DNA of 64,000 nucleotides from the NCBI RefSeq assembly GCF_000024465.1, contig NC_014010.1, positions 1,240,001 to 1,304,000 on the forward strand. The letters are read 5' to 3'. Source of the stretch: Candidatus Puniceispirillum marinum IMCC1322. Lineage in GTDB: Bacteria > Pseudomonadota > Alphaproteobacteria > Puniceispirillales > Puniceispirillaceae. Positions 1 to 64,000 of the stretch are shown here, piece by piece (the stretch's first letter is position 1; the number at the start of each line of letters is the position of its first letter). Under the pieces are notes generated by a model. The model was not told where the DNA came from. It made no database searches and saw only the letters and a list, made by a program, of their open reading frames with translations. A program made the position numbers and the translations under genes.

Positions 1-377
1 AGCGTGACAGCCGCCATCAGAAAGCCTGCCAGATAACCACCGGTTGGCCCAAACATATACAGCGCTCCCGCGGCACCATTAGCAAATACAGGCAAGCCCA
101 TTGCGCCTTCAAAAAGATAAAGAGCAACCGCGCTTCCAGCCATCCGGGGGCCATAGGTCATACCAATCAAAAGAATGGCAAGCGTTTGTCCTGTTACCGG
201 AACCGGATACATGGGAACGGCAATTTGTGCGGCCAAGGCAATGAAAAGGCTGCCAACAATGACCATCACTAGCTTGGTAAAACCTGTCCGCATGGTATCA
301 TCTGCAAACCGATCACCTAAAAGGGCCGTAGCCAATGTCTCAAAACGTGCGGTCTGTAATTGCGTTGGCGCAGTCAT
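1..377 (-). CDS. bioY: BioY-family biotin transporter, substrate-binding subunit (N-terminal part; runs off the window)
   Basis: Integral membrane S component of an ECF-type biotin importer. The first ~125 residues are visible; the C-terminus lies beyond base 1. The family pattern is clear: a first membrane segment followed by QIAVPMYPVPVTGQTLAILL, then GPRMAGSAVALYLFEGAMG, LPVFANG and GPTGGYLAGF. The start at 377 is preferred because AAGGAG lies 6 nt before it. An in-frame ATG at 383 overlaps that ribosome site and is less likely. No BioM/BioN partner is visible, so it may act alone, as known for some alphaproteobacterial BioY proteins, or its partners may lie outside. It is divergent from the NCS2 permease across ~210 bp. 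No BioR-type operator was recognised there. Confidence 0.88.
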   Translation of the reverse strand, partial: MTAPTQLQTARFETLATALLGDRFADDTMRTGFTKLVMVIVGSLFIALAAQIAVPMYPVPVTGQTLAILLIGMTYGPRMAGSAVALYLFEGAMGLPVFANGAAGALYMFGPTGGYLAGFLMAAVT

Positions 378-591
378 ATTCATCTCCTTAACGGCGTTGA
401 TCTGGCGCTAGTATAGAGTCAAACAATTAGAAAACAAGCCACTGACGCACCTGCATATATTCTGCCATATTCGCATATAACCGTTTCATCTGGAAACTAA
501 GTTGCGCACATCAAGGCAACAAGCTACATAACTCTCTAGAATCACATTTCATTATCAAACTAAGCACGACTAAATTTTAGGAATTATTGCA

Positions 592-1881
592 ATGCTCGAA
601 ACATTATTTGGCCTGAAAGCCGCCGCGACTTCAGTTCGCACCGAAGTTCTAGCTGGCCTAAGCACTTTTTTAACTATGTCTTTCATCATTGCCGTCAATC
701 CGATGATTCTTGCCGATGCAGGCATTCCTTTTGAAGCTGGCTTCGTAGCGACGATTATCGCTACAACGGTTGGCACGGCCATTATGGCATTCTGGGCTAA
801 GTGGCCAGTCGCGGTGGCACCCGGTATGGGTTTGAATGCCTATTTTGCCTATGGGTTGGTGCTCGGCCAGCAGTTTTCTTGGCAGCAGGCACTCACCGCC
901 GTGTTTGTTGCCTCGTTACTATTTTTCCTATTTTCACTTAGCAAAGCCCGAAGCTGGCTTATTGGTGCCATTCCCACATCGATGCAGGTTGGTATCACCG
1001 CCGGTATTGGCCTGTTTCTGGCCATGATTGGACTGCAAAGCATGGGGCTGGTTGCGGCTGATCCTGATACCATCGTGCGGCTTGGCGCGGTAAATGCGCC
1101 TGAACTCCTGTTGGCACTTGCCGGACTTGTTCTGATGGCTGGTTTGCAAGCCCGAGGAATAGCTGGTTCAATTCTGATCAGCATTATAGTGCTGAGTGTC
1201 ATTGGTTGGGTCAGTGGCCTTGCCGAATTTGGCGGCATCATCTCTACCTCAGTGCCAACAGCTAGCGCAGCGTTCCAGCTCGATTTTTCAGTACTAACGT
1301 CATTTGCATTCCTGTCAGTTGTCTTTGTCCTGTTCTTTCTCGACTTTTTTGATACCACTGGCACCTTGACTGCCATCGCTGACCTTAGCGGAAAACGCAA
1401 GGCTGATGGTTCCATTGATAATCTGGACCGTGCCGTGCTTGCTGATACGGGGGCAAGTATTGTGGGTAGTCTTATGGGCACATCAAGCATGACCACCTAC
1501 ATGGAAAGCGCAACTGGCATAAAGGCGGGTGGACGCACTGGTCTCACAGCATTGGTTGTCGCCATCCTGTTTCTTTTCTGCTTGTTATTACAACCCCTGT
1601 TCGCCTCAATTCCGGGCTTTGCAACGGCACCGGCGCTCGTGTTTGTCGCGGCGGCTTTCCTGCAACCGCTACGAAACATTGACTGGGATGATGCTGTTGT
1701 TGGCATACCCGTATTACTTACCACATTGATCATGCCTTTGACATTTTCGATTGCGGCTGGCATTGCCATTGGGTTTCTCGCCTATATCGCCATCCATGTG
1801 ATTGCCGGGCGGTCCCGAAATCTGAATGCTGGCATTATCATTATTGGTCTGTTCGGGGCATTGTGGTTGATCGCCAATTAG
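592..1881 (+). CDS. NCS2-family purine/nucleobase permease (AzgA-like)
   Basis: Inner-membrane permease of 429 residues, normal for the adenine/guanine/hypoxanthine branch of the NCS2 family. The N-terminus FGLKAAATSVRTEVLAGLST and the following FLTMSFIIAVNPMIL match the family start. VAPGMGLNAYFAY is the conserved segment after the second helix, and FFDTTGTLTAIADLSG carries the acidic substrate-binding region. About 12 hydrophobic segments follow. Exact substrate (guanine/hypoxanthine or adenine) cannot be told. AGGA lies 9 nt before the ATG. The stop codon overlaps that of the convergent thiamine pyrophosphokinase gene by 4 bp. The leader (384-591) contains a small GTTTC/GAAAC hairpin but no recognisable purine riboswitch. 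Confidence 0.9.
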   Translation: MLETLFGLKAAATSVRTEVLAGLSTFLTMSFIIAVNPMILADAGIPFEAGFVATIIATTVGTAIMAFWAKWPVAVAPGMGLNAYFAYGLVLGQQFSWQQALTAVFVASLLFFLFSLSKARSWLIGAIPTSMQVGITAGIGLFLAMIGLQSMGLVAADPDTIVRLGAVNAPELLLALAGLVLMAGLQARGIAGSILISIIVLSVIGWVSGLAEFGGIISTSVPTASAAFQLDFSVLTSFAFLSVVFVLFFLDFFDTTGTLTAIADLSGKRKADGSIDNLDRAVLADTGASIVGSLMGTSSMTTYMESATGIKAGGRTGLTALVVAILFLFCLLLQPLFASIPGFATAPALVFVAAAFLQPLRNIDWDDAVVGIPVLLTTLIMPLTFSIAAGIAIGFLAYIAIHVIAGRSRNLNAGIIIIGLFGALWLIAN

Positions 1882-2549
1882 CTGTTAGTTAGCTGGCCGA
1901 GAATACTTTTAAGGCAATCAAATGGCGCAATCACCGCATAGCCATCTCCGGCACCCGCGGTGATTGTAATATCTTCATCCAAGACACGGTTTGAAATACC
2001 AATCGCTTGGCCAAATTCCATATGCAACCCATCAAGTGGCCAGGCCAAGCCGCTTGAGGCAACAAAGCTTTGCTTGGCTAGTGGTATAATCGAGACGCGT
2101 ATGCCAACTGGCAAGCGCAAGGCAATATCCCCCCTGACCCGCAAAATAATATCATCTGCACCTACCAAAAGCAGATCTGATTGATTTGACGTTGCCGCCA
2201 AAGCATGTATGGCACCAAGCGAATGATCAAAACGACTGCCGATAAACCCAATGCCCACAATCAGGGGGGCAACAATCAAATTCAGACATTTTTCAAAATC
2301 TGTATCGTCCTGTCCAAATAGTTTTATCTGACGGATATCTGCTGGCAAGGATGCCAGATCATCGACTGAATCCATGTCACCAATGATTGACAACGGCTTT
2401 CGGCCAGCCTTCAAGGCCGCATGAATACCGCTATCAGCTGCAATTGTTGGCCATTCGGATAACATAGCAGACAATCCAACAGGATCAGGAGCACCACCCA
2501 CAAGCACAACCGGACTGTCAAACGTCAAAGCTGTATGTGATTCTGTCAT
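1878..2549 (-). CDS. Thiamine diphosphokinase
   Basis: Cytoplasmic enzyme that transfers pyrophosphate from ATP to thiamine, giving thiamine diphosphate. The 223-residue protein shows the family landmarks in order: VVLVGGAPD at the N-terminus, AADSGIHAAL, the GDMDS motif, DDTDFEKCL and GSRFDHSLGAI, then the C-terminal beta domain. A longer reading begins at 2609, but the ATG at 2549 is preferred: GGGAGG lies just upstream and the family begins close to this point. An ATG at 2561 is part of that ribosome site. The gene is monocistronic and convergent with the NCS2 permease. Confidence 0.85.
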   Translation of the reverse strand: MTESHTALTFDSPVVLVGGAPDPVGLSAMLSEWPTIAADSGIHAALKAGRKPLSIIGDMDSVDDLASLPADIRQIKLFGQDDTDFEKCLNLIVAPLIVGIGFIGSRFDHSLGAIHALAATSNQSDLLLVGADDIILRVRGDIALRLPVGIRVSIIPLAKQSFVASSGLAWPLDGLHMEFGQAIGISNRVLDEDITITAGAGDGYAVIAPFDCLKSILGQLTNS

Positions 2550-2670
2550 TTCGCCTCCCATTACCCCTATATATATAAAGCAATATCTATCAGTTGTTAT
2601 AAACAACAATGTTCCCTAGCCCTAGCCATAGATGAATAATGATGCACATTCACTCATTAGCTCTTGTGTT

Positions 2671-2694
2671 TAAAGTTAGTCTGTACTAACTTTA
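2671..2694. promoter_or_regulatory. Perfect 10-bp inverted repeat before the metal-exporter gene; candidate operator
   Basis: Arms TAAAGTTAGT (2671-2680) and ACTAACTTTA (2685-2694) are separated by CTGT. The right arm ends 4 bp before the ATG at 2699. Its AGTTAG/CTAACT core resembles operators of DtxR/MntR-type metalloregulators in general appearance, so metal-dependent control of the exporter is a reasonable inference. It could also fold as an RNA hairpin at the translation start. Confidence 0.55.
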
Positions 2695-2698
2695 AGAG

Positions 2699-3895
2699 AT
2701 GAAACGAAATCAAACGCAGGCTGAAATATTAATGCCACATCCTGTGGCACCGGATAAACCGTATGTGCTTTCGCTTGCGTTACAGACATTACTGATCTGC
2801 GTTCCTGTTTTTATGGCCGCGATTGCTCTGTCCGTCTGGACAACCGAATTAGCGGATATCATATTCACTTCGATCGCCGACGCCTATCTACAGGTCAGCA
2901 CCTTTGTGGCAGCTACATTTCTGATCTTTTATAGCATTGAAAAAACCCTGAAAATTGATGCTACAGAAATGCTCCGCCGCGATACCGTATGGCAGGTTCC
3001 AGCTGCTGCCGGACTTGGGGCTTTGCCTGGCTGTGGCGGCGCCATCATCGTAATCACGCAATATGTCACTGGACGACTGAGTTTTGGAAGTGTTGTTGCT
3101 GTATTGACAGCAACCATGGGCGATGCAGCCTTTCTGCTGATTGCACAAGAACCGCTAACTGGCCTTGCCATTATGGCGATGGGGTTTGTTGTTGGCACCA
3201 TCAGCGGCTGGATTGTAAACCACATACATGGCACTGGCTTTATGCGCCAAAAGGGATCTGTCGGAGAGTTTGACGAACCACAGCATTATGATGCCAGCAG
3301 TAACTGGCTTGACCGCATGTGGTATCTAATTTTGATTCCTGGTGTCGTTCTGGCTGGTCTGGTCGCTTTTCAGGTCGATGTAGATGCAATGTTTGCCTCG
3401 TCATTCCATCAAAAGCCTGCCACCTTGATTGGCGTTGTCGGTGGCACGCTGGCACTAGCCATGCGTTTGGCACCTTATTTTGGCATGGCAGGTGATGTTG
3501 GCTTTTCAAAAAGTGGGGGCATGCTGCGCCGGACAGTCGCCGACACAAATTTTGTCACTGTCTGGGTGATCGCGGCCTATCTGCTATTTGAATTGACGAT
3601 CTATTTTACTGGTGTCGATCTGCAAGCATTATTTGATGGCTGGGCATTATTTACACCTTTGGTGGCTATCATCATCGGATTCCTGCCCGGATGTGGACCT
3701 CAGGTTCTGGTTACGACAATGTATCTGGCAGGATATGTGCCACTGTCGGCGCAAATCGGAAATGCTATCAGCAACGATGGAGATGCGCTATTCCCGGCGA
3801 TTGCGATTGCCCCACGTGTGGCAGTGGTCGCAACACTATATTCTGCCGTCCCTGCCCTTATCATTTCCTATGGCTGGTTCTTCATAATGGAATAG
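2699..3895 (+). CDS. Putative 10-TM manganese/heavy-metal exporter (ArsP_2 / DUF2899 family)
   Basis: Polytopic membrane protein of 398 residues. It has two related halves, each with a PGCG motif: GLGALPGCGGAIIVITQYV (around residues 105-123) and GFLPGCGPQVLVTTMYLAGY (around 327-346). The second half also has GNAISNDGDALFPAIAIAPR. These are the hallmarks of the 10-TM putative metal exporter family often annotated as manganese transporter; substrate specificity is not proven by sequence. The ATG at 2699 has no convincing ribosome site because the palindrome occupies that place. Either the mRNA is nearly leaderless or translation begins at the ATG at 2732. The gene stands alone between a divergent kinase gene and the convergent secretion operon. 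Confidence 0.75.
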   Translation: MKRNQTQAEILMPHPVAPDKPYVLSLALQTLLICVPVFMAAIALSVWTTELADIIFTSIADAYLQVSTFVAATFLIFYSIEKTLKIDATEMLRRDTVWQVPAAAGLGALPGCGGAIIVITQYVTGRLSFGSVVAVLTATMGDAAFLLIAQEPLTGLAIMAMGFVVGTISGWIVNHIHGTGFMRQKGSVGEFDEPQHYDASSNWLDRMWYLILIPGVVLAGLVAFQVDVDAMFASSFHQKPATLIGVVGGTLALAMRLAPYFGMAGDVGFSKSGGMLRRTVADTNFVTVWVIAAYLLFELTIYFTGVDLQALFDGWALFTPLVAIIIGFLPGCGPQVLVTTMYLAGYVPLSAQIGNAISNDGDALFPAIAIAPRVAVVATLYSAVPALIISYGWFFIME

Positions 3896-3916
3896 GCTGC
3901 CCCAAAGGGACAGCCT
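3894..3916. terminator. Hairpin between convergent genes, possible bidirectional terminator
   Basis: AGGCTGCCCC, AAA, GGGACAGCCT can fold into an 8-9 bp stem with one C/A mismatch. It lies directly after the exporter stop codon and before the convergent hlyD-like stop at 3931. No clean T-run follows it closely on either strand, so termination efficiency is uncertain. Confidence 0.4.
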
Positions 3917-3930
3917 CTATGATGCGAACC

Positions 3931-5385
3931 CTATTTTTCACGGAATGCCGTTTTCAGTGACTTCTGAATTGGCGTCATGATGTAATTCATCACTGTCCGC
4001 TTATCACCAAGGATATCCACTGTCAGCGGCATACCAGCTGTAATTTCCGGACGGATTGGTGACTTGGTCAGTTCGATTTTCGGAATTTCGATCATCGTTT
4101 CATAAAAAGGCATCTGATTTTCCGGCTGGGTCGTATTATTAGCCACACGTTGCACCACCCCCATTAACACGCCATAACGCGATGGATCATAAGCCGCTAG
4201 TGATATACGGGCAATTTGCCCAGGCTGGACAGCTGCCACATTTTGTGGTGGCACCTGTGCCCTGACAAGATAGCCTGACTCGGATGGCACAATATCAACC
4301 AGCACCGTACCAGCCTGTACAACCGCGCCAATTGTTTTGACGTGAACGGCCGAAACAATCCCCGATAAAGGAGCCCGAATATCCGCATGGCGTACCTTGC
4401 CTTCAAGAGCGTCCTGACGCGCTTTATATTGCATGGTCTTGATTTGTGTTTCAGCCAGTTTGCCTGCAGCATCAGCTTTGAAGTTTGAAACGATTGATTC
4501 TATCTCGCGTTTCTTGCCAGCTAGGTCAGACCGTCGCGCATTTGCGCTTAATGTTGACAGTTCAATTGTGCCTATTGCCTGCTGATACTTGGTGCGTGCC
4601 GCCAACAATATTGCCTGCGGCTCGTGACCGGCTTTAACCAGCGGCTCAAGCAGTGACAATTCCTCGGCGTATAATTCAGCTTGCTTTGTGGCTATTCGGG
4701 CTTCGGCTTCCTTTTCAAGGATTGTGCGTTCGAGCGTCTCTACGGCGTTGGCAAGTACTTCCAGACGGCTCCGCATCGCGTTCTTACGACTCTGAAAATG
4801 TTGTAATTCCTGCGCTACCACATCTGGTGATGAGAGGATGAGTTCTTCTGGAAAGACCAGGGAATCAGCTCCTGAGATTTCTGCCTTTAGCCGTATTTCG
4901 GTTGCATAGGCCGCCTGATAATTGATCTCGTTATCCTGAAAATTCGCCAGAACATCTTCATCTTCGAGCCGAAATAGCACATCGCCCTTTTCAACCTCGG
5001 CACCTAACTGGACATTGATTTTGACAAGCGAGCCAGGCAACCGGCTTTGAACATGCTGCACATCAGAAGGCGTGACAATAATACCTTCAGCCCGCACCTG
5101 TTCATTGACTTCGGCATAGATCGCCCAGACCACGGCAATTGTTGTAAATAAGGCAATCAATACATATAGGAACTGACCTTTGACACGCCCACGCTCCGGA
5201 TCACTCATATCGGGGGCAGAATGATCAACCGGCGCGCCGCCCATCGTCATTGGCATAGGTCCGTACCATTTTTCATAGAGTCCCGAGAATGGCAGGAACA
5301 GTATTTTCAAAATTTTTGATAAAAATTTGAAAACAATCTTGAACGGCCAGAAGATAATCTGGAAAAGCATGGTAAATATACGCAT
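3931..5385 (-). CDS. Type I secretion membrane-fusion protein, HlyD family
   Basis: Periplasmic adaptor that links the ABC exporter in the inner membrane to the TolC channel. Of 484 residues, the first ~70 form an unusually hydrophobic and basic cytoplasmic extension (FQIIFWPFKIVFKFLSKIL). A membrane segment follows at about residues 72-92 (FLYVLIALFTTIAVVWAIYA). Then comes a lipoyl half (EGIIVTPSDVQHVQSRLPGS), a long helical hairpin region (~150-330), the second lipoyl half (ADIRAPLSGIVSAVHVKTIG) and a C-terminal beta region. It is the last gene of the tolC-ABC-hlyD operon and starts 1 nt after the ABC gene stop. This start is the only good one near the preceding stop. Confidence 0.92.
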   Translation of the reverse strand: MRIFTMLFQIIFWPFKIVFKFLSKILKILFLPFSGLYEKWYGPMPMTMGGAPVDHSAPDMSDPERGRVKGQFLYVLIALFTTIAVVWAIYAEVNEQVRAEGIIVTPSDVQHVQSRLPGSLVKINVQLGAEVEKGDVLFRLEDEDVLANFQDNEINYQAAYATEIRLKAEISGADSLVFPEELILSSPDVVAQELQHFQSRKNAMRSRLEVLANAVETLERTILEKEAEARIATKQAELYAEELSLLEPLVKAGHEPQAILLAARTKYQQAIGTIELSTLSANARRSDLAGKKREIESIVSNFKADAAGKLAETQIKTMQYKARQDALEGKVRHADIRAPLSGIVSAVHVKTIGAVVQAGTVLVDIVPSESGYLVRAQVPPQNVAAVQPGQIARISLAAYDPSRYGVLMGVVQRVANNTTQPENQMPFYETMIEIPKIELTKSPIRPEITAGMPLTVDILGDKRTVMNYIMTPIQKSLKTAFREK

Positions 5386-5386
5386 T

Positions 5387-7096
5387 TTACGCCCCTTTGT
5401 TACTTGCTGCTAAAACATCATCTTTTGGACCAAAGGCAGCAATGCGCCCTTTTTCTAATGCCAGAACCGTATCGGCAAGTTGCAGCATGGCACCGCGATG
5501 CGTTACAAAAATTGTAGTTATGCCTTTGGTGGCTGTGTCCAGATGCTCAACCATCTGCTGTTCGGCGCTGCTATCAAGTGGCGCGGTTGGTTCATCCATC
5601 AACAGGATATTAGGCTTGCCAATCAACGCTCTGGCAATGGCCACTGACTGCCGCATCCCAACCGATAATTCGCGGCCACGCTCAGACATTGGAAAGTCAA
5701 ATCCGCCTGGTAACATGCCTATAAAAGCTTCGGCACCCGAAAGGCGTGCCGCCTCGATCAGATCTTCATCGCTGGCACTGGGATTACCCATCAGGATATT
5801 GTCGCGGATCGAACCCGAGAAAAGCACAGGGTTTTGTAAAACCACACCAATATTGCGCCGCACATCATCTGGCCTGATTTGGCGGATATCCGCATTATCG
5901 ATAAGCACCGCACCCCGATCAGGTGGATTCAAACCACATAGAAGCCGTAACAAAGTCGTTTTTCCGGATCCAATACGCCCGACAATAGCCATCCTTTGGC
6001 CAGCTTTTATATCAAAACTGATATCGGTAAGAACAGGCTCAGGTTGGTCTTCATAGGTGAAGCTTACATTCTTGAAACTGATATCACCCTTGATAACTTG
6101 ACGTTCGACCTGCGCCGCGGCGGCTTCTTCTTCAGATTGCGTGCCTAAAATTTCGTCAAGGCTTTTATAGGCGGCAAAGGCCGAGTTCATTTTACCAAGC
6201 AAGCCCGTTATTTGACCTAAGGGTGCCATCGTCCGCCCCGACAGAATGACACAAGCGATAAGCTGTCCCATTGTCAGATTTCCATCGGCAATCAGAAACA
6301 CACCATAGACCACGATTCCAATCTGACTGACCTGCTGACCAAACTGGGCAAATTGTGCGGCAAGCTGACTGGTAATTTTGGTCTTGGTTGATGACTTGCT
6401 TTGATGCAAAACCGAATTCAGCCAGCGGTTACGAAGCATCGAAATGCCCTGTGTCGTTTTGACTGTTTCCAGCGCCGAAATCATTTCGACCATGACCGCT
6501 TGCTTTGACTTACCTTGTGACTGGCTGAGTTCTGTCATCCGGCGGATGATTGGTTGCAATAAAAAGGCAAACAGAATTACCAATGGGACAATGACCGCAG
6601 GTACTGCCGCAACCGGACCACCGATAAGATACAGCACAACCAGGAATAAGAAGATAAAAGGCAAGTCGGCAAAAACCGTAAAGCTTGCCGACCCGATGAC
6701 CTCTTTCAGAATGTCAAAATTGCGAACGGTGCCAGCCAGCGATCCTGTCGCAGTACGCGACAGATTGGCATCATGACGTGATATCCGGTCAAAAAGCGCC
6801 GTTGACACCTGTTTATCGACACGCGCACCGGCGGTATCGACAAAAACACCGCGCAGGATTTTCATCGCCAGATCAAAAAAGATGACGACAACAATGATCG
6901 CGGTAAGCCACCACATGGAATGAATCGCGTTATTCGGCACCACACGATCATAGATCGTCATGATGTAAAGTGATGAAGCTAGTGCAAAAATATTAATCAG
7001 CACCGACCCGAAAATGACCTGCACATATACCGATTTACACGATAATACTGGGCCAAAGAACCAATGGTCGTTACCGACCGCCATAGGCTTTAACAT
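5387..7096 (-). CDS. Type I secretion permease/ATPase without peptidase domain
   Basis: Inner-membrane half-transporter exporting an unknown protein in one step with HlyD and TolC. Of 569 residues, the membrane domain is about 15-300 and starts directly with family sequence. There is neither a C39 peptidase nor a C39-like domain, so it belongs to the PrtD/LapB-like group. Nucleotide-binding domain: Walker A GRIGSGKT (373-380), Q-loop Q421, Walker B ILLMDEPT (497-504), H-loop H533. The signature reads LSVGM (477-481) where LSGGQ is usual, so it is degenerate at two positions. The ATG overlaps the tolC-like stop by 7 bp. No RTX or other recognisable substrate gene lies nearby. Confidence 0.9.
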   Translation of the reverse strand: MLKPMAVGNDHWFFGPVLSCKSVYVQVIFGSVLINIFALASSLYIMTIYDRVVPNNAIHSMWWLTAIIVVVIFFDLAMKILRGVFVDTAGARVDKQVSTALFDRISRHDANLSRTATGSLAGTVRNFDILKEVIGSASFTVFADLPFIFLFLVVLYLIGGPVAAVPAVIVPLVILFAFLLQPIIRRMTELSQSQGKSKQAVMVEMISALETVKTTQGISMLRNRWLNSVLHQSKSSTKTKITSQLAAQFAQFGQQVSQIGIVVYGVFLIADGNLTMGQLIACVILSGRTMAPLGQITGLLGKMNSAFAAYKSLDEILGTQSEEEAAAAQVERQVIKGDISFKNVSFTYEDQPEPVLTDISFDIKAGQRMAIVGRIGSGKTTLLRLLCGLNPPDRGAVLIDNADIRQIRPDDVRRNIGVVLQNPVLFSGSIRDNILMGNPSASDEDLIEAARLSGAEAFIGMLPGGFDFPMSERGRELSVGMRQSVAIARALIGKPNILLMDEPTAPLDSSAEQQMVEHLDTATKGITTIFVTHRGAMLQLADTVLALEKGRIAAFGPKDDVLAASNKGA

Positions 7097-8598
7097 CCGT
7101 TTTCTCCAAGGTTAATAAGTAATACATCGTCAAGTTTTTCGGCGATAAACAGGGCGCTGGAACGCACCCCTTCCTGTTCCATTCGTGCCTGGATCAAAGC
7201 GGTTTTGACCTGATTTATTTCGACCATCACACCTGCCACTTCCAATGGCGAAGTCACGGTGCGGCCTTGGCGCGCCTCTAGGGAACGAAGGCGTGCTTCA
7301 AGCTCAACCAGCCGGGCAGATTGCTCGCCAATTTCCTTGTCCAACTCCTGAAACCGCAATAAATTACGGCTGGTTTCATTGCCATGCCCCCGTTGAAGTT
7401 TGTCGAGGCTGGCCTTGATCTCACTTTGCCGCCAGGTGGCTTCGCGCAGACGCGCCCGCGCCGCACCACCATCATAAAGCGGCATTTTGAATTCCAGCTT
7501 GCCAACCAGCTCATACTCATCTTCATAGTCGCGCAGATCAAAAACGGTGGCGTCCAACACCCCATCAATACGCATATATTTTGATGTTCTGATCTGCTTC
7601 TGTTCAAAATCAACAGCCTCAATTTGCAAACGAAGCGCATGCGCCTTTTCGGTTTGTGTCGCCTCAATAGTGGCAAGTGACACTGGGCGGCGTTCCATAT
7701 AGGTGTTATAGAGATGTTTGGCATCACCAGGCGATAGACCAAGATCAATATCGAGTGACTCAATCACCTGTTCACGTTGAGATTCCAGACGGCTAGCGGC
7801 GATTTCCAGATCAAGCCCAATCAGCTTGGCCGCGCGTAAATCAGATACGCGTCCGACACCCGACTCAACGCGTGCCTGTACTGACGCAATCTGCTTGGCA
7901 ACCTGTGTTTGTGCCCGTTGATGTTCAGCCAGCAATTCATCATACATCGCCAGCCTGATTGATGTGGTTAGAAGTTGAAAGCTACGCTCGGATAAGGTGC
8001 CCTTGGCGTCGATCTGACTGACCTTATGCTGTAGCCTTTTGGCTTCGATATCGCTTTTGCTCGATCCCCAATCGATCAGATTATAACGCAACGACACGGT
8101 GGCATCATAAACACCTTCTTTCTCAAGGCGGTCAAACTGACGATGTTTTGCCGCCGCCGTGCGGTCTTTTTTGCTACGTTCATAAACTGGTGTTCCCTGA
8201 AAAAATCTATTCCCACCCTTATATCCTATGGGTTTATCCTCGCGGACACGGTCAAAGAGCTGCTGGCTACCCGAGACGGTAAGATTGACCTGTGGGCGCC
8301 GTAAAGCCCGGCCAAGACCCAGCCGGTGAATCGCCTGACAGACACGGGCATTGGCTTCGGATACTTCGGGATGATTGAATAAGGCCAGCCGGACAGATTC
8401 ACTTAATACACCGGTAACTTGTGGTGTCGCCGTATCATCTGTCTGCGCTTGAGCCGATGCACCATGCAACAGACATGATAGTGCCGCAATCATGAGCGCG
8501 GTTTTGGAATAGGCGAATATAGGCTGTTTAAGATGCCGATTTGGAAAAGAATGATTTGAAAATCTAATTCGCTTATCTTGTACCTTATATATCTGCAT
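7090..8598 (-). CDS. TolC-family outer-membrane channel of the type I secretion operon
   Basis: Outer-membrane exit duct of 502 residues. The first 35 residues are polar and basic; a signal peptide core follows at about residues 34-50 (ALMIAALSCLLHGASAQAQ). The true start may therefore be an internal codon nearer to the hydrophobic core. The mature part has two OEP-type helical repeats rich in Arg, Glu and Gln, for example SVRLALFNHPEVSEANARV, and the expected beta-strand segment YDATVSLRYNLIDWGSSKS. It is the first gene of the minus-strand operon and overlaps the ABC gene by 7 bp. The ~370-bp upstream gap should hold its promoter. Confidence 0.88.
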   Translation of the reverse strand: MQIYKVQDKRIRFSNHSFPNRHLKQPIFAYSKTALMIAALSCLLHGASAQAQTDDTATPQVTGVLSESVRLALFNHPEVSEANARVCQAIHRLGLGRALRRPQVNLTVSGSQQLFDRVREDKPIGYKGGNRFFQGTPVYERSKKDRTAAAKHRQFDRLEKEGVYDATVSLRYNLIDWGSSKSDIEAKRLQHKVSQIDAKGTLSERSFQLLTTSIRLAMYDELLAEHQRAQTQVAKQIASVQARVESGVGRVSDLRAAKLIGLDLEIAASRLESQREQVIESLDIDLGLSPGDAKHLYNTYMERRPVSLATIEATQTEKAHALRLQIEAVDFEQKQIRTSKYMRIDGVLDATVFDLRDYEDEYELVGKLEFKMPLYDGGAARARLREATWRQSEIKASLDKLQRGHGNETSRNLLRFQELDKEIGEQSARLVELEARLRSLEARQGRTVTSPLEVAGVMVEINQVKTALIQARMEQEGVRSSALFIAEKLDDVLLINLGENGC

Positions 8599-8972
8599 CT
8601 GCAGTCCCCGATACTGATTTGAGTGATCAAAGTGTCAGGGATGAGAATAAGAGACAGATGCCTAATATTTCGTAAATGCAAACTAAATAATTTACGATTT
8701 ATGCAAAAATAATGCAGTTAGTTAGCTGAATTTATTAATTTTTAATTAATTGCTAATAAATTTAATTGTTTCTTAACGCGAATAGGTGGCGGTTGTCGCT
8801 TATATGTCCGACGCAAACCAGCTATGGCGAATCATAACCAACCTGTAGATGCCATATCTTTAGATGTCATATCCGGCCAAACGCTAGCTTTTAAAAGTCA
8901 CATAGGCGGTGTAGCATAATTCAAATTTTAAAGTGGGCGCACCAAACGCACCTACCAATAGGGATTAACCAT
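8599..8972. other. Intergenic divergent promoter region between the type I secretion operon and hmgA
   Basis: No gene was found in these ~370 bases. The middle (8690-8770) is very AT-rich and contains a 9-bp inverted repeat, AATTTATTA (8729-8737) and TAATAAATT (8754-8762). Further right, a near-direct repeat of TAGATGYCATATC occurs at about 8847-8876. GGGA ahead of the ATG at 8973 serves hmgA. Which regulator binds here cannot be said. Confidence 0.5.
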
Positions 8973-10271
8973 ATGAACAGCAAAATGATGCCGGGTTTTG
9001 GCAATGATTTTGAAAGCGAAGCGTTACCAGATGCCTTGCCGCAAGGCCGCAATTCACCACAGCAATGCCCCTATGGTCTTTATGCCGAACAGCTCAGCGG
9101 ATCACCCTTTACGGCACCGCGCGCAACCAACGAACGTTCATGGCTATATAGAATCCGTCCTTCGGTACGCCATTCGGGAAGATTTACGAAAACTGACTAC
9201 GCGCTTTGGAAAACAGCCCCAACCGGCGAGACGCATGATTTGCCATTGGGGCAATATCGATGGGATCCGATAGATATTCCGGATGATGCGACCGATTTTG
9301 TAGATGGCATGCGCACGATCACCAGTACTGGAGACTGTACCCAACATGCGGGCATGGCCACACATATATATGTATGTAACCGCGACATGGACAAATCGGT
9401 ATTTCTGAATGCCGATGCCGAAATGCTGTTTGTACCCCAGCTAGGCAGTTTGATTCTGCATACCGAACTTGGCCAGATGACAATCGACCCGGGGCATATC
9501 GCTGTTCTGCCACGGGGCATGATGGTCAAAATCCAGCTTGGCAACAATGAAGCACGTGGTTATGTCTGCGAAAATTATGGGGCAAAATTCACTTTGCCGG
9601 ATCGTGGCCCTATCGGGGCGAACTGTCTTGCCAATCCACGCGATTTCAAAACCCCTGTTGCCGCCTATGAAGATAGTGATGAACCACATGAGCTTATTGT
9701 GAAATGGTGCGGTGGCTTTCATAAGACATCACTCGATCATAGCCCGCTTGATGTGGTGGCATGGCATGGCAATTATGTGCCCTATTGTTATGACCTTGCC
9801 ACTTTCTCACCTGTCGGCGCCATCAGCTTTGATCACCCCGATCCCTCAATTTTCACGGTTTTGACCGCGCCATCGGAAACCACAGGTACGGCGAATATCG
9901 ATTTCGTCATTTTCCCTGAGCGCTGGTCAGTTGCCGAAAATACGTTTCGTCCACCTTGGTATCATCGCAACATCATGTCTGAATTTATGGGGCTGATTAA
10001 GGGAAAGTATGACGCCAAAGAGGCAGGCTTTCTTCCCGGCGGCATAAGCCTGCATAATATGATGTTACCGCATGGCCCCGATCTGGACGCATTTGAAAAA
10101 GCATCGACGAGCGAACTCAAACCCGTCAGGATGACCGATACACTGGCCTTTATGTTTGAAAGCCGATTGCCCCAGCATGTATCATGTTTTGCCGCCGAAA
10201 CATCGATGTTACAAGATGACTATATCGATTGCTGGCAGGGACTAGAAAAAAAATTTACCGGCAAAAAGTAA
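8973..10271 (+). CDS. hmgA: Homogentisate 1,2-dioxygenase
   Basis: Fe(II) ring-cleaving dioxygenase that turns homogentisate into 4-maleylacetoacetate in tyrosine/phenylalanine breakdown. At 432 residues it has the usual family length. N-terminal [20 protein letters not shown] is characteristic. By alignment from memory with the human enzyme, the iron ligands are His331 (PPWYHRN), Glu337 (SEFMG) and His367 (LPHGPD). It heads a plus-strand operon with fahA, an MBL-fold gene, a FAD monooxygenase and a DUF2783 gene. No maleylacetoacetate isomerase gene is in the window, so that step must be encoded elsewhere or bypassed. Confidence 0.96.
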
Positions 10272-10296
10272 CAGTAACCAAGATATGAGGTAGATA

Positions 10297-11313
10297 ATGA
10301 AACTTGCCAGCCTGAATGACGGCACCCGCGACGGAAGTCTGATTGTCGTATCACGCGATTTGACCCGCTATTGCCATGCCACCGAAATTGCGCCAACAAT
10401 GCAGGCGGCGCTTGACGAATGGGATAGATGTGCGCCTTTGTTGGAAACGCTTTTTAATGCGGTTCAATCCGGATCAGCGGCCTGTCAGACTTTTAACCCT
10501 ACCGACGCCCATTCTCCTCTACCACGTGCCTATCAATGGGCGGACGGATCAGCCTATGTCAATCATGTTCAGCTTGTGCGTAAAGCACGTGGTGCCGAAG
10601 TGCCCGAAAGTTTCTGGACTGATCCATTGATGTATCAGGGCGGCTCAGATGATTTCACCCCGCCATATGCGCCGATCGTCATTCCTGATGAGGCCTGGGG
10701 CATCGATATGGAAGCCGAGGTTGCAATTGTTACCGATGATGTGCCAATGGGCGTATCAGTTACCGATGCCAGCGCACATATAAAGCTTATCATGTTGGTC
10801 AATGATGTGTCGTTACGTCATCTTATCAAAGGTGAACTGGCAAAAGGCTTTGGGTTCTTCCAGTCCAAACCGGCAACCACATTTTCACCGGTTGCCGTGA
10901 CGCCAGACGAGCTTGGTACGGCCTGGGTCGATAGCAAACTTCACCGGATCATGGAAGTTGACCTGAACGACGCCCCGCTTGGCCGGGCAGATGCGGGTAC
11001 CGATATGACCTTTTCCTTTGCCGAATTAATTGCTCATGCCACCAAATCACGCAATTTGCGTGCAGGTGCTATTATCGGATCAGGAACGATATCAAATCGT
11101 GACGCAGACGGCGGCCCAGGCCGGCCAGTTGCCGATGGTGGGCGCGGCTATTCCTGTCTTGCCGAAATTCGGATGGTCGAAACGATCAGAGATGGTGCCC
11201 CAACCACCTCATTCATGCATTTTGGTGACAAGGTCGGTATTGAAATGCATGATGATGATGGTGCCAGCATCTTTGGCCGGATCGAACAGATAGTAGAGGT
11301 CTATAATGGCTAA
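10297..11313 (+). CDS. fahA: Fumarylacetoacetate hydrolase
   Basis: Last enzyme of homogentisate breakdown, splitting fumarylacetoacetate into fumarate and acetoacetate. The 338-residue protein belongs to the two-domain branch of the FAH family. Visible landmarks: metal-binding EAEVAIVTDDVP, KGFGFFQSKPATTFSPV, and the C-terminal GAIIGSGTISN followed by GYSCLAEIR. GAGG stands 6-7 nt ahead of the ATG. The next gene begins inside its last codons (ATGGCTAA, 8-bp overlap), which suggests coupled translation. Confidence 0.93.
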   Translation: MKLASLNDGTRDGSLIVVSRDLTRYCHATEIAPTMQAALDEWDRCAPLLETLFNAVQSGSAACQTFNPTDAHSPLPRAYQWADGSAYVNHVQLVRKARGAEVPESFWTDPLMYQGGSDDFTPPYAPIVIPDEAWGIDMEAEVAIVTDDVPMGVSVTDASAHIKLIMLVNDVSLRHLIKGELAKGFGFFQSKPATTFSPVAVTPDELGTAWVDSKLHRIMEVDLNDAPLGRADAGTDMTFSFAELIAHATKSRNLRAGAIIGSGTISNRDADGGPGRPVADGGRGYSCLAEIRMVETIRDGAPTTSFMHFGDKVGIEMHDDDGASIFGRIEQIVEVYNG

Positions 11314-12256
11314 GGCATTTGCATCACAAGGCGATATGGCCGAAAAGAATATCAGCTTTACCGAAATCGGACGTGACCTATGGGCGTTTACTGCCGAAGG
11401 TGATCCGAATACTGGTGTTATCATCGGTGATGACAGCGTCATGATTATTGATGCACAGGCAACCCCGCGCCTTGCCAATAAAGTTGTCGAGAAAATACGC
11501 GGTGTCACTGACAAGCCGATTAAGCATGTGGTGCTGTCGCATTATCATGCGGTTCGTGTATTGGGGGCGTCAGCCTATGACGCCTCGGAAATCATCGCCT
11601 CGGATACATGCCGGGCGATGATACATGAGCGTGGACAAGAAGACTGGGATAGCGAGTTTGGCCGCTTTCCCCGTCTGTTCGAAGGGCATGAGTCAATTCC
11701 TGGCCTGACCTGGCCTAGCCAGACCTTCGCCAAAAAAATGACCGTTCATCTTGGCAACCGGCAAATTGATCTGATGCATCTTGGCCGTGCCCATACAGCA
11801 GGTGATATTGTTGCTTTTGTACCAGACGAACAGGTGATGTTTACCGGCGATATCGTCGAATATCATTCCGCTTGCTATTGCGGTGATGGTCACTTCAATG
11901 ATTGGGGCAATACATTGGATAAGATTGCCGATTTTGCCCCAAGTGCCATTGCACCAGGACGCGGTGACGCGCTGGTTGGCGACAACATGGTCACGGCCGC
12001 GATTGAAAACACCCGCGACTTTGTGATGAGCACCTATCGGCCAGCAGCCATGGTGGCGGCCAGAGGCGGCACATTGAAAGATGCGTGGGACGCCGTGCGT
12101 GAAGTCTGTGACCCTAAATTCGCTGATTATGCAATTTACGAACATTGCCTGCCCTTTAATGTAGCGCGTGCTTTTGACGAGGCAAAAGGTATCGACACCC
12201 CGCGCATCTGGACAGCCGAACGTGATCTGGATATGTGGAACGCCTTACAAGGTTGA
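11306..12256 (+). CDS. MBL-fold protein of the homogentisate operon, incomplete metal motif
   Basis: 316-residue metallo-beta-lactamase-fold protein. The fold is indicated by GVIIGDDSVMIIDAQATPR, HVVLSHYHAVRVLGASAY, HLGRAHTAGDIVAF and FTGDIVEY. The canonical HxHxDH site reads H79-Y-H81-A-V83-R84, so the Asp and His that bind the second metal are absent. Relatives with the same HYHAVRVLG variant accompany this kind of FAD monooxygenase, but their reaction is not established as far as I know. It may be a single-metal hydrolase, for example a thioesterase or lactonase, or a non-catalytic partner. Its start is embedded in the fahA stop. Confidence 0.8.
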   Translation: MAKAFASQGDMAEKNISFTEIGRDLWAFTAEGDPNTGVIIGDDSVMIIDAQATPRLANKVVEKIRGVTDKPIKHVVLSHYHAVRVLGASAYDASEIIASDTCRAMIHERGQEDWDSEFGRFPRLFEGHESIPGLTWPSQTFAKKMTVHLGNRQIDLMHLGRAHTAGDIVAFVPDEQVMFTGDIVEYHSACYCGDGHFNDWGNTLDKIADFAPSAIAPGRGDALVGDNMVTAAIENTRDFVMSTYRPAAMVAARGGTLKDAWDAVREVCDPKFADYAIYEHCLPFNVARAFDEAKGIDTPRIWTAERDLDMWNALQG

Positions 12257-12284
12257 TGTGGCAGACGTAGAATGTGAGATTGTT

Positions 12285-13892
12285 ATGGCACGCTATGCTT
12301 ATGAATCATTTCCATACCATACCCCGCCTGAATTATCAGGCGAAGCGGCATCTGATGCGCCTGTTTTAATCGTGGGCGCAGGCCCAATTGGACTAGCCTC
12401 AGCGGTTGATCTTGCGACTAGGGGAATCGCCAGCATCGTACTGGATGACAATAATGTTGTTTCGGTTGGAAGCCGGGCCATTTGCTGGGCCAAACGGTCG
12501 CTGGAAATTTTTGACCGGCTTGGTGTGGCTGATCGAATGCTGGCCAAAGGCGTGACATGGAAATTGGGGCGGGTTTATCGCGGTGACGATGAAATTTATT
12601 CCTTCGATCTATTACCCGAAGATGGGCATAAATTTCCAGCTTTCATCAATCTTCAGCAATATTATGTCGAACAGTTTCTGGTCGAACGCTGTGCTGATTT
12701 CCCTGAACTGATTGATTTGCGCTTCAAGAACAAAGTCATGTCGGTCACACAGGATGATGATAATGTCACAGCATCGATTCAAACGCCTGATGGTATCTAT
12801 GATATTTGTGGTGCCTATCTTCTGGCCTGTGATGGGGCGAACAGCCGACTGCGCAAACAATTCGGTCTTGATTTTGATGGCCGGCATTTTGACGAACGCT
12901 TTCTGATTGCCGATGTCGAAATGGAGGCTGACTTCCCATCCGAACGGTGGTTCTGGTTTACCCCTACTTTTCATAAAGGCCAGTCAGCCTTGCTTCATAA
13001 ACAGCCGGATAATATCTACCGGATTGACCTACAGCTTGGCCCTGATGCAGATCCGGATGAAGAAAAGAAACCCGAAAATGTCATTCCACGCATCGAAAAG
13101 ATCGTTGGTGGCCGTCCCTTCAAGCTTGATTGGGTCAGCATCTATGATTTCAACTGCCGACGGATTGACCGATTCATTCATAACCGTGTCATTTTTGTAG
13201 GTGACTCGGCGCATGTCGTATCCCCCTTTGGGGCGCGAGGCGGTAATGGCGGCATCCATGATATCGATAATCTGGGCTGGAAGCTGGCGGCGGTAATCAC
13301 CGGACAGGCAAATCCAAACCTGCTTGAAAGCTATAATGAAGAACGCGTTTTTGGCGCTGATGAAAATATCCGCAATTCCAGCTGGACATCACGTTTCATG
13401 TCACCTGATGGAGAGGTCGAAATGGCCTTTCGCAATGCTGTTCTGGGATTGAGCGTAAACGCGCCTTTTGCCCGCAGGCTTGTGAATGCGGGACGCCTGT
13501 CATTACCATGCCAGCTTGGCCATAGCAGCCTGACATATAAGGCTGATGACGAATTTGATGTCCAGATGACGTTAGGCGCCCCCTGTATGGATGCACCACT
13601 TACTAATAAAGATGGTGATCATGTCTGGTTGATGAACCAGCTTGGAAACGGATTTACGCTGTTGGTGATTGGCGTGCCTTTATGTGATGTGCCAGATAAT
13701 CTTGACTGCATCCATATTGATGCGAATGGCGATTTTATTGACATTGAGGGGCTGGTGACCAAAAGATATGGCGCGGGCGTCTATCTGATCCGGCCGGATC
13801 AGCATGTCACCGCACGCTGGCTGTCAGACAAAGTGAGTGCCACAGATATTACCGCCGCATTGGCACGCGCTTATGCACGCACAACAGCATAG
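12285..13892 (+). CDS. FAD-dependent aromatic-type monooxygenase (MhpA/PheA-like)
   Basis: 535-residue flavoprotein of the PHBH/MhpA hydroxylase superfamily. Seen: the Rossmann motif VLIVGAGPIGLASAVDLATR near residue 26, the DG motif LLACDGANSRLRKQFGLDF around residues 180-200, and the GD motif VIFVGDSAHVVSPFGARGGN around 304-323. A C-terminal thioredoxin-like tail follows, as in phenol-type hydroxylases. A longer reading from 12168 overlaps the MBL gene; the ATG at 12285, 28 bp after that gene's stop, is chosen because GTGAG precedes it and the protein then begins as family members do. In this operon it could make homogentisate from a hydroxyphenylacetate; that is inference. Confidence 0.85.
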   Translation: MARYAYESFPYHTPPELSGEAASDAPVLIVGAGPIGLASAVDLATRGIASIVLDDNNVVSVGSRAICWAKRSLEIFDRLGVADRMLAKGVTWKLGRVYRGDDEIYSFDLLPEDGHKFPAFINLQQYYVEQFLVERCADFPELIDLRFKNKVMSVTQDDDNVTASIQTPDGIYDICGAYLLACDGANSRLRKQFGLDFDGRHFDERFLIADVEMEADFPSERWFWFTPTFHKGQSALLHKQPDNIYRIDLQLGPDADPDEEKKPENVIPRIEKIVGGRPFKLDWVSIYDFNCRRIDRFIHNRVIFVGDSAHVVSPFGARGGNGGIHDIDNLGWKLAAVITGQANPNLLESYNEERVFGADENIRNSSWTSRFMSPDGEVEMAFRNAVLGLSVNAPFARRLVNAGRLSLPCQLGHSSLTYKADDEFDVQMTLGAPCMDAPLTNKDGDHVWLMNQLGNGFTLLVIGVPLCDVPDNLDCIHIDANGDFIDIEGLVTKRYGAGVYLIRPDQHVTARWLSDKVSATDITAALARAYARTTA

Positions 13893-13901
13893 GAGAGGCG
13901 A

Positions 13902-14102
13902 ATGACAATCAATACAGATTTTAATCTGGGTGTCGAAAGTGACGCGCTCTATAACGATTTACTTGACGCTCATACCGGCTTGTCTGCAGACAAAAGTAGC
14001 CAGCTCAATGCTGCGCTTATTCTGGTGATGATGAATCATATTGGCGATGCCGCTATCATCCGCGACGCCATCCGCACAGCCCGCACATCCATTGATAACT
14101 AG
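13902..14102 (+). CDS. Small DUF2783 protein
   Basis: 66-residue acidic, soluble protein with no membrane segment. It matches the pattern of DUF2783, a family of very small proteins almost always found beside such FAD monooxygenases. Visible pieces are DALYNDLLDAHTGLSADKSS and LNAALILVMMNHIGDAAI. A strong ribosome site (AGGAGAGG) lies right before the ATG, and the gap to the monooxygenase is only 9 bp, so co-expression is near certain. A role as a small subunit or stabiliser of the monooxygenase is plausible but unproven. Confidence 0.82.
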   Translation: MTINTDFNLGVESDALYNDLLDAHTGLSADKSSQLNAALILVMMNHIGDAAIIRDAIRTARTSIDN

Positions 14103-14130
14103 CTTCTGGCGCAACGGATAATAATTCTTC

Positions 14131-14622
14131 ATGTTTGACATCATCCTGTTCACGCCGCAGATACCACCCAATACAGGGAATATCATCCGGCTATGTGCGA
14201 ATACGGGCGCGCGCCTGCATCTGGTAAAGCCACTTGGCTTTTCACTTGATGAAAAATCATGCCGACGCGCGGGGCTTGATTATCATGAAATGGCGCGGGT
14301 ACAGCAACATGACAATCTGGATGCGTGCCTTGATGTTCTGGGCATGTCGATAAATACGCAACGGCTGTTTGCCATCACCAAATTTGGCACGCAGATTGTG
14401 CATGACACCACCTTTGTGGCGGGGGATGTGTTTCTGTTTGGTGCGGAAACAACAGGCCTGCCTGACAGCATTCACGCGGCGCTTGGTGATCATCAGAAAT
14501 TATCTCTGCCAATGCTACCGGCCAATCGAAGCTTGAATCTTAGTAATGCTGTGTCTGTTACCTTGTATGAAGCATGGCGGCAAACCGGCTTTCAGACACC
14601 CGAAGCACAAGAGATATCATGA
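14131..14622 (+). CDS. trmL: tRNA (cytidine(34)-2'-O)-methyltransferase
   Basis: SPOUT-class enzyme that methylates the ribose of the wobble base in certain tRNA-Leu species, using S-adenosylmethionine. At 163 residues it has the short TrmL length. Motifs: PQIPPNTGNIIRLCANTGA (motif 1), LFGAETTGLP (motif 2), and LPMLPANRSLNLSNAVSVTL (motif 3 with the trefoil knot). The ribosome site is weak. The ATG of the following MBL gene overlaps its TGA (ATGA), a sign of an operon, though the two functions look unrelated. Confidence 0.93.
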   Translation: MFDIILFTPQIPPNTGNIIRLCANTGARLHLVKPLGFSLDEKSCRRAGLDYHEMARVQQHDNLDACLDVLGMSINTQRLFAITKFGTQIVHDTTFVAGDVFLFGAETTGLPDSIHAALGDHQKLSLPMLPANRSLNLSNAVSVTLYEAWRQTGFQTPEAQEIS

Positions 14623-15653
14623 CCAAACAACTAACTGCCATGCAACCGCTGGATATCGATGTGCCTCAGCCCGGCCATATGGTCGCGCTTGCTGATGATC
14701 TATACTGGTTTCGTTTCAGCCTGCCCTTCCGCCTGAACCACATCAATCTATATGCCCTTGATACTGCCGATGGCTGGCTTTTGATCGATTGTGGCATAAA
14801 GGCTGATAGCAATGCGGTGCAATGGCCGCCGATGCTTGATGGGCCCCTTGCTGGCAAGCCGATTGCCGGTATTCTGGTCACCCATTACCATGCCGATCAT
14901 GTCGGCTATGCGGGGCAATTATCCAACCTGACAGGTGCGCCTATCATGACCGGCGCCATCGAGCATGAGATGATGCGCTGGGCATTGGATATGACCAATG
15001 CTGATTATGAAACATTGGCTGGCAAAATTTATTCTGAATTTGGACTGCCCGAAGCTGTCATTGACCGCACCAAGAAATCTGGCAATTTTTATCGTTCCCT
15101 TGTAGGTGAACTGCCAGATGTCACCATTTTAGAGGCTGGACATGAAATAAAAACCGTCGCCGGTAACTGGCAGATACGCTTTGACGGTGGCCATTCACCA
15201 GGCCATATGAGCTTTAGCGATCATGCGCGTAAATTATATCTTGGCATAGATTTCCTGCTACCGCGCATCTCGCCAAATATATCGGCACCTCTGCGCAACA
15301 TTAATGCTGATGTGCTGGCAGACTATTTCACCTATCTGCATGATATGTGTTCACTGGATAATGACTGGCTGGTTATTTCTGGACATGACTGGCCGTACTA
15401 TGGAGGCGGCATACGCGCCGCCGCCCTGAAAGCGCATCATCAGCAACGATTGGCGCAGTTAATGGACGCTGCCAGAACCTCGCCCCTATCGACCAAAATG
15501 GCCAGTGACCATCTGTTTCCGTTTGAACTGACCGACCATGAAGTGTTTTTCGCCAGTTGCGAGGCGCGTGCGCATCTCAATCACCTGTTCCATAGCGGTA
15601 AAATGAATTATGCGCGTGGCAAAGACAATATCGGTTATTTTGCTCTGACGTAG
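14619..15653 (+). CDS. MBL-fold metallo-hydrolase
   Basis: 344-residue metallo-beta-lactamase superfamily hydrolase with a complete dinuclear site: VTHYHADHVGYAG (HxHxDH) near residue 88, FDGGHSPGHMSF (third-metal His) and SGHDWPYYGG. The C-terminal region has a small helical domain as in DUF/LACTB2-like hydrolases. Substrate unknown; thioester or lactone hydrolysis is the usual guess. A longer reading starting at 14574 lies inside trmL; the ATG at 14619 overlapping the trmL stop is preferred. Unlike the MBL protein of the homogentisate operon, this one keeps all ligands. Confidence 0.8.
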   Translation: MTKQLTAMQPLDIDVPQPGHMVALADDLYWFRFSLPFRLNHINLYALDTADGWLLIDCGIKADSNAVQWPPMLDGPLAGKPIAGILVTHYHADHVGYAGQLSNLTGAPIMTGAIEHEMMRWALDMTNADYETLAGKIYSEFGLPEAVIDRTKKSGNFYRSLVGELPDVTILEAGHEIKTVAGNWQIRFDGGHSPGHMSFSDHARKLYLGIDFLLPRISPNISAPLRNINADVLADYFTYLHDMCSLDNDWLVISGHDWPYYGGGIRAAALKAHHQQRLAQLMDAARTSPLSTKMASDHLFPFELTDHEVFFASCEARAHLNHLFHSGKMNYARGKDNIGYFALT

Positions 15654-15674
15654 AGTTACGCATCTAGGCTGGCT

Positions 15675-15748
15675 CTCGGATTGATTGACTTGGCCTAGCG
15701 AACAGGGCAAAAAGAAACCTGTGTTTTAGCCAAAGGTGATCCTATGAG
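15675..15748 (+). promoter_or_regulatory. Structured leader of metY; candidate cis-regulatory RNA
   Basis: A long hairpin is possible: TTGGCcTA (15690-15697) with TAGCCAA (15727-15733), enclosing ACAGG (15702-15706) with CCTGT (15718-15722) around an 11-nt loop. Its 3' side touches the ribosome site AAAGG (15732-15736). A second pairing, GGAT (15678-15681) with ATCC (15739-15742), could close off the ribosome site and start codon. Alphaproteobacterial metY leaders often carry SAM-sensing riboswitches, but this does not match the SAM-II consensus as I remember it. Confidence 0.4.
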
Positions 15749-17042
15749 TGGCGACTATAAATTCGATACTTTGAGCCTGCATGCCGGACATGTACCCGAT
15801 GAAACATATGGGTCGCGTGCTGTTCCTATTCATCAGACCACATCCTATGTTTTCAAGGACAGCGATCATGCTGCCGCGCTCTATAATATGGAAATTGGCG
15901 GGCATCTTTATAGTCGTATTTCCAACCCGACTGTTGCGGTTCTTGAACAACGTGTTGCCGCCCTTGACGGGGCTGTTGCTGCCACCGCGACGGCCTCTGG
16001 CATGGCGGCGCTTTCAACAACTTTGCTGACCATTTGTTCACAGGGCGATCACATCGTTTCATCATCACGCATGTATGGCGCGAACATCAATCTGATGGAA
16101 AACACCCTGCCACGTTTTGGTATCACCACCAGCTTTGTTGATCCATGCGATCCCGACGCCATAAAAGCCGCCATTCAGGACAATACCAAGCTGATTTTTG
16201 GTGAAGTCATAGGTAACCCTGGACTCGATATCATGGATGTCGAAAAGGTCGCCAAGATCGCTGATGAAGCCGGTATTCCGCTGATCCTTGACTGTACATT
16301 CAATACACCCTGGCTGTTAAAACCAATTGATCTAGGTGCCAATATCATCATTCATTCATTAACCAAATGGATGGGCGGCCACGGCATTGCCATTGGCGGT
16401 ATTGCTGTTGATGCAGGTAACTTTGACTGGGGACGCAACGATAAATTCCCAACGATTGCCGGCCCACATTATTCGATGAACGGCATTAATTTCTATGAAG
16501 AATTTGGGCCTGCCGCCTTTACCGCACGGTTCCGCGCCGAAGGCATGTATAATCTGGGGCCAAGCCTGTCACCAACCAATGCCTTTCATATTCTCCAAGG
16601 TCTGGAAACCTTGCCATTACGCATGCAACGGCATATGGAAAATACGGAAAAAATGCTTACGTTTCTCAGCGATCATGAAGGTGTGGCGTGGGTGCGCCAC
16701 CCCAATCTGCCTGATCATCCGGGGCATGCGTTGGCCAAGAAAATGTTGCCGCGAGGCGCAGGCTCGATCATTGTTTTCGGTCTGAAAGGGGGACGCGAAG
16801 CGGGACGTGCCTTTATCGAGTCAGTCGATCTGGCATCCCATCTGGCAAATGTTGGTGATGCCAAAACATTGGTGATCCATCCAGCCAGTACGACACATTC
16901 GCATATTTCCGCCGAAGCCATGATCGAAGGGGGACTCTCAGATGATATGATTCGCCTGTCGGTGGGGCTGGAAGATATCGATGATATTATTGCCGACTTC
17001 AAACAAGGGCTGAAAGCGGCTAGCCGTGCGGTCAAAGCCTGA
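15744..17042 (+). CDS. metY: O-acetylhomoserine aminocarboxypropyltransferase (sulfhydrylase)
   Basis: PLP enzyme that makes homocysteine (or methionine) from O-acetylhomoserine and sulfide or methanethiol. 432 residues, normal for MetY and longer than MetB/MetZ. The PLP lysine is Lys208 in HSLTKWMGGHG; the aspartate that contacts the ring nitrogen is in LILDCTFNTPWL. The N-terminal YKFDTLSLHAGHVPDETYGS is typical. AAAGG lies 7 nt before the ATG, inside the structured leader described separately. In DMSP-using marine bacteria this enzyme can capture methanethiol; relevance here is inferred from the DmdC-like gene nearby. Confidence 0.93.
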   Translation: MSGDYKFDTLSLHAGHVPDETYGSRAVPIHQTTSYVFKDSDHAAALYNMEIGGHLYSRISNPTVAVLEQRVAALDGAVAATATASGMAALSTTLLTICSQGDHIVSSSRMYGANINLMENTLPRFGITTSFVDPCDPDAIKAAIQDNTKLIFGEVIGNPGLDIMDVEKVAKIADEAGIPLILDCTFNTPWLLKPIDLGANIIIHSLTKWMGGHGIAIGGIAVDAGNFDWGRNDKFPTIAGPHYSMNGINFYEEFGPAAFTARFRAEGMYNLGPSLSPTNAFHILQGLETLPLRMQRHMENTEKMLTFLSDHEGVAWVRHPNLPDHPGHALAKKMLPRGAGSIIVFGLKGGREAGRAFIESVDLASHLANVGDAKTLVIHPASTTHSHISAEAMIEGGLSDDMIRLSVGLEDIDDIIADFKQGLKAASRAVKA

Positions 17043-17066
17043 TCTGCCAGCATAGCGGAGACAAAG

Positions 17067-17864
17067 ATGAAACATAATCTGCATGGCACCCAAATCCATC
17101 TTGCAACAGGCGGGCGTGATTTCGATCCGGCAGGTGACGTTCTGGTCATGTTGCACGGAAGCGGACAGAACCATTTAAGCTGGATTTTACAAAGCCGTCA
17201 TTTTGCCCATCACGGCTACAGCGTATTGGTGCCCGATTTCCCCGGACATGGCCTATCTGAGGGTGCGCCGCTTGAGACGATTGAGGATATGGCAGCATGG
17301 GTCATAGATTTACTTAATAGCCTCGGCGTTAAAACCGCCTGCCTTGTTGGACATTCACAAGGTTGTCTTGTCACAATCGAAGCGGCCGCCAGCCATCCAG
17401 ACCGTATCACGCATCTGGTGCTGATTGCGGGGGCAATGGCAATTCCGGTCAATGAGGTCTTGCTGGACATGTCTGATCAAGCCCTGGAAAAAGCCATTGC
17501 CATGCTGACAAGCTTCGGGCATGGCCCCGATGCGCATAAATATGATCATTCACTGCCGGGGCATTCTTTTATCGACTTTGGAAAAAGGGTGATGGCGATA
17601 AATAACCGCGCGGCGTTAAAAGCCGATTTCACCGCCTGTAATAAATATAGTCATGGCAGCACCGCCGCCGCATCGATCCGTCAGCCAACCTTATGCCTGC
17701 TGGCCCAGAAAGACCGAAACACACCATTAAAGTTCGGCAAGATGATGGCCGAAGCTATTAATGACTGTACCCTTGAGATCATCAACAATGCTGGCCATAT
17801 GTTACCTGTTGAACGCCCGCTTGCGGTTAATGCCGCCATGCGTGATTTTCTTGGGAACCGGTGA
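17067..17864 (+). CDS. Alpha/beta hydrolase
   Basis: 265-residue serine hydrolase of the alpha/beta fold. The oxyanion segment VLVMLHGSGQNHLSW, the strand DFPGHGLSEG, the nucleophile elbow VGHSQGCLVTIEAA (Ser near residue 96), the acid region QKDRNTPLKFGKMMAE and the histidine NNAGHMLPVERP are all present, so it should be active. The substrate is not evident. It follows metY by 24 bp and precedes the beta-oxidation fusion gene by 44 bp, so it is probably co-transcribed with one or both. GGAG stands ahead of the ATG. Confidence 0.82.
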   Translation: MKHNLHGTQIHLATGGRDFDPAGDVLVMLHGSGQNHLSWILQSRHFAHHGYSVLVPDFPGHGLSEGAPLETIEDMAAWVIDLLNSLGVKTACLVGHSQGCLVTIEAAASHPDRITHLVLIAGAMAIPVNEVLLDMSDQALEKAIAMLTSFGHGPDAHKYDHSLPGHSFIDFGKRVMAINNRAALKADFTACNKYSHGSTAAASIRQPTLCLLAQKDRNTPLKFGKMMAEAINDCTLEIINNAGHMLPVERPLAVNAAMRDFLGNR

Positions 17865-17908
17865 ATAGATTACGCGGGAATTGCCTGCCGAAGGTAAAGG
17901 TTTAAGTT

Positions 17909-20251
17909 ATGACACAATCTGGTTTTTCGAAAATTGCTGTTATCGGTGCTGGCACGATGGGAAGCGGCATAGCCGCCCAGATTGCCAATGCTGGACATGA
18001 TGTTTTACTGCTTGATCTTGATGCGCGTAACCCGGGTGATAAAACCCCGGCTGAAATGTCTATAGATCGCTTGCTGGCATCAGACCCCCCGCAATTGATG
18101 GATAGAAAATTCATCAACCGTATCAGCACTGGCACGATTGATGGTGATCTGGAAAAACTGGCTGATTATGACTGGGTGATCGAAGCTGTGGTCGAACGGC
18201 TTGATATCAAGAAAGCTCTATATAAACGGCTGGATGACATTATTCCGGCACATTGCATTATCAGTTCGAACACATCAACAATTCCGATCCGGCTTCTTGT
18301 CGAAGATATGCCGACCGCCTTTAAAAAGCGGTTTGCGATTACACATTATTTCAATCCGGTACGTTATATGCGCCTGCTCGAATTGGTGCGCGGAAGCGAA
18401 ACCGAAGCCCGTATCATTGAAAAACTGGCTGATTTCAATGACCGTGTTCTGGGTAAAGGTGTTGTCCGCTGTGCGGATACGCCCGGCTTTCTGGGCAACC
18501 GTGTTGGTGTGTTTGCGCTGCAAGTCGGCATTGACGAGGCCTTCAAATGCGGCCTGTCGGTCGAAGATGCCGATGCGCTAATGGGACGCCCCATGGGCAT
18601 TCCCAAAACGGGTGTGTTTGGCCTTTATGATCTAATCGGTATTGACCTTATGGTTGATGTGGTTGCATCACTTGCGAGTATCCTGCCGGAAAATGATGCC
18701 TTTCACGACGTTGGGGGCACAAACCCCATGATTGATGCGATGATTGCCGAAGGCTATACCGGCGACAAAGGCAAAGGTGGTTTTTACGTCACCGATGATA
18801 ATGACAATATATTTGTCAGACCTCTTGGGGGCGCCGAACTACTTCCGCTAAAGCCTGTGAAAACAACCTTGCCGGTATCAGCAATCAAAGCGGCCGAAGC
18901 CACGGCACAGCGTGCAGAGCCTTTGGATATGATACTAGCTGGTGATGACATATATGCGCATTTCTGTCGCCGCGTTCTGGGACGGGTACTTGCCTATGCC
19001 GCCAGTCTTATCCCTGCTGTTACAAGTAACCCGCAAGATATCGACGACGCTATGAAGCTGGGCTTTAACTGGACCCGTGGGCCATTTGAATTGATCGACG
19101 CTATTGGATATGAGCGCATGCAATCATTAATGTCTGAAGCCGGTGTTACAGTGCCTGAGGTTTTGAAAACCGAAAGCCCCTTCTACCAGTTGCGGGGCAG
19201 TAGCCTGATGGTGCGCGACGCTTCCCAAAAATATAATCCAGTCATGTTGCCGACAGGCGTCATTCGGTTTCATATGACGCGCCGGTCGATGACGCCCATT
19301 ATAAGCAATAATTCTGCTAGCCTTTTTGTTCTTGATGGCTTCGCACAAAGCGTTAACGATCTCAGACTTATCGAATTTCATTCAAAAGCAAATGCGCTGA
19401 ATGATGAGTCTATGGAAATTGTAGCCGCCGCCGCCGAAGATCACGGCAGTGGTATAATCGTTCATAATGACGCCCAGCATTTTTCGGCTGGTGTCGATCT
19501 GAACGCATTTCGCGCCTTTATCGAAGCCGAAGACTGGGACGGTATAGATAAATTTCTGGCACGATTCCAAGACGCTGTTTGCGCGCTGAAATACACACCT
19601 GTGCCTGTTATTGGTGCGCCATCAGGTTTGGCCGTGGGTGGTGGTTTTGAGGTGCTAGCACATTGTGACAAACTAGCGGTTCATTCAAATTCTGTGCTTG
19701 GCCTTGTTGAGGCTGGCGTTGGTGTTGTGCCTGGCGGTGGCGGTATCAAGGAAACCTTTTTACGGTGGCAAGAAGCTGGTAAAAATGTTGATGATGCCGC
19801 TTGGAAAACATGGATGAATATTGGCTATGGCGCCACCGGTTCATCGCCTGACCTATCGGCCAAGATGCAGTATTTCCGCCCAGATCATGATGCAGCGGTT
19901 ATGAATCGTGACCGGCTTCTTACAAAAGCAATAAGCATGATTGGCAAAATGCAGGATAGTTACCGCACACCAGACATACCATCGTCAAAACCGGCAGACG
20001 CCAATCTGGCTGACAAGATGGCTAGCTTTATGCAGGATGGTATTGATCGGGGCGATTTCATGCCACATGACAAGACCGTCGCCATGGCGATTGCCAGCGT
20101 TATGTTGCAACGCGCCGGTGATGGTGACGAAATTGACGAACAGGGGCTTTATGATCGCGAACGGGAAGCCTTCATTTCCCTGGCCAAGACAAAAGAAACC
20201 TATCTTCGCATTTCTTCAATGCTTGATCATGGCGCGCCTGTCAGGAATTAA
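17909..20251 (+). CDS. 3-hydroxyacyl-CoA dehydrogenase / enoyl-CoA hydratase fusion (FadN-like)
   Basis: Bifunctional beta-oxidation enzyme of 780 residues. The order is dehydrogenase first and hydratase last, as in FadN and opposite to FadB. Rossmann motif AVIGAGTMGSGIAAQIANAG at about residues 9-28; ITHYFNPVRYMRLLELV and TPGFLGNRV of the dehydrogenase; a second helical half including GFNWTRGPFELIDAIG; then a crotonase domain with FSAGVDLNAF and GLAVGGGFEVLAHCD and VEAGVGVVPGGGG. Its stop codon overlaps the stop of the convergent acyl-CoA dehydrogenase gene by 4 bp. Together these two genes give three consecutive steps of fatty-acid oxidation. Confidence 0.92.
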   Translation: MTQSGFSKIAVIGAGTMGSGIAAQIANAGHDVLLLDLDARNPGDKTPAEMSIDRLLASDPPQLMDRKFINRISTGTIDGDLEKLADYDWVIEAVVERLDIKKALYKRLDDIIPAHCIISSNTSTIPIRLLVEDMPTAFKKRFAITHYFNPVRYMRLLELVRGSETEARIIEKLADFNDRVLGKGVVRCADTPGFLGNRVGVFALQVGIDEAFKCGLSVEDADALMGRPMGIPKTGVFGLYDLIGIDLMVDVVASLASILPENDAFHDVGGTNPMIDAMIAEGYTGDKGKGGFYVTDDNDNIFVRPLGGAELLPLKPVKTTLPVSAIKAAEATAQRAEPLDMILAGDDIYAHFCRRVLGRVLAYAASLIPAVTSNPQDIDDAMKLGFNWTRGPFELIDAIGYERMQSLMSEAGVTVPEVLKTESPFYQLRGSSLMVRDASQKYNPVMLPTGVIRFHMTRRSMTPIISNNSASLFVLDGFAQSVNDLRLIEFHSKANALNDESMEIVAAAAEDHGSGIIVHNDAQHFSAGVDLNAFRAFIEAEDWDGIDKFLARFQDAVCALKYTPVPVIGAPSGLAVGGGFEVLAHCDKLAVHSNSVLGLVEAGVGVVPGGGGIKETFLRWQEAGKNVDDAAWKTWMNIGYGATGSSPDLSAKMQYFRPDHDAAVMNRDRLLTKAISMIGKMQDSYRTPDIPSSKPADANLADKMASFMQDGIDRGDFMPHDKTVAMAIASVMLQRAGDGDEIDEQGLYDREREAFISLAKTKETYLRISSMLDHGAPVRN

Positions 20252-22020
20252 AGCCAGTTAACGTCCATTTTGGCAAGCGCATCAGGGCCAGCCATCATTT
20301 TGCTGGCCAGCTTTCCAACCTCAGGCAAGCTATAGGCCATATAGGCAGTAGCGCTTACCTGTTTGGCTTTCATAAAGTCAGGGTTGCCAGCTTGTTCGGC
20401 TTCGGCCTTTGATGCCGCCGCCGCCGCGCGCGCCATCTGCCACCCCCCCGTCAGATAGCCAATAAGCATAATAAAATCGACACCTGCTGCTGCTGCATCA
20501 CGCGGATTATTGGCGCGTGCCAGCAACGAGTCCAGCGCCTGCCGGCCTGTATCAACAGCCTGTTTGACCTGTTTCGCCAAAGCCATGGTGCTGTCATTTT
20601 GGGTGGTGATAATCGCATTCATATCAGTATCGATATCGGCAAACAGGCTGGTTACAGCCGCGCCGCCATCACGCAGGGTTTTACGGAAAACAAGATCATT
20701 GGCTTGGATCGCCGTAGTGCCTTCATAAATCGGCAAAATCCGAGCATCACGATAATGCTGGGCAACACCGGTTTCCTCGATGAACCCCATGCCACCATGA
20801 ATTTGAACGGCATCGGATGTAAGCGCCTGTGACCGTTCGGTCATCCAACCCTTGATCACCGGAATCAGCAGACTTGCACGCTCATGCCAGAAAGCCGCAT
20901 TCTCATCGCCATGTGATTTATCAAGACAGGCACCACCTACCACCATCAAGGCGCGCATCGCTTCGATCTCGGCTTTCATAATGGTCAGCATGCGCAAGAC
21001 ATCTGGATGATGGATGATACTGTCACCCTTATTGCCTGCTATTGGTGTTCCCTGCACACGGTCATGCGCATAATGGACAGCCTGTTGATAGGCGCGCTCC
21101 GAAATGGCAACACCCTGCATACCAACAGCAAAGCGGGCGTTATTCATCATCAGGAACATATATTCAAGTCCCTTATTTTCCTCGCCGATCAGATAGCCAA
21201 CCGCACCATTATTATCGCCATATTGCAAAACCGCTGTCGGTGACGCCTTAATACCCAGCTTTTTCTCGATCGAAACGCAGAAAACATCATTCGCTTCACC
21301 CAGAGAACCATCATCATTGACCAGAATTTTGGGCACAGCAAACAGCGAGATACCCTTGACTCCATCCGGGGCATCAGGCGTCCGCGCCAGCACAAGATGG
21401 ATGATATTCTTGCTCATATCATGCTGGCCATAGGTGATATATATCTTCTGACCCTTGATCAGATAATGATCGCCATTCGGCGTAGCCATTGTCCGCAAAG
21501 CGCCAAGATCGGTGCCAGCTTGCGGTTCGGTCAGATTCATCGTGCCAGACCATTCACCACTAATCAGATTGGGAAGAAACGTGGCTTTTTGTTCAGGGCT
21601 GGCAACCTGTTCCAACGCGTCAATTGCCCCTTGCGTCAGCAAATGACACAGCGCAAAGCTCATATTGGCGCTATTCCACATTTCACTGACGACTGACCCC
21701 AGACATAAGGGCAAACCTTGCCCCCCATGATCGGGATCCGCTTCAAAACCGATCCAGCCACCTGTCGCCAGAGCCTGCCACGCCGCACCAAATCCATCCG
21801 GCAAAGATACCGAACCATCGTCATGACGTGTGGCACCCAAGACATCACCATCATGGTTCAAAGGCGCAATGATATCGCCTGCCACCTTGCCAGCTTCTTC
21901 AAGCACAGCCTCGACCAGATCGTCAGAAACCATATCCATGCCGGGTAGGCTGGCGATGTCATCAATACCGACCAGATGCGCAAGGGCAAATTTCATATCA
22001 TCGACAGGGGCTTTATACAT
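20248..22020 (-). CDS. Acyl-CoA dehydrogenase, DmdC/FadE5-like large family
   Basis: FAD acyl-CoA dehydrogenase of 590 residues, the length of the large family that includes 3-methylmercaptopropionyl-CoA dehydrogenase (DmdC) of DMSP demethylation. The start MYKAPVDDMKFALAHLVG is typical. Seen: MNLTEPQAGTDLGALRTMA (FAD/substrate loop), GIKASPTAVLQYGD, MMNNARFAVGMQGVAISERA, and MGFIEETGVAQHYRDARILPIYEGTT with the catalytic glutamate region. Sequence alone cannot separate DmdC from ordinary fatty acyl-CoA dehydrogenases. No dmdB or dmdD gene adjoins it; a neighbouring metY makes the DMSP reading attractive but unproven. Confidence 0.88.
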   Translation of the reverse strand: MYKAPVDDMKFALAHLVGIDDIASLPGMDMVSDDLVEAVLEEAGKVAGDIIAPLNHDGDVLGATRHDDGSVSLPDGFGAAWQALATGGWIGFEADPDHGGQGLPLCLGSVVSEMWNSANMSFALCHLLTQGAIDALEQVASPEQKATFLPNLISGEWSGTMNLTEPQAGTDLGALRTMATPNGDHYLIKGQKIYITYGQHDMSKNIIHLVLARTPDAPDGVKGISLFAVPKILVNDDGSLGEANDVFCVSIEKKLGIKASPTAVLQYGDNNGAVGYLIGEENKGLEYMFLMMNNARFAVGMQGVAISERAYQQAVHYAHDRVQGTPIAGNKGDSIIHHPDVLRMLTIMKAEIEAMRALMVVGGACLDKSHGDENAAFWHERASLLIPVIKGWMTERSQALTSDAVQIHGGMGFIEETGVAQHYRDARILPIYEGTTAIQANDLVFRKTLRDGGAAVTSLFADIDTDMNAIITTQNDSTMALAKQVKQAVDTGRQALDSLLARANNPRDAAAAGVDFIMLIGYLTGGWQMARAAAAASKAEAEQAGNPDFMKAKQVSATAYMAYSLPEVGKLASKMMAGPDALAKMDVNWL

Positions 22021-22129
22021 AGGTCACTCACAAACAATAAAGCGGGGGCATAATCATTAACAATCTATTAGATAACTGACAATAAGCTTGTCGCTTTGGC
22101 ATTACAACGGGGATAGGCAAGACATACTT

Positions 22130-22741
22130 CTATTTTTCAGCAATGGCCAACCTAGCACCAAGCGCCACAAAAGTGCTGGCAAATACATAACGGACCAACC
22201 TCATAATCCGAGGTTGAGACGTCATGTGATCGCGAACTGACGATGCAAAAACACCATAGCCAACAAAAACCACAAAGGTCATTAACATGAATACTATACT
22301 CAACATCAGCATATGAAATATAGGGTATGGATCATCTGCCTGAATAAATTGTGGCAAAAAGGCCAAAAAGAAAATCGATAATTTGGGATTCAAAATATTA
22401 ATCAAAATTGCGTGAGTGATGATCTGTTTTCTAGTATGCCTCTGATCGTCACTATTAATATTTAAGGCACCTGTCTCGCGAAAGGTCATCCATGCCATAT
22501 ATAACAGGTAAACGACGCCAATAAATTTGAAGGCATTAAAAATAACCGCACTAGTATGTAGAATTGCGGCTAATCCAAAAATGGCGGCTAAAAGATGTGG
22601 GACAATACCTAGAGTGCATCCAAAGGCCGCTAAAACACTTGGCTTTGTTCCACGTGCAATACCTGTTGCAATCGTATAAATTACACCTGTGCCGGGTGCT
22701 AAAACGATGATTAGGGATGTTAGAATAAACTCTAAGCTCAT
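22130..22741 (-). CDS. LysE/RhtB-family amino-acid exporter
   Basis: 203-residue inner-membrane exporter with about six hydrophobic segments. The N-terminal motif LIIVLAPGTGVIYTIATGIARG and the GCTLGIVPHLLAAIFGLAA region are typical of RhtB/LysE proteins. The middle contains YLLYMAWMTFRE and LNPKLSIFFLAFLPQFI, both conserved. It is last in the minus-strand methylated-amine gene run, 46 bp after the MttB-like gene, with AGGGG ahead of its ATG. It may export an amino acid produced by demethylation, or the reaction product that becomes toxic; specificity is unknown. Confidence 0.85.
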   Translation of the reverse strand: MSLEFILTSLIIVLAPGTGVIYTIATGIARGTKPSVLAAFGCTLGIVPHLLAAIFGLAAILHTSAVIFNAFKFIGVVYLLYMAWMTFRETGALNINSDDQRHTRKQIITHAILINILNPKLSIFFLAFLPQFIQADDPYPIFHMLMLSIVFMLMTFVVFVGYGVFASSVRDHMTSQPRIMRLVRYVFASTFVALGARLAIAEK

Positions 22742-22787
22742 AATGAAGTTCCCCTTTCGTCGCCGCTGATGAACGCCTGATGTTTAT

Positions 22788-24335
22788 CTATAACAATACA
22801 TTAAAATTGCTACGGATTTTGGCATCAAGCGCGTCTGGAATATGCGTCGGGTTAAAGCTGGCAAGTATTTCATCTTTGCGCTGGCTTGCTACTTCGACAA
22901 GGTTTGGCTTGCCAAGCTCTTCCCATTCCTTTGGACTCGACCGATCACCTATTGCTGGATAGACATATTCGGTCTGCATCAGCCCTATCGTCTGATCATG
23001 TCCCAGATAGTGCCCTGCGCCGCCCATACAGACATCTTTCATCACCGCAACGCCCAACGTCGCTTCATTGACTTCGACACCGCGCACACAGCGCAAACAT
23101 TGCCCGATCATGTCATTATCGATGATCAGACTTTCCAGACAAAAGCCAAGTAATGACGCATGCATGCCTGCCGCTTCATAAACCATATTCAGCCCTGATA
23201 GGCCTGCCATGACCAATGTGCTGCCTTTTTCATAGCCTGATTGTGCATCAGGCATTTTAGCGTCAGCCATGCCCGATGCAGCGCCACCAGGCAGATCGAA
23301 ATGCTGAAGCATCTGCGAACAGGCAGCGGTCAAAAGCCCTTGTTCGCCTGATCCTCCCGACATCGCACCCGTGCGCAAGTCAGACACAAATGGCCAGGTG
23401 CCAACGATACAGGGATGCCCCGGCACCATCGCATTGACATAGACCAAACCCGCAATCACTTCGGCAAGTGCTTGAGCCACAGCACCTGCTATGCTGGCGG
23501 GGGCTGTCGCACCGGCCTGGCCTGCCGATAACAGCAATACCGGCATACCTGCATGAACCGCTTCTTCCATCACCAGACAGGACTCGGTCGCAAACCGCAA
23601 AGGCGGCACGACAAAACAGTTACTGTTAGACACAAACGGCCGTGCACGCCATTTATCTTCGCCGCCTGCAACCATATGCAGCATATCAATTGCCGGCTTC
23701 ATGAACGGCGCTTCGGTAAAGCTACAGCCAACATGCTTGGTGGTGCCCTTAATCGCCGCATAGACCGTATTAAAATCCAGATCAGCCGGATCGGGGATAT
23801 CGCGTGCCACCATCGGACGCTGAAAGAAATGAATATTATCCATTTGCTCGACTATACGCGCCGCGTCATAGATATCGGCTAGATACGACTCTCGATAGCA
23901 ATTATTCTGCACATCAACGACATGAACAGCGGCACCAGCAGTACCAAAATGCACGCGTGATCCCGATAACAGCATGTCATGCTTTTCATCCTGTCCATGG
24001 ATCGTGATATGGCGGGCGGCTTTGGCAAGCGTATCTTCGACAAGCGCCCGCGGAAAGCGGATACGACCATCGTCGCCTTCTATAGCCCCTGCATCTGTCA
24101 TATATTTCACACCACTTTCAGGTGCCTGACTCAGACCGATTTCATCAAGTATCTGATAAACAGTGTCTTCAATTGCTTTAACTGAGGCATCGTTTAAGGG
24201 TTTGAAGGTGCCCCCAGACAGGCCCGGGCGAACTGGGCGTAATTCGTCTGCCAGCGGTGCGGCTCGAACCGAGCGTCGTGCCTCACGACCGCCGCTTCGG
24301 CGATTTGAATGTGGAATAAGTCTATTCTGCCGCAT
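22788..24335 (-). CDS. MttB-family (trimethylamine methyltransferase-like) protein without pyrrolysine
   Basis: 515-residue TIM-barrel methyltransferase of the MttB superfamily. Seen: GGTFKPLNDASVKAIEDTVY at the N-terminus, VHFGTAGAAVHVVDV, the central LLSAGQAGATAPASIAGAVA, GAMSGGSGEQGLLTAACSQM and the C-terminal FNPTHIPDALDAKI. No in-frame amber codon interrupts it, so it belongs to the non-pyrrolysine branch, whose known members demethylate quaternary amines such as glycine betaine or proline betaine. These normally transfer the methyl group to a corrinoid protein; none is encoded here. The ATG at 24335 is chosen over 24371 because AGGAAG precedes it. Downstream of two demethylating dehydrogenases in one operon. 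Confidence 0.88.
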   Translation of the reverse strand: MRQNRLIPHSNRRSGGREARRSVRAAPLADELRPVRPGLSGGTFKPLNDASVKAIEDTVYQILDEIGLSQAPESGVKYMTDAGAIEGDDGRIRFPRALVEDTLAKAARHITIHGQDEKHDMLLSGSRVHFGTAGAAVHVVDVQNNCYRESYLADIYDAARIVEQMDNIHFFQRPMVARDIPDPADLDFNTVYAAIKGTTKHVGCSFTEAPFMKPAIDMLHMVAGGEDKWRARPFVSNSNCFVVPPLRFATESCLVMEEAVHAGMPVLLLSAGQAGATAPASIAGAVAQALAEVIAGLVYVNAMVPGHPCIVGTWPFVSDLRTGAMSGGSGEQGLLTAACSQMLQHFDLPGGAASGMADAKMPDAQSGYEKGSTLVMAGLSGLNMVYEAAGMHASLLGFCLESLIIDNDMIGQCLRCVRGVEVNEATLGVAVMKDVCMGGAGHYLGHDQTIGLMQTEYVYPAIGDRSSPKEWEELGKPNLVEVASQRKDEILASFNPTHIPDALDAKIRSNFNVLL

Positions 24336-24371
24336 CGATTCTTCCTTTCTGTCTGTCTGAATGTCTTTCAA

Positions 24372-26843
24372 CTATAAGCGTACCTGTTCAGCTTTCGGGT
24401 CATACATCGGTTTAAAGCTGACATCGGCGTCGACCATCTGGCCAGCAACATCGATTTGATAATGTGATTGCAACTGGGATTCAGCCGTTTCGCCAGCCTT
24501 GGCGCAGCCGACATATCCAAGGCCAATCGCCCCGCCAAGATGATGCCCGTAATTTCCGCTGGTCAAAAAGCCAACAATCTCGCCATCGCGCAAAATGGCT
24601 TCATTATGATATAAAAGCGGGTCTGGATCTTTCAGACGGAATTGCATCAATCGCTGATCCAGCCCGTCATTCCGTTTTGCCTTCACCGCATCAGCCCCAA
24701 TCATGCCGCCAAATTTTGATGCTGGCTTGGTTTCCTTAACAGCAAAGCCGAGTCCTGCTTCAAGCACATGATCCTCATTCGAAATATCATGCCCAAAATG
24801 CCGGAATGCCTTTTCTATCCGGCAACTATCCAGCGCATGCAGACCACATAGCTGTAATGGATGATCTTGGGCGCGTGCCATGATTGTATCAAACACATGA
24901 TTCGACATATCCGCCGACACATATATCTCCCAGCCAAGCTCGCCTACATAGGTCACGCGATGCGCGCGGGCAATGCCATGTCCAATCTCAATATCCTGCA
25001 TCGTGCCAAAGGCAAAATCGTCATTCGCCAGACTTTGCGGAATCAATGGTTGCAGAAAATCACGCGCTTGGGGTCCCATGACAACAAGGACAGATTCAGA
25101 AACCGTCACATCAATTGCAATCGCATGCGCAGTATCGGGGATATGTCCGTTAATCCAATGCAGATCACGCCGCACTGTTGCCGCTGGCGTTACAATCAGA
25201 AATTCATCCGATGAAAGTCGGGTAATCGTAACATCAGCCTCTATATGGCCAGCTTCATTGAGAAATTGTGTATAGACAATCTTACCTGGGGCGACCGCTA
25301 CATCATTGGCCGCAATAGTCTGTAAAACTGCTTCGGCATCCTTGCCAATGATTTTGATTTTGCCAAAGCTCGACATATCAAACATGCCAACTTTTTCCCG
25401 AACAGCCTTATGCTCGCTGGCACTAAAGTCAAACCAGTTTTGCCGCTTCCAGCTATATTCATAAGCTGGCACTGTACCTTTAGCAATTTCCGATGATGGC
25501 AAGAACCAATTGGCGCGTTCCCATCCACTTGTTTCACCAAAACAAGCACCTGCCACCTTCAGACGGTCATGAACAGGTGATTGCCGGACATCGCGGGCAC
25601 TTTCAACCTGCCGATAGGGAAAATGGTCGGCATATAACAGGCCAAGCGTTTCCGAAACCCGGGTTTTGAGATAGCTACGGTTCGCCTGAAACGGCATCAT
25701 CCGGCGGATATCAACATCCCACAAATCCATCGGGGCATTGCCTGTATCCATCCATTCAGCCAGTGCCATACCGGCACCACCGGCGGACTGGATACCCACC
25801 GAATTAAATCCCGCCGCAACAAAGAAATTCTCTAATTCGGGAGCTTCGCCCAGAATATAGCGATCATCTGGGGTAAAGCTTTCTGGCCCATTGAAAAAGG
25901 TCTGGATACCTGCCGTGGCCAGCGCTGGCAACCGTTCTACAGCCCGTTCGAGAATAGGTTCGAAATGGTCAAAATCTTCGGGCAATGAGTCAAATTCAAA
26001 ATCCTCAGGGATGCCATTCATACCCCATGGTTTCGAATTTGGTTCAAAAGCACCAAGCAACATCTTGCCAGCGTCTTCCTTATAATAGGCGCATTCGTCT
26101 GGCACCCGCAGAACTGGCAGATTCGGCGTTAGCCCTTCAATCGCCTCGGTCACAATATAAAAATGTTCACACGCATGAAGTGGCACAGCAACGCCTGCCA
26201 TTGCGCCGATTTCGCGCGCCCACATGCCACCTGCATTAACCACATAATCAGCCGTGATAGGCCCTTCATTCGTCATCACGCCAGTCACACGTCCGTCAGC
26301 TTGGTCAATCGCGGTTACCTTGACACCCTGAATGATCTTGACGCCAAAATTACGCGCACCTTTGGCCAGTGCTTGTGTAATATTCACCGGATCGGCTTGC
26401 CCATCCTTTGGCAACCATACGCCTCCAACAACATTATCCAGCGAAAGCCCCGGATAGCGTTTAGTGACATCATCGGGCAAAATCTCATCAACCTCGACAC
26501 CAAAGGCACGCGCCATGGCCGCCGAACGTCGCAACTCTTCCATTCGCTCATCGGTCAGCGCAACCGTGATTGATCCATTCCGCTTAAAGCCGGTAGCAAC
26601 GCCGGTTTCCTGTTCCAGATCAAAATAAAGTTCCTGCGAATATTTCGCCAGGCGGGTCATATTCTGGGTCGCGCGAAGCTGGGCGATCAGACCTGCAGCA
26701 TGCCATGTTGTTCCACAGGTAAGCTGTTTGCGTTCAAGCAAAACCACATCCTTCCAGCCAAGCTTGCCAAGGTGATAGGCAATCGAACAACCGATGACAC
26801 CGCCACCAATGATGACAGCGCGTGCATGTGACGGAATAGCCAT
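24372..26843 (-). CDS. Dimethylglycine/sarcosine dehydrogenase-like FAD-GcvT protein, copy 1
   Basis: Two-part demethylating enzyme of 823 residues. N-terminal DAO-type FAD domain (about 1-380) with IIGGGVIGCSIAYHLGKLGW and TTWHAAGLIAQ, whose His is the covalent FAD attachment site in dimethylglycine dehydrogenases. A short linking domain follows, then a GcvT-like tetrahydrofolate domain (about 440-815) with GMFDMSSFGKIKIIG and YVGELGWEIYVSADM. The FAD part oxidises an N-methyl group and the GcvT part passes the carbon to THF. Dimethylglycine, sarcosine and other N-methyl amino acids are possible substrates. It starts 2 bp after the previous gene's stop, with AAAGG ahead. Confidence 0.88.
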   Translation of the reverse strand: MAIPSHARAVIIGGGVIGCSIAYHLGKLGWKDVVLLERKQLTCGTTWHAAGLIAQLRATQNMTRLAKYSQELYFDLEQETGVATGFKRNGSITVALTDERMEELRRSAAMARAFGVEVDEILPDDVTKRYPGLSLDNVVGGVWLPKDGQADPVNITQALAKGARNFGVKIIQGVKVTAIDQADGRVTGVMTNEGPITADYVVNAGGMWAREIGAMAGVAVPLHACEHFYIVTEAIEGLTPNLPVLRVPDECAYYKEDAGKMLLGAFEPNSKPWGMNGIPEDFEFDSLPEDFDHFEPILERAVERLPALATAGIQTFFNGPESFTPDDRYILGEAPELENFFVAAGFNSVGIQSAGGAGMALAEWMDTGNAPMDLWDVDIRRMMPFQANRSYLKTRVSETLGLLYADHFPYRQVESARDVRQSPVHDRLKVAGACFGETSGWERANWFLPSSEIAKGTVPAYEYSWKRQNWFDFSASEHKAVREKVGMFDMSSFGKIKIIGKDAEAVLQTIAANDVAVAPGKIVYTQFLNEAGHIEADVTITRLSSDEFLIVTPAATVRRDLHWINGHIPDTAHAIAIDVTVSESVLVVMGPQARDFLQPLIPQSLANDDFAFGTMQDIEIGHGIARAHRVTYVGELGWEIYVSADMSNHVFDTIMARAQDHPLQLCGLHALDSCRIEKAFRHFGHDISNEDHVLEAGLGFAVKETKPASKFGGMIGADAVKAKRNDGLDQRLMQFRLKDPDPLLYHNEAILRDGEIVGFLTSGNYGHHLGGAIGLGYVGCAKAGETAESQLQSHYQIDVAGQMVDADVSFKPMYDPKAEQVRL

Positions 26844-26845
26844 GA

Positions 26846-29338
26846 TTACACCTTTAACTTTGCATTTGTCGGGTCATACAGAACATTGCCTTCAACAATA
26901 TGCGCATCGCGTATCCGGCCAAGCACATCAACTGCCAGATTTGCCCCCTCAACCAGCGCGTCTGCATCAATCACCGCCATGGCTATCGATGCCCCTACCC
27001 GATGTCCATAGCCTGCCGATACGACCAGACCGGCAGCCACATCATTGACCAGAACCGTGCTTAGATAGACAGCCTCACCAAAGGGCTCACCATCAGCCGG
27101 ATCATCAATCGTCAAAGTTACAAAGCGGCGTTTTGTACCTGCCTGATGCTCGGCCATCAAAGCTGTCTTGCCGGTAAAATCGTCCTTACCAAAATTCACC
27201 CAGCGTTCGAGACCGCTTTCCAGCATTGTATAATCCGAAGTCAGATCCGATTTCCATGACCTATAGCCTTTTTCAAGCCGCATCGAGTCGAGTGCCAACA
27301 TACCGAAATGTCCAAGTTGATGCGCATCACCCTGTGCAATAATGGCGTCATAGACGCTAACAACATCCTGCATCGGACAATGTAGTTCCCATCCAGCTTC
27401 ACCGGCAAAGGAGACACGAATGGCCGTTGTATCAACGCCTGCTATTTTTACCCGCTGATGTGTCAGCCACGGAAATGCACCTGACGCCACATCAATATCA
27501 ACCACATCAGCAAGCAAAGCAGGTGCCTTTGGTCCAGTGACAAGCAAGGTGGCAAAATCGCGCGTTATGTCGCTGATAGAAATCGCTCCCCCTGCTGGCA
27601 AGGCAAAGAACAGCAGATCGAAATCATGCCAGTACGCGCCAGCACCTGTCATCAACATAAATTCATCTTCACCAAGACAGGTCGCGGTCATTTCGCTAAG
27701 CACGCGCCCCTTTGGCGAGGCAAAATAAATCAGGCCAATCCGCCCGGGCTTTGGCAGATTGCCAGTAACCAGCGATGATAGCCAACTGCGGGTACCTTCA
27801 CCCTTTACCAGATAACGCGAAAAGCCAGTCATTTCGAGAATGCCTGCATGTTCTGCAACATGGCGGCATTCGGCACCAACCGTATCGAACCAGCCTTGAC
27901 GGTCATAGCTATCTGCAGGACGCCTCTCATCGCCTGCCTTGGGGAACCAGTCGGCGCGTTCCCAGCCACCATAGGCGCCAAATTCGGCACCCGCAGCTTC
28001 GAGCCGTTCATAAAGCGGACTCACCTTTGCCTTACGGCCAGCTGGCCACTGAATTTGTGGAAAATGCATGGCATATTCATGACTATAGGTTTCAATGGCC
28101 TTAGCCGCCGTATAAGCCGTATCGACATGGTCGGTAAAGCGGCGGGGGTCAACCGCCCAACTATCGGTTTCGGCTTCGCCTTCGACAATAATATCTGCCA
28201 GTAATTTACCCGCGCCACCGCCCTGCACAATACCAAAGGTAAACACACAGGCTTCAAAGGCGTTGGGCACGCCCGGCATCTGGCCAATAAGCGGCAAACC
28301 GTCAGGCGTATAGGGAATCGGGCCATTGACCACGCGGGTGATCCCACCACTGCCCAGAATAGGCACACGCTCACAGGCATCCTCAATATACCATTCCAGC
28401 CGGTCAAGGTCGTCATTATATAGCTGGAAAGAGAAATCATCAGGCATCGGATCATCGTCGGTCAGCCAATGGGCACGGCAATTTTTTTCATATGGCCCAA
28501 GCAATAATCCGTCTTTTTCCTGGCGCAGATAATACGAGCTGTCTGGATCGCGTAGCAATGGTAACTTGCTGTCGCGTGCGGTCAGTTCGGGAATAGCTTC
28601 GGTAATCAGATATTGATGCGCCAGTGATACACAGGGCACATCTCGGCCAAACATCTTGCCAAGTTCATTGGCACGGTAACCAGCTGCATTGACAACAAAT
28701 TCAGCCTGAATATCACCTTGCGACGTCGAAATCGTCCATTCACCCTTGTCCCATTTGACACCGGTTACTGGACAGAAACGAATGATGGTCGCACCAAGAT
28801 CACGCGCACCCTTGGCCAATGCCTGCGTTAATTGCGCTGGATCAATATCGCCATCATAGGGATCCCACTGGCCACCATATAGGTCATGCGTTTCAAGAAA
28901 CGGATAGACATCCTGCATGTCCTTATTCGACATTTCCTGCAATTCGACACCCATCTGCCGGCCCATACGCTCAACATGGCGAAACTCCTCCATACGCTGA
29001 CGACTATGGGCAAGGCGTATCGCACCTGTCACATGATAATTCATAGGATAATCAACCAACGCGCCAAGCTCGCGATATAGGCGCGTCGAATAGGACTGGA
29101 TCTTCATCATTGTCCATGACCCGACAAAGTTCGGGCAATTGCCAGCCGCGTGCCAAGTGGATCCCGAAGTCAGCTCGTTTTTTTCGAGCAGAACAACATC
29201 TGTCCAACCCAATTTAGCAAGATGATACAGTACAGATGTACCAACTGCTCCACCACCAATCACGACAACACGGGCACTTTTTGGCAATGGTGTTGTGGAT
29301 TGCAGGGTCTCAGTCTGTTTTGTTTGCTGTTCGTTCAT
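26846..29338 (-). CDS. Dimethylglycine/sarcosine dehydrogenase-like FAD-GcvT protein, copy 2
   Basis: 830-residue paralogue of the preceding type with the same plan: FAD domain with VVIGGGAVGTSVLYHLAKLG at about 25-44, SGSTWHAAGNCPNFV carrying the putative FAD-linking histidine, then a linking domain and a GcvT half with ILEMTGFSRYLVKGEG and FAGEAGWELHCP. It differs from copy 1 around the active site (NCPNFVGSWTMM versus LIAQLRATQNMT), so the two likely act on successive substrates, for example dimethylglycine then sarcosine. It starts 38 bp after the regulator gene; the ribosome site is weak. Confidence 0.88.
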   Translation of the reverse strand: MNEQQTKQTETLQSTTPLPKSARVVVIGGGAVGTSVLYHLAKLGWTDVVLLEKNELTSGSTWHAAGNCPNFVGSWTMMKIQSYSTRLYRELGALVDYPMNYHVTGAIRLAHSRQRMEEFRHVERMGRQMGVELQEMSNKDMQDVYPFLETHDLYGGQWDPYDGDIDPAQLTQALAKGARDLGATIIRFCPVTGVKWDKGEWTISTSQGDIQAEFVVNAAGYRANELGKMFGRDVPCVSLAHQYLITEAIPELTARDSKLPLLRDPDSSYYLRQEKDGLLLGPYEKNCRAHWLTDDDPMPDDFSFQLYNDDLDRLEWYIEDACERVPILGSGGITRVVNGPIPYTPDGLPLIGQMPGVPNAFEACVFTFGIVQGGGAGKLLADIIVEGEAETDSWAVDPRRFTDHVDTAYTAAKAIETYSHEYAMHFPQIQWPAGRKAKVSPLYERLEAAGAEFGAYGGWERADWFPKAGDERRPADSYDRQGWFDTVGAECRHVAEHAGILEMTGFSRYLVKGEGTRSWLSSLVTGNLPKPGRIGLIYFASPKGRVLSEMTATCLGEDEFMLMTGAGAYWHDFDLLFFALPAGGAISISDITRDFATLLVTGPKAPALLADVVDIDVASGAFPWLTHQRVKIAGVDTTAIRVSFAGEAGWELHCPMQDVVSVYDAIIAQGDAHQLGHFGMLALDSMRLEKGYRSWKSDLTSDYTMLESGLERWVNFGKDDFTGKTALMAEHQAGTKRRFVTLTIDDPADGEPFGEAVYLSTVLVNDVAAGLVVSAGYGHRVGASIAMAVIDADALVEGANLAVDVLGRIRDAHIVEGNVLYDPTNAKLKV

Positions 29339-29376
29339 TTTATGTACTCAGTCACATTCAGTCTGCATTATATTTA

Positions 29377-30003
29377 CTAATAAATTGGTGGGGCGATCAC
29401 CCAGATCAGGATGGCTGGCACAGTGCCTTCATTCACCCATGACACGGTTTCGCCAGCAAACCGGAAGCTGTCACCAGCCCGCAACTCAAAACGGTCACCA
29501 TCAATAAACAACACAAGGCTACCTTCAATAACATAGCCTGCTTCTTCGCTTTGCCTGACAAACGGTTCCGGGCAGCGAGCGCCTGGGGCAAATACCGAAT
29601 GGACAATCTCAAACGCACCGCCCAGATCAGGCGATAACAGGCTTTCAACCAGACCTTTGGTATCGTCACTCATCGACCGGCGCGAATCTCCACGCACGAC
29701 AAATTGGCTTTCCGGATCATCGCTACTTGATGAAAAAAAGAAACTGACGGGCAGATTAAACAAGCCGGCAATACGGCGGATATCTTCTAATGCGGGTTCT
29801 GACACGCCGCGTTCAACCTGTGACAGCCAGCCAACCGAGCGTTCAAGATGATCGGCAAGATCGCTTAGCGTCCAGTTACGTGATCGGCGCAAGGCGCGAA
29901 TGTCACTGCCGATCTGCCCTGTTGAACGCAGTGGCGCACTGGCACTGGCACTCGAACTGGCACTCGAACTGGCATTTGGTTGTTTTTCCATCTTCACAAG
30001 CAT
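29377..30003 (-). CDS. XRE-family regulator with C-terminal cupin
   Basis: About 208 residues: a Ser/Ala-rich N-terminal tail of repeated ASSS units, an XRE helix-turn-helix (IRALRRSRNWTLSDLADHLE and WLSQVERG) and a cupin domain (PEPFVRQSEEAGYVIEGSLV, FRFAGETVSWVNEG) that probably senses the substrate. Start choice is uncertain: the ATG at 30003 has GAGAG 8 nt upstream, while ATGs at 30030 and 29991 are also possible. It is the first gene of the methylated-amine operon on the minus strand, so it most likely controls it and itself. Inverted TTTTCAT/ATGAAAA sequences lie upstream. Confidence 0.87.
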   Translation of the reverse strand: MLVKMEKQPNASSSASSSASASAPLRSTGQIGSDIRALRRSRNWTLSDLADHLERSVGWLSQVERGVSEPALEDIRRIAGLFNLPVSFFFSSSSDDPESQFVVRGDSRRSMSDDTKGLVESLLSPDLGGAFEIVHSVFAPGARCPEPFVRQSEEAGYVIEGSLVLFIDGDRFELRAGDSFRFAGETVSWVNEGTVPAILIWVIAPPIY

Positions 30004-30039
30004 CTGAAACACTCTCTTTCCCCCTAACATTGCGAGGAG

Positions 30040-30100
30040 AAAATGAAAAAATCAAACAAATTTTCATGTAAAAACGGATTTAGGTGATTATTTTCATTTT
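30040..30100. promoter_or_regulatory. Inverted-repeat cluster upstream of the methylated-amine operon; candidate regulator site
   Basis: AAAATGAAAA (30040-30049) and TTTTCATTTT (30091-30100) are perfect 10-bp inverted repeats 41 bp apart. Another TTTTCAT lies between them at 30061-30067 and pairs with the first arm. The position directly upstream of the XRE-cupin gene makes autoregulation the natural reading, but AT-rich composition weakens the case. Confidence 0.45.
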
Positions 30101-30139
30101 GCTACTATGGTTGCCCTGAATGCCAGCGTCAAACACCGA

Positions 30140-30559
30140 TCACTGACGGTTATGCGTTTCGTCACTTTGATCTAGGGAATTGGGTGCCATATCCTCACCT
30201 GTTGCGCCCGTCATCCAGATCAGCGCGATAAATAATCCCTTCGCACGCGGCAAAATCACATAGACGCCAATCAGCATGATCACCGACAGAATAGCGCAGG
30301 CAATCCATAGCGGTATCGAATCATCGCGCCCGAAATAGAGCATCAGCGGCACAACCACATGCCCAAGTACCAATATGGTGACCCAGGCCGGGCCATCATC
30401 AGCACTGATATGGCTAAAATCACTTTTGCAGGCTTCACATTCTGTGACTGGTTTAAGATAGCCACACAACAACGTGCCAATCCCGCATTGCGGACAGCGC
30501 CGCCTTAAACCGCGTGTCAAAGCGGTACCATATGAAAGCGAAGAAGATGGGGTCTGCAT
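30140..30559 (-). CDS. DUF983 membrane protein with zinc-ribbon
   Basis: 139-residue protein of the DUF983 family. The N-terminus has a zinc ribbon, CPQCGIG (first pair) and CEACKSDF (second pair). Two membrane segments follow: WVTILVLGHVVVPLMLYFG and LWIACAILSVIMLIGVYVIL. Function unknown; the family is often near cytochrome oxidase assembly or Nudix genes in alphaproteobacteria, but no such neighbour exists here. AGGA is upstream of the ATG. It is transcribed in the same direction as the protease gene upstream, separated by 213 bp that contain a repeat. Confidence 0.83.
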   Translation of the reverse strand: MQTPSSSLSYGTALTRGLRRRCPQCGIGTLLCGYLKPVTECEACKSDFSHISADDGPAWVTILVLGHVVVPLMLYFGRDDSIPLWIACAILSVIMLIGVYVILPRAKGLFIALIWMTGATGEDMAPNSLDQSDETHNRQ

Positions 30560-30671
30560 TCGTCTGATCCTGCTAGCTGTAAGGCCAAATTGTTACCACT
30601 ACAGCTAGCATGATTTGGTCTGTCTGCCTATCGATCCGGCATGCGCCACAGCGCCACAGGCTGATCTGAGA

Positions 30672-30829
30672 GGTGATACTTATTCCAACGCTAGAAACTG
30701 GCGATAAGCCCGGCATTTATGTGGCGATTTGCTGGCCTGTCCTATATTTGGTTTGGTGATACTGTTCCAACGCTAGAAACTGGCGATAAGCCCGGCATTT
30801 ATATGGCGATTTGTCTTGCCTGCCATATT
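30672..30829. repeat. Near-tandem duplication of the protease gene's 3' end (about 75 bp, two copies)
   Basis: Copy A (30672-30748) and copy B (30755-30829) share an identical 38-bp core (30683-30720 and 30765-30802) and similar flanks with small indels. Copy B contains the last codons and stop of the protease gene. On the minus strand copy A can encode the same NRHINAGLIASF ending with a stop, but its upstream part is frameshifted, so it is a non-functional second gene end. Confidence 0.85.
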
Positions 30830-33448
30830 GCCCCAGTTCTGATGCGATGCGGCTTCGACAAACCAGCGAAATGCGGCATCCCCATATGATCGCGCTTTGA
30901 GTTGCCGCACATAGGATATATGCGCGATCCGGTGCCGCTTTGGCACGGCAAAATCAATCTGGTCAACCGCCACATTATATTTACCTGTCATATCATACCC
31001 TTTGACGCTATGTTGCGTCATCGCGCCCTGACGCACCGCCAAGGGCAGTCGATAGCCAATCGCGATATAATCTTTATCTGCAATCACGTCGGTGACGGTC
31101 AGCCGCACATCGGCACTATCGGCATCCAGCGACATATCATCGACATAGGCATTGTGACGAAAATCAACCTTTGTTTTGAGCGTCATATAATCAGCCGACA
31201 TCCTCATGCGCGCGGACAGTGCGGCCGCCGCACCAAGATGCAGATAATTTGTTCTGGTAGCCTTATCAAGCTGGAACGCCCCTTCGCCACGACTTGCCAG
31301 AAACCGTCCATGTTCAAAAAACTGACCTGCCGACAAGCTGATCTTTGAGGATTTGTCGCGATGCGCCAGCGATATACCAACATCGTCAAAGCGATATGAA
31401 CCATCATCATCAGCCCGATCAGTACGCGTCGAAGTACCTGTACCACCTAACTGTCCGCGCCCAGTATAAATGCCCAGCCATAGATTTTCATTCAACGCGG
31501 TATCAAACCGGCCTTGCATATGATCGCGACTATGGCTTCCCAGCCCAGCCCACATGCTTTTATTCGTCGATGACGGCATCATGCTATCGGCGGTCTGTGC
31601 CTTGGCAAAGGCAAGATGCGTGCGGTAATGCGTGCCTTGAATGTCACCAAACATATCAAAGGACACACCCTTTCCGCGCTGGCCAAAGCGGTCATCCGAC
31701 AGGCTGTAAAACAGGCTACCATCGCCATCAAGCGCCACCGTGCGCGATGCCGCACTGACCTTGCCATGATGAAACTGCATCAAGGAATCAAGGCTGGGGG
31801 CTTTACGTATCGGTGCCTGTAGCGGCGTTTTCATCTGATAGGAACGGTTATATTTGTCAAACACGCCCGAGGTCAGCGACTGCCCCGCCCCGCCATTGCC
31901 AAAAGCGGTGGAAAAGGCCACCGCATTCTGCCGAGGGTCAAAACCGGATAGCGGGCTGGCATGCCGCCCCGCGGCCCTTGTCGCACCTATCGGCTCTAAC
32001 GCTCTGGCCAGATTCAACAAGCCATGACCATAAACATCGTCAACTCCGGGCGCACCCAGGTCAGTCGCCGTATCAAGCACAATCCGCACAGCCGCTTCGG
32101 CGGTTAGTTGCGGGTCTTTGCCTTTCAGAACCGCCAGCGCCCCCGATACCATCGGCGCCGCCATTGATGTGCCGGAATAAACACCATAGCCATGAAACGC
32201 ACCCACACCTGTCTCACGGCGATCAAAAGTTGACAAAATACGTGTTCCCGGCGCGGCAAGACAATAGGCCTTGGCAATACCACATCCATTACTGAACGGG
32301 GCAATTCTATTATTCCGATCCGTCGCCACTACAGCCAGCCATTTACCAACCGCATCACCATTGGCCACAAAATAAGCTGATAAAAGTGACGGGATATTGG
32401 CAGGTGTATTTGTCTTGGCAATCTGGCTATCCGTTGGCTTTAAAAAACCAATCAGGGTGCGTTCACCCTCGTTCAGATAGTTATGAATATCTTCACCTGC
32501 GAATTTTTCTTTATAAATATCTATTTCACCTGTTTCGGCGTTCCAGCCATCATTACCTGCGGCGAACACAGTCACGAATTTATTCAGCTTCACCTGTTCC
32601 CGTAAATCCTGATGGTTAAATTTGTTAATGAACGCGCGATAGTCAGCTGCCCCACGCGGTTGCAAGAAATATCCCTTTTTACCCCCAGCCAAAGCCACTT
32701 CCTTTACCCTTGGACGCAAAGTATATCCCCAGCTATTATTCATGACAAAGGCACCTGTGTCATCATTGATGTACTTCATAATGTTTTTTAGCTTGGTGGC
32801 TGAATTTGCAGCATATTCATGATCAGGATCTATATCAGCAGAAAATTTATATCTGTTTGGAATACCGCTTAGTACATATCTTACAGGAATGATTTTGGCA
32901 CCTGGTGCCACGCCTCTTACGCCGCGCCCATTATCGGCGGCGGCAATAATACCCGCAACATGCGTGCCATGCGAAATACTTTCACGCCCACGATCAAGCG
33001 TTGGCCCATGATCTGATGAGGGCCGTCTATCAAGAAAACTGCGCCCTACAATTTGGCCATCGGGGCGCTTGAGAATATTATCCTGCAATTCAGGATGATC
33101 TACATCAACGCCGTCATCAACAACGGCAACCTGAACATTCGCGCCGGTATTTCTGGCCTGAATCGCGCTACCCAGCCCAATCCGGCCATGCGCATAAGAT
33201 AGTCGTTGATGATTGGAAGGCCCCCAACCAGTGTATATACCTGCAACAGGGTCATATATGATGGTACTACTATCTCCCAACCAAGGTTTGCCGCTGGTTT
33301 GCAAGCTGGCAAGGCTTGTGGTTGCCCCACTCCCACCGCCACCGCCGCCACCGCAGGCGGCAAGCGTGCCTAAAAGCAGAGCAGGCAGAATGTAACGAGG
33401 GAAAAAACGACGTGAACCGGATGTATATGCAGTCTGGCGCGGTATCAT
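30773..33448 (-). CDS. Lipoprotein subtilisin (S8) with autotransporter-like C-terminal domain
   Basis: Predicted secreted serine protease of 891 residues. Signal peptide with lipobox LAAC (29-32; Cys32 would be lipidated) followed by a poly-Gly linker. S8 catalytic domain about 55-500: Asp111 (VVDDGVDVDHP), His160 (SHGTHVAG), Asn299 (AAGNDG), Ser428 (SGTSMAAP). The last ~280 residues are rich in alternating strands and end in Phe, like an outer-membrane beta-barrel. The plan matches lipoprotein autotransporter proteases NalP and SphB1. The ATG at 33448 is used since AAAGGGG precedes it; an upstream start at 33493 would add a polar extension before the signal. Confidence 0.85.
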   Translation of the reverse strand: MIPRQTAYTSGSRRFFPRYILPALLLGTLAACGGGGGGGSGATTSLASLQTSGKPWLGDSSTIIYDPVAGIYTGWGPSNHQRLSYAHGRIGLGSAIQARNTGANVQVAVVDDGVDVDHPELQDNILKRPDGQIVGRSFLDRRPSSDHGPTLDRGRESISHGTHVAGIIAAADNGRGVRGVAPGAKIIPVRYVLSGIPNRYKFSADIDPDHEYAANSATKLKNIMKYINDDTGAFVMNNSWGYTLRPRVKEVALAGGKKGYFLQPRGAADYRAFINKFNHQDLREQVKLNKFVTVFAAGNDGWNAETGEIDIYKEKFAGEDIHNYLNEGERTLIGFLKPTDSQIAKTNTPANIPSLLSAYFVANGDAVGKWLAVVATDRNNRIAPFSNGCGIAKAYCLAAPGTRILSTFDRRETGVGAFHGYGVYSGTSMAAPMVSGALAVLKGKDPQLTAEAAVRIVLDTATDLGAPGVDDVYGHGLLNLARALEPIGATRAAGRHASPLSGFDPRQNAVAFSTAFGNGGAGQSLTSGVFDKYNRSYQMKTPLQAPIRKAPSLDSLMQFHHGKVSAASRTVALDGDGSLFYSLSDDRFGQRGKGVSFDMFGDIQGTHYRTHLAFAKAQTADSMMPSSTNKSMWAGLGSHSRDHMQGRFDTALNENLWLGIYTGRGQLGGTGTSTRTDRADDDGSYRFDDVGISLAHRDKSSKISLSAGQFFEHGRFLASRGEGAFQLDKATRTNYLHLGAAAALSARMRMSADYMTLKTKVDFRHNAYVDDMSLDADSADVRLTVTDVIADKDYIAIGYRLPLAVRQGAMTQHSVKGYDMTGKYNVAVDQIDFAVPKRHRIAHISYVRQLKARSYGDAAFRWFVEAASHQNWGNMAGKTNRHINAGLIASF

Positions 33449-33625
33449 CAGCAACCCCTTTGATTCGATAAATTGAACCAAAAGGGTACGCAAGACGGGT
33501 TAAATAAACGTTAGCATGACTGATATTCTTTATTTAATTACAATATGTTACATTATTTAACACTAATATACTGAGCTGGCCTACCCCGCCAGATCGGGGC
33601 GAATATCCCAAGGCAGATATAAATG

Positions 33626-33952
33626 TCAAACCGCGCATGACACGCAGGTTGTAACGGCCGGATCAATTTGTAGCCGTGCGGGCTTGATCGGCTCATCGCA
33701 TCCAAGGCAATATCCGTAATCGTCCGCCTCGATACGTTGCAAGGCCGCCGCCAGAATGATTAGACGCTGTTGCCGTCTTTCTTCACGTGCCAGATCCATG
33801 GATTGCTGTTGCATCGCATCCATACGCGACAGACGGCCAACCGATTGCTGATCAAGCGTGACAGGATCACGGCCCGATTTACTGCTTTTACTCAAGCCCT
33901 CAAGCTCGGCTATTTCGGCCAGAATCAGCTTTCTAAATACCGTAACATCCAT
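33626..33952 (-). CDS. DksA/TraR-family C4 zinc-finger protein
   Basis: 108-residue protein with an N-terminal helical part and a C-terminal four-cysteine finger, CLGC...(17)...CVSC, in YGYCLGCDEPIKPARLQIDP. The finger spacing and DEPI...RL pattern are those of DksA/TraR proteins, which bind RNA polymerase in the secondary channel. It is shorter than true DksA and lacks the canonical DxxDxA coiled-coil tip as far as I can see, so it may not act in the stringent response. Monocistronic between the protease gene and the divergent DMT permease. Confidence 0.82.
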   Translation of the reverse strand: MDVTVFRKLILAEIAELEGLSKSSKSGRDPVTLDQQSVGRLSRMDAMQQQSMDLAREERRQQRLIILAAALQRIEADDYGYCLGCDEPIKPARLQIDPAVTTCVSCAV

Positions 33953-34074
33953 TCGGACACCATTTTACCAGTCGTTCTGATCGCCCATCAGTACAGCATA
34001 TATAACGCCTGATGAAAATGATTGACCTGACCCGCTTGCAACATCACAGTGATGCCACACCTTACCAATACGAT

Positions 34075-34110
<36 letters not shown>

Positions 34111-34128
34111 CTAGGGAGATACCATCAT

Positions 34129-35022
34129 ATGTTAGCACGATGTCTGCCCTGGATATTTATGCTGTGTATGGGGATGTTATGGGGGGGATCCTTTTCGGTT
34201 GCCAAGATTGCGATCAATGCGGGCGGCACCCCGATGGGCGTCGCCTTCTGGCAAGCGGTCATCGCAAGCGCTCTTTTACTAACATATACGCTGTTGCGGC
34301 GCCGACCAATGTCGCTGGGCGTCGAACAATTACGGTTTTATATCGTCGTTGGCTTGATGGGTATTGCAATACCGGGCGTATGTTTCTATCTGGCCACGCC
34401 GCATCTGCCCGCGGGCATATTGGCCATCACCGTAACCTTGGTACCTATTCTGACCTACTGTCTTGCCCTGTCACTCAGGCTTGAGCAGATATCATGGCGG
34501 CGTGTAACCGGCATTATCTTTGGTGCCTGTGCGATCCTGCTGCTGGTGGCGCCCGAGAGCAGTCTGCCAAACCGAAGCGATGTACCGTGGCTATTGCTGG
34601 CCTGCGTTAGTCCGCTATGCCTTGCAGCCCAAAACATTCTGCTAGCACGTTGGCATATTGCCGGTCTGGGGCCAATAAGGACTGCCTGCGGCATGAATCT
34701 CGCGGCCGCGGTGATCTTGCTACCTGTCACAGCGGTCAATGGTGACCTGTTCCTGCCAGCATTTCCGTTTGGCACCATTGAATGGGGGGTTGTCGGTCTA
34801 GCACTGATAGCAACGATTGCCTATACGATGTTCGTTATGACAATTGATCGCGCCGGACCGCTTTTTGCCAGTCAGGTTGGCTATGTTGTCACTTTGGCAG
34901 GTGTGTTTTGGGGTATGCTTTTATTTGGCGAAAGCCATTCGGCATGGGTCTGGGTATCTTTGGCAACAATGCTGGCGGGTCTGGCGCTGGTGACACCCCG
35001 CAAAACTGGCGAGACAGGCTAG
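34129..35022 (+). CDS. EamA/DMT-superfamily permease
   Basis: 297-residue transporter with about ten membrane helices in two EamA repeats, for example MLWGGSFSVAKIAINAGGTP and GIAIPGVCFYLATPHLPAGI in the first half and AGPLFASQVGYVVTLAGVFW in the second. Substrate unknown; related proteins move amino acids or other metabolites. The start at 34129 is preferred: AGGGAG lies 10 nt upstream and the protein then begins shortly before the first helix. An earlier in-frame ATG at 34012 would add a 39-residue tail containing a Thr-His repeat encoded by the microsatellite. Confidence 0.82.
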   Translation: MLARCLPWIFMLCMGMLWGGSFSVAKIAINAGGTPMGVAFWQAVIASALLLTYTLLRRRPMSLGVEQLRFYIVVGLMGIAIPGVCFYLATPHLPAGILAITVTLVPILTYCLALSLRLEQISWRRVTGIIFGACAILLLVAPESSLPNRSDVPWLLLACVSPLCLAAQNILLARWHIAGLGPIRTACGMNLAAAVILLPVTAVNGDLFLPAFPFGTIEWGVVGLALIATIAYTMFVMTIDRAGPLFASQVGYVVTLAGVFWGMLLFGESHSAWVWVSLATMLAGLALVTPRKTGETG

Positions 35023-35035
35023 ACTTTAATTTGGG

Positions 35036-35061
35036 GCTAGAATTTGGCGCTAGAATTTGGC
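35036..35061. repeat. Perfect 13-bp tandem duplication at a gene end
   Basis: GCTAGAATTTGGC occurs twice in direct succession (35036-35048, 35049-35061). On the minus strand the first copy encountered carries the last codons and TAG stop of the small membrane protein; the second repeats that stop just after it. Confidence 0.9.
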
Positions 35062-35259
35062 AAACGCCCATAGCGCAACAAAAAGCACAATCGGCACGAC
35101 CATCAAAGCACTGCCTATATGCTTTAAAAATTTCGGCATAATGCTGATCTGCTCTTTGATAGCATAACGTTTTTCCAGCGATTCGGCGCCGATATAAATC
35201 CCGTAACCGATACCTGCCACAATAATAGCGATCAGCGCATGCGGGTTAATCTGCTCCAT
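35050..35259 (-). CDS. Small two-helix membrane protein, function unknown
   Basis: 69 residues with two hydrophobic segments: ALIAIIVAGIGYGIYIGAES at the N-terminus and ALMVVPIVLFVALWAFAKF at the C-terminus, joined by a charged loop. I do not recognise the family. AAAGGA lies before the ATG, supporting a real gene. It sits 33 bp downstream of the dipeptidase start side neighbour on the same strand, so co-transcription with the M19 dipeptidase gene is likely. The stop lies inside a 13-bp tandem repeat. Confidence 0.6.
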   Translation of the reverse strand: MEQINPHALIAIIVAGIGYGIYIGAESLEKRYAIKEQISIMPKFLKHIGSALMVVPIVLFVALWAFAKF

Positions 35260-35292
35260 ATCACATTCCTTTATCTTTTAAAGGCAGTCTGA

Positions 35293-36351
35293 TCACCCCA
35301 TGTTATGGGCAAGTAACCGCATCCAGTTTGCATGACAAAGTTTTGTCATAAGAGCGTCATTATAACCATGCGCATACATCGCATTGCGAAAAGACGTAAG
35401 TCCAGCACAATCACCCATATCTTCGGGAATAACGGCACCATCAAAATCTGATCCCAAGCCAACACGGTCTTCACCCAGATGTTCAATCAAATGGTCAAGA
35501 TGCCGAAGCAGAACATCATAATGAACATCGGCCAGCATCTTGCCATCGGCGCGTAAAAAGGCGACGGCGAAATTCAACCCAACCATACCATCACTTTCGG
35601 CAATCGCCGCCAGCTGTCTGTCGGTGAGATTGCGGGCATGCGGCGACAGCACGTGGCTATTGGAATGCGTCGCTACAAGCGGTTTGGTACTGTGTTTGGC
35701 GATATCCCAGAAACCGGCTTCGTTCAAATGCGACATATCCAGCATGATACCCAATTCATCACAGCGTTTAACAAGCCGGATACCATGTTCGCTCAAACCC
35801 CCACCAATATCACCTGTGCTGGGGAACCGAAACGGGACGCCTTCGCCGAAAATGGTTGGGCGGCTCCAGACCAGCCCCAGCGAGCGCAACCCTGCCCGAT
35901 AAAAGATATCCAGATTATACAGATCGGCATCGATCGCCTCTGCCCCTTCCATATGCATGATGGCAGCCATGATTCCGCTTTGCATACAGCTACGAATATC
36001 ATTTACGCTAGTACAGATTTTCAGCGCGCCCAGCGTCTCAAGCTCGACAAGTATCACTGCCTGTTGCAAGGCAATCGGCAAGGCGTCACTCAAATCAACT
36101 GCCGGTGGTAATGGCAGATCATAACTATCCTGAGTCATCAATTCGAATTTGAGAGCAAGATCAACTGGCGACGGGACATATATGGCAAAAAACCCACCAG
36201 CCAAACCGCCTGACGTGGCCTTTATCAGATCAATATGACCATCACGACCGGTAACAAAGCTAGTGGCGTGATCGCGTCCACCAGCCTGAAACAGGCGGAA
36301 CAAGACATCGTTATGCCCGTCAAAAATCGGGATCTCGGCTTTATTCATCAC
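35293..36351 (-). CDS. M19 renal-dipeptidase-like membrane dipeptidase
   Basis: Zinc dipeptidase of 352 residues, the usual M19 length. Metal-binding and active-site signatures: FDGHNDVLFRL (HxD) at the N-terminus, MEGAEAID with the bridging Glu, ATHSNSHVLSPHARNLTDRQ with two histidines, and GLGSDFDGAV near the C-terminus. In bacteria such enzymes cleave dipeptides including those with D-residues. No signal peptide is visible, so it is probably cytoplasmic. TGGAG precedes the ATG; a second ATG follows directly and could be used instead. The next gene in the same direction is a small membrane protein. Confidence 0.92.
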   Translation of the reverse strand: MMNKAEIPIFDGHNDVLFRLFQAGGRDHATSFVTGRDGHIDLIKATSGGLAGGFFAIYVPSPVDLALKFELMTQDSYDLPLPPAVDLSDALPIALQQAVILVELETLGALKICTSVNDIRSCMQSGIMAAIMHMEGAEAIDADLYNLDIFYRAGLRSLGLVWSRPTIFGEGVPFRFPSTGDIGGGLSEHGIRLVKRCDELGIMLDMSHLNEAGFWDIAKHSTKPLVATHSNSHVLSPHARNLTDRQLAAIAESDGMVGLNFAVAFLRADGKMLADVHYDVLLRHLDHLIEHLGEDRVGLGSDFDGAVIPEDMGDCAGLTSFRNAMYAHGYNDALMTKLCHANWMRLLAHNMG

Positions 36352-36548
36352 GACTCCAAGTGATCAAAATCATACATTGAACAGATTATTATCCATTCAA
36401 CACCTTTGGCTAATCCGGTGCCATAAAAACCTGTGCTTGATTACAAATTAGTTGGTAAAGCCAAAAACTGACTGTTAGGATTTAAATACTTAGACCAACC
36501 GAATTGGGGATCGTCAACGGCATATGACCAATGACGAAGCAAAGAAAT

Positions 36549-37583
36549 ATGGCTGATTTAAACCTAACAAATATTCAAAAATCTTATGACAAGACTGAAG
36601 TCATCACCAATCTCAACCTGAGCATAAAGTCAGGTGAGTTTGTGGTATTTGTCGGGCCATCTGGATGTGGAAAATCGACCCTATTACGTATGATCGCCGG
36701 GCTTGAGGATATTTCTGGTGGCACCCTTACGATCAATGACGAAATCGTCAATGATGTAGTGCCTGCCGAGCGCGGCGTGGCCATGGTGTTCCAGTCTTAT
36801 GCGCTATATCCGCATATGACCGTATTCGACAACATGGCCTTTGGTCTGCGACAAAGCAAAACCCCCAAACCAGAAATTAACCGCCGCGTAAATGGTGCCG
36901 CGGCCATATTGCAAATCACCGATTATCTGAAACGCTTGCCCAAGCATCTATCAGGTGGCCAGCGCCAGCGTGTGGCTATCGGACGTGCGATTGTACGCGA
37001 CCCAAAGGTATTCCTGTTTGATGAACCCCTGTCAAATTTGGATGCGGCCTTACGCGTGCAAACCCGGATTGAAATCGCCAAACTGCATAATGACCTTGAT
37101 GCCACTATGGTCTATGTGACCCATGATCAGGTTGAAGCCATGACATTGGCGGATCGGATCGTGGTTCTGAATGCCGGTAATATCGAACAGGTGGGAACCC
37201 CGCTTGAACTCTATAATGCCCCTGCCAATAAATTTGTTGCTGGCTTTATCGGTAGTCCAAAGATGAACTTCATTCCGACAGGTCACAAGACATTAAAATC
37301 AGCATCACATAATGCGGCCGAAATTGGCATTCGTCCAGAACATCTGGTCCTTACCACCAAAGCCAAAGCCAAACTGTATGGCAGCTTGCGGCATATCGAA
37401 CAGCTTGGTGAGTATGCGCTAGCCTATATTGATCTGGGTGACGGTATTGAAATCACCGCCAAACTTGAAGGCGAATCTGGCTTGCAAAATGGCGCCAAAA
37501 TGCCTCTGACCTTTGATACCAGCAAACTTCATCACTTTGACGCTAATGGTGTTTCGCTAGCCGCTGGCACGGCATCCGCTTAA
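36549..37583 (+). CDS. Sugar ABC importer ATPase (MalK/UgpC/MsmX type)
   Basis: 344-residue ATP-binding subunit of a CUT1 carbohydrate importer. Walker [11 protein letters not shown]-loop in [20 protein letters not shown], signature [14 protein letters not shown], Walker [15 protein letters not shown]-loop [13 protein letters not shown]-terminal regulatory OB-fold part (about 240-344) contains IGIRPEHL. The start at 36549 ([15 protein letters not shown]) is the family start; an ATG six codons upstream is possible. The permeases and binding protein lie on the opposite strand at 43-46 kb, so this gene and the GH42 gene form a separate transcript that meets them head-on. Confidence 0.92.
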
Positions 37584-39577
37584 TGTCGTCAGCATCTGAA
37601 TCACATGCACAATTTCCCGCGCTTGGCGTTTGTTATTATCCTGAACATTGGCCAGAAGATATGTGGGAAGCTGATGCTAAAGCCATGGTCGCGGCAGGCA
37701 TCTCATGGGTGCGTATTGCCGAATTTGCATGGTCACGGATCGAGCCGCAACGCGATAATTTTACATGGGACTGGCTTGACCGTGCGGTAAAAACGCTGGG
37801 TGATGCGGGTCTGAAAATTACCATGTGCACGCCAACAGCCACCCCGCCAAAATGGCTAATTGATGAAATGCCGGACATGATTGCCATCGAAGCTGACGGT
37901 ACCCCACGACGTTTCGGATCGCGGCGTCATTATTGCTTTTCGCATCTTGGTTATCGCGCAGAATCACGGCGGATCACCCAAGCCATTGCCGCGCGTTATG
38001 GCCAAATGGATGCTGTTGCCGCATGGCAAACTGACAATGAATATGGCTGTCATGACACTATTTATTCCTATTCGGCGGCGGCAAAGGCCGGGTTTCAGGC
38101 ATGGCTGGCTGACCATTACGGCACAGTTGCAGAACTGAACAAAGCATGGGGCAATGTGTTCTGGTCGATGGAAGTCGGTGATTTTAGTGAGGTTGAACTC
38201 CCAAACCTGACTGTGACCGAAGCCAACCCTGCGCACAATCTTGATTTCAGACGCTATAGCACGGCGGCCGTTGTCACCTTTAACCGTGAACAGACCGATA
38301 TTCTGCGCCGCTTATCACCAGACCGACCGATAGCCCATAACTATATGGGTGAATTTGCCCAGTTTGATCATCGACCCGTTGCCGCCGATCTTGATATTGC
38401 GTCATGGGACAGCTATCCGCTTGGTATGTTGCAGAATATGCAAAGCTATCCAAGCGCCAATACCGAACGTGATCAGAAAACCTATGCTGATTGTATGCGG
38501 ACAGGCGAACCCGACTTTCAGGCTTTTCATCATGATCTATATCGCGGCATGGGGCGATTATGGATCATGGAACAACAACCGGGGCCGGTAAATTGGGCAA
38601 AATACAACCCTGTGCCACGGGCTGGCGCGGTGCGTATGTGGAGTTGGGAAGCCATCGCGCATGGCGCTGAACTGGTCAGCTATTTCCGCTGGCGACAGGC
38701 CCCCTTTGCTCAGGAACAGATGCATGCTGGCCTGATGTTGCGCAATAATGAACCGGCTGTCGGCCTTGCCGAGGCAAAACAATTTGCCAGCGAACTTGAT
38801 CTGCTGGACGGCGCTGACACAATACAAGCGCCGATCGCGCTGATACATGATTATGAAGCTGACTGGATTAGCGCACTTGATGGCCAAAGTGATGATTTTG
38901 CCTATCTGCCTTTGATGTTGGATTTTTACCGTGCCATTCGCCGGCATGGTGGCTCGGTTGATATCATTGGGCCGCATGATGATATTAGCGGTTATGCGCT
39001 GGTTATTGTGCCCTGTCTTATGCATGTGCCAGATAGCCTAGCGCATCAGATAGAACATTTTGACGGACAGCTTTTGATAGGTCCACGCACTGGTGCGAAG
39101 ACAATCGACTTTCAACTGCCTAAAAATTTAGCACCTGGTCCGCTAGCCAGTGTCACTGGCGTTACCATAACCCGCGTTGATGCTGTGCCTGCAAGCCAGA
39201 CAATATCCGTGTCAGATGATGAAATATTAGGCAATTTCAAAATCTGGCGTGAACATGTAACAGCGCAAGGCACCGTCCTAGCAATGGGCGAAGATGGCTA
39301 TCCAGCAGTTATAAAAAGCAACCGTACATCCTATCTGGCGGGATGGCCTGATGCCGCGTTAGCCAATAATGTTATCAGCCAAGCCATGCAACAAGCTGGC
39401 ATCACAACACATGAAATGCCCGGTTATTTGCGTGTCCGCCAACGTGGCAACAAACTGATTTTTGTCAATTACGGTGACCAGATGATGACCATTCCCAATA
39501 GTTTTTCAGGCACATTCATTCTGGGCATGCAAGATGTTCCCCCCGCTGGGGTCAGCATCATGCATGTTGATTCATAG
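37583..39577 (+). CDS. Beta-galactosidase, glycoside hydrolase family 42
   Basis: 664-residue intracellular enzyme hydrolysing beta-galactosides. The acid/base is Glu153 (QTDNEYG) and the nucleophile Glu330 (LWIMEQQPGPVNW). N-terminal GVCYYPEHWPEDMWEADAKA and RIAEFAWSRIEP are typical of GH42. No signal peptide is seen. The ATG overlaps the ABC ATPase stop (TAATG), so it is translationally coupled. The last 6 bp overlap the convergent galK end. Together with the galactoside importer it would release galactose that GalK and GalT process. Confidence 0.95.
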   Translation: MSSASESHAQFPALGVCYYPEHWPEDMWEADAKAMVAAGISWVRIAEFAWSRIEPQRDNFTWDWLDRAVKTLGDAGLKITMCTPTATPPKWLIDEMPDMIAIEADGTPRRFGSRRHYCFSHLGYRAESRRITQAIAARYGQMDAVAAWQTDNEYGCHDTIYSYSAAAKAGFQAWLADHYGTVAELNKAWGNVFWSMEVGDFSEVELPNLTVTEANPAHNLDFRRYSTAAVVTFNREQTDILRRLSPDRPIAHNYMGEFAQFDHRPVAADLDIASWDSYPLGMLQNMQSYPSANTERDQKTYADCMRTGEPDFQAFHHDLYRGMGRLWIMEQQPGPVNWAKYNPVPRAGAVRMWSWEAIAHGAELVSYFRWRQAPFAQEQMHAGLMLRNNEPAVGLAEAKQFASELDLLDGADTIQAPIALIHDYEADWISALDGQSDDFAYLPLMLDFYRAIRRHGGSVDIIGPHDDISGYALVIVPCLMHVPDSLAHQIEHFDGQLLIGPRTGAKTIDFQLPKNLAPGPLASVTGVTITRVDAVPASQTISVSDDEILGNFKIWREHVTAQGTVLAMGEDGYPAVIKSNRTSYLAGWPDAALANNVISQAMQQAGITTHEMPGYLRVRQRGNKLIFVNYGDQMMTIPNSFSGTFILGMQDVPPAGVSIMHVDS

Positions 39578-40666
39578 CCCCTCGATACGATCTACCAACC
39601 AGGCATTAGGGTTCGGTGATCTGAAAGTCTCGAGGATATGATCGCCTTGTTCCCGCGCACATAAAGCAACAACACAACCGCCAAAGCCTGCGCCAGTCAG
39701 CCGCGCACCGATCGCCCCTGCGCTTTTCAAATTAGCCACAAGATCATTCAATATAGGTGACGACACATCAAAATCAGCATCAAGTGACGTATGGCATTCA
39801 TCCATAAGCTGACCAAATTCATCTGCCTTGCCTGCTTCCAATGCAATGGCCGCTTTCTGAACGCGTATATTTTCCGAAATTACATGGCGGGCGCGTTTTT
39901 TTAATAACGGATCGGCAAGCCTATCACACGAGATCAGATCAGCATCTCGAAGTGATGCCACGCCCATTTCACTGGCTGCCTTTTGGCATTGGGCCAGCCG
40001 TTCATTATAGGCACCTTCGGATAGTTTGCGATCCGCACCCGAATGGATAATCAGAAAATCATAACCGGGAAAAAGAGGTATGCAGCGCGTGTTCATAGAC
40101 CTCACATCAAACAGCATCGCCTGGCCTACAGGTGCCACAGCCGCGACCATCTGATCCATAATCCCACATGCAGTGCCCACAAAATCATGTTCTATCTGCT
40201 GTCCCATCCGCGCTAAATCGGCTGGGCTAAGCTTATCAAATCTGGCTGGGGTCAAAGCACCTATTGCCCGTAAAAGCGCAATTTCAAAAGCTGCTGATGA
40301 TGACAACCCAGCCCCAGCAGGCACTTGTGATGATACGGCGATATTGATACCGCATTTACCATCATGCCCCACCGCAAATCCATTCAGGCGCGCCATCGTC
40401 AAGGCTCCTGTTACAAAATCCAGCCAACTTCCATCACAGGGGCTATCAACCAAGCGATCAAGCGCATCAAATCTGTCAGATATACCGCAGATCATATTGT
40501 CTTGGCGGGGCGATAACGCAACAACCGTATGATGGCGTAGTAATACCGGCATTACCAATCCCTCATTATAATCGGTATGTTCACCAATAAGATTAGCCCG
40601 GCCATGCCCGATAGCGACAGCTTCCGGCACCGCTGAAAAATGGCTTTCGAATAAGGCGCTAGACAT
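39572..40666 (-). CDS. galK: Galactokinase
   Basis: GHMP kinase of 364 residues that phosphorylates galactose at C1. Seen: GHGRANLIGEHTDYNEGLVM (galactokinase signature), the ATP loop VPAGAGLSSSAAFEIAL, and RLTGAGFGGCVVAL near the C-terminus. It is the terminal gene of the minus-strand galactoside operon; its start overlaps the galT stop by 8 bp. Closest family reading is galactokinase rather than another GHMP kinase because of the galT neighbour. Confidence 0.95.
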   Translation of the reverse strand: MSSALFESHFSAVPEAVAIGHGRANLIGEHTDYNEGLVMPVLLRHHTVVALSPRQDNMICGISDRFDALDRLVDSPCDGSWLDFVTGALTMARLNGFAVGHDGKCGINIAVSSQVPAGAGLSSSAAFEIALLRAIGALTPARFDKLSPADLARMGQQIEHDFVGTACGIMDQMVAAVAPVGQAMLFDVRSMNTRCIPLFPGYDFLIIHSGADRKLSEGAYNERLAQCQKAASEMGVASLRDADLISCDRLADPLLKKRARHVISENIRVQKAAIALEAGKADEFGQLMDECHTSLDADFDVSSPILNDLVANLKSAGAIGARLTGAGFGGCVVALCAREQGDHILETFRSPNPNAWLVDRIEGL

Positions 40667-41717
40667 TTAGCTTCGCCTTGCCTGCCAATAGCTCGGCTGC
40701 CTGTTCAGGGGGTATGTCAACCAGAAATGTACCCGTAATTTGTTCAACCGATGCCAGATATTTCAACTTGTCAGCACTTCGGCGTAATGGTCGGAAAGCA
40801 CAATAAAAATGAAATGTGTCCTGCATTCCACGCGGGGCCGTGTGCCAGCCCAAAGTATATGGCATTGGCATACCATGCACGGCATCAAGGCGCGAAACGG
40901 CATCATGCATCAAGGCAGCGAACTGAACTCGTTCATCAGCAGTAAATTCAGCCGGTGATGCCATCTGTCGATGTGGCACAACCCATGTTTCAAATGGATA
41001 ACGCCCCCATTCCGGCACCATAACAATACCACACTCATTTTGCGCCAGAATAAGCGCCGGATTGATATGTGCAACTATATCACCAAGCGGGTTGCTATGC
41101 ACAAAACTATCAGCCTCGCGCGCGATAAGAGCCGGAATATGCGACAGGGCATAAATCTGGCCATGCGGGTGATCAAGCGTTACACCAATTTCCCGCCCCC
41201 TATTTTCAAAGGGAAGCACATATTGAACGCGTTCATCCTGCATCAAGGTGTCCCAGCGATGACCAATTGCCGCTACCAACAAGCTGATCCGATCAACGCC
41301 AATCGTGGCAAAAGATGAATGATGATCTGCACTATAGCAAACCACATCACAAAATCCGATTCCTGGCGCGGTCTCAACCCCCAATTCAGGTGGCGTCCCT
41401 GCTTCGGCTGATAAAGCGGAAAAGCGGTTTGTAAAGATCGCAATCTCATAATCGGTAGCCGGCATATCGGTAAGCTTGCCACCTTTAACAGCCGGACAAA
41501 GCGGGCAATCGGCAGCATCTGGTAAAAAGGTACGACCCTGGCGTGTACTGGCGTGACACACCCATTCGCGTAGTAACGGATGCCAGCGCATATGTGCGTC
41601 TGCACCTTGCACCGCTGGCAAACTTTCTAGTAGCTCATAATCACGCGCGGTTTCGGAAAACAGCCACAAGCTTCGACCATGACCACGATCAACATATTTT
41701 GTGTGAAAGTCTGTCAT
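40659..41717 (-). CDS. galT: Galactose-1-phosphate uridylyltransferase
   Basis: 352-residue Leloir-pathway enzyme that exchanges UMP between UDP-glucose and galactose-1-phosphate. The nucleophile is His185 in DHPHGQIYALSHIP; the zinc-type cysteine pair is C71-P-L-C74. The ATG at 41717 overlaps the melA stop (TAATG) and is preferred over an earlier reading from 41738. No galE (UDP-galactose epimerase) or galM is present in the window, so that step is encoded elsewhere. Confidence 0.95.
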   Translation of the reverse strand: MTDFHTKYVDRGHGRSLWLFSETARDYELLESLPAVQGADAHMRWHPLLREWVCHASTRQGRTFLPDAADCPLCPAVKGGKLTDMPATDYEIAIFTNRFSALSAEAGTPPELGVETAPGIGFCDVVCYSADHHSSFATIGVDRISLLVAAIGHRWDTLMQDERVQYVLPFENRGREIGVTLDHPHGQIYALSHIPALIAREADSFVHSNPLGDIVAHINPALILAQNECGIVMVPEWGRYPFETWVVPHRQMASPAEFTADERVQFAALMHDAVSRLDAVHGMPMPYTLGWHTAPRGMQDTFHFYCAFRPLRRSADKLKYLASVEQITGTFLVDIPPEQAAELLAGKAKLNV

Positions 41718-43045
41718 TAGCGCAAAGCTGGCAACCAACCAGCATGTGCATCAAGAAGCTCATCAACCATCTGCCATATCTGATCAAGGTTGAGCTCGGC
41801 ACCGGTATGCGGATCCATCATCACCGCGTGATAGACATGCTCCTTTTTACCGGTGATGATCGCTTCAACAGTTAGCGACTGAACATTTATACTGCTTTGC
41901 ATGATTGCGGCAAGATGCGGCGGCAGATCATCAACACTCTGCGGTGTGATACCCCGTTTATCAACAATACACGGTACCTCGACACAAGCATTGGCGGGTA
42001 AATTGCCAATCAATCCGTCATTCAACACATTGCCATTTATGGTATCAGGCACGTCATTCACCACCGCATTTATGATACGTGCGGCATATTCAACCGACTT
42101 TTCACATATAATGGGGCTATCCGATAATAGTGCCTGTTCCTGCGCATCCCATTTTTCGATCTGGTCTTCACAACGACGAATATATTCATTGATGGGAATA
42201 TCAAATTGTTTGATCAGTTCCGGCTGGTCATTCTTGATAAACCATGGCGTATATTCGGCAAAATGCTCGGATGACTCGGTTACAAAATAGCCAAGCCGCC
42301 TTAGCATTTCATAGCGTACATGATTGGTACAACCATCGTAATTCGCCCCATAATTTCGGCCATCAATCAATTTATGCAGACGTGGATAGAGATCCTCGAC
42401 CCTGCCATCAGCATGGCGCTTGGCAAATTTGGTATAGAAGGCAACATGGTTTATTCCAGCGCATTCAAATTCAATATCATCAATGGACTCACCTAGGTCG
42501 CGCGCCAGATCAATCGCAGTGCCCTGAACCGAATGGCATAGACCGACATAACGCAAATCAGGCACCATCCGCGACAAAGCCAGACAGTTGATCGCCATTG
42601 GATTGACATATTGCAACATCAGCGCATCAGGGCATATATCCATCATATCACGCGCAATTTCGGCTAGAACCGGCACTGTTCGCAACCCCCGCATCACCCC
42701 GCCAACGCCCAATGTATCGGCGATAGTCTGCGTCAGACCGTATGTGGCCGGAATTTCAAAATCAATAACCGTGGATGGTTTATAGCCACCGACCTGAATC
42801 ATGATGATAACAAAATCCGCACCTTGCAGCGCTGTGCGGCGATCCGTTGTCGCGGTTATCGTTGGCTTGGCATTGACCGTGGCGCTGATTTTTTCAGCCA
42901 CTAATTGCGAGGTTTTCAACCGTTTTTCATCAATGTCCTGAAGCGCCACATGGCAGTTTTTAAAACAGTCTTCCAGCAACACATCCGTCAGGATATTCTG
43001 CATGAAAACGGTGCTACCAGCACCTATCATCGTAATTTTTATCAT
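41717..43045 (-). CDS. melA: Alpha-galactosidase, glycoside hydrolase family 4
   Basis: NAD- and Mn-dependent alpha-galactosidase of 442 residues, closely similar along its whole length to E. coli MelA as I remember it. N-terminal Rossmann motif MIKITMIGAGSTVF, QYVNPMA (148-151 region), GLCHSVQGT with the metal ligand Cys170 and His171, CAGINH with His200, and ESSEHFAEYTPWF. It splits melibiose or raffinose-type alpha-galactosides without secretion, using hydride abstraction. AGGG is upstream. It is third in the minus-strand operon after the two permease genes. Confidence 0.95.
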   Translation of the reverse strand: MIKITMIGAGSTVFMQNILTDVLLEDCFKNCHVALQDIDEKRLKTSQLVAEKISATVNAKPTITATTDRRTALQGADFVIIMIQVGGYKPSTVIDFEIPATYGLTQTIADTLGVGGVMRGLRTVPVLAEIARDMMDICPDALMLQYVNPMAINCLALSRMVPDLRYVGLCHSVQGTAIDLARDLGESIDDIEFECAGINHVAFYTKFAKRHADGRVEDLYPRLHKLIDGRNYGANYDGCTNHVRYEMLRRLGYFVTESSEHFAEYTPWFIKNDQPELIKQFDIPINEYIRRCEDQIEKWDAQEQALLSDSPIICEKSVEYAARIINAVVNDVPDTINGNVLNDGLIGNLPANACVEVPCIVDKRGITPQSVDDLPPHLAAIMQSSINVQSLTVEAIITGKKEHVYHAVMMDPHTGAELNLDQIWQMVDELLDAHAGWLPALR

Positions 43046-43063
43046 CTATTTACCCTGCACCAA

Positions 43064-43915
43064 TCAGCCTTTACTGGCGCCAAAAGTGAGGCCTGCAATG
43101 AAATGCTTTTGCATAAGAAAGAAAATAATCACTGGCGGCAATGCCGCCATAATCGACCCTGCAGAAATAAGGTGATAGGCAGAAATCCATTGCCCGTTCA
43201 GTGACTTCAGACCCGCCGTAACAGGCATCGCATGCTGTCCCTGGATCAGAACAGTTGCCCAGAAATAATCATTCCAGATAAAGGTGAAAACAAGCACACA
43301 AAGCGCGGCGATTGCCGGACGGATCAAGGGCAAAACCACTGCCCAAAAAATCTTGAATTCAGACGCACCATCAATCCGCGCTGCCTCGACAAGCTCATAA
43401 GGCAAAGCACGGATGAAATTACGCATAAACAGCGTACAAAATCCGGTCTGGAAGGCAATATGGAACATGGCAAGACCAGTAACGGTATCATAAAGCCCTA
43501 TCTGAAAAGTCAGATCACGCACCGGAATCATCAAAATTTGAAAGGGAATGAAATTGCCCGCGACAAACAGAAAGAAGATCAGAAGGTTACCCTTGAACCG
43601 GTAAATCGCGAGGGCAAAACCAGTCATACAGCTCAGAGCCACAGCGCCAATCACCGTCGGGATAGTGATTTTAAAGCTGTTCATGATGAACATGAACATG
43701 GGTGTATTGGTAAAAACATCTGTCAGATTCTGGATCGCCTGCCATTCGCTTGGAACGCCCCACAAATTACCCGACGTAATATCCGCAGACCCGCGAACCG
43801 CCGTCATCACCACCCCAAGCAAAGGCACCAGCCATATAAGCAAAGCCACTGGCAATGCTATTTTATAAAGCATCTGATTAGTCGGATGCGTTTTTTCAAT
43901 GGGCGTCGGGAACAT
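43064..43915 (-). CDS. Sugar ABC importer permease, second subunit (MalG/MsmG type)
   Basis: 283-residue inner-membrane permease of the CUT1 sugar family. Six membrane segments; the EAA loop reads ELVEAARIDGASEFKIFWAV, which contacts the ATPase. The C-terminus has the family tail LMQKHFIAGLTFGASKG. It starts 2 bp after the first permease gene's stop and is followed by melA after 18 bp, so they are one transcript. With the partner permease it forms the channel for a galactoside. Confidence 0.94.
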   Translation of the reverse strand: MFPTPIEKTHPTNQMLYKIALPVALLIWLVPLLGVVMTAVRGSADITSGNLWGVPSEWQAIQNLTDVFTNTPMFMFIMNSFKITIPTVIGAVALSCMTGFALAIYRFKGNLLIFFLFVAGNFIPFQILMIPVRDLTFQIGLYDTVTGLAMFHIAFQTGFCTLFMRNFIRALPYELVEAARIDGASEFKIFWAVVLPLIRPAIAALCVLVFTFIWNDYFWATVLIQGQHAMPVTAGLKSLNGQWISAYHLISAGSIMAALPPVIIFFLMQKHFIAGLTFGASKG

Positions 43916-43917
43916 AC

Positions 43918-44850
43918 CTATAGCCCCCGCTTTTCATCGCGATACATGCGATAAATGAAAAATAAAATATAGATCATCATGATCGAAAAAAGTATCGTGG
44001 CGATCGCCGAGCCATACCCCATGCGATAGCCATATTCGCTCAAGGCCTGCTCAAACATGAAATAAGCCAACACATTGGTCGATCCCCACGGACCACCCTG
44101 CGTCATGATAGCAATCATATCAAAACTTCGCAGTGATCCGATAATCGTCACCACAACAGCGATAAAGGTAGCTGGCCGTAATTGCGGCAGAATAATATTC
44201 CAGAATAACGAAAATCCGGTTGCCCCATCCATCCGCCCTGCTTCAATCTGATCGGCGCTTACATTGTTAAGTCCGGTAAGATAGAGGATCATGCAATAGG
44301 CAATTTGCGGATATAACCCAGCAAAGATAATGCCATAAGTAGCGTAATCTTCATCTGCCAGAATCGCCCAACCTTCAAGCCCTACCAGATTGAGCAACGG
44401 TGCGATAATACCGTAATTTGGCTCGTAGAACCACGTAAAGACCAGACCAATGACAACTTGTGAAATAACAAATGGAAAAAAGAAAAGTGACTTTATAACC
44501 CGAATACCAAAAACAACTTGGTTGAGAAACAAAGCGAGCGCGAGACCAATAGGCACCGCGGCCATAAAACAGACAAGCCAGCGGACATTGTTCCACAGCG
44601 CCGTATAGAACTCTTCGTCATCCATCAATTCTATATAATTTTCCAACCCAACATAGGTGGCTGGAGACAGCCCGTCCCACTGATACAGGCTGATCGAAAT
44701 TGATGACATGATTGGCCACAAAACATAGACAGCAAACAATAAAATACCCGGCATAAGGAATAGCCACGGCATAAATGTTTGCTGGTTACGCTTCCACCAA
44801 CCCGACTGACGAAGCGTCACATTTGTTTGTGCGTCCTGTGCTATTGTCAT
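43918..44850 (-). CDS. Sugar ABC importer permease, first subunit (MalF/MsmF type)
   Basis: 310-residue permease partner of the preceding type. Six membrane helices, with a periplasmic loop after the first containing SLYQWDGLSPATYVGLENY. The EAA loop is QIEAGRMDGATGFSLFWNII. The ATG at 44850 is used; a TTG at 44862 in the same frame is unlikely. There is no clear ribosome site, which together with the hairpin upstream suggests lower expression than the binding-protein gene before it. Confidence 0.93.
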   Translation of the reverse strand: MTIAQDAQTNVTLRQSGWWKRNQQTFMPWLFLMPGILLFAVYVLWPIMSSISISLYQWDGLSPATYVGLENYIELMDDEEFYTALWNNVRWLVCFMAAVPIGLALALFLNQVVFGIRVIKSLFFFPFVISQVVIGLVFTWFYEPNYGIIAPLLNLVGLEGWAILADEDYATYGIIFAGLYPQIAYCMILYLTGLNNVSADQIEAGRMDGATGFSLFWNIILPQLRPATFIAVVVTIIGSLRSFDMIAIMTQGGPWGSTNVLAYFMFEQALSEYGYRMGYGSAIATILFSIMMIYILFFIYRMYRDEKRGL

Positions 44851-44907
44851 CAGTCTAACCAAATTAGAAATTGAAATCAGAAACTATAAACAAATGAATA
44901 ATAAAAT

Positions 44908-44935
44908 GGGAAGGCCAGCGATAGCTAACCTTCCC
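44908..44935 (-). terminator. Hairpin between the sugar-binding-protein gene and the permease genes
   Basis: GGGAAGG (44908-44914) and CCTTCCC (44929-44935) form a perfect 7-bp stem with an inner AGC/GCT pair, 9 nt after the binding-protein stop. On the transcribed strand ATTTTATTATT follows. It can act as partial terminator or 3' stabiliser of the binding-protein message. Confidence 0.65.
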
Positions 44936-44944
44936 TGATATATA

Positions 44945-46186
44945 TTACTTATAGACGCGCTGACGCGCTTTTTCCAAACGCTTGAGAATAGCGTCCCGAC
45001 GTTCAGGCTTCACCATATATTCCTGGAAACCCTTCATGCCGGCAGATGCCATTTCAGCCGGGGCATCGCGGTCATAGAACTGTGCCATCGCATAGGCATT
45101 GTTCAGCATGTCGTTACCTGCCTTGAGAAATTTATCATCCTTGACGGTTGATTTATTATTGATCGGCAACTGGCCAAGAATGGCGTTGATTTCGGTCTGT
45201 ACATCGGCGCGCGCCATAAAGATCAAGAAACGCTTGGCGTCAGTCTTGTTCTTGGCATTTGCTGGAATGTGGATCGTATCAGTTGGCGCTTCTTCAGCCA
45301 TTGGAATACCTGGGGTGATTTCCGGAAACTGGAAAAAGCCAAGTTGATCGTCAGTCAGACCAGCCTCACGCAAAGGTGCAACAGCAAAGTTACCCATCAC
45401 ATACATGGCGGCTTCACCCTTAACCATAGGTGTCAATGCTTCCTGCCAGCTATAGGCCGCATGGTTCTCAAGGAAATAGCCTGGCTTGACCAGCTCGTCC
45501 CACTTGTCAAAAGTGGCTTGCACGCGTGGGTCAGTATAAGGCACCTTGCCAAGCGCAAGATCCATATGGAACTCATAACCATTCGTCCGCAGGTTCAGAT
45601 AGTCAAACACACCGGCTGTTGTCCAGAGATATTTAGACCCAATAGTAATTGGTGTGATGCCACCCGCCTTTAACGTGGCACAGGCCGCGACAAAATCTGC
45701 CCATGTGGTTGGGACAGCAATGCCCATCTTTTCAAAGATGTCTTTGCGATAGTAAACGCCCCACTGATAGTAAGTATAAGGCACGCCCCACTGACGACCA
45801 GCGATGGTCATGGACTTTTTGGCATGCGCCATTGAACCGGTCAGCTCACCATCTTGCCAGCCTGTATCATCCCAGATGTCGGATACGTCTTCGAAAAGAC
45901 CGGCCTTGACAAAGGGACGCATGCGGTTACCTGCATACCAGTTGGCAACATCAGGCGCGTCCGTTGTCAAAAAGTTACGGATAGACTGCTTATAGCCTTC
46001 ATGGTCAAACAAATTCAGTTCGACAGTCACATCTGGATTTTCAGCTTCAAATTTCTTGATCATCTTTTCGAACGCTTCTTTTGGCGCTGGATCAGATGTA
46101 TCAGTGTTGATAACAAGCGTGCCAGCGCTTGCGGCTGTTGCGGCCATTGCTGTAGCGGCAATCATCCCCATCAAAAATTTTTTCAT
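44945..46186 (-). CDS. Periplasmic sugar-binding protein of the galactoside ABC importer
   Basis: 413-residue solute-binding protein of family 1. Signal peptide about 1-21 (MKKFLMGMIAATAMAATAAS then AG). The mature part has EAFEKMIKKFEAENPDVTVE, TTDAPDVANWYAG, a hinge region with WGVPYTYYQWGVYYRKDIF and GEAAMYVMGNFAVAP, all typical for oligosaccharide-binding proteins. Strong ribosome site GGGAGGGA. It is the first gene of the minus-strand operon and is divergent from the MelR-like regulator. Ligand inferred from the GH4 and GH42 enzymes: alpha- and/or beta-galactosides. Confidence 0.94.
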   Translation of the reverse strand: MKKFLMGMIAATAMAATAASAGTLVINTDTSDPAPKEAFEKMIKKFEAENPDVTVELNLFDHEGYKQSIRNFLTTDAPDVANWYAGNRMRPFVKAGLFEDVSDIWDDTGWQDGELTGSMAHAKKSMTIAGRQWGVPYTYYQWGVYYRKDIFEKMGIAVPTTWADFVAACATLKAGGITPITIGSKYLWTTAGVFDYLNLRTNGYEFHMDLALGKVPYTDPRVQATFDKWDELVKPGYFLENHAAYSWQEALTPMVKGEAAMYVMGNFAVAPLREAGLTDDQLGFFQFPEITPGIPMAEEAPTDTIHIPANAKNKTDAKRFLIFMARADVQTEINAILGQLPINNKSTVKDDKFLKAGNDMLNNAYAMAQFYDRDAPAEMASAGMKGFQEYMVKPERRDAILKRLEKARQRVYK

Positions 46187-46211
46187 TAGTCCCTCCCAAG
46201 AATTTTATGCA

Positions 46212-46221
46212 TGTCATGACA
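46212..46221. promoter_or_regulatory. TGTCATGACA palindrome in the divergent promoter region; candidate operator
   Basis: A perfect 10-bp palindrome lies 26 bp upstream of the sugar-binding-protein start, between that gene and the MelR-like regulator. It could bind the regulator or another protein. Short palindromes of this size arise by chance, so support is positional only. Confidence 0.3.
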
Positions 46222-46336
46222 GCAATGCCCACAGGCAGAGTGCTATTACCTACCTTGGAACGGAATTAGTATGCAAACATCCTAAAAAGTCATAAAATAT
46301 TCTGGTATTATCATAAAAACGAGTTTATTTACGTAT

Positions 46337-47254
46337 ATGGAAACAATTCGGTCACGAATCCATAGCCCCAGTGAACAGCCAGTGCGGCAAATTTATATGC
46401 AACCGCAAACGCATCTGCATGTACCAGAAGGTTTCTTTGTCGAACATCATATTCCTGATGTCATGGCGCAAACCCATATGCATGGTCATATCGAGATCAA
46501 CTACCTATCCAGAGGCAGCATGATCTATCAATTACCAACCGGCAATGTCCATATTCCGGCAAAACGGCTGGTACTGTTTTGGGGGCAGGTGCCGCATCGC
46601 GTGATCAAGGTGAATGATCCTGATTCCATCCATATTGCCTATTTACCCTTGTCGCAGGTTGTGACTTGGCCATTACCTGATCAGCTGATGCAATATCTGT
46701 TTGATGGTACGTTTGTAGCCAGTGACAATATAAATAATCTGGACAGTCCGTTGATGACACGCTGGCTTGACGATTTTCAGACCGATGATCCGCATCGGGC
46801 ATCTTTGGCCATTGCTGAAATTCAACTCAGATTACGGCGCATGGCTATTGATGGATGGCATGCACTAGAGCTATGCAACGATGCGTATATGAGTACAGCA
46901 TCGGCAAATCGAAAATTTAAACGTAAGGCTGCGGCCCGCAAAGTGCAGATGATGGTGGCCTTTATGGCACAAAATTACACTCAGACATTACATGTGGCCG
47001 ATATTGCAGCCGTAGCTGGCATCTCAAAAGGCTATGCCATGGCTATTTTTACCGCTTTTATGCGACGGTCACTCACACAATATGTGAATGAATTACGCTT
47101 GAATCACGCGCGCGCATTATTGATGGACACGAATGACAAGATTGTCAGCATTGCGCTGGATTCGGGCTTTGGATCACTATCGCAATTTTACAGTCTGTTT
47201 CATAAGCAATTTGGCGTTGCCCCCTCGGCCTATCGCGATAGTACACGGCGGTAA
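46337..47254 (+). CDS. AraC-family regulator, MelR-like
   Basis: 305-residue activator with an N-terminal cupin sugar sensor and a C-terminal double helix-turn-helix. Similarity to E. coli MelR is visible along the chain: LFWGQVPHRV versus LFWACTPHQL, YLPLSQVVTWPLPDQL versus NLPMHLFLSWPLDKDL, and YVNELRLNHARALLMDT versus YITAMRINHVRALLSDT. It is therefore the likely melibiose/galactoside-responsive activator of the divergent operon containing melA. No good ribosome site precedes the ATG at 46337; an ATG at 46397 is an alternative but would cut into the sensor domain. Confidence 0.9.
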   Translation: METIRSRIHSPSEQPVRQIYMQPQTHLHVPEGFFVEHHIPDVMAQTHMHGHIEINYLSRGSMIYQLPTGNVHIPAKRLVLFWGQVPHRVIKVNDPDSIHIAYLPLSQVVTWPLPDQLMQYLFDGTFVASDNINNLDSPLMTRWLDDFQTDDPHRASLAIAEIQLRLRRMAIDGWHALELCNDAYMSTASANRKFKRKAAARKVQMMVAFMAQNYTQTLHVADIAAVAGISKGYAMAIFTAFMRRSLTQYVNELRLNHARALLMDTNDKIVSIALDSGFGSLSQFYSLFHKQFGVAPSAYRDSTRR

Positions 47255-47275
47255 GGCTGGTTACGGCGACAAAGA

Positions 47276-47983
47276 TTAGCTAATTGTACCTAGGGCATAC
47301 CCGCCGCCCCGCACTGTACGGATCAAATTTGGGCGCTTGTCATTGTCCGATGCCGCGCCATTAATCGCTTTACGCAGACGACTGAAATGCACATCGACTG
47401 TTCGCTCTTCGACAAACACGCCATGTCCCCAGACCCGATCAAGCAACAGCGGGCGGCTGAACACCTGACCAGGACGTTCAAACAATGTCAAAAGCAATTG
47501 ATATTCCTTGGGGCCTAGCGGCACAGTTTTACCAGCTCTGCGCACTTCCATTCGGCTAGGGAAAATCTGCAAATCTTCAAATTCCATCATATCGCTTGCC
47601 AAAGCAGGACGCGCGCGGCGCAGCAGGGCTTTAACACGCGATACCAATTCGCGCGGGGAAAAGGGCTTGGTAATATAGTCATCTGCACCCGTATCTAGCC
47701 CCAAAGTCCGGTCACCTTCTTCTCCTCGGGCACTCAGAATGATAACAGGCAGGTCTTTGGTTTCAGTCCGTGAGCGGAACAGCCGACAAACCTCAATCCC
47801 CGACATATGCGGCATCATCCAATCCAGAATAATCAGATCAGGTTGCAAATCCTCAACCATATTGACCGCTTGCCTGCCGTCAGCAGCCTCGAAAACGGTA
47901 AAGCCTGCCTGCCGTAAATTGAACGAAAGCAACTCAAGCTGGTTTGGTTCATCATCAGCAATCAGGATTTTTGCATTCATCAT
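47276..47983 (-). CDS. phoB: Phosphate regulon response regulator PhoB
   Basis: 235-residue OmpR-type regulator. Receiver domain with acidic pocket ADDEP, phosphorylated Asp54 (LIILDWMMP), and Lys106 (YITKPFSP). The winged helix contains RSLPLGPKEYQ-like segment VPLGPKEYQLLLTLFERPGQ and EERTVDVHFSRLRKAI. It activates Pho-box promoters under phosphate limitation; one such box is seen before pstS. Last gene of the phoR-pst-phoU-phoB run. Two ATGs stand in tandem; the first is given. Confidence 0.96.
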   Translation of the reverse strand: MMNAKILIADDEPNQLELLSFNLRQAGFTVFEAADGRQAVNMVEDLQPDLIILDWMMPHMSGIEVCRLFRSRTETKDLPVIILSARGEEGDRTLGLDTGADDYITKPFSPRELVSRVKALLRRARPALASDMMEFEDLQIFPSRMEVRRAGKTVPLGPKEYQLLLTLFERPGQVFSRPLLLDRVWGHGVFVEERTVDVHFSRLRKAINGAASDNDKRPNLIRTVRGGGYALGTIS

Positions 47984-48006
47984 TACGGTTACCCATTCAC
48001 GCTATA

Positions 48007-48726
48007 CTAGGATAATTTTGAGCTGCTTTTATCAGCCTTGGGTCTTTCATCATCAAGCTGTACACCTTCGACGAGGAAATATATTTCTTCGGCAATACCG
48101 GTCATATAGTCACCGATACGCTCAATGTTTTTGCCTATAAATAGCAAATGCACACCACTACCAACCATTTTACTATTATCCGTCATCATTGCGATGACCT
48201 CATTGTAAAAGGCTGTATGCATGTGGTCTAACTCAACATCACTGTTACGAAGGTCAATCGCAACTTTGGTATCAAGGTTATGATAAGCTTCCATGGCATC
48301 ATTCATCATTCCCTCGGCCATGTGACCCATGCGCCCAATATTCACATCTGGAATGGTTTCATGTCCTGACGCTGCCATGGCTTTGGTTCGCCTTGCGATA
48401 TTCTTGGAAAAATCACCAACACGCTCAAAAATGGATGCAATTTTAGAAGCCACCACAACCCGGCGCAGATCAGACGCTCGCGGTGAACGCAGGGCAATAA
48501 TCTCAAAGGCATTCTGGATAATTTTAGCCTCCAGAACATCAAGTTCTTTATCACCCTTGATAATCTGATCAAGTATCTTTTCATCCTGCGTGGCAATCGC
48601 ATCAAGCGCCATGACAAACCGCTCCTTGGCCAAATTGCCGAGCTGTTCAATACGCATGTTCAAATTATTCAAATCATCATCAAATGCTGAAACAATATGC
48701 GAGTTTTCCATGTTTCTATTATCCAA
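48007..48726 (-). CDS. phoU: Phosphate-signalling protein PhoU
   Basis: 239-residue helical-bundle protein that connects the Pst transporter to PhoR and keeps the regulon off when phosphate is plentiful. Two PhoU repeats are visible with [20 protein letters not shown] in the first and [20 protein letters not shown] in the second, carrying the E/DxxxD metal motifs. Start overlaps the pstB stop by 8 bp. A few ATGs lie close together at the N-terminus (48726, 48711). Confidence 0.95.
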
Positions 48727-49579
48727 TCTTGCCGGAAATATAGGCTTCTGTTTGCTGGTTCAACGGGTTAGTGAATACATCTTTGGTTTGTCCAACTTCG
48801 ATGAGCTTGCCTAGGTGAAAATAAGCTGTGCGTTGTGAAATACGTGCCGCCTGCTGCATCGAGTGCGTGACGATCACAATCGAATATTCTGCACTAAGTT
48901 CATTTATCAGTTCTTCAATTTTCGCTGTGGCAATAGGGTCCAGTGCTGAACAGGGCTCATCCATCAGAATCACTTCGGGGCTGACTGCTATTGCCCGCGC
49001 AATACAAAGGCGCTGTTGCTGACCGCCTGACAAACCAGTGCCTGACTGGGTTAGCCTGTCATGCACTTCGGCCCATAGGCCAGCCCGCTGCAAAGCTTCT
49101 TCGACAATAGCATCCAGATGCGCTTTGTCGGCCGCCAGCCCATGAATACGGGGGCCATAGGCGACATTATCATAAATTGACTTTGGAAAGGGGTTTGGCT
49201 TCTGAAACACCATGCCCACACGGGCGCGCAACGGCACAACATCAATGGAAGGGTCATATATATTCTGACCATCCAGCGCGATTGTGCCCATAACACGGCA
49301 TGAATCGATAGTGTCATTCATACGGTTTAAACAGCGCAGAAATGTTGACTTTCCACAACCTGACGGGCCAATAAGCGAAACAACCTCTTTGCTGGCAATA
49401 TCAAGCGATACGTCATCAATGGCTTTCTTATCGCCATAAAAAACATCTACTTTGCGCGCCGTCATACGCGCATCATCAACATAAATATCACCTACTGTAT
49501 CGGTGTGAACCTCTGCCTTGCTCATAGTGTCACTCTCAATCTCTTCATTAGATATATGTATCCCTAAATGCTTTTGCAT
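48719..49579 (-). CDS. pstB: Phosphate ABC importer ATPase PstB
   Basis: 286-residue ATPase. Walker [10 protein letters not shown] with the PstB-specific [12 protein letters not shown] after it, [20 protein letters not shown] (Q-loop region), signature [14 protein letters not shown], Walker [14 protein letters not shown] and H-loop [13 protein letters not shown]. The N-terminus is longer than in E. coli PstB; a start at 49525 (MSKAEVHTD) is also possible, but AGGA stands 7 nt before the ATG at 49579. Gap of 13 bp after pstA. Confidence 0.96.
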
Positions 49580-49592
49580 ATGCTCATCCTGA

Positions 49593-50897
49593 CTACCAAC
49601 GACGTTCTAGACGTTTCCTGAGCACAATTGCAAATGCGTTCATACCTACAAGAAATGCCAGCAACACAATAATGGCAGCGCTTGTTTTTTGAATAAACAT
49701 ACGCTCGGCAAAATCCGCCCACATGAAAATCTGTACCGGCAAAACCGTACCTGGATCCATCACACTGTTAGGAATGTCGACGATAAAGGCAACCATACCA
49801 ATCATCAATAGCGGCGCGGTTTCCCCAAGCGCCTGCGCCATTCCGATAATCGTACCTGTCAGCATGCCGGGCAAGGCTAGCGGTATGACATGGTGAAAAA
49901 TGGTCTGCATACGTGACGCACCAACTCCATAAGCTGCATCGCGTACACTTGGCGGCACCGCACGTATTGCGGCACGTGACGAAATGATAATTGTCGGCAA
50001 GGTCATCAATGCCAGTACGACACCACCAATAAGCGGTATTGATCGCGGTAGCCCAAATATACCAATAAATATAGCCAGACCAAGAATACCAAATACCACC
50101 GAAGGCACCGCCGCCAGATTATTGATATTGATCTCGATAAATTCGGTTATGCGATTTTTCTTGGCTATTTCTTCAAGATAGACCGCCGTAGCCACACCAA
50201 TGGGAAAAGACAGCACAAGACAGACAGCCAGCGTCATCAGAGAACCGACAAAGGCACCCTTAATGCCCGCCATTTCAGCATCACGCGAAGCACTGCCAAA
50301 GAACAGATAGTCGCTGACATTATAACTAATGCGCCCCCGGGCATTTAAATCATCAACATAGCCAATCACCCGATCATTAATCCGGCGATCAGCTTCAGGC
50401 GTTTCGCGCTTGATAAATCCACGCAGGAAGCTGTCAATATCATCATCTAGAGCAAAGCGCATTGGCTGAATAGTGCCAAATAGATCGGGGTTTTCTTGTA
50501 CGAATTTACGAATACGTTCTTCGCTTCCAGATGAAATCATCTTACCCGCTGCACGCTTTCCAGACCGGCCTTCGGGTTTTACAGCCGCAAACAGGGCGTC
50601 ACGAACAACACCACGCGCATCGCCGCTATAAAGCGAACCGGTGGACAAATCACCTTTCGGGTCAAGCCGCTCACGATCAAGCTCAACGTCAAGCGTGACA
50701 TAATATTGGAAAAATCCAGGTATGCCTTTTGACAAAATTGTCGCAAACAAGGTCACCAGAAAAATCAATGCAATGGCAATCGCTATCCGTCCGTAAAAGC
50801 GGAAGCGCTTTTCTTGTTTATTTCGGCGTTTAATGGTTTCCTGAACTTGCTTAGTTGCCTGTTCTGGCGACAACAACCCTTGCTTTGATCTATTCAT
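49593..50897 (-). CDS. pstA: Phosphate ABC importer permease PstA, with periplasmic insert
   Basis: 434-residue inner-membrane permease. After the first membrane helix (about 36-58) comes a ~160-residue soluble region not found in E. coli PstA, typical of the extended alphaproteobacterial form. The permease core follows from about 210, with [16 protein letters not shown]-like [20 protein letters not shown] and the EAA-type loop [20 protein letters not shown]. The start overlaps the pstC stop by 8 bp (ATGAATAG). Confidence 0.95.
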
Positions 50898-52275
50898 ATT
50901 GCTCTCGGTATTTCTTTACAATTTGAAGCGCAAAGAAATTCAATCCAAGCGTGATCACAATCAACGTCAATGCCAGAGCAAAGGCTGAAAGCGTCTTGGC
51001 TGATTCAAATTCCTGATCGCCAACCAGAATGGTTACAATCTGGGAAGTTACTGTGGTAACAGCGTCAAGCGGGTTAAACGATAGATTTGCCGCAAGACCC
51101 GCCGCCATCACAACAATCATTGTTTCACCAACCGCCCGTGAGACAGCCAGCAAAACCGACGCAACAACACCAGGTAAAGCGGCTGGTAAAACAACATTAC
51201 GTACCGCTTCATTCTTGGTTGAGCCTAACCCATAGGCGGCGTCCCGAAGGGCTTGTGGAACCGCATTAATCACATCATCCGACAAAGATGACACAAACGG
51301 GATAATCATGATCCCCATCACCAAACCAGCCGCCAAGGCTGATTCAGACGCCACATCCAGCCCAATCAACGATCCCCCTGTACGAAGCAATGGTGCCACG
51401 GTCAGCGCTGCGAAAAATCCATAAACCACTGTCGGCACACCAGCCAGAATCTCCATCAACGGCTTGATAATAGCGCGTTCACGGCTAGTGGCATATTCGG
51501 ATAGATATATGGCGCTGAAAAGCCCGACAGGTACCGCTACACTTAAAGCGACTAATGAAATAAGGAATGTACCTACAAATAATGGTACTGAACCATATAG
51601 CGCCGTGCCACCACCCGAACCAGCGCGTTCAGCACCTTCAAATTGCGGATTCCAGACGGTGCCAAATAAAAAGTCCTGAATTGGTACCAGTGCAAAAAAC
51701 CGCATCGACTCAAAAACAACCGAAAACACGATCCCGATGGTTGTCAGGATGGCAATCACTGAACTGGTAGCTAAAAGCCCCATGATGATACGTTCAACTG
51801 CATTGCGCGACCGAAATGACGGGTTGATTTTAAGATAGCCAACCAGACCCCCGCCAAGCACCAATGCTAGCACCAGAATGCTTGTCAGCATCTGCGAAAA
51901 ATCTGCCCATTTCGTCCATGCCTCGCCGGCGGCTGTTACCCATTCGGGCGGGGTGCCAAATTGAATGCCATCAACCACATTCTGGATCTGGGCAAGAACT
52001 ATAATTTTATTGAAGTCTTCGGCCTGCTGAACGTCAAGCGGCACATAGTCAATTATCAGATTTGAAAAGACAAGATCATCGCCAATCGCCATAACAAAAA
52101 GCAGGGCATAAGCTGGCAACATAGCCGTTAAGGCAACAAAGAAACCATAATAATGCGGTAATGAATGAAGTTTGGTCGCTTCGCGTGTGCGCAATAAAAG
52201 CGCTGCGCGACGACCAAGATAAAACCAGGCAGCCCCGATCACCAGAACGATAATGGCAAGATATAGCAGAGGCAC
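50890..52275 (-). CDS. pstC: Phosphate ABC importer permease PstC, extended form
   Basis: 461-residue permease with a GTG start, longer than the ~320 residues of E. coli PstC. N-terminal membrane segments (about 1-90) and a soluble stretch with DFSQMLTSILVLALVLGGGL precede the core. The core has VFFESMRFFALVPIQDFLFG-like VVFESMRFFALVPIQDFLFG and the EAA loop ALRDAAYGLGSTKNEAVRNV. AAAGG is 12 nt upstream, inside the stretch after the terminator-like hairpin. First permease gene of the pst operon after pstS. Confidence 0.94.
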   Translation of the reverse strand: MPLLYLAIIVLVIGAAWFYLGRRAALLLRTREATKLHSLPHYYGFFVALTAMLPAYALLFVMAIGDDLVFSNLIIDYVPLDVQQAEDFNKIIVLAQIQNVVDGIQFGTPPEWVTAAGEAWTKWADFSQMLTSILVLALVLGGGLVGYLKINPSFRSRNAVERIIMGLLATSSVIAILTTIGIVFSVVFESMRFFALVPIQDFLFGTVWNPQFEGAERAGSGGGTALYGSVPLFVGTFLISLVALSVAVPVGLFSAIYLSEYATSRERAIIKPLMEILAGVPTVVYGFFAALTVAPLLRTGGSLIGLDVASESALAAGLVMGIMIIPFVSSLSDDVINAVPQALRDAAYGLGSTKNEAVRNVVLPAALPGVVASVLLAVSRAVGETMIVVMAAGLAANLSFNPLDAVTTVTSQIVTILVGDQEFESAKTLSAFALALTLIVITLGLNFFALQIVKKYREQYE

Positions 52276-52295
52276 CGCAGTTTTTTACCTTTCTT

Positions 52296-52328
52296 AAAAA
52301 AGGGAACCAGCACTTTTGCCGGTTCCCT
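52296..52328 (-). terminator. Rho-independent terminator/attenuator between pstS and pstC
   Basis: On the transcribed strand AGGGAACCGGC pairs with GCTGGTTCCCT (11 bp with one G-T pair, 6-nt loop), followed at once by six T residues. It begins 12 nt after the pstS stop. This should end most transcripts after pstS and let a fraction proceed into pstCAB. Confidence 0.85.
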
Positions 52329-52340
52329 CTATTAGCATAT

Positions 52341-53393
52341 TTACTTCAGCATATCTGCTGTCAAAAGCGGCAGATCTTTCATTGCTGCGGCATAAGAAGC
52401 ACGCTCAGCTGCTGGCATTGGAATCATGCCTGACTCAGCTAGGATACCATCTTCGTCCCAATGCTTTGTCCACTCATTCATGTAATCAGCTACACCCGGA
52501 ATAACACCCATATGCTGATGCTTCACATAAAAGTAAAGCGCACGTGATACTGAATAATTATCAGTCGCGATATTATCAAAAGTCGGTGCTGTTCCTGAAA
52601 TAACCGCACCCTGAAGTGTATCGGCATTCTGGTCAAGATATGAGAAGCCAAAGATACCGTATGAGGTTGGATCTTCCTGAAGCTTCTGTACGATCAAATT
52701 ATCCTGCTCACCGGCTTCAACATAAACGCCGTCAGTACGCATGGCGCGACAAATTTTTGCTTTTTCACCCATGATTTTCAGAACCCGCTTGGCTTCATCA
52801 TCTTTACCGCAATAGCCTTTTTCATTAACCATTTCGGCAAATGAAGCACGTGTACCAGATGTTGTTGGCGGGCCATAAACACGAATCGCAATGTCTGGAA
52901 GATCTGGGTTGATCTCTGACCATTTTGTGAAAGGATTTGGAACCATTACGTCAGTTTTATAATTTCTGACTTCCGAAGCTGGCACCATAGCTGTCAGCGC
53001 CTTGCCAAGATCAGCCTTCGAAATTGTCAGAAGCTCACCGGCTTTTGATCCAGCAACAACAATACCGTCATAACCGACTTTGATTTCTGTCAGCTTGACA
53101 CCATTGGTGCCACAATAAGCTAGTTCTTTTTCTTTCATGCGCGACGACGCATTACCGATATCGGTGAATTCGGTGCCTACACCATCACAAACACTTTTCT
53201 TGCCGACAGATGATCCGCCTGATTCGACAACAGGTGTTTTGAAGTCAGGGTTACGGCCAAGACGCTCAGCAACAATGGTTGCAAACGGCAGAACGGTTGA
53301 AGACCCGGAAATACTAATGTAGTCACGGGCTTGCGCAGTGCCAGCTAGCATCATGCCAGCCAGTACGCCTGAAATAATAATTGATTTACGCAT
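52341..53393 (-). CDS. pstS: Periplasmic phosphate-binding protein PstS
   Basis: 350-residue high-affinity phosphate-binding protein. Signal peptide about 1-22 (MRKSIIISGVLAGMMLAGTA). Phosphate loop SGSSTVLPFA, ESGGSSVGKK, and GTRASFAEMV are seen. The ATG at 53393 is used because GGGAG lies 6 nt upstream and it gives a clean signal peptide; the reading from 53450 would add 19 residues that include untypical sequence. Preceded by a Pho box and followed by a strong terminator, so it should be the most expressed gene of the operon in low phosphate. Confidence 0.95.
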   Translation of the reverse strand: MRKSIIISGVLAGMMLAGTAQARDYISISGSSTVLPFATIVAERLGRNPDFKTPVVESGGSSVGKKSVCDGVGTEFTDIGNASSRMKEKELAYCGTNGVKLTEIKVGYDGIVVAGSKAGELLTISKADLGKALTAMVPASEVRNYKTDVMVPNPFTKWSEINPDLPDIAIRVYGPPTTSGTRASFAEMVNEKGYCGKDDEAKRVLKIMGEKAKICRAMRTDGVYVEAGEQDNLIVQKLQEDPTSYGIFGFSYLDQNADTLQGAVISGTAPTFDNIATDNYSVSRALYFYVKHQHMGVIPGVADYMNEWTKHWDEDGILAESGMIPMPAAERASYAAAMKDLPLLTADMLK

Positions 53394-53480
53394 TCTAAGC
53401 TCCCAATTCGGTGAAACAACCTCCCTTATTGGAGGCCAGCGCATACTCAACCGATTAGGTTACTTATTTATTAAAGAAAT

Positions 53481-53498
53481 ATTACAGTTTTATGACAG
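53481..53498 (-). promoter_or_regulatory. Pho box upstream of pstS
   Basis: On the minus strand the sequence is CTGTCATAAAACTGTAAT, two 7-bp half-sites 4 nt apart, differing from the classical Pho box at about one base (A for C in the second half-site). It lies ~88 bp before the pstS start and is the expected PhoB site. Confidence 0.88.
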
Positions 53499-53552
53499 CG
53501 TGGCACGCAAATGAGACCAGCCGACTTTAAGTATAGGGCACTAGCGAGCGAG

Positions 53553-54593
53553 CTATATTAGCGGCAACGTTACGGTAAAGATTGTTGACTCGCCTGGTAC
53601 TGATGCCACATCCATACTCCCGCGATGCCGGTTAAGAATATGCTTTACGATGGCCAGGCCAAGTCCGGTACCACCAATTTGACGCGATCGCGCCTTATCA
53701 ACGCGATAGAATCTCTCAGTAATGCGCGAAAGATGCTGTTTAGCTATGCCTTCGCCTTGATTAATGACATCAATTTGAAGCTGGCCTGGCATCGGTTCCG
53801 TCAGCTCAATCACAATGTGCGAACCTTCAAACCCATATTTAACGGCATTCTCGACCAGATTGACAAAAACTTCTGTCAGTTCATCATAACTGCCAAGGAT
53901 TCGCGCGGGTTTGGCTTTATCCAGCCTATTATCGCGGACAATTATCTGCATATTGCGGGCTTCGGCTTTGCCAACCAATGTATCGCGCACAGCATTGATC
54001 GTTGCCAGAAGTGATACCTCATTTTCCGGAATGATATGCTCATAGACCTCGACCCGCGACAATGATAACAGATCGTCAATCAGGCGCGTCATGCGTTTTG
54101 ACTCTTCATCCATGATTTTCAAAAAGCGCAGTTTCATCGCATCATCAGTTACATCACCATTAATCATGGTTTCAATGAAACCAGACAGGCTTGTCAAAGG
54201 CGAGCGCAATTCATGACTGACATTGGCAACAAAGTCGCGGCGCACATTTTCAAGGTTGCGCTGCAAGGTCATATCAAGAAACAGCAACGCAACCATGTTA
54301 TCGTCCAGCGGTTTGATCCGCAGGGCAAACTCGGTCGAGACCATATCAGTTGGCTGATATACCACTTCTTGTACGATGCGCCCTTCGGCGACATGGGCAA
54401 AAATACGGGTAATATCATCATGTGTCACCACATCGACAATATATTTCCCTACCAGATTCTGCCCTAAAAGCCTGACAGCTGCATCATTAACGGACAGAAT
54501 CATACCGTTGTTATCAGCTATGATCAGACCATCATCAAGCATTTCGGCAATCTGGCTTATCATGGGTGCAGATGCGTAATCAGGTAAATTCAT
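53553..54593 (-). CDS. phoR: Phosphate sensor histidine kinase PhoR, no membrane segment
   Basis: 346-residue histidine kinase. PAS domain about 15-110 (DDGLIIADNNGMILSVNDAA), dimerisation domain with His127 in ANVSHELRSPLTSLSGFIET, and ATPase domain with NLVENAVKYG (N box) and GTGLGLAIVKHIL (G box). Unlike E. coli PhoR no membrane-spanning helix is present; an in-frame stop ~9 codons above the first possible ATG (54623) rules out a hidden N-terminal extension unless there is a frameshift. It lies upstream of pstS, ahead of the Pho box, and has its own promoter region. Confidence 0.9.
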   Translation of the reverse strand: MNLPDYASAPMISQIAEMLDDGLIIADNNGMILSVNDAAVRLLGQNLVGKYIVDVVTHDDITRIFAHVAEGRIVQEVVYQPTDMVSTEFALRIKPLDDNMVALLFLDMTLQRNLENVRRDFVANVSHELRSPLTSLSGFIETMINGDVTDDAMKLRFLKIMDEESKRMTRLIDDLLSLSRVEVYEHIIPENEVSLLATINAVRDTLVGKAEARNMQIIVRDNRLDKAKPARILGSYDELTEVFVNLVENAVKYGFEGSHIVIELTEPMPGQLQIDVINQGEGIAKQHLSRITERFYRVDKARSRQIGGTGLGLAIVKHILNRHRGSMDVASVPGESTIFTVTLPLI

Positions 54594-55020
54594 TTCAGTT
54601 CCAAAACCCTCACAAATAATCATCTTTACATACTGAATATTACAAACAGATTACCCTTAAAAAGAAAACTTTGTTTCATATGACCGTGACCAACAAAACC
54701 AGGTGAAATTTGTCTGTAAATATTCAATTTTGTAAGGTCTGAAAATCTTAAAAAAGACGCCTCAATATTACAATTTTCTGTGGCGATAATTTTGAGAGAA
54801 TATAGCGTTAAAGTTTTGTGTTTATAATCAGGTGTTTATCTATATTTTAATGAGTAATAGAAAAAATCTATGAGTTGTAAAGTGATTCAAAGTAAGTTTG
54901 TAAAATGTTAATAAATAGTTTGTAAAAGATTACAAATTAACATTTTTTTGGTTTATTAATCATTTTTCCCTGCCTACCAATTTATCAACGGAAATGAAAA
55001 AAATGAGGGGAAAATAAAAA
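54594..55020. other. AT-rich divergent control region between phoR and the TctC-type gene
   Basis: About 400 bases without a gene. It holds the promoters of phoR (minus) and the carboxylate transporter (plus). The right part has several TTTGTAAA-like elements, described separately, and a T-run at 54943-54949. TGTAAATATTC at 54715-54725 recurs before the XRE/DUF2083 regulator gene. GAGGGG at 55009-55014 is the ribosome site of the next gene. Confidence 0.6.
54897..54949. promoter_or_regulatory. TTTGTAAA element cluster with nested inverted repeat before the TctC-type gene
   Basis: TTTGTAAA occurs at 54897-54904 and 54919-54926; TTACAAA at 54930-54936 completes an inverted repeat TTTGTAA/aaga/TTACAAA. 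An outer pair AAATGTTAA (54903-54911) and TTAACATTT (54937-54945) nests it, and T residues follow. It may be an operator, or a hairpin with T-run that attenuates transcription. Confidence 0.45.
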
Positions 55021-55989
55021 ATGATTACCAAAACTTCAAAAATGCTTACCAAATGCGCCCTGGGTGGTTTGGCTATTTTAATGGCTTCAATGCCATCCTA
55101 TGCATCGGACTGGAAGCCTATTAAACCGGTCGAAATGGTCATTATGGCTGGACAGGGTGGTGGCGCTGATCGCCTCGCACGTCTGTTTCAATCTATTATT
55201 CAAAAAGAAAGTCTCGCATCAATGCCTGTATTGCCAATCAATAAAGGTGGCGGCTCAGGTGCCGAGGCCATGCGGTATCTGAAAGACAAGTCAGGTGATC
55301 CCCATGTGCTGATGGCGACGCTGAATAGCTATTACACAACGCCTTTGCGTACTGATATTGGCGTTGATATCGAAGAATTCACACCAATCGCCCGTATGGC
55401 TGTTGATACTTTTGTACTTTGGGTTAACGCTGATAGCGACATCAAAACACTTGATGATTATGTTGCTGCGGTTAAGGCGGCTGGTGGCACATGGAAAATG
55501 GGCGGTACCGGCACCGGTCAGGAAGACAGCTTAATCACGGCCATGCTGGAAAAGGAATTTGGCATAAAGCATATCTATGTACCATTCAAAGGTGGCGGCA
55601 CTGTTGCCAAAAACCTTGTCGGTGGTCATATCGACAGCACTGTAAATAATCCGTCAGAACAAATGGGCTTTTTCGAGGCTGGTAAATCTCGTCCGATTGC
55701 CGCCTTCACACCAGAGCGCCTTGCGGTATTCCCAGATGTGCCAACTATGGCTGAACTTGGTCATCCGATGACATATTATATGCAACGCAGCTTTGTTGCG
55801 CCGGCTTCAATGCCTGATGCGGCTGTCGCCTATTATGTGGAAATGTTCAAGAAACTGTCTCAGACAGAAGAATGGCAGACCTATGCCTCCAAAAAGGCTC
55901 TGATGACTGATTTCCTCAGCGGTGACGAATTGCAGGCATATTTCTTGGCAGAACGTGCGGCGCATGCCGATATTCTAAAAAACATGTAA
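55021..55989 (+). CDS. Tripartite tricarboxylate transporter binding protein (Bug/TctC family)
   Basis: 322-residue periplasmic solute-binding protein. Signal peptide about 1-28 (ALGGLAILMASMPSYAS). The Bug fold is shown by VEMVIMAGQGGGADRLARLF at the ligand loop, the second loop GTGTGQEDSLITAMLEKEFG, VPFKGGGTVAKNLVGGHIDS and FPDVPTMAELGHPM. The ligand is a carboxylate, not predictable further. GAGGGG is 6-9 nt upstream. First gene of a run with the TctB- and TctA-type genes and two metabolic enzymes. Confidence 0.93.
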   Translation: MITKTSKMLTKCALGGLAILMASMPSYASDWKPIKPVEMVIMAGQGGGADRLARLFQSIIQKESLASMPVLPINKGGGSGAEAMRYLKDKSGDPHVLMATLNSYYTTPLRTDIGVDIEEFTPIARMAVDTFVLWVNADSDIKTLDDYVAAVKAAGGTWKMGGTGTGQEDSLITAMLEKEFGIKHIYVPFKGGGTVAKNLVGGHIDSTVNNPSEQMGFFEAGKSRPIAAFTPERLAVFPDVPTMAELGHPMTYYMQRSFVAPASMPDAAVAYYVEMFKKLSQTEEWQTYASKKALMTDFLSGDELQAYFLAERAAHADILKNM

Positions 55990-56019
55990 GATCATTTAAT
56001 CAGATAGACATCATTCAAG

Positions 56020-56047
56020 TTATTGAGAGGGCGTGCCCTCTCAATAA
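56020..56047 (+). promoter_or_regulatory. Strong hairpin between binding-protein and TctB-type genes
   Basis: TTATTGAGAGGGC (56020-56032), GT, and GCCCTCTCAATAA (56035-56047) form a perfect 13-bp stem, 30 nt after the stop. No T-run follows, so it is more likely an mRNA stabiliser or processing site than a terminator. Confidence 0.75.
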
Positions 56048-56076
56048 TGCTATCGGATTAATAGGGGGAATGCCTT

Positions 56077-56577
56077 ATGAATCGCGCCGATAAAACTATA
56101 GCTTTGGCTCTCATGGGCTTGTCGATCTACTTTATGTGGCATGCCAAAGAGTTGCCTATCGGCTGGGTGCCTAGTGATGGGCCTGGTGGGGGTGCATTTC
56201 CCTTTTGGCTTTCAGCAATTCTATTTTTGAGTGCATTAGGCGTACTGATAAGTGCGCTCCGAGCATCCAAAGAAAATACCGAAAATATAAAGAAACCTTT
56301 CTTTGAGCCCGAAACTGTCTCAGCTGTCATAAAAGTCAGCTGTGCTGTTTTTGTTACTGTCGCCATCATGGCAACGCTTGGAACTTATGTAGCGCTCTTA
56401 TTATTCCTGTTTTGGTATTTACGCATCTTCGGCAAGCACAGTCTGAAGTTGACCGCAATCATCACATTGGTAACGCCGGTCTTTGTGTTCTTCTTCTTTG
56501 AGGTAACGCTGAAAATCCTATTGCCAAAGGGGATAACCGAACCGCTTTTCTTCCCCCTCTATAATTTGTTTTTTTAA
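56077..56577 (+). CDS. Tripartite tricarboxylate transporter small membrane subunit (TctB family)
   Basis: 166-residue small subunit with four membrane helices, including IALALMGLSIYFMWHAKELP and AVFVTVAIMATLGTYVALLL. The motif GWVPSDGPGGGAFPFWLSAI after the first helix is typical of TctB proteins. GGGGGAA precedes the ATG. It follows the hairpin and precedes the large subunit by 11 bp. Confidence 0.9.
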   Translation: MNRADKTIALALMGLSIYFMWHAKELPIGWVPSDGPGGGAFPFWLSAILFLSALGVLISALRASKENTENIKKPFFEPETVSAVIKVSCAVFVTVAIMATLGTYVALLLFLFWYLRIFGKHSLKLTAIITLVTPVFVFFFFEVTLKILLPKGITEPLFFPLYNLFF

Positions 56578-56588
56578 GGATCAGATGA

Positions 56589-58109
56589 ATGGAAACGCTA
56601 GGCTTACTGTTAGACGGTTTTTCAACATCACTGTCTCTATTTAACATCATGATTGTTGTTGCTGGTGTCACAGCTGGTCTGTTTATTGGCGCCATGCCCG
56701 GCTTGGGATCGGTGAATGGCGTTGCAATCGTTTTGCCGCTGACCTTTCTGGTGCCACCCGAATCTGCCATCATTTTGCTGGCCGCTATCTATTATGGCGC
56801 TATGTATGGTGGGGCGGTAAGCTCTATATTGCTTGGTATTCCGGGGGCTTCAACCGCCGTTGCCACGACCTTTGATGGCCGGCCAATGGCGCAACAGGGC
56901 AAAGCTGGACTGGCCTTGATCACATCGGCTGTTGCGTCTTTTGTTGGCGGTACTGTATCCGTTATCTTGTTCACCATTTTTGCTGTGCCGCTTGCCGATG
57001 TCGCGCTTGCCTTTGGTCCCGCAGAAGAATTTGCTCTGGTTTTACTTGCTTTCACGACCTTTGTTGGTCTGGGCAATGACAATGTCTATAAAACCATGGT
57101 GATGATCATGCTTGGCCTGGTTCTATCGACTGTTGGCCTTGATCTAATATCTGGACAACCACGCCTGATTTTCTTTGATATGCCGGGCTTCTATTCAGGA
57201 ATAAGCTTTCTTGTTCTGGCCATTGGCGTCTATGGCGTTGGTGAAGTTCTCTACACCATCGAAACATCAAAGAAGAACACCGAGGTCACCAATGCCCGCA
57301 TCACCTTTGCTGAATTGGGCGCAGGTTTGCGTGAGCTTGCAAAATTATGGAAAACCATGACGCTGGGCTCTTTCGTTGGGTTTTTTGTTGGCATGTTACC
57401 CGCCGCTGGGGCGACACCTGCCTCGCTTATGGCTTATGGTATGGCCAAGTCCTCATCAAAGAACCCTGACAGCTTTGGCAAAGGGAATATTGAGGGTGTC
57501 GCCGCACCGGAAACAGCGAATAATGCGGCCTCAACGGGGTCATTATTGCCGATGCTTACCTTGGGCATTCCGGGATCACCAACCACCGCACTTTTGCTTG
57601 GGGGCATGGTTATTTGGGGATTGGTACCTGGCCCCATGCTATTCATCGAACAGCCTGATTTTGTGTGGGGGCTGATCAGCTCGCTCTATACGGCCAATTT
57701 TGCATCGGTCATTATCAATATTGCTTTGATACCTTTGTTTGTATGGGCTTTGCGGATGCCGGCGACCGTTCTATGCGCTCTTGTGCTGGTGCTATGTATC
57801 ATTGGTGGGTTTGCCCCAAGCCAGAAAATGCATGATGTATGGCTTATTATTGCCTTTGGTGGTGCTGGCTATATTTTGCGCAAAGCAGACTATCCTCTGG
57901 CACCTTTAGTATTGGCGATTGTACTGGGCCCGCTGATGGAAAAAAGCTTTCGGCAAACTTTGATTGCCGAACAGGGCAATGTTTTGGCATTCTTCGAACG
58001 CCCTTTATCGGGAACATTCATGTGTTTGGCTTTGTTTTTCTTTCTATTACCACTGATTAAATATCTACGCCTATCTCAATTCGATCAAAAATCCACAACC
58101 AGTTCTTAA
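56589..58109 (+). CDS. Tripartite tricarboxylate transporter large membrane subunit (TctA family)
   Basis: 506-residue permease with about 12 helices. Family motifs: LFIGAMPGLGSVNGVAIVLP near the N-terminus, YYGAMYGGAVSSILLGIPG, GMLPAAGATPASLMAYGMAK and GTSLLPMLTLGIPGSP-like STGSLLPMLTLGIPGSPTTA. AAGGA is upstream. It works with the small subunit and the periplasmic binding protein in sodium- or proton-driven uptake. Confidence 0.95.
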   Translation: METLGLLLDGFSTSLSLFNIMIVVAGVTAGLFIGAMPGLGSVNGVAIVLPLTFLVPPESAIILLAAIYYGAMYGGAVSSILLGIPGASTAVATTFDGRPMAQQGKAGLALITSAVASFVGGTVSVILFTIFAVPLADVALAFGPAEEFALVLLAFTTFVGLGNDNVYKTMVMIMLGLVLSTVGLDLISGQPRLIFFDMPGFYSGISFLVLAIGVYGVGEVLYTIETSKKNTEVTNARITFAELGAGLRELAKLWKTMTLGSFVGFFVGMLPAAGATPASLMAYGMAKSSSKNPDSFGKGNIEGVAAPETANNAASTGSLLPMLTLGIPGSPTTALLLGGMVIWGLVPGPMLFIEQPDFVWGLISSLYTANFASVIINIALIPLFVWALRMPATVLCALVLVLCIIGGFAPSQKMHDVWLIIAFGGAGYILRKADYPLAPLVLAIVLGPLMEKSFRQTLIAEQGNVLAFFERPLSGTFMCLALFFFLLPLIKYLRLSQFDQKSTTSS

Positions 58110-58121
58110 CGGATAGATGTC

Positions 58122-59672
58122 ATGACAACGCTTTCTTCTCTCATTTCGCTGCACCCCAAAGACGCACCAGCTATTGGCGCCCCGGGGCGTCCCTGGCTAA
58201 GCTATGGCGGGCTTCAAGATTTGGCACAGAATGTGGCAAACACGCTTCATGATTGCCATATCGGGCGCGGCGATAGAGTTGCCATTGTTATGCCAAATGG
58301 ACCTGAAATGGCGACCGCCTTTATCACTGTTATGCAGACCGCTGTAACCGCCCCACTTAACCCGTCATATCGTCAGGATGAATATGAATTCTATCTTCAG
58401 GATTTAGGGGCAAAGGCCATTATCCTGCCGCATGATTATACAGGCCCTGCCCTTGATGCGGCGATAGCTGTTAATTTGAGAATATTGCGCGCGCATAGCG
58501 GCACCGATGCAAACGCTGGATATTTTGACCTGACCCCGGATAGTGTGGGGGCTAGCTCTATTGAAACGAATGATCAGCAATGCGACAAAAGCGCAACAAA
58601 TGAAAATGATGTTGGTTTAATTCTGCATACATCAGGCACCACATCACGTCCAAAGATCGTACCTTTGCTACAATCAAATCTGGCAGCATCAGCTACCAAT
58701 ATTAAAAATACACTGGCACTAACCCCCGCAGATCGCTGTCTGAACATAATGCCTTTATTCCATATTCACGGCTTATTGGCGGCGGTGTCGGCCTCGCTTG
58801 TGGCTGGGGCATCTGTCTGTTGTACAGGCGGTTTTGACGCTCTACGGTTCTTTTCGGTGATAAAGGAGGTCAATCCCAGCTGGTATACAGCAGTTCCGAC
58901 AATGCATCAGGCCATCTTAAGCCGTGCAGACCGCAACAAGGATGTCATCACAAATTTGAACTTACGGTTCCTGCGCTCATCATCAGCATCGCTTCCTTCA
59001 CAAGTCATGCACGAACTTGTGGACACCTTTAGCGCACCTGTTATTGAAAGCTATGGCATGACCGAGGCTGCGCATCAGATGGCGTCAAACCCTCTGCCAC
59101 CAAGACCGCAAAAGCCAGGTGCTGTCGGAGTTGAGGCTGGACCACTTGTACGCATTGCCAATGAAGTCAAAAATGAATTGCTGGGCGCTGACGCGGTTGG
59201 TGAAGTTGTGATTTCGGGCGACAATGTAACCCCGGGCTATGAAAATAACCCTACCGCTAATGAAGCCAGCTTTTTCATCGCTGATGGATCACGTTGGTTT
59301 CGCACCGGCGATCAGGGTACCTTTGACAAGGATGGTTATCTCAGTCTGACCGGACGGTTAAAGGAAATCATCAATCGTGGTGGTGAAAAAGTCAGTCCGC
59401 TTGAAGTTGATGAAGTTTTGATGGATCATCCCGCCGTGGCGCAGGTTGTCACATTCGCAATGCCGCATGATAAATTGGGCGAGGAAGTCGCTTGCGCGCT
59501 TGTTTTAAAAGCTGACCAAGAGGCAACTGCACAGGATATTCGCGCGTTTGCCGCAACCCGTATGGCTGATTTTAAAGTGCCACGCAAAGTTGTTATTCTT
59601 GATGAAATACCAAAAGGCGCTACGGGCAAGATGCAACGTATTGGACTGGCCGAAAAGCTAGGCCTCGTCTAA
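58122..59672 (+). CDS. Acyl-CoA ligase of the oxalate-CoA ligase (Pcs60/AAE3) type
   Basis: 516-residue AMP-forming ligase. Core motifs: ILHTSGTTSRPKIVPLLQSN (P-loop), ESYGMTEAAHQMASNPLP, WFRTGDQGTFDKDGYL, INRGGEKVSPLEVDEVL and the catalytic lysine end PKGATGKMQRIGL. The sections FHIHGLLAAVSASLVAG and SWYTAVPTMHQAIL resemble the Pcs60/AAE3 group, members of which activate oxalate. Another small acid is not excluded. It lies 12 bp after the TctA-type gene, so it probably activates the imported carboxylate. Confidence 0.85.
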   Translation: MTTLSSLISLHPKDAPAIGAPGRPWLSYGGLQDLAQNVANTLHDCHIGRGDRVAIVMPNGPEMATAFITVMQTAVTAPLNPSYRQDEYEFYLQDLGAKAIILPHDYTGPALDAAIAVNLRILRAHSGTDANAGYFDLTPDSVGASSIETNDQQCDKSATNENDVGLILHTSGTTSRPKIVPLLQSNLAASATNIKNTLALTPADRCLNIMPLFHIHGLLAAVSASLVAGASVCCTGGFDALRFFSVIKEVNPSWYTAVPTMHQAILSRADRNKDVITNLNLRFLRSSSASLPSQVMHELVDTFSAPVIESYGMTEAAHQMASNPLPPRPQKPGAVGVEAGPLVRIANEVKNELLGADAVGEVVISGDNVTPGYENNPTANEASFFIADGSRWFRTGDQGTFDKDGYLSLTGRLKEIINRGGEKVSPLEVDEVLMDHPAVAQVVTFAMPHDKLGEEVACALVLKADQEATAQDIRAFAATRMADFKVPRKVVILDEIPKGATGKMQRIGLAEKLGLV

Positions 59673-59695
59673 CAGCGCGACAGAAAGGAATAATC

Positions 59696-60670
59696 ATGAA
59701 AATTTGTATCTTTGGTGCAGGAGCCATCGGTGGGTATCTTGGCGCCAAGCTGGCTGCCCATGGCACCGATGTCAGCCTTGTTGCACGCGGGCCGCATCTG
59801 GACGCCATGCGCACGAATGGCTTGCGCCTTATAGACGAAACAGGTGAAACAAATGTGCGCGTCAACGCGTCAAGTGATCCAGCAGATTTAGGTGAGCAAG
59901 ATTATCTGGTTATCACCTTGAAAGCGCATTCCGTGCCGCCGATGGTTGAAAAAATGGCGCCTCTCATTGGCAAACATACAACGATCTTAAGCTGTGTGAA
60001 CGGTGTCCCATGGTGGTATTTTTACAAGCTTGGCGGCGATCTTGAAGGCACCCAGCTTGCATCTGTTGATCCTGCTGGTGCTCAATGGAATGGATTTGGC
60101 CCAGAAAAAGTTCTTGGCTGTGTTGTCTATCCGGCCGCAGAGGTCGTCGAACCTGGTGTAATTAAACATATTGAAGGTAACCGGTTTTCGCTTGGCGAGC
60201 CTGACGGGCAAAAATCTGACCGGATCGTCACTTTATCCAAGATATTTTCCGAGGCAGGCCTGAAGGCGCCTGTGCGCCCGCGTATCAGAGACGAAATATG
60301 GGTTAAATTATGGGGCAATCTTTCCTTTAACCCGATATCGGCACTTACCCATGCAACGCTTGATATTTTATGCACTGACCCAAGCACAAGAATAGTTGCG
60401 CGTAATATGATGCTTGAAGCACAGGAAATCGCCGAAAAATTGGGTGTCAAATTCCCGATTGATGTGGATAGACGCATCGAAGGCGGTGCGGCTGTTGGCG
60501 CGCACAGAACCTCGATGTGGCAGGATCTGGATATGGGACGCCCTATGGAGATCGACGCCTTGGTCGGTTCAGTTAAAGAGCTTGGCCGCATTACGGATAC
60601 ACCAACACCTACGATAGATGTAGTTCTTGGCCTGATTCAAATGCGGGGTAAAGTTGCAGGCGTATATTAA
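59696..60670 (+). CDS. Ketopantoate reductase-family (PanE/ApbA) oxidoreductase
   Basis: 324-residue NADPH-dependent reductase. Rossmann motif IFGAGAIGGYLGAKLAAHGT at residues 4-23; VITLKAHSVPPMVEKMAPL and NGVPWWYFYKLGG in the first domain; EIWVKLWGNLSFNPISALTH with the catalytic lysine and GRPMEIDALVGSVKELGRIT in the helical domain. The helical domain fits reductases of 2-oxo acids; genuine pantothenate synthesis is less likely given the transporter/ligase operon. AAAGGA precedes the ATG. Confidence 0.88.
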   Translation: MKICIFGAGAIGGYLGAKLAAHGTDVSLVARGPHLDAMRTNGLRLIDETGETNVRVNASSDPADLGEQDYLVITLKAHSVPPMVEKMAPLIGKHTTILSCVNGVPWWYFYKLGGDLEGTQLASVDPAGAQWNGFGPEKVLGCVVYPAAEVVEPGVIKHIEGNRFSLGEPDGQKSDRIVTLSKIFSEAGLKAPVRPRIRDEIWVKLWGNLSFNPISALTHATLDILCTDPSTRIVARNMMLEAQEIAEKLGVKFPIDVDRRIEGGAAVGAHRTSMWQDLDMGRPMEIDALVGSVKELGRITDTPTPTIDVVLGLIQMRGKVAGVY

Positions 60671-60805
60671 ATAAGCCCTGCCCATAGCTCATGCTCACCT
60701 GACCATTTTATAACGGCATAATCATATAGGAACCCAGCCAAAAAAATGAACAGACTGGCATAATTTGCCAACCTGCTCACAAGTCTAGGGAGTTCTATAA
60801 TAGGA

Positions 60806-62023
60806 TTATTCAGCAGCTAGTAACTTTGCTTTCTCGGCATGTGTATCGGTAAAATAGGTTACCGCGGCACCAACACCTGATCCGGCGTCAAATTGAATGC
60901 CAGCATCACGCATAGCCATTTCCGCACCACCCAGCATCTGTAGCACCATAGCTTCATTAAGCCAGCCCAAATGCCCGATCCGGAACACTTTGCCTGCCAC
61001 TTTGCTAAGACCGCCACCAAGCGAGACACCATAATTATGATAGGCTGCCTTGATCACATCATTGGCATCACAATCTTCATTCACTAGGATCGCCGTTACC
61101 GTATCTGAAAAATTAGCTTGATCCACGGCACAGTTACGCAATCCCCATGCTGTGATCGCTTGGCGCACACCTTCGGCCAAACGATGATGACGTGCAAAGA
61201 CGTTATCCAGACCTTCTTCCAACAGCATATCAACCGATGCCCGTAATCCACGCATCAGCGTCATGGCTGGTGTATAGGGAAAATAGCCTGTTCGGTTGGT
61301 CTCGGCCATGTAATGGAAATCAAAATAACCACAGCCCAAATAGGTATCCGCATCACGCGTTGACACATTCTTTATTTCATAAAGCACCCGCTCGCTGACC
61401 CCGACGATCGCCAGACCCGTTGGCAGCATGAACCCTTTTTGTGATCCGGATACAGCGACATCAACGCCCCATTCGTCCATGTTAAATTCAATCGAACCAA
61501 TCGAACTCACACCATCAACAAAAAGCATGGCAGGGTGATTAAGATCATCCATCACGCGTCGCACCGCGGCTACATCACTGGTCACACCTGTGGCGGTTTC
61601 GTTATGACATACAAGTACCGCCTTAATAGAATGGTTTTTATCAGCCGCAAGCGCATCACGATAAGCATCGATTGGCGTCGCTTTACCCCATTCTTGATCA
61701 ATACACGTCACGTTCAGATTGAGCTGGCGGCACATCTGCACCCACAGATCAGAAAACTGACCAAATGAAGAGGCCAGGACGCCATCGCCTGCGCTTAGTG
61801 TGTTACGTAAAGCTGCTTCCCATCCGCCTGTACCAGAACCGGGAAACACGAACACTGTTCCTGTTTCGGTGCGGAAAACTTTTTTAAGATCGGCAAATAA
61901 TGGCAATGTAAAATCAGGAAGATCAGGCGCACGGTGATCCTCTAATGCAACGTCCATAGCCTGACGTACGCGAAAAGGCATATTTGTTGGTCCGGGAACA
62001 GCAAGCGTTCTATTTCCAATCAT
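60806..62023 (-). CDS. Class V PLP aminotransferase, serine/alanine/aspartate-glyoxylate type
   Basis: 405-residue PLP enzyme of the glyoxylate aminotransferase group (AGXT, SgaA, BhcA). Start LAVPGPTNMPFRVRQAM and LEDHRAPDL are typical; GSGTGGWEAALRNTL, CHNETATGVTSD, FVDGVSSIGSIEF and the PLP lysine Lys196 (SGSQKGFMLP) follow. The amino donor (serine or aspartate) cannot be told from motifs. The ATG at 62023 is used since GGAG is 7 nt upstream; a GTG two codons earlier is less likely. Divergent from the XRE/DUF2083 regulator, so probably under its control. Confidence 0.9.
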   Translation of the reverse strand: MIGNRTLAVPGPTNMPFRVRQAMDVALEDHRAPDLPDFTLPLFADLKKVFRTETGTVFVFPGSGTGGWEAALRNTLSAGDGVLASSFGQFSDLWVQMCRQLNLNVTCIDQEWGKATPIDAYRDALAADKNHSIKAVLVCHNETATGVTSDVAAVRRVMDDLNHPAMLFVDGVSSIGSIEFNMDEWGVDVAVSGSQKGFMLPTGLAIVGVSERVLYEIKNVSTRDADTYLGCGYFDFHYMAETNRTGYFPYTPAMTLMRGLRASVDMLLEEGLDNVFARHHRLAEGVRQAITAWGLRNCAVDQANFSDTVTAILVNEDCDANDVIKAAYHNYGVSLGGGLSKVAGKVFRIGHLGWLNEAMVLQMLGGAEMAMRDAGIQFDAGSGVGAAVTYFTDTHAEKAKLLAAE

Positions 62024-62138
62024 TTCCACTCTCCATTTGGTTATCTCCTATAATGAGCCTTAACCAAAACCTGATCGCTTGCACGTATTTTAGTGTGAAT
62101 GTGTATAAGGTGTATATAACTAAAAAAATTTATGTTAA

Positions 62139-62151
62139 TTTGTAAATATTC
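62139..62151. promoter_or_regulatory. TTTGTAAATATTC element upstream of the XRE/DUF2083 regulator; candidate operator
   Basis: TTTGTAAA (62139-62146) lies 24-31 bp before the regulator's ATG. TGTAAATATTC is identical to 54715-54725 upstream of the carboxylate-transporter operon. Regulators of the RamB/ScfR group use TTTGCAAA-like half-sites, so a shared regulon is plausible. Confidence 0.35.
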
Positions 62152-62170
62152 TACTATTCAAGAGGTCGTC

Positions 62171-63577
62171 ATGCGCAAAACATTCATCGGACCCAGACTT
62201 CGTCAATTACGCCGTGACAGCGGGCAAACGCAGGCGCAAATGGCTGAAAAACTTGGCATCAGCCCTGCCTATGTAAATTTGCTGGAAAAAAACCAACGGA
62301 GCCTGTCAGTTCAGGTTTTGATGGCCTTATCCGATGAATATAATGTTGATTGGCGCGATGTCGTTCTGGAAAAAAACACGACAGTTCTTTCCGATCTTCG
62401 CAATATTTTGCAAGACCCTCTCTTTACAGGCACACCGCCCGATCTTGATGAATTACGTTCTGCCATCGATCATGCCCCGCGTTTGATAGATAATTTTATA
62501 AAGCTTTATCACAGTCATCGCACATCGATGGAAAAGATCATGCAGCTTGGCAGCGAGCGCATGCCCAAAGAAATACTCGATACATCACCAGAAACCATGA
62601 TTCATGATTTCTTCCGTGACAATCTGAACCATTTTGACACTTTGGAAAGGGCAGCAGAGACATTAGCCGCCGAAGAGAACTATGACTCAGACGATGCCTA
62701 TGCGATGCTCAAGGCTCGTCTTAAAAACAAACATGGTATTTCGATCAGCATTATCCCTGTTGAATCGATGAATGGCGCTTTGCGTGTTTTTGACACCGCA
62801 TCAAATGAGATTCAGCTTTCCGAAGCGCTAGATCACAAGAACCGCACCTTTCAGCTGGCACATACTTTATGTTTTGTCGAATTTAGCGATATCTTGGACA
62901 AAATAACAGCCAATAGCAATTTTGGGACGCCAACGAATATAGCGCGCTGTCAGGTGGAACTGGCCAATTATTTTGCCGCCGCCTTTCTGATGCCATATGA
63001 AAAATTCATCTCTTTGGCCGAAAAAAGTCGCTATGACATTGATCGTCTTGCTTCTGGATTTCTGGTGTCCTTTGAACAAGTCTGTCACCGGCTTACAACC
63101 CTGCAACGGCATGGACGCCGCGGTGTGCCTTTCTTCTTTCTGCGTGTCGATAAGGCAGGCAATGTCACCAAGCGATTTAACGCGACGAGCTTTAACATCG
63201 CTGAACATGGGGGATCTTGTCCTGTATGGAATATCCATACTGCCTTTCGCATGCCTGGCGTGATTCTGCCCCAATTTGTCGAGCTTCCAGATGGTGAACA
63301 ATTCTTTACGCTAAGCTGTACAACTGAGCGACCGGTTTACAGTCATGATACGCAGGATCGCCGGCTATCAATATCTCTTGGATGCGAGATTAAACATGCT
63401 GACAAATTGATTTACACCTCGGGCCTTGCCAATTCAGCCGAGCGATCTTTCAGCCAGATTGGTATTAACTGCCATCTTTGCCTTAGAAAAGCCTGCTCAC
63501 AGCGCGCCCATGCTCCGCTATTCACCGAACTGACAACCGATACAAGTCGGCGCGGCGAAACGCGCTATGAAAGCTAG
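62171..63577 (+). CDS. XRE regulator with ImmA/IrrE-like and DUF2083 domains (RamB/ScfR-like)
   Basis: 468-residue regulator. N-terminal helix-turn-helix about 8-60 (QTQAQMAEKLGISPAYVNLL). The middle has an ImmA/IrrE-type fold around 170-320, but its metal motif reads LAHTLC (229-234) instead of HExxH, so it is not a protease; FAAAFLMPYEKF follows. The C-terminal DUF2083-type domain has Cys350 and the cluster C434-HLC437-LRKAC442-SQRA. This design is shared with RamB/ScfR, regulators of acetate/propionate metabolism. The start at 62171 with AAGAGG upstream is preferred over 62132. Confidence 0.9.
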   Translation: MRKTFIGPRLRQLRRDSGQTQAQMAEKLGISPAYVNLLEKNQRSLSVQVLMALSDEYNVDWRDVVLEKNTTVLSDLRNILQDPLFTGTPPDLDELRSAIDHAPRLIDNFIKLYHSHRTSMEKIMQLGSERMPKEILDTSPETMIHDFFRDNLNHFDTLERAAETLAAEENYDSDDAYAMLKARLKNKHGISISIIPVESMNGALRVFDTASNEIQLSEALDHKNRTFQLAHTLCFVEFSDILDKITANSNFGTPTNIARCQVELANYFAAAFLMPYEKFISLAEKSRYDIDRLASGFLVSFEQVCHRLTTLQRHGRRGVPFFFLRVDKAGNVTKRFNATSFNIAEHGGSCPVWNIHTAFRMPGVILPQFVELPDGEQFFTLSCTTERPVYSHDTQDRRLSISLGCEIKHADKLIYTSGLANSAERSFSQIGINCHLCLRKACSQRAHAPLFTELTTDTSRRGETRYES

Positions 63578-64000
63578 ACCCACACAACCAGATTTAATGA
63601 TTTAGGTATATGGCAGTGGTACAGGCTTCAAGGCGTCTGTAAGCCGGCGAACTAAAGTATGAATTCTAGCCACCCAATCCGGACTTCATATTGAACTCCA
63701 CATTCGATCACGGTTACTGATCCCGTAGCCTGTTTCAAAACGACTTGCTCAACGGGGTGGGGCTTGGATCTGTGACCTTGGCACTCGGGCCTCGCAGTTT
63801 ACTTGATTGTTTGGTGGAACGGCGGGCTGGTGGGCTATTATGAAATGATGAGTTTATAGGTTAAAGTGAGTGCCAACATTCTATTTTCTGACACCCACTA
63901 TACACTTAATCATCCCTAGCTGGTCTGCATTGGCGAACAATAGCAGGACGATTTTGTATTTGAGGGAATTTATCCCTTAATCAACTATTTAGTCGATTGC
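63578..64000. other. Region without recognisable gene after the regulator
   Basis: About 420 bases at the window edge with no convincing gene. On the minus strand a short frame near 63640-63800 gives a readable but untypical peptide (ending in VRIGWLEFIL) with no good start, possibly a remnant. GTGTCAGAAAATAGAATG (minus strand, around 63870-63890) looks like an element end, but no partner end or transposase is seen. The right part is AT-rich and may hold the promoter of a gene outside. Confidence 0.4.

Follow-up and report, generated by a model that had tools for sequence, protein, structure and literature searches.

Genes for MttB proteins without pyrrolysine are frequent in marine alphaproteobacteria, and for the majority of them no substrate is known. 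One such gene lies on the minus strand at positions 22788-24335 of the window, i.e. the whole 64-kb stretch of DNA analysed here, which spans C1:1240001-1304000 of a single-contig genome of 2,753,527 bases. It raises two related questions, namely to which acceptor the encoded enzyme passes its methyl group when no corrinoid-protein gene is close by, and from which compound this group is taken.

Family, fold and active-site residues

The 515-aa product of this gene is a member of the MttB superfamily, as judged from both a full-length family match and an MttB-type fold. In a profile search it matched model positions 1-489 of 500 of PF06253 with 369.6 bits (2e-110), being one of the seven PF06253 genes of the 2.75 Mb genome. 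The reading frame is intact and open over 515 codons from 24335 to 22788, and the ATG at 24335, which has an AGGAAG-like stretch about 8 bases upstream of it, is to be preferred as start over the TTG at 24371 further upstream. The first-pass annotation of this DNA had described a full-length frame devoid of internal amber codons, and this description stands. A pyrrolysine gene was accordingly rejected on the basis of the missing in-frame amber codon, of a score of 342.6 bits with the model of pyrrolysine trimethylamine methyltransferases (TIGR02369), which is below its cut-off of 525, and of the residue found at the pyrrolysine position. The alignment of this position, which the annotation had proposed as a check, placed Met356 of the window MttB opposite Pyl334 of the Methanosarcina MttB, the Desulfitobacterium MtgB chain having Leu at this site. 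In the same comparison Gly134 and Tyr386 corresponded to Gly110 and Tyr364 of the methanogen enzyme, which help to position pyrrolysine in MttB (PMC9842639).

A structure model derived from 16 orthologues (mean pLDDT 74.5) retrieved as top matches MttB alone and the MttB-MttC complex (7xcl/7xcn), MtgB (2qne/9yce) and the Sinorhizobium homologue 4yyc, with TM-scores of around 0.75 to 7xcl and 2qne. Sequence comparison with solved structures gave 182-183 bits for the anaerobic MttB and MtgB enzymes and 120 bits for 4yyc. The Methanosarcina barkeri MttB/MttC pair is the best structural match and has the equivalents of both conserved residues, the window protein departing from it in the replacement of pyrrolysine by Met and in that trimethylamine is not the expected substrate. 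Desulfitobacterium hafniense MtgB (182 bits by sequence) shares superfamily, fold and the lack of pyrrolysine with the window MttB, but the identity over the structural alignment is only about 26%, and MtgB works anaerobically with a corrinoid protein of its own on a substrate different from the one predicted here. The model is least confident in the N-terminal tail and in residues 418-476, the latter being the approximate counterpart of the C-terminal dimerisation loop, with which MttC is in contact in the complex. The tail, comprising the first 30 residues, is basic, predicted to be disordered and marked by a RRxGGRxARRxxRAAPL pattern with many residues invariant within the branch; several paralogs have a degenerate form of it, and it may represent a docking or assembly element.

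The methyl acceptor

No B12-binding domain was found anywhere in the 64-kb window, and a corrinoid gene hidden in or near it was therefore rejected as a candidate. The statement that such a gene is missing nearby was right for the window, but it does not extend to the genome, whose two B12-binding domain sites belong to a methylmalonyl-CoA mutase-type ORF and to a corrinoid protein encoded at C1:1162083-1162787, about 100 kb from mttB. This MtgC candidate, the one hit of the genome search for MtbC/MtgC-like proteins that the annotation had recommended, has 234 aa, B12-binding_2 and B12-binding domains and the sequence DIHDIG (DxHxxG motif), and it is the sole free-standing corrinoid protein of the genome. 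Its cluster also encodes DUF1638, two MTHFR-family proteins, a pterin-binding methyltransferase (mtgD) and a RACo/RamA activase, thereby supplying MtgC, MtgD and the cobalamin reactivation genes of the aerobic MtgBCD system.

This gene set has a counterpart in Ruegeria pomeroyi, where mutants lacking mtgC or mtgD neither synthesise methionine nor grow on glycine betaine (PMC12478193). The shared MtgBCD system was described in 2025 for aerobic marine bacteria, and the same report found mtgC in SAR116 and counted as many as seven PF06253 genes in a single genome (PMC12478193). The earlier view that non-pyrrolysine MttB enzymes are mostly confined to anaerobes is outdated by this genetic demonstration. 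R. pomeroyi, like the window organism, is an aerobic marine alphaproteobacterium with several PF06253 paralogs, MtgB1 and MtgB2 (SPO2108, SPO2134) among them. Its system likewise has a PF06253 methyltransferase that lacks a local corrinoid gene and draws on one shared MtgC and MtgD along with RamA and DUF1638 (PMC12478193). The window system differs from it in its operon with two FAD-GcvT enzymes and in its predicted specificity for trimethyltaurine.

The distribution of MtgC points in the same direction. Among 385 alphaproteobacterial genomes, and counting MtgC at 72% identity or more to the window-genome protein, it was detected in 74 of the 82 MttB-positive genomes and was absent from all 303 MttB-negative ones, these being raw counts that ignore kinship. 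The MttB-positive genomes that lack MtgC are mostly fragmented or incomplete; one of them (G176) is 93% complete, and a sister genome of the same genus (G272) has the gene. None of the 36 genomes checked carries the window branch as its sole MttB, so that for the window enzyme in particular the need for MtgC is an inference. Given the mtgC/mtgD cluster in the genome, this co-occurrence and the MttB-type fold, the acceptor is most likely MtgC, followed by THF, and we consider methyl transfer from the window MttB to MtgC very probable. Of the two options contemplated in the first-pass annotation, a distant corrinoid protein is supported by the mtgC/mtgD/DUF1638/RamA cluster and by the near-perfect co-occurrence, and a different kind of acceptor gained no positive support. 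The sharing of one MtgC would also explain why non-pyrrolysine MttB genes lack local corrinoid genes.

The operon and a proposed order of demethylations

The mttB gene is the last of a minus-strand operon that is headed by a XRE-cupin transcription regulator (29377-30030) and continues with two FAD-GcvT fusion dehydrogenases, FADb (26846-29338) and FADa (24372-26843), all of them separated by gaps of 2 to 38 bases. FADa shows DAO, FAO_M, GCV_T and GCV_T_C domains in Pfam and FADb shows DAO, FAO_M and GcvT domains; both are predicted N-demethylases delivering methylene-THF and, although only 35% identical to each other, both have mammalian dimethylglycine dehydrogenase as nearest solved structure (5l46/4pab, 452 bits for FADa; 5l46, 586 bits for FADb). 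Close to their N termini the two proteins share a conserved WHAAG motif (residues 47-51 in FADa), presumably the site of the histidine that binds FAD covalently. The regulator, with HTH and Cupin_2 domains, is PuuR-like, scoring 48.7 bits with NF007408, i.e. below the cut-off of 211, and it precedes FADb in 15 of 80 relatives' loci. At the other end a LysE-family exporter (22130-22741, minus strand; LysE 128 bits) lies 46 bp downstream of mttB; a weak LysE match occurs near mttB in only 1 of the 80 loci and the exporter is no conserved partner of this gene. Promoter and terminator scans did not yield sites above the number found in shuffled sequence.

The order of two FAD-GcvT genes followed by mttB is kept in loci of SAR116, Rhizobiaceae, Rhodobacteraceae and Rhodospirillales, and in a tree of 85 proteins FAD-linked loci extend across most of the branch, interspersed with standalone roseobacter and Mesorhizobium copies; the majority of the orthologues in these two groups stand alone. 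The linkage to FAD-GcvT genes noted at first is thus real and conserved, and the part of that proposal in which the FAD-GcvT proteins accept the methyl group gives way to a better reading, in which they perform later demethylations. A corrinoid-free reaction, with THF itself or the GcvT domain of an adjacent FAD enzyme taking the methyl directly from MttB, could be argued from the tight operon with two THF-binding GcvT fusions and from the absence of a local corrinoid gene. We regard it as very improbable, considering that MtgC occurs in nearly all MttB-positive genomes and in no MttB-negative one, that the fold and the residues aligned to the MttB active-site pocket are conserved, and that FAD-GcvT genes are missing from the neighbourhood of many orthologues. 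In three Rhizobiaceae loci (L089, L094, L104) a homocysteine S-methyltransferase gene (PF02574) separates FADb from FADa, and a gene of the PEP-mutase family separates FADa from mttB.

Attack by Co(I) requires a leaving group of a quality that only a quaternary nitrogen offers, and flavin oxidation suits secondary and tertiary amines. MttB would for the first of these reasons act at the beginning of the pathway, taking one methyl off an N,N,N-trimethyl compound and placing it on the cob(I)alamin of the single MtgC shared in the genome, from which MtgD would pass it to tetrahydrofolate, RamA and perhaps DUF1638 keeping the cobalamin reduced. Oxidative demethylation of the remaining tertiary and then secondary amine by FADa and FADb would yield methylene-THF. 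One MttB and two FAD-GcvT enzymes would thus account for three N-methyl groups, the stripping of which would release a primary amine. This order of demethylations is, in our estimate, probable.

Linkage to taurine genes and the likely substrate

Taurine is the apparent end product when the gene neighbourhoods of relatives are considered, and N,N,N-trimethyltaurine (taurobetaine) is for this reason our candidate substrate. In these loci the genes of the branch occur amid tauABC, xsc, pta, omega-aminotransferase and TauR-like genes in at least four arrangements, several of them independent. A single 16-kb stretch of Nitratireductor (L129) holds FADb, the genes of a TauCBA-like transporter, mttB, xsc (whose score of 1045 bits exceeds the curated cut-off), a regulator gene of MocR/TauR-like type, a pta-like gene and FADa. 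In G109, which belongs to the window's own family, one locus (L148) has mttB behind tauABC-like genes, and at another (L149) pta, xsc and the omega-aminotransferase gene aptA come after FADb-FADa. In G381, of the same order as the window genome, pta, a TauR-like gene and an omega-aminotransferase lie directly downstream of mttB (L150), and three further loci (L056, L059, L060) resemble it in having pta downstream of mttB together with a TauR-like gene, an aminotransferase or tauA. The remaining arrangement is that of L121, where tauABC-like genes adjoin FADa. In G117 an ordinary taurine cluster, tauABC-aminotransferase-xsc (L147), starts with the same type of TauA, and beside mttB of 13 Mesorhizobium-type loci there is a regulator that shares 46-48% identity with the TauR-like protein of L129. 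Xsc itself was found in 27 of 35 genomes with the branch, in 10 of 47 with other MttBs only and in 10 of 303 without MttB, kinship being ignored in these counts. The TauA-like proteins score 97-182 bits against a curated taurine cut-off of 304, and since they fall below it these transporters could carry a related sulfonate.

The window genome too has xsc, at C1:1518834, and tauABC-like genes, at C1:1594087, which is in keeping with a taurine route. Several findings weaken the assignment, however. Both of these loci are unlinked to the operon, and no taurine genes adjoin the operon in this genome. Most orthologues in roseobacters and Mesorhizobium, as noted above, stand alone. The taurine aminotransferase of L060 has no close ortholog in this genome (best match 33%), and neither xsc nor tauA was found within 15 kb of the Sinorhizobium/Shinella operons (L132, L151, L152).

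Two other substrates would be compatible with the same MtgC mechanism. Glycine betaine was considered first, on account of the dimethylglycine dehydrogenase-like FAD enzymes: MttB would produce dimethylglycine and the FAD-GcvT pair would act as dimethylglycine and sarcosine dehydrogenases, in keeping with the closest solved structures of FADa and FADb and with the highest scores of MttB being those against glycine betaine and trimethylamine methyltransferase structures. It was downgraded, and we now deem it unlikely, because a separate cluster of the window genome (L013:7268-16761), with a different MttB, a FAD-GcvT enzyme and soxBDAG-like genes, looks like a full route and is likely the one that converts glycine betaine to glycine, and because it is taurine genes, and no known glycine betaine gene, that recur around the branch. 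Somewhat less improbable, yet still doubtful, is another trimethylammonium compound such as beta-alanine betaine or gamma-butyrobetaine, whose product would go to an omega-aminotransferase, the taurine genes reflecting general co-regulation. The aminotransferase linked in SAR116 relatives is annotated as the omega-aminotransferase AptA (616-620 bits), and in S. meliloti Ak57 a gene for gamma-aminobutyraldehyde dehydrogenase is found at a distance of about 5 kb; against this, the gene of the sulfoacetaldehyde-specific Xsc is interspersed among the branch genes in L129 and lies directly past FADa and pta in L149.

With taurobetaine as substrate, trimethyltaurine would be converted via the dimethyl and methyl forms to taurine, which would enter the aminotransferase, Xsc and Pta route. 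Taurine dissimilation (TauABC, aminotransferase, Xsc, Pta) is known as a pathway whose genes flank the operon in several relatives, and MttB plus two FAD-GcvT enzymes placed upstream would extend it to N-methylated forms. We therefore propose that the gene encodes a quaternary-amine:corrinoid-protein Co-methyltransferase that relies on the shared MtgC and serves a taurobetaine pathway, an explanation to which, as a whole, we give a probability of about 0.65; the observations behind it (fold and family, operon, single corrinoid system, co-occurrence and taurine-gene linkage) are all sequence-based. Taken separately, the identity of the substrate, which relies on the neighbourhoods of relatives, stands at even odds, and it is with marginally more reserve that we suggest the operon to be the demethylation arm of such a pathway and this MttB-superfamily branch to be devoted to a sulfonate betaine. 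If true, this would be a taurobetaine degradation route linking vitamin B12, one-carbon metabolism and sulfonate sulfur. Taurobetaine is a marine sulfonate osmolyte for which high levels have been reported in Madracis corals (PMC5557254, drawing on previous studies). Literature searches on homarine, trimethyltaurine, taurobetaine and N-methyltaurine degradation retrieved nothing describing the operon and no bacterial breakdown of trimethyltaurine. The apparently new element is the substrate of the window branch, the shared MtgBCD system having been reported already.

The other MttB proteins of these genomes add some further observations. The nearest relatives (L050, L051), with 84-85% identity, are labelled as Candidatus Puniceispirillum, and the six paralogs of the window MttB in its genome share 39% (L018) or 22-24% (the other five) with it. 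A tandem pair of these paralogs adjoins peptide-type-like ABC transporter genes (L016:9754-12948) and another one adjoins an acetyl-CoA-synthetase-like gene (L017:9923-13390). A relative with 50% identity in a further genome (G185:C104:66220-67749) has an in-frame TAA. G381 encodes, directly beside xsc (L146:8561-11951), an MttB from the other main subfamily that is 64% identical to MttB16b of the window genome; this weakens the taurobetaine assignment of the window branch, and taurine-related compounds may be acted on by more than one MttB. Finally, a possible parallel pathway for another betaine is encoded on the R. pomeroyi megaplasmid (L133:11992-21312), where an MttB of the sister branch (45%) is accompanied by two FAD-GcvT enzymes, an aminotransferase resembling glutamate-semialdehyde aminomutase and an Xsc-like ThDP enzyme that scores below the Xsc cut-off.
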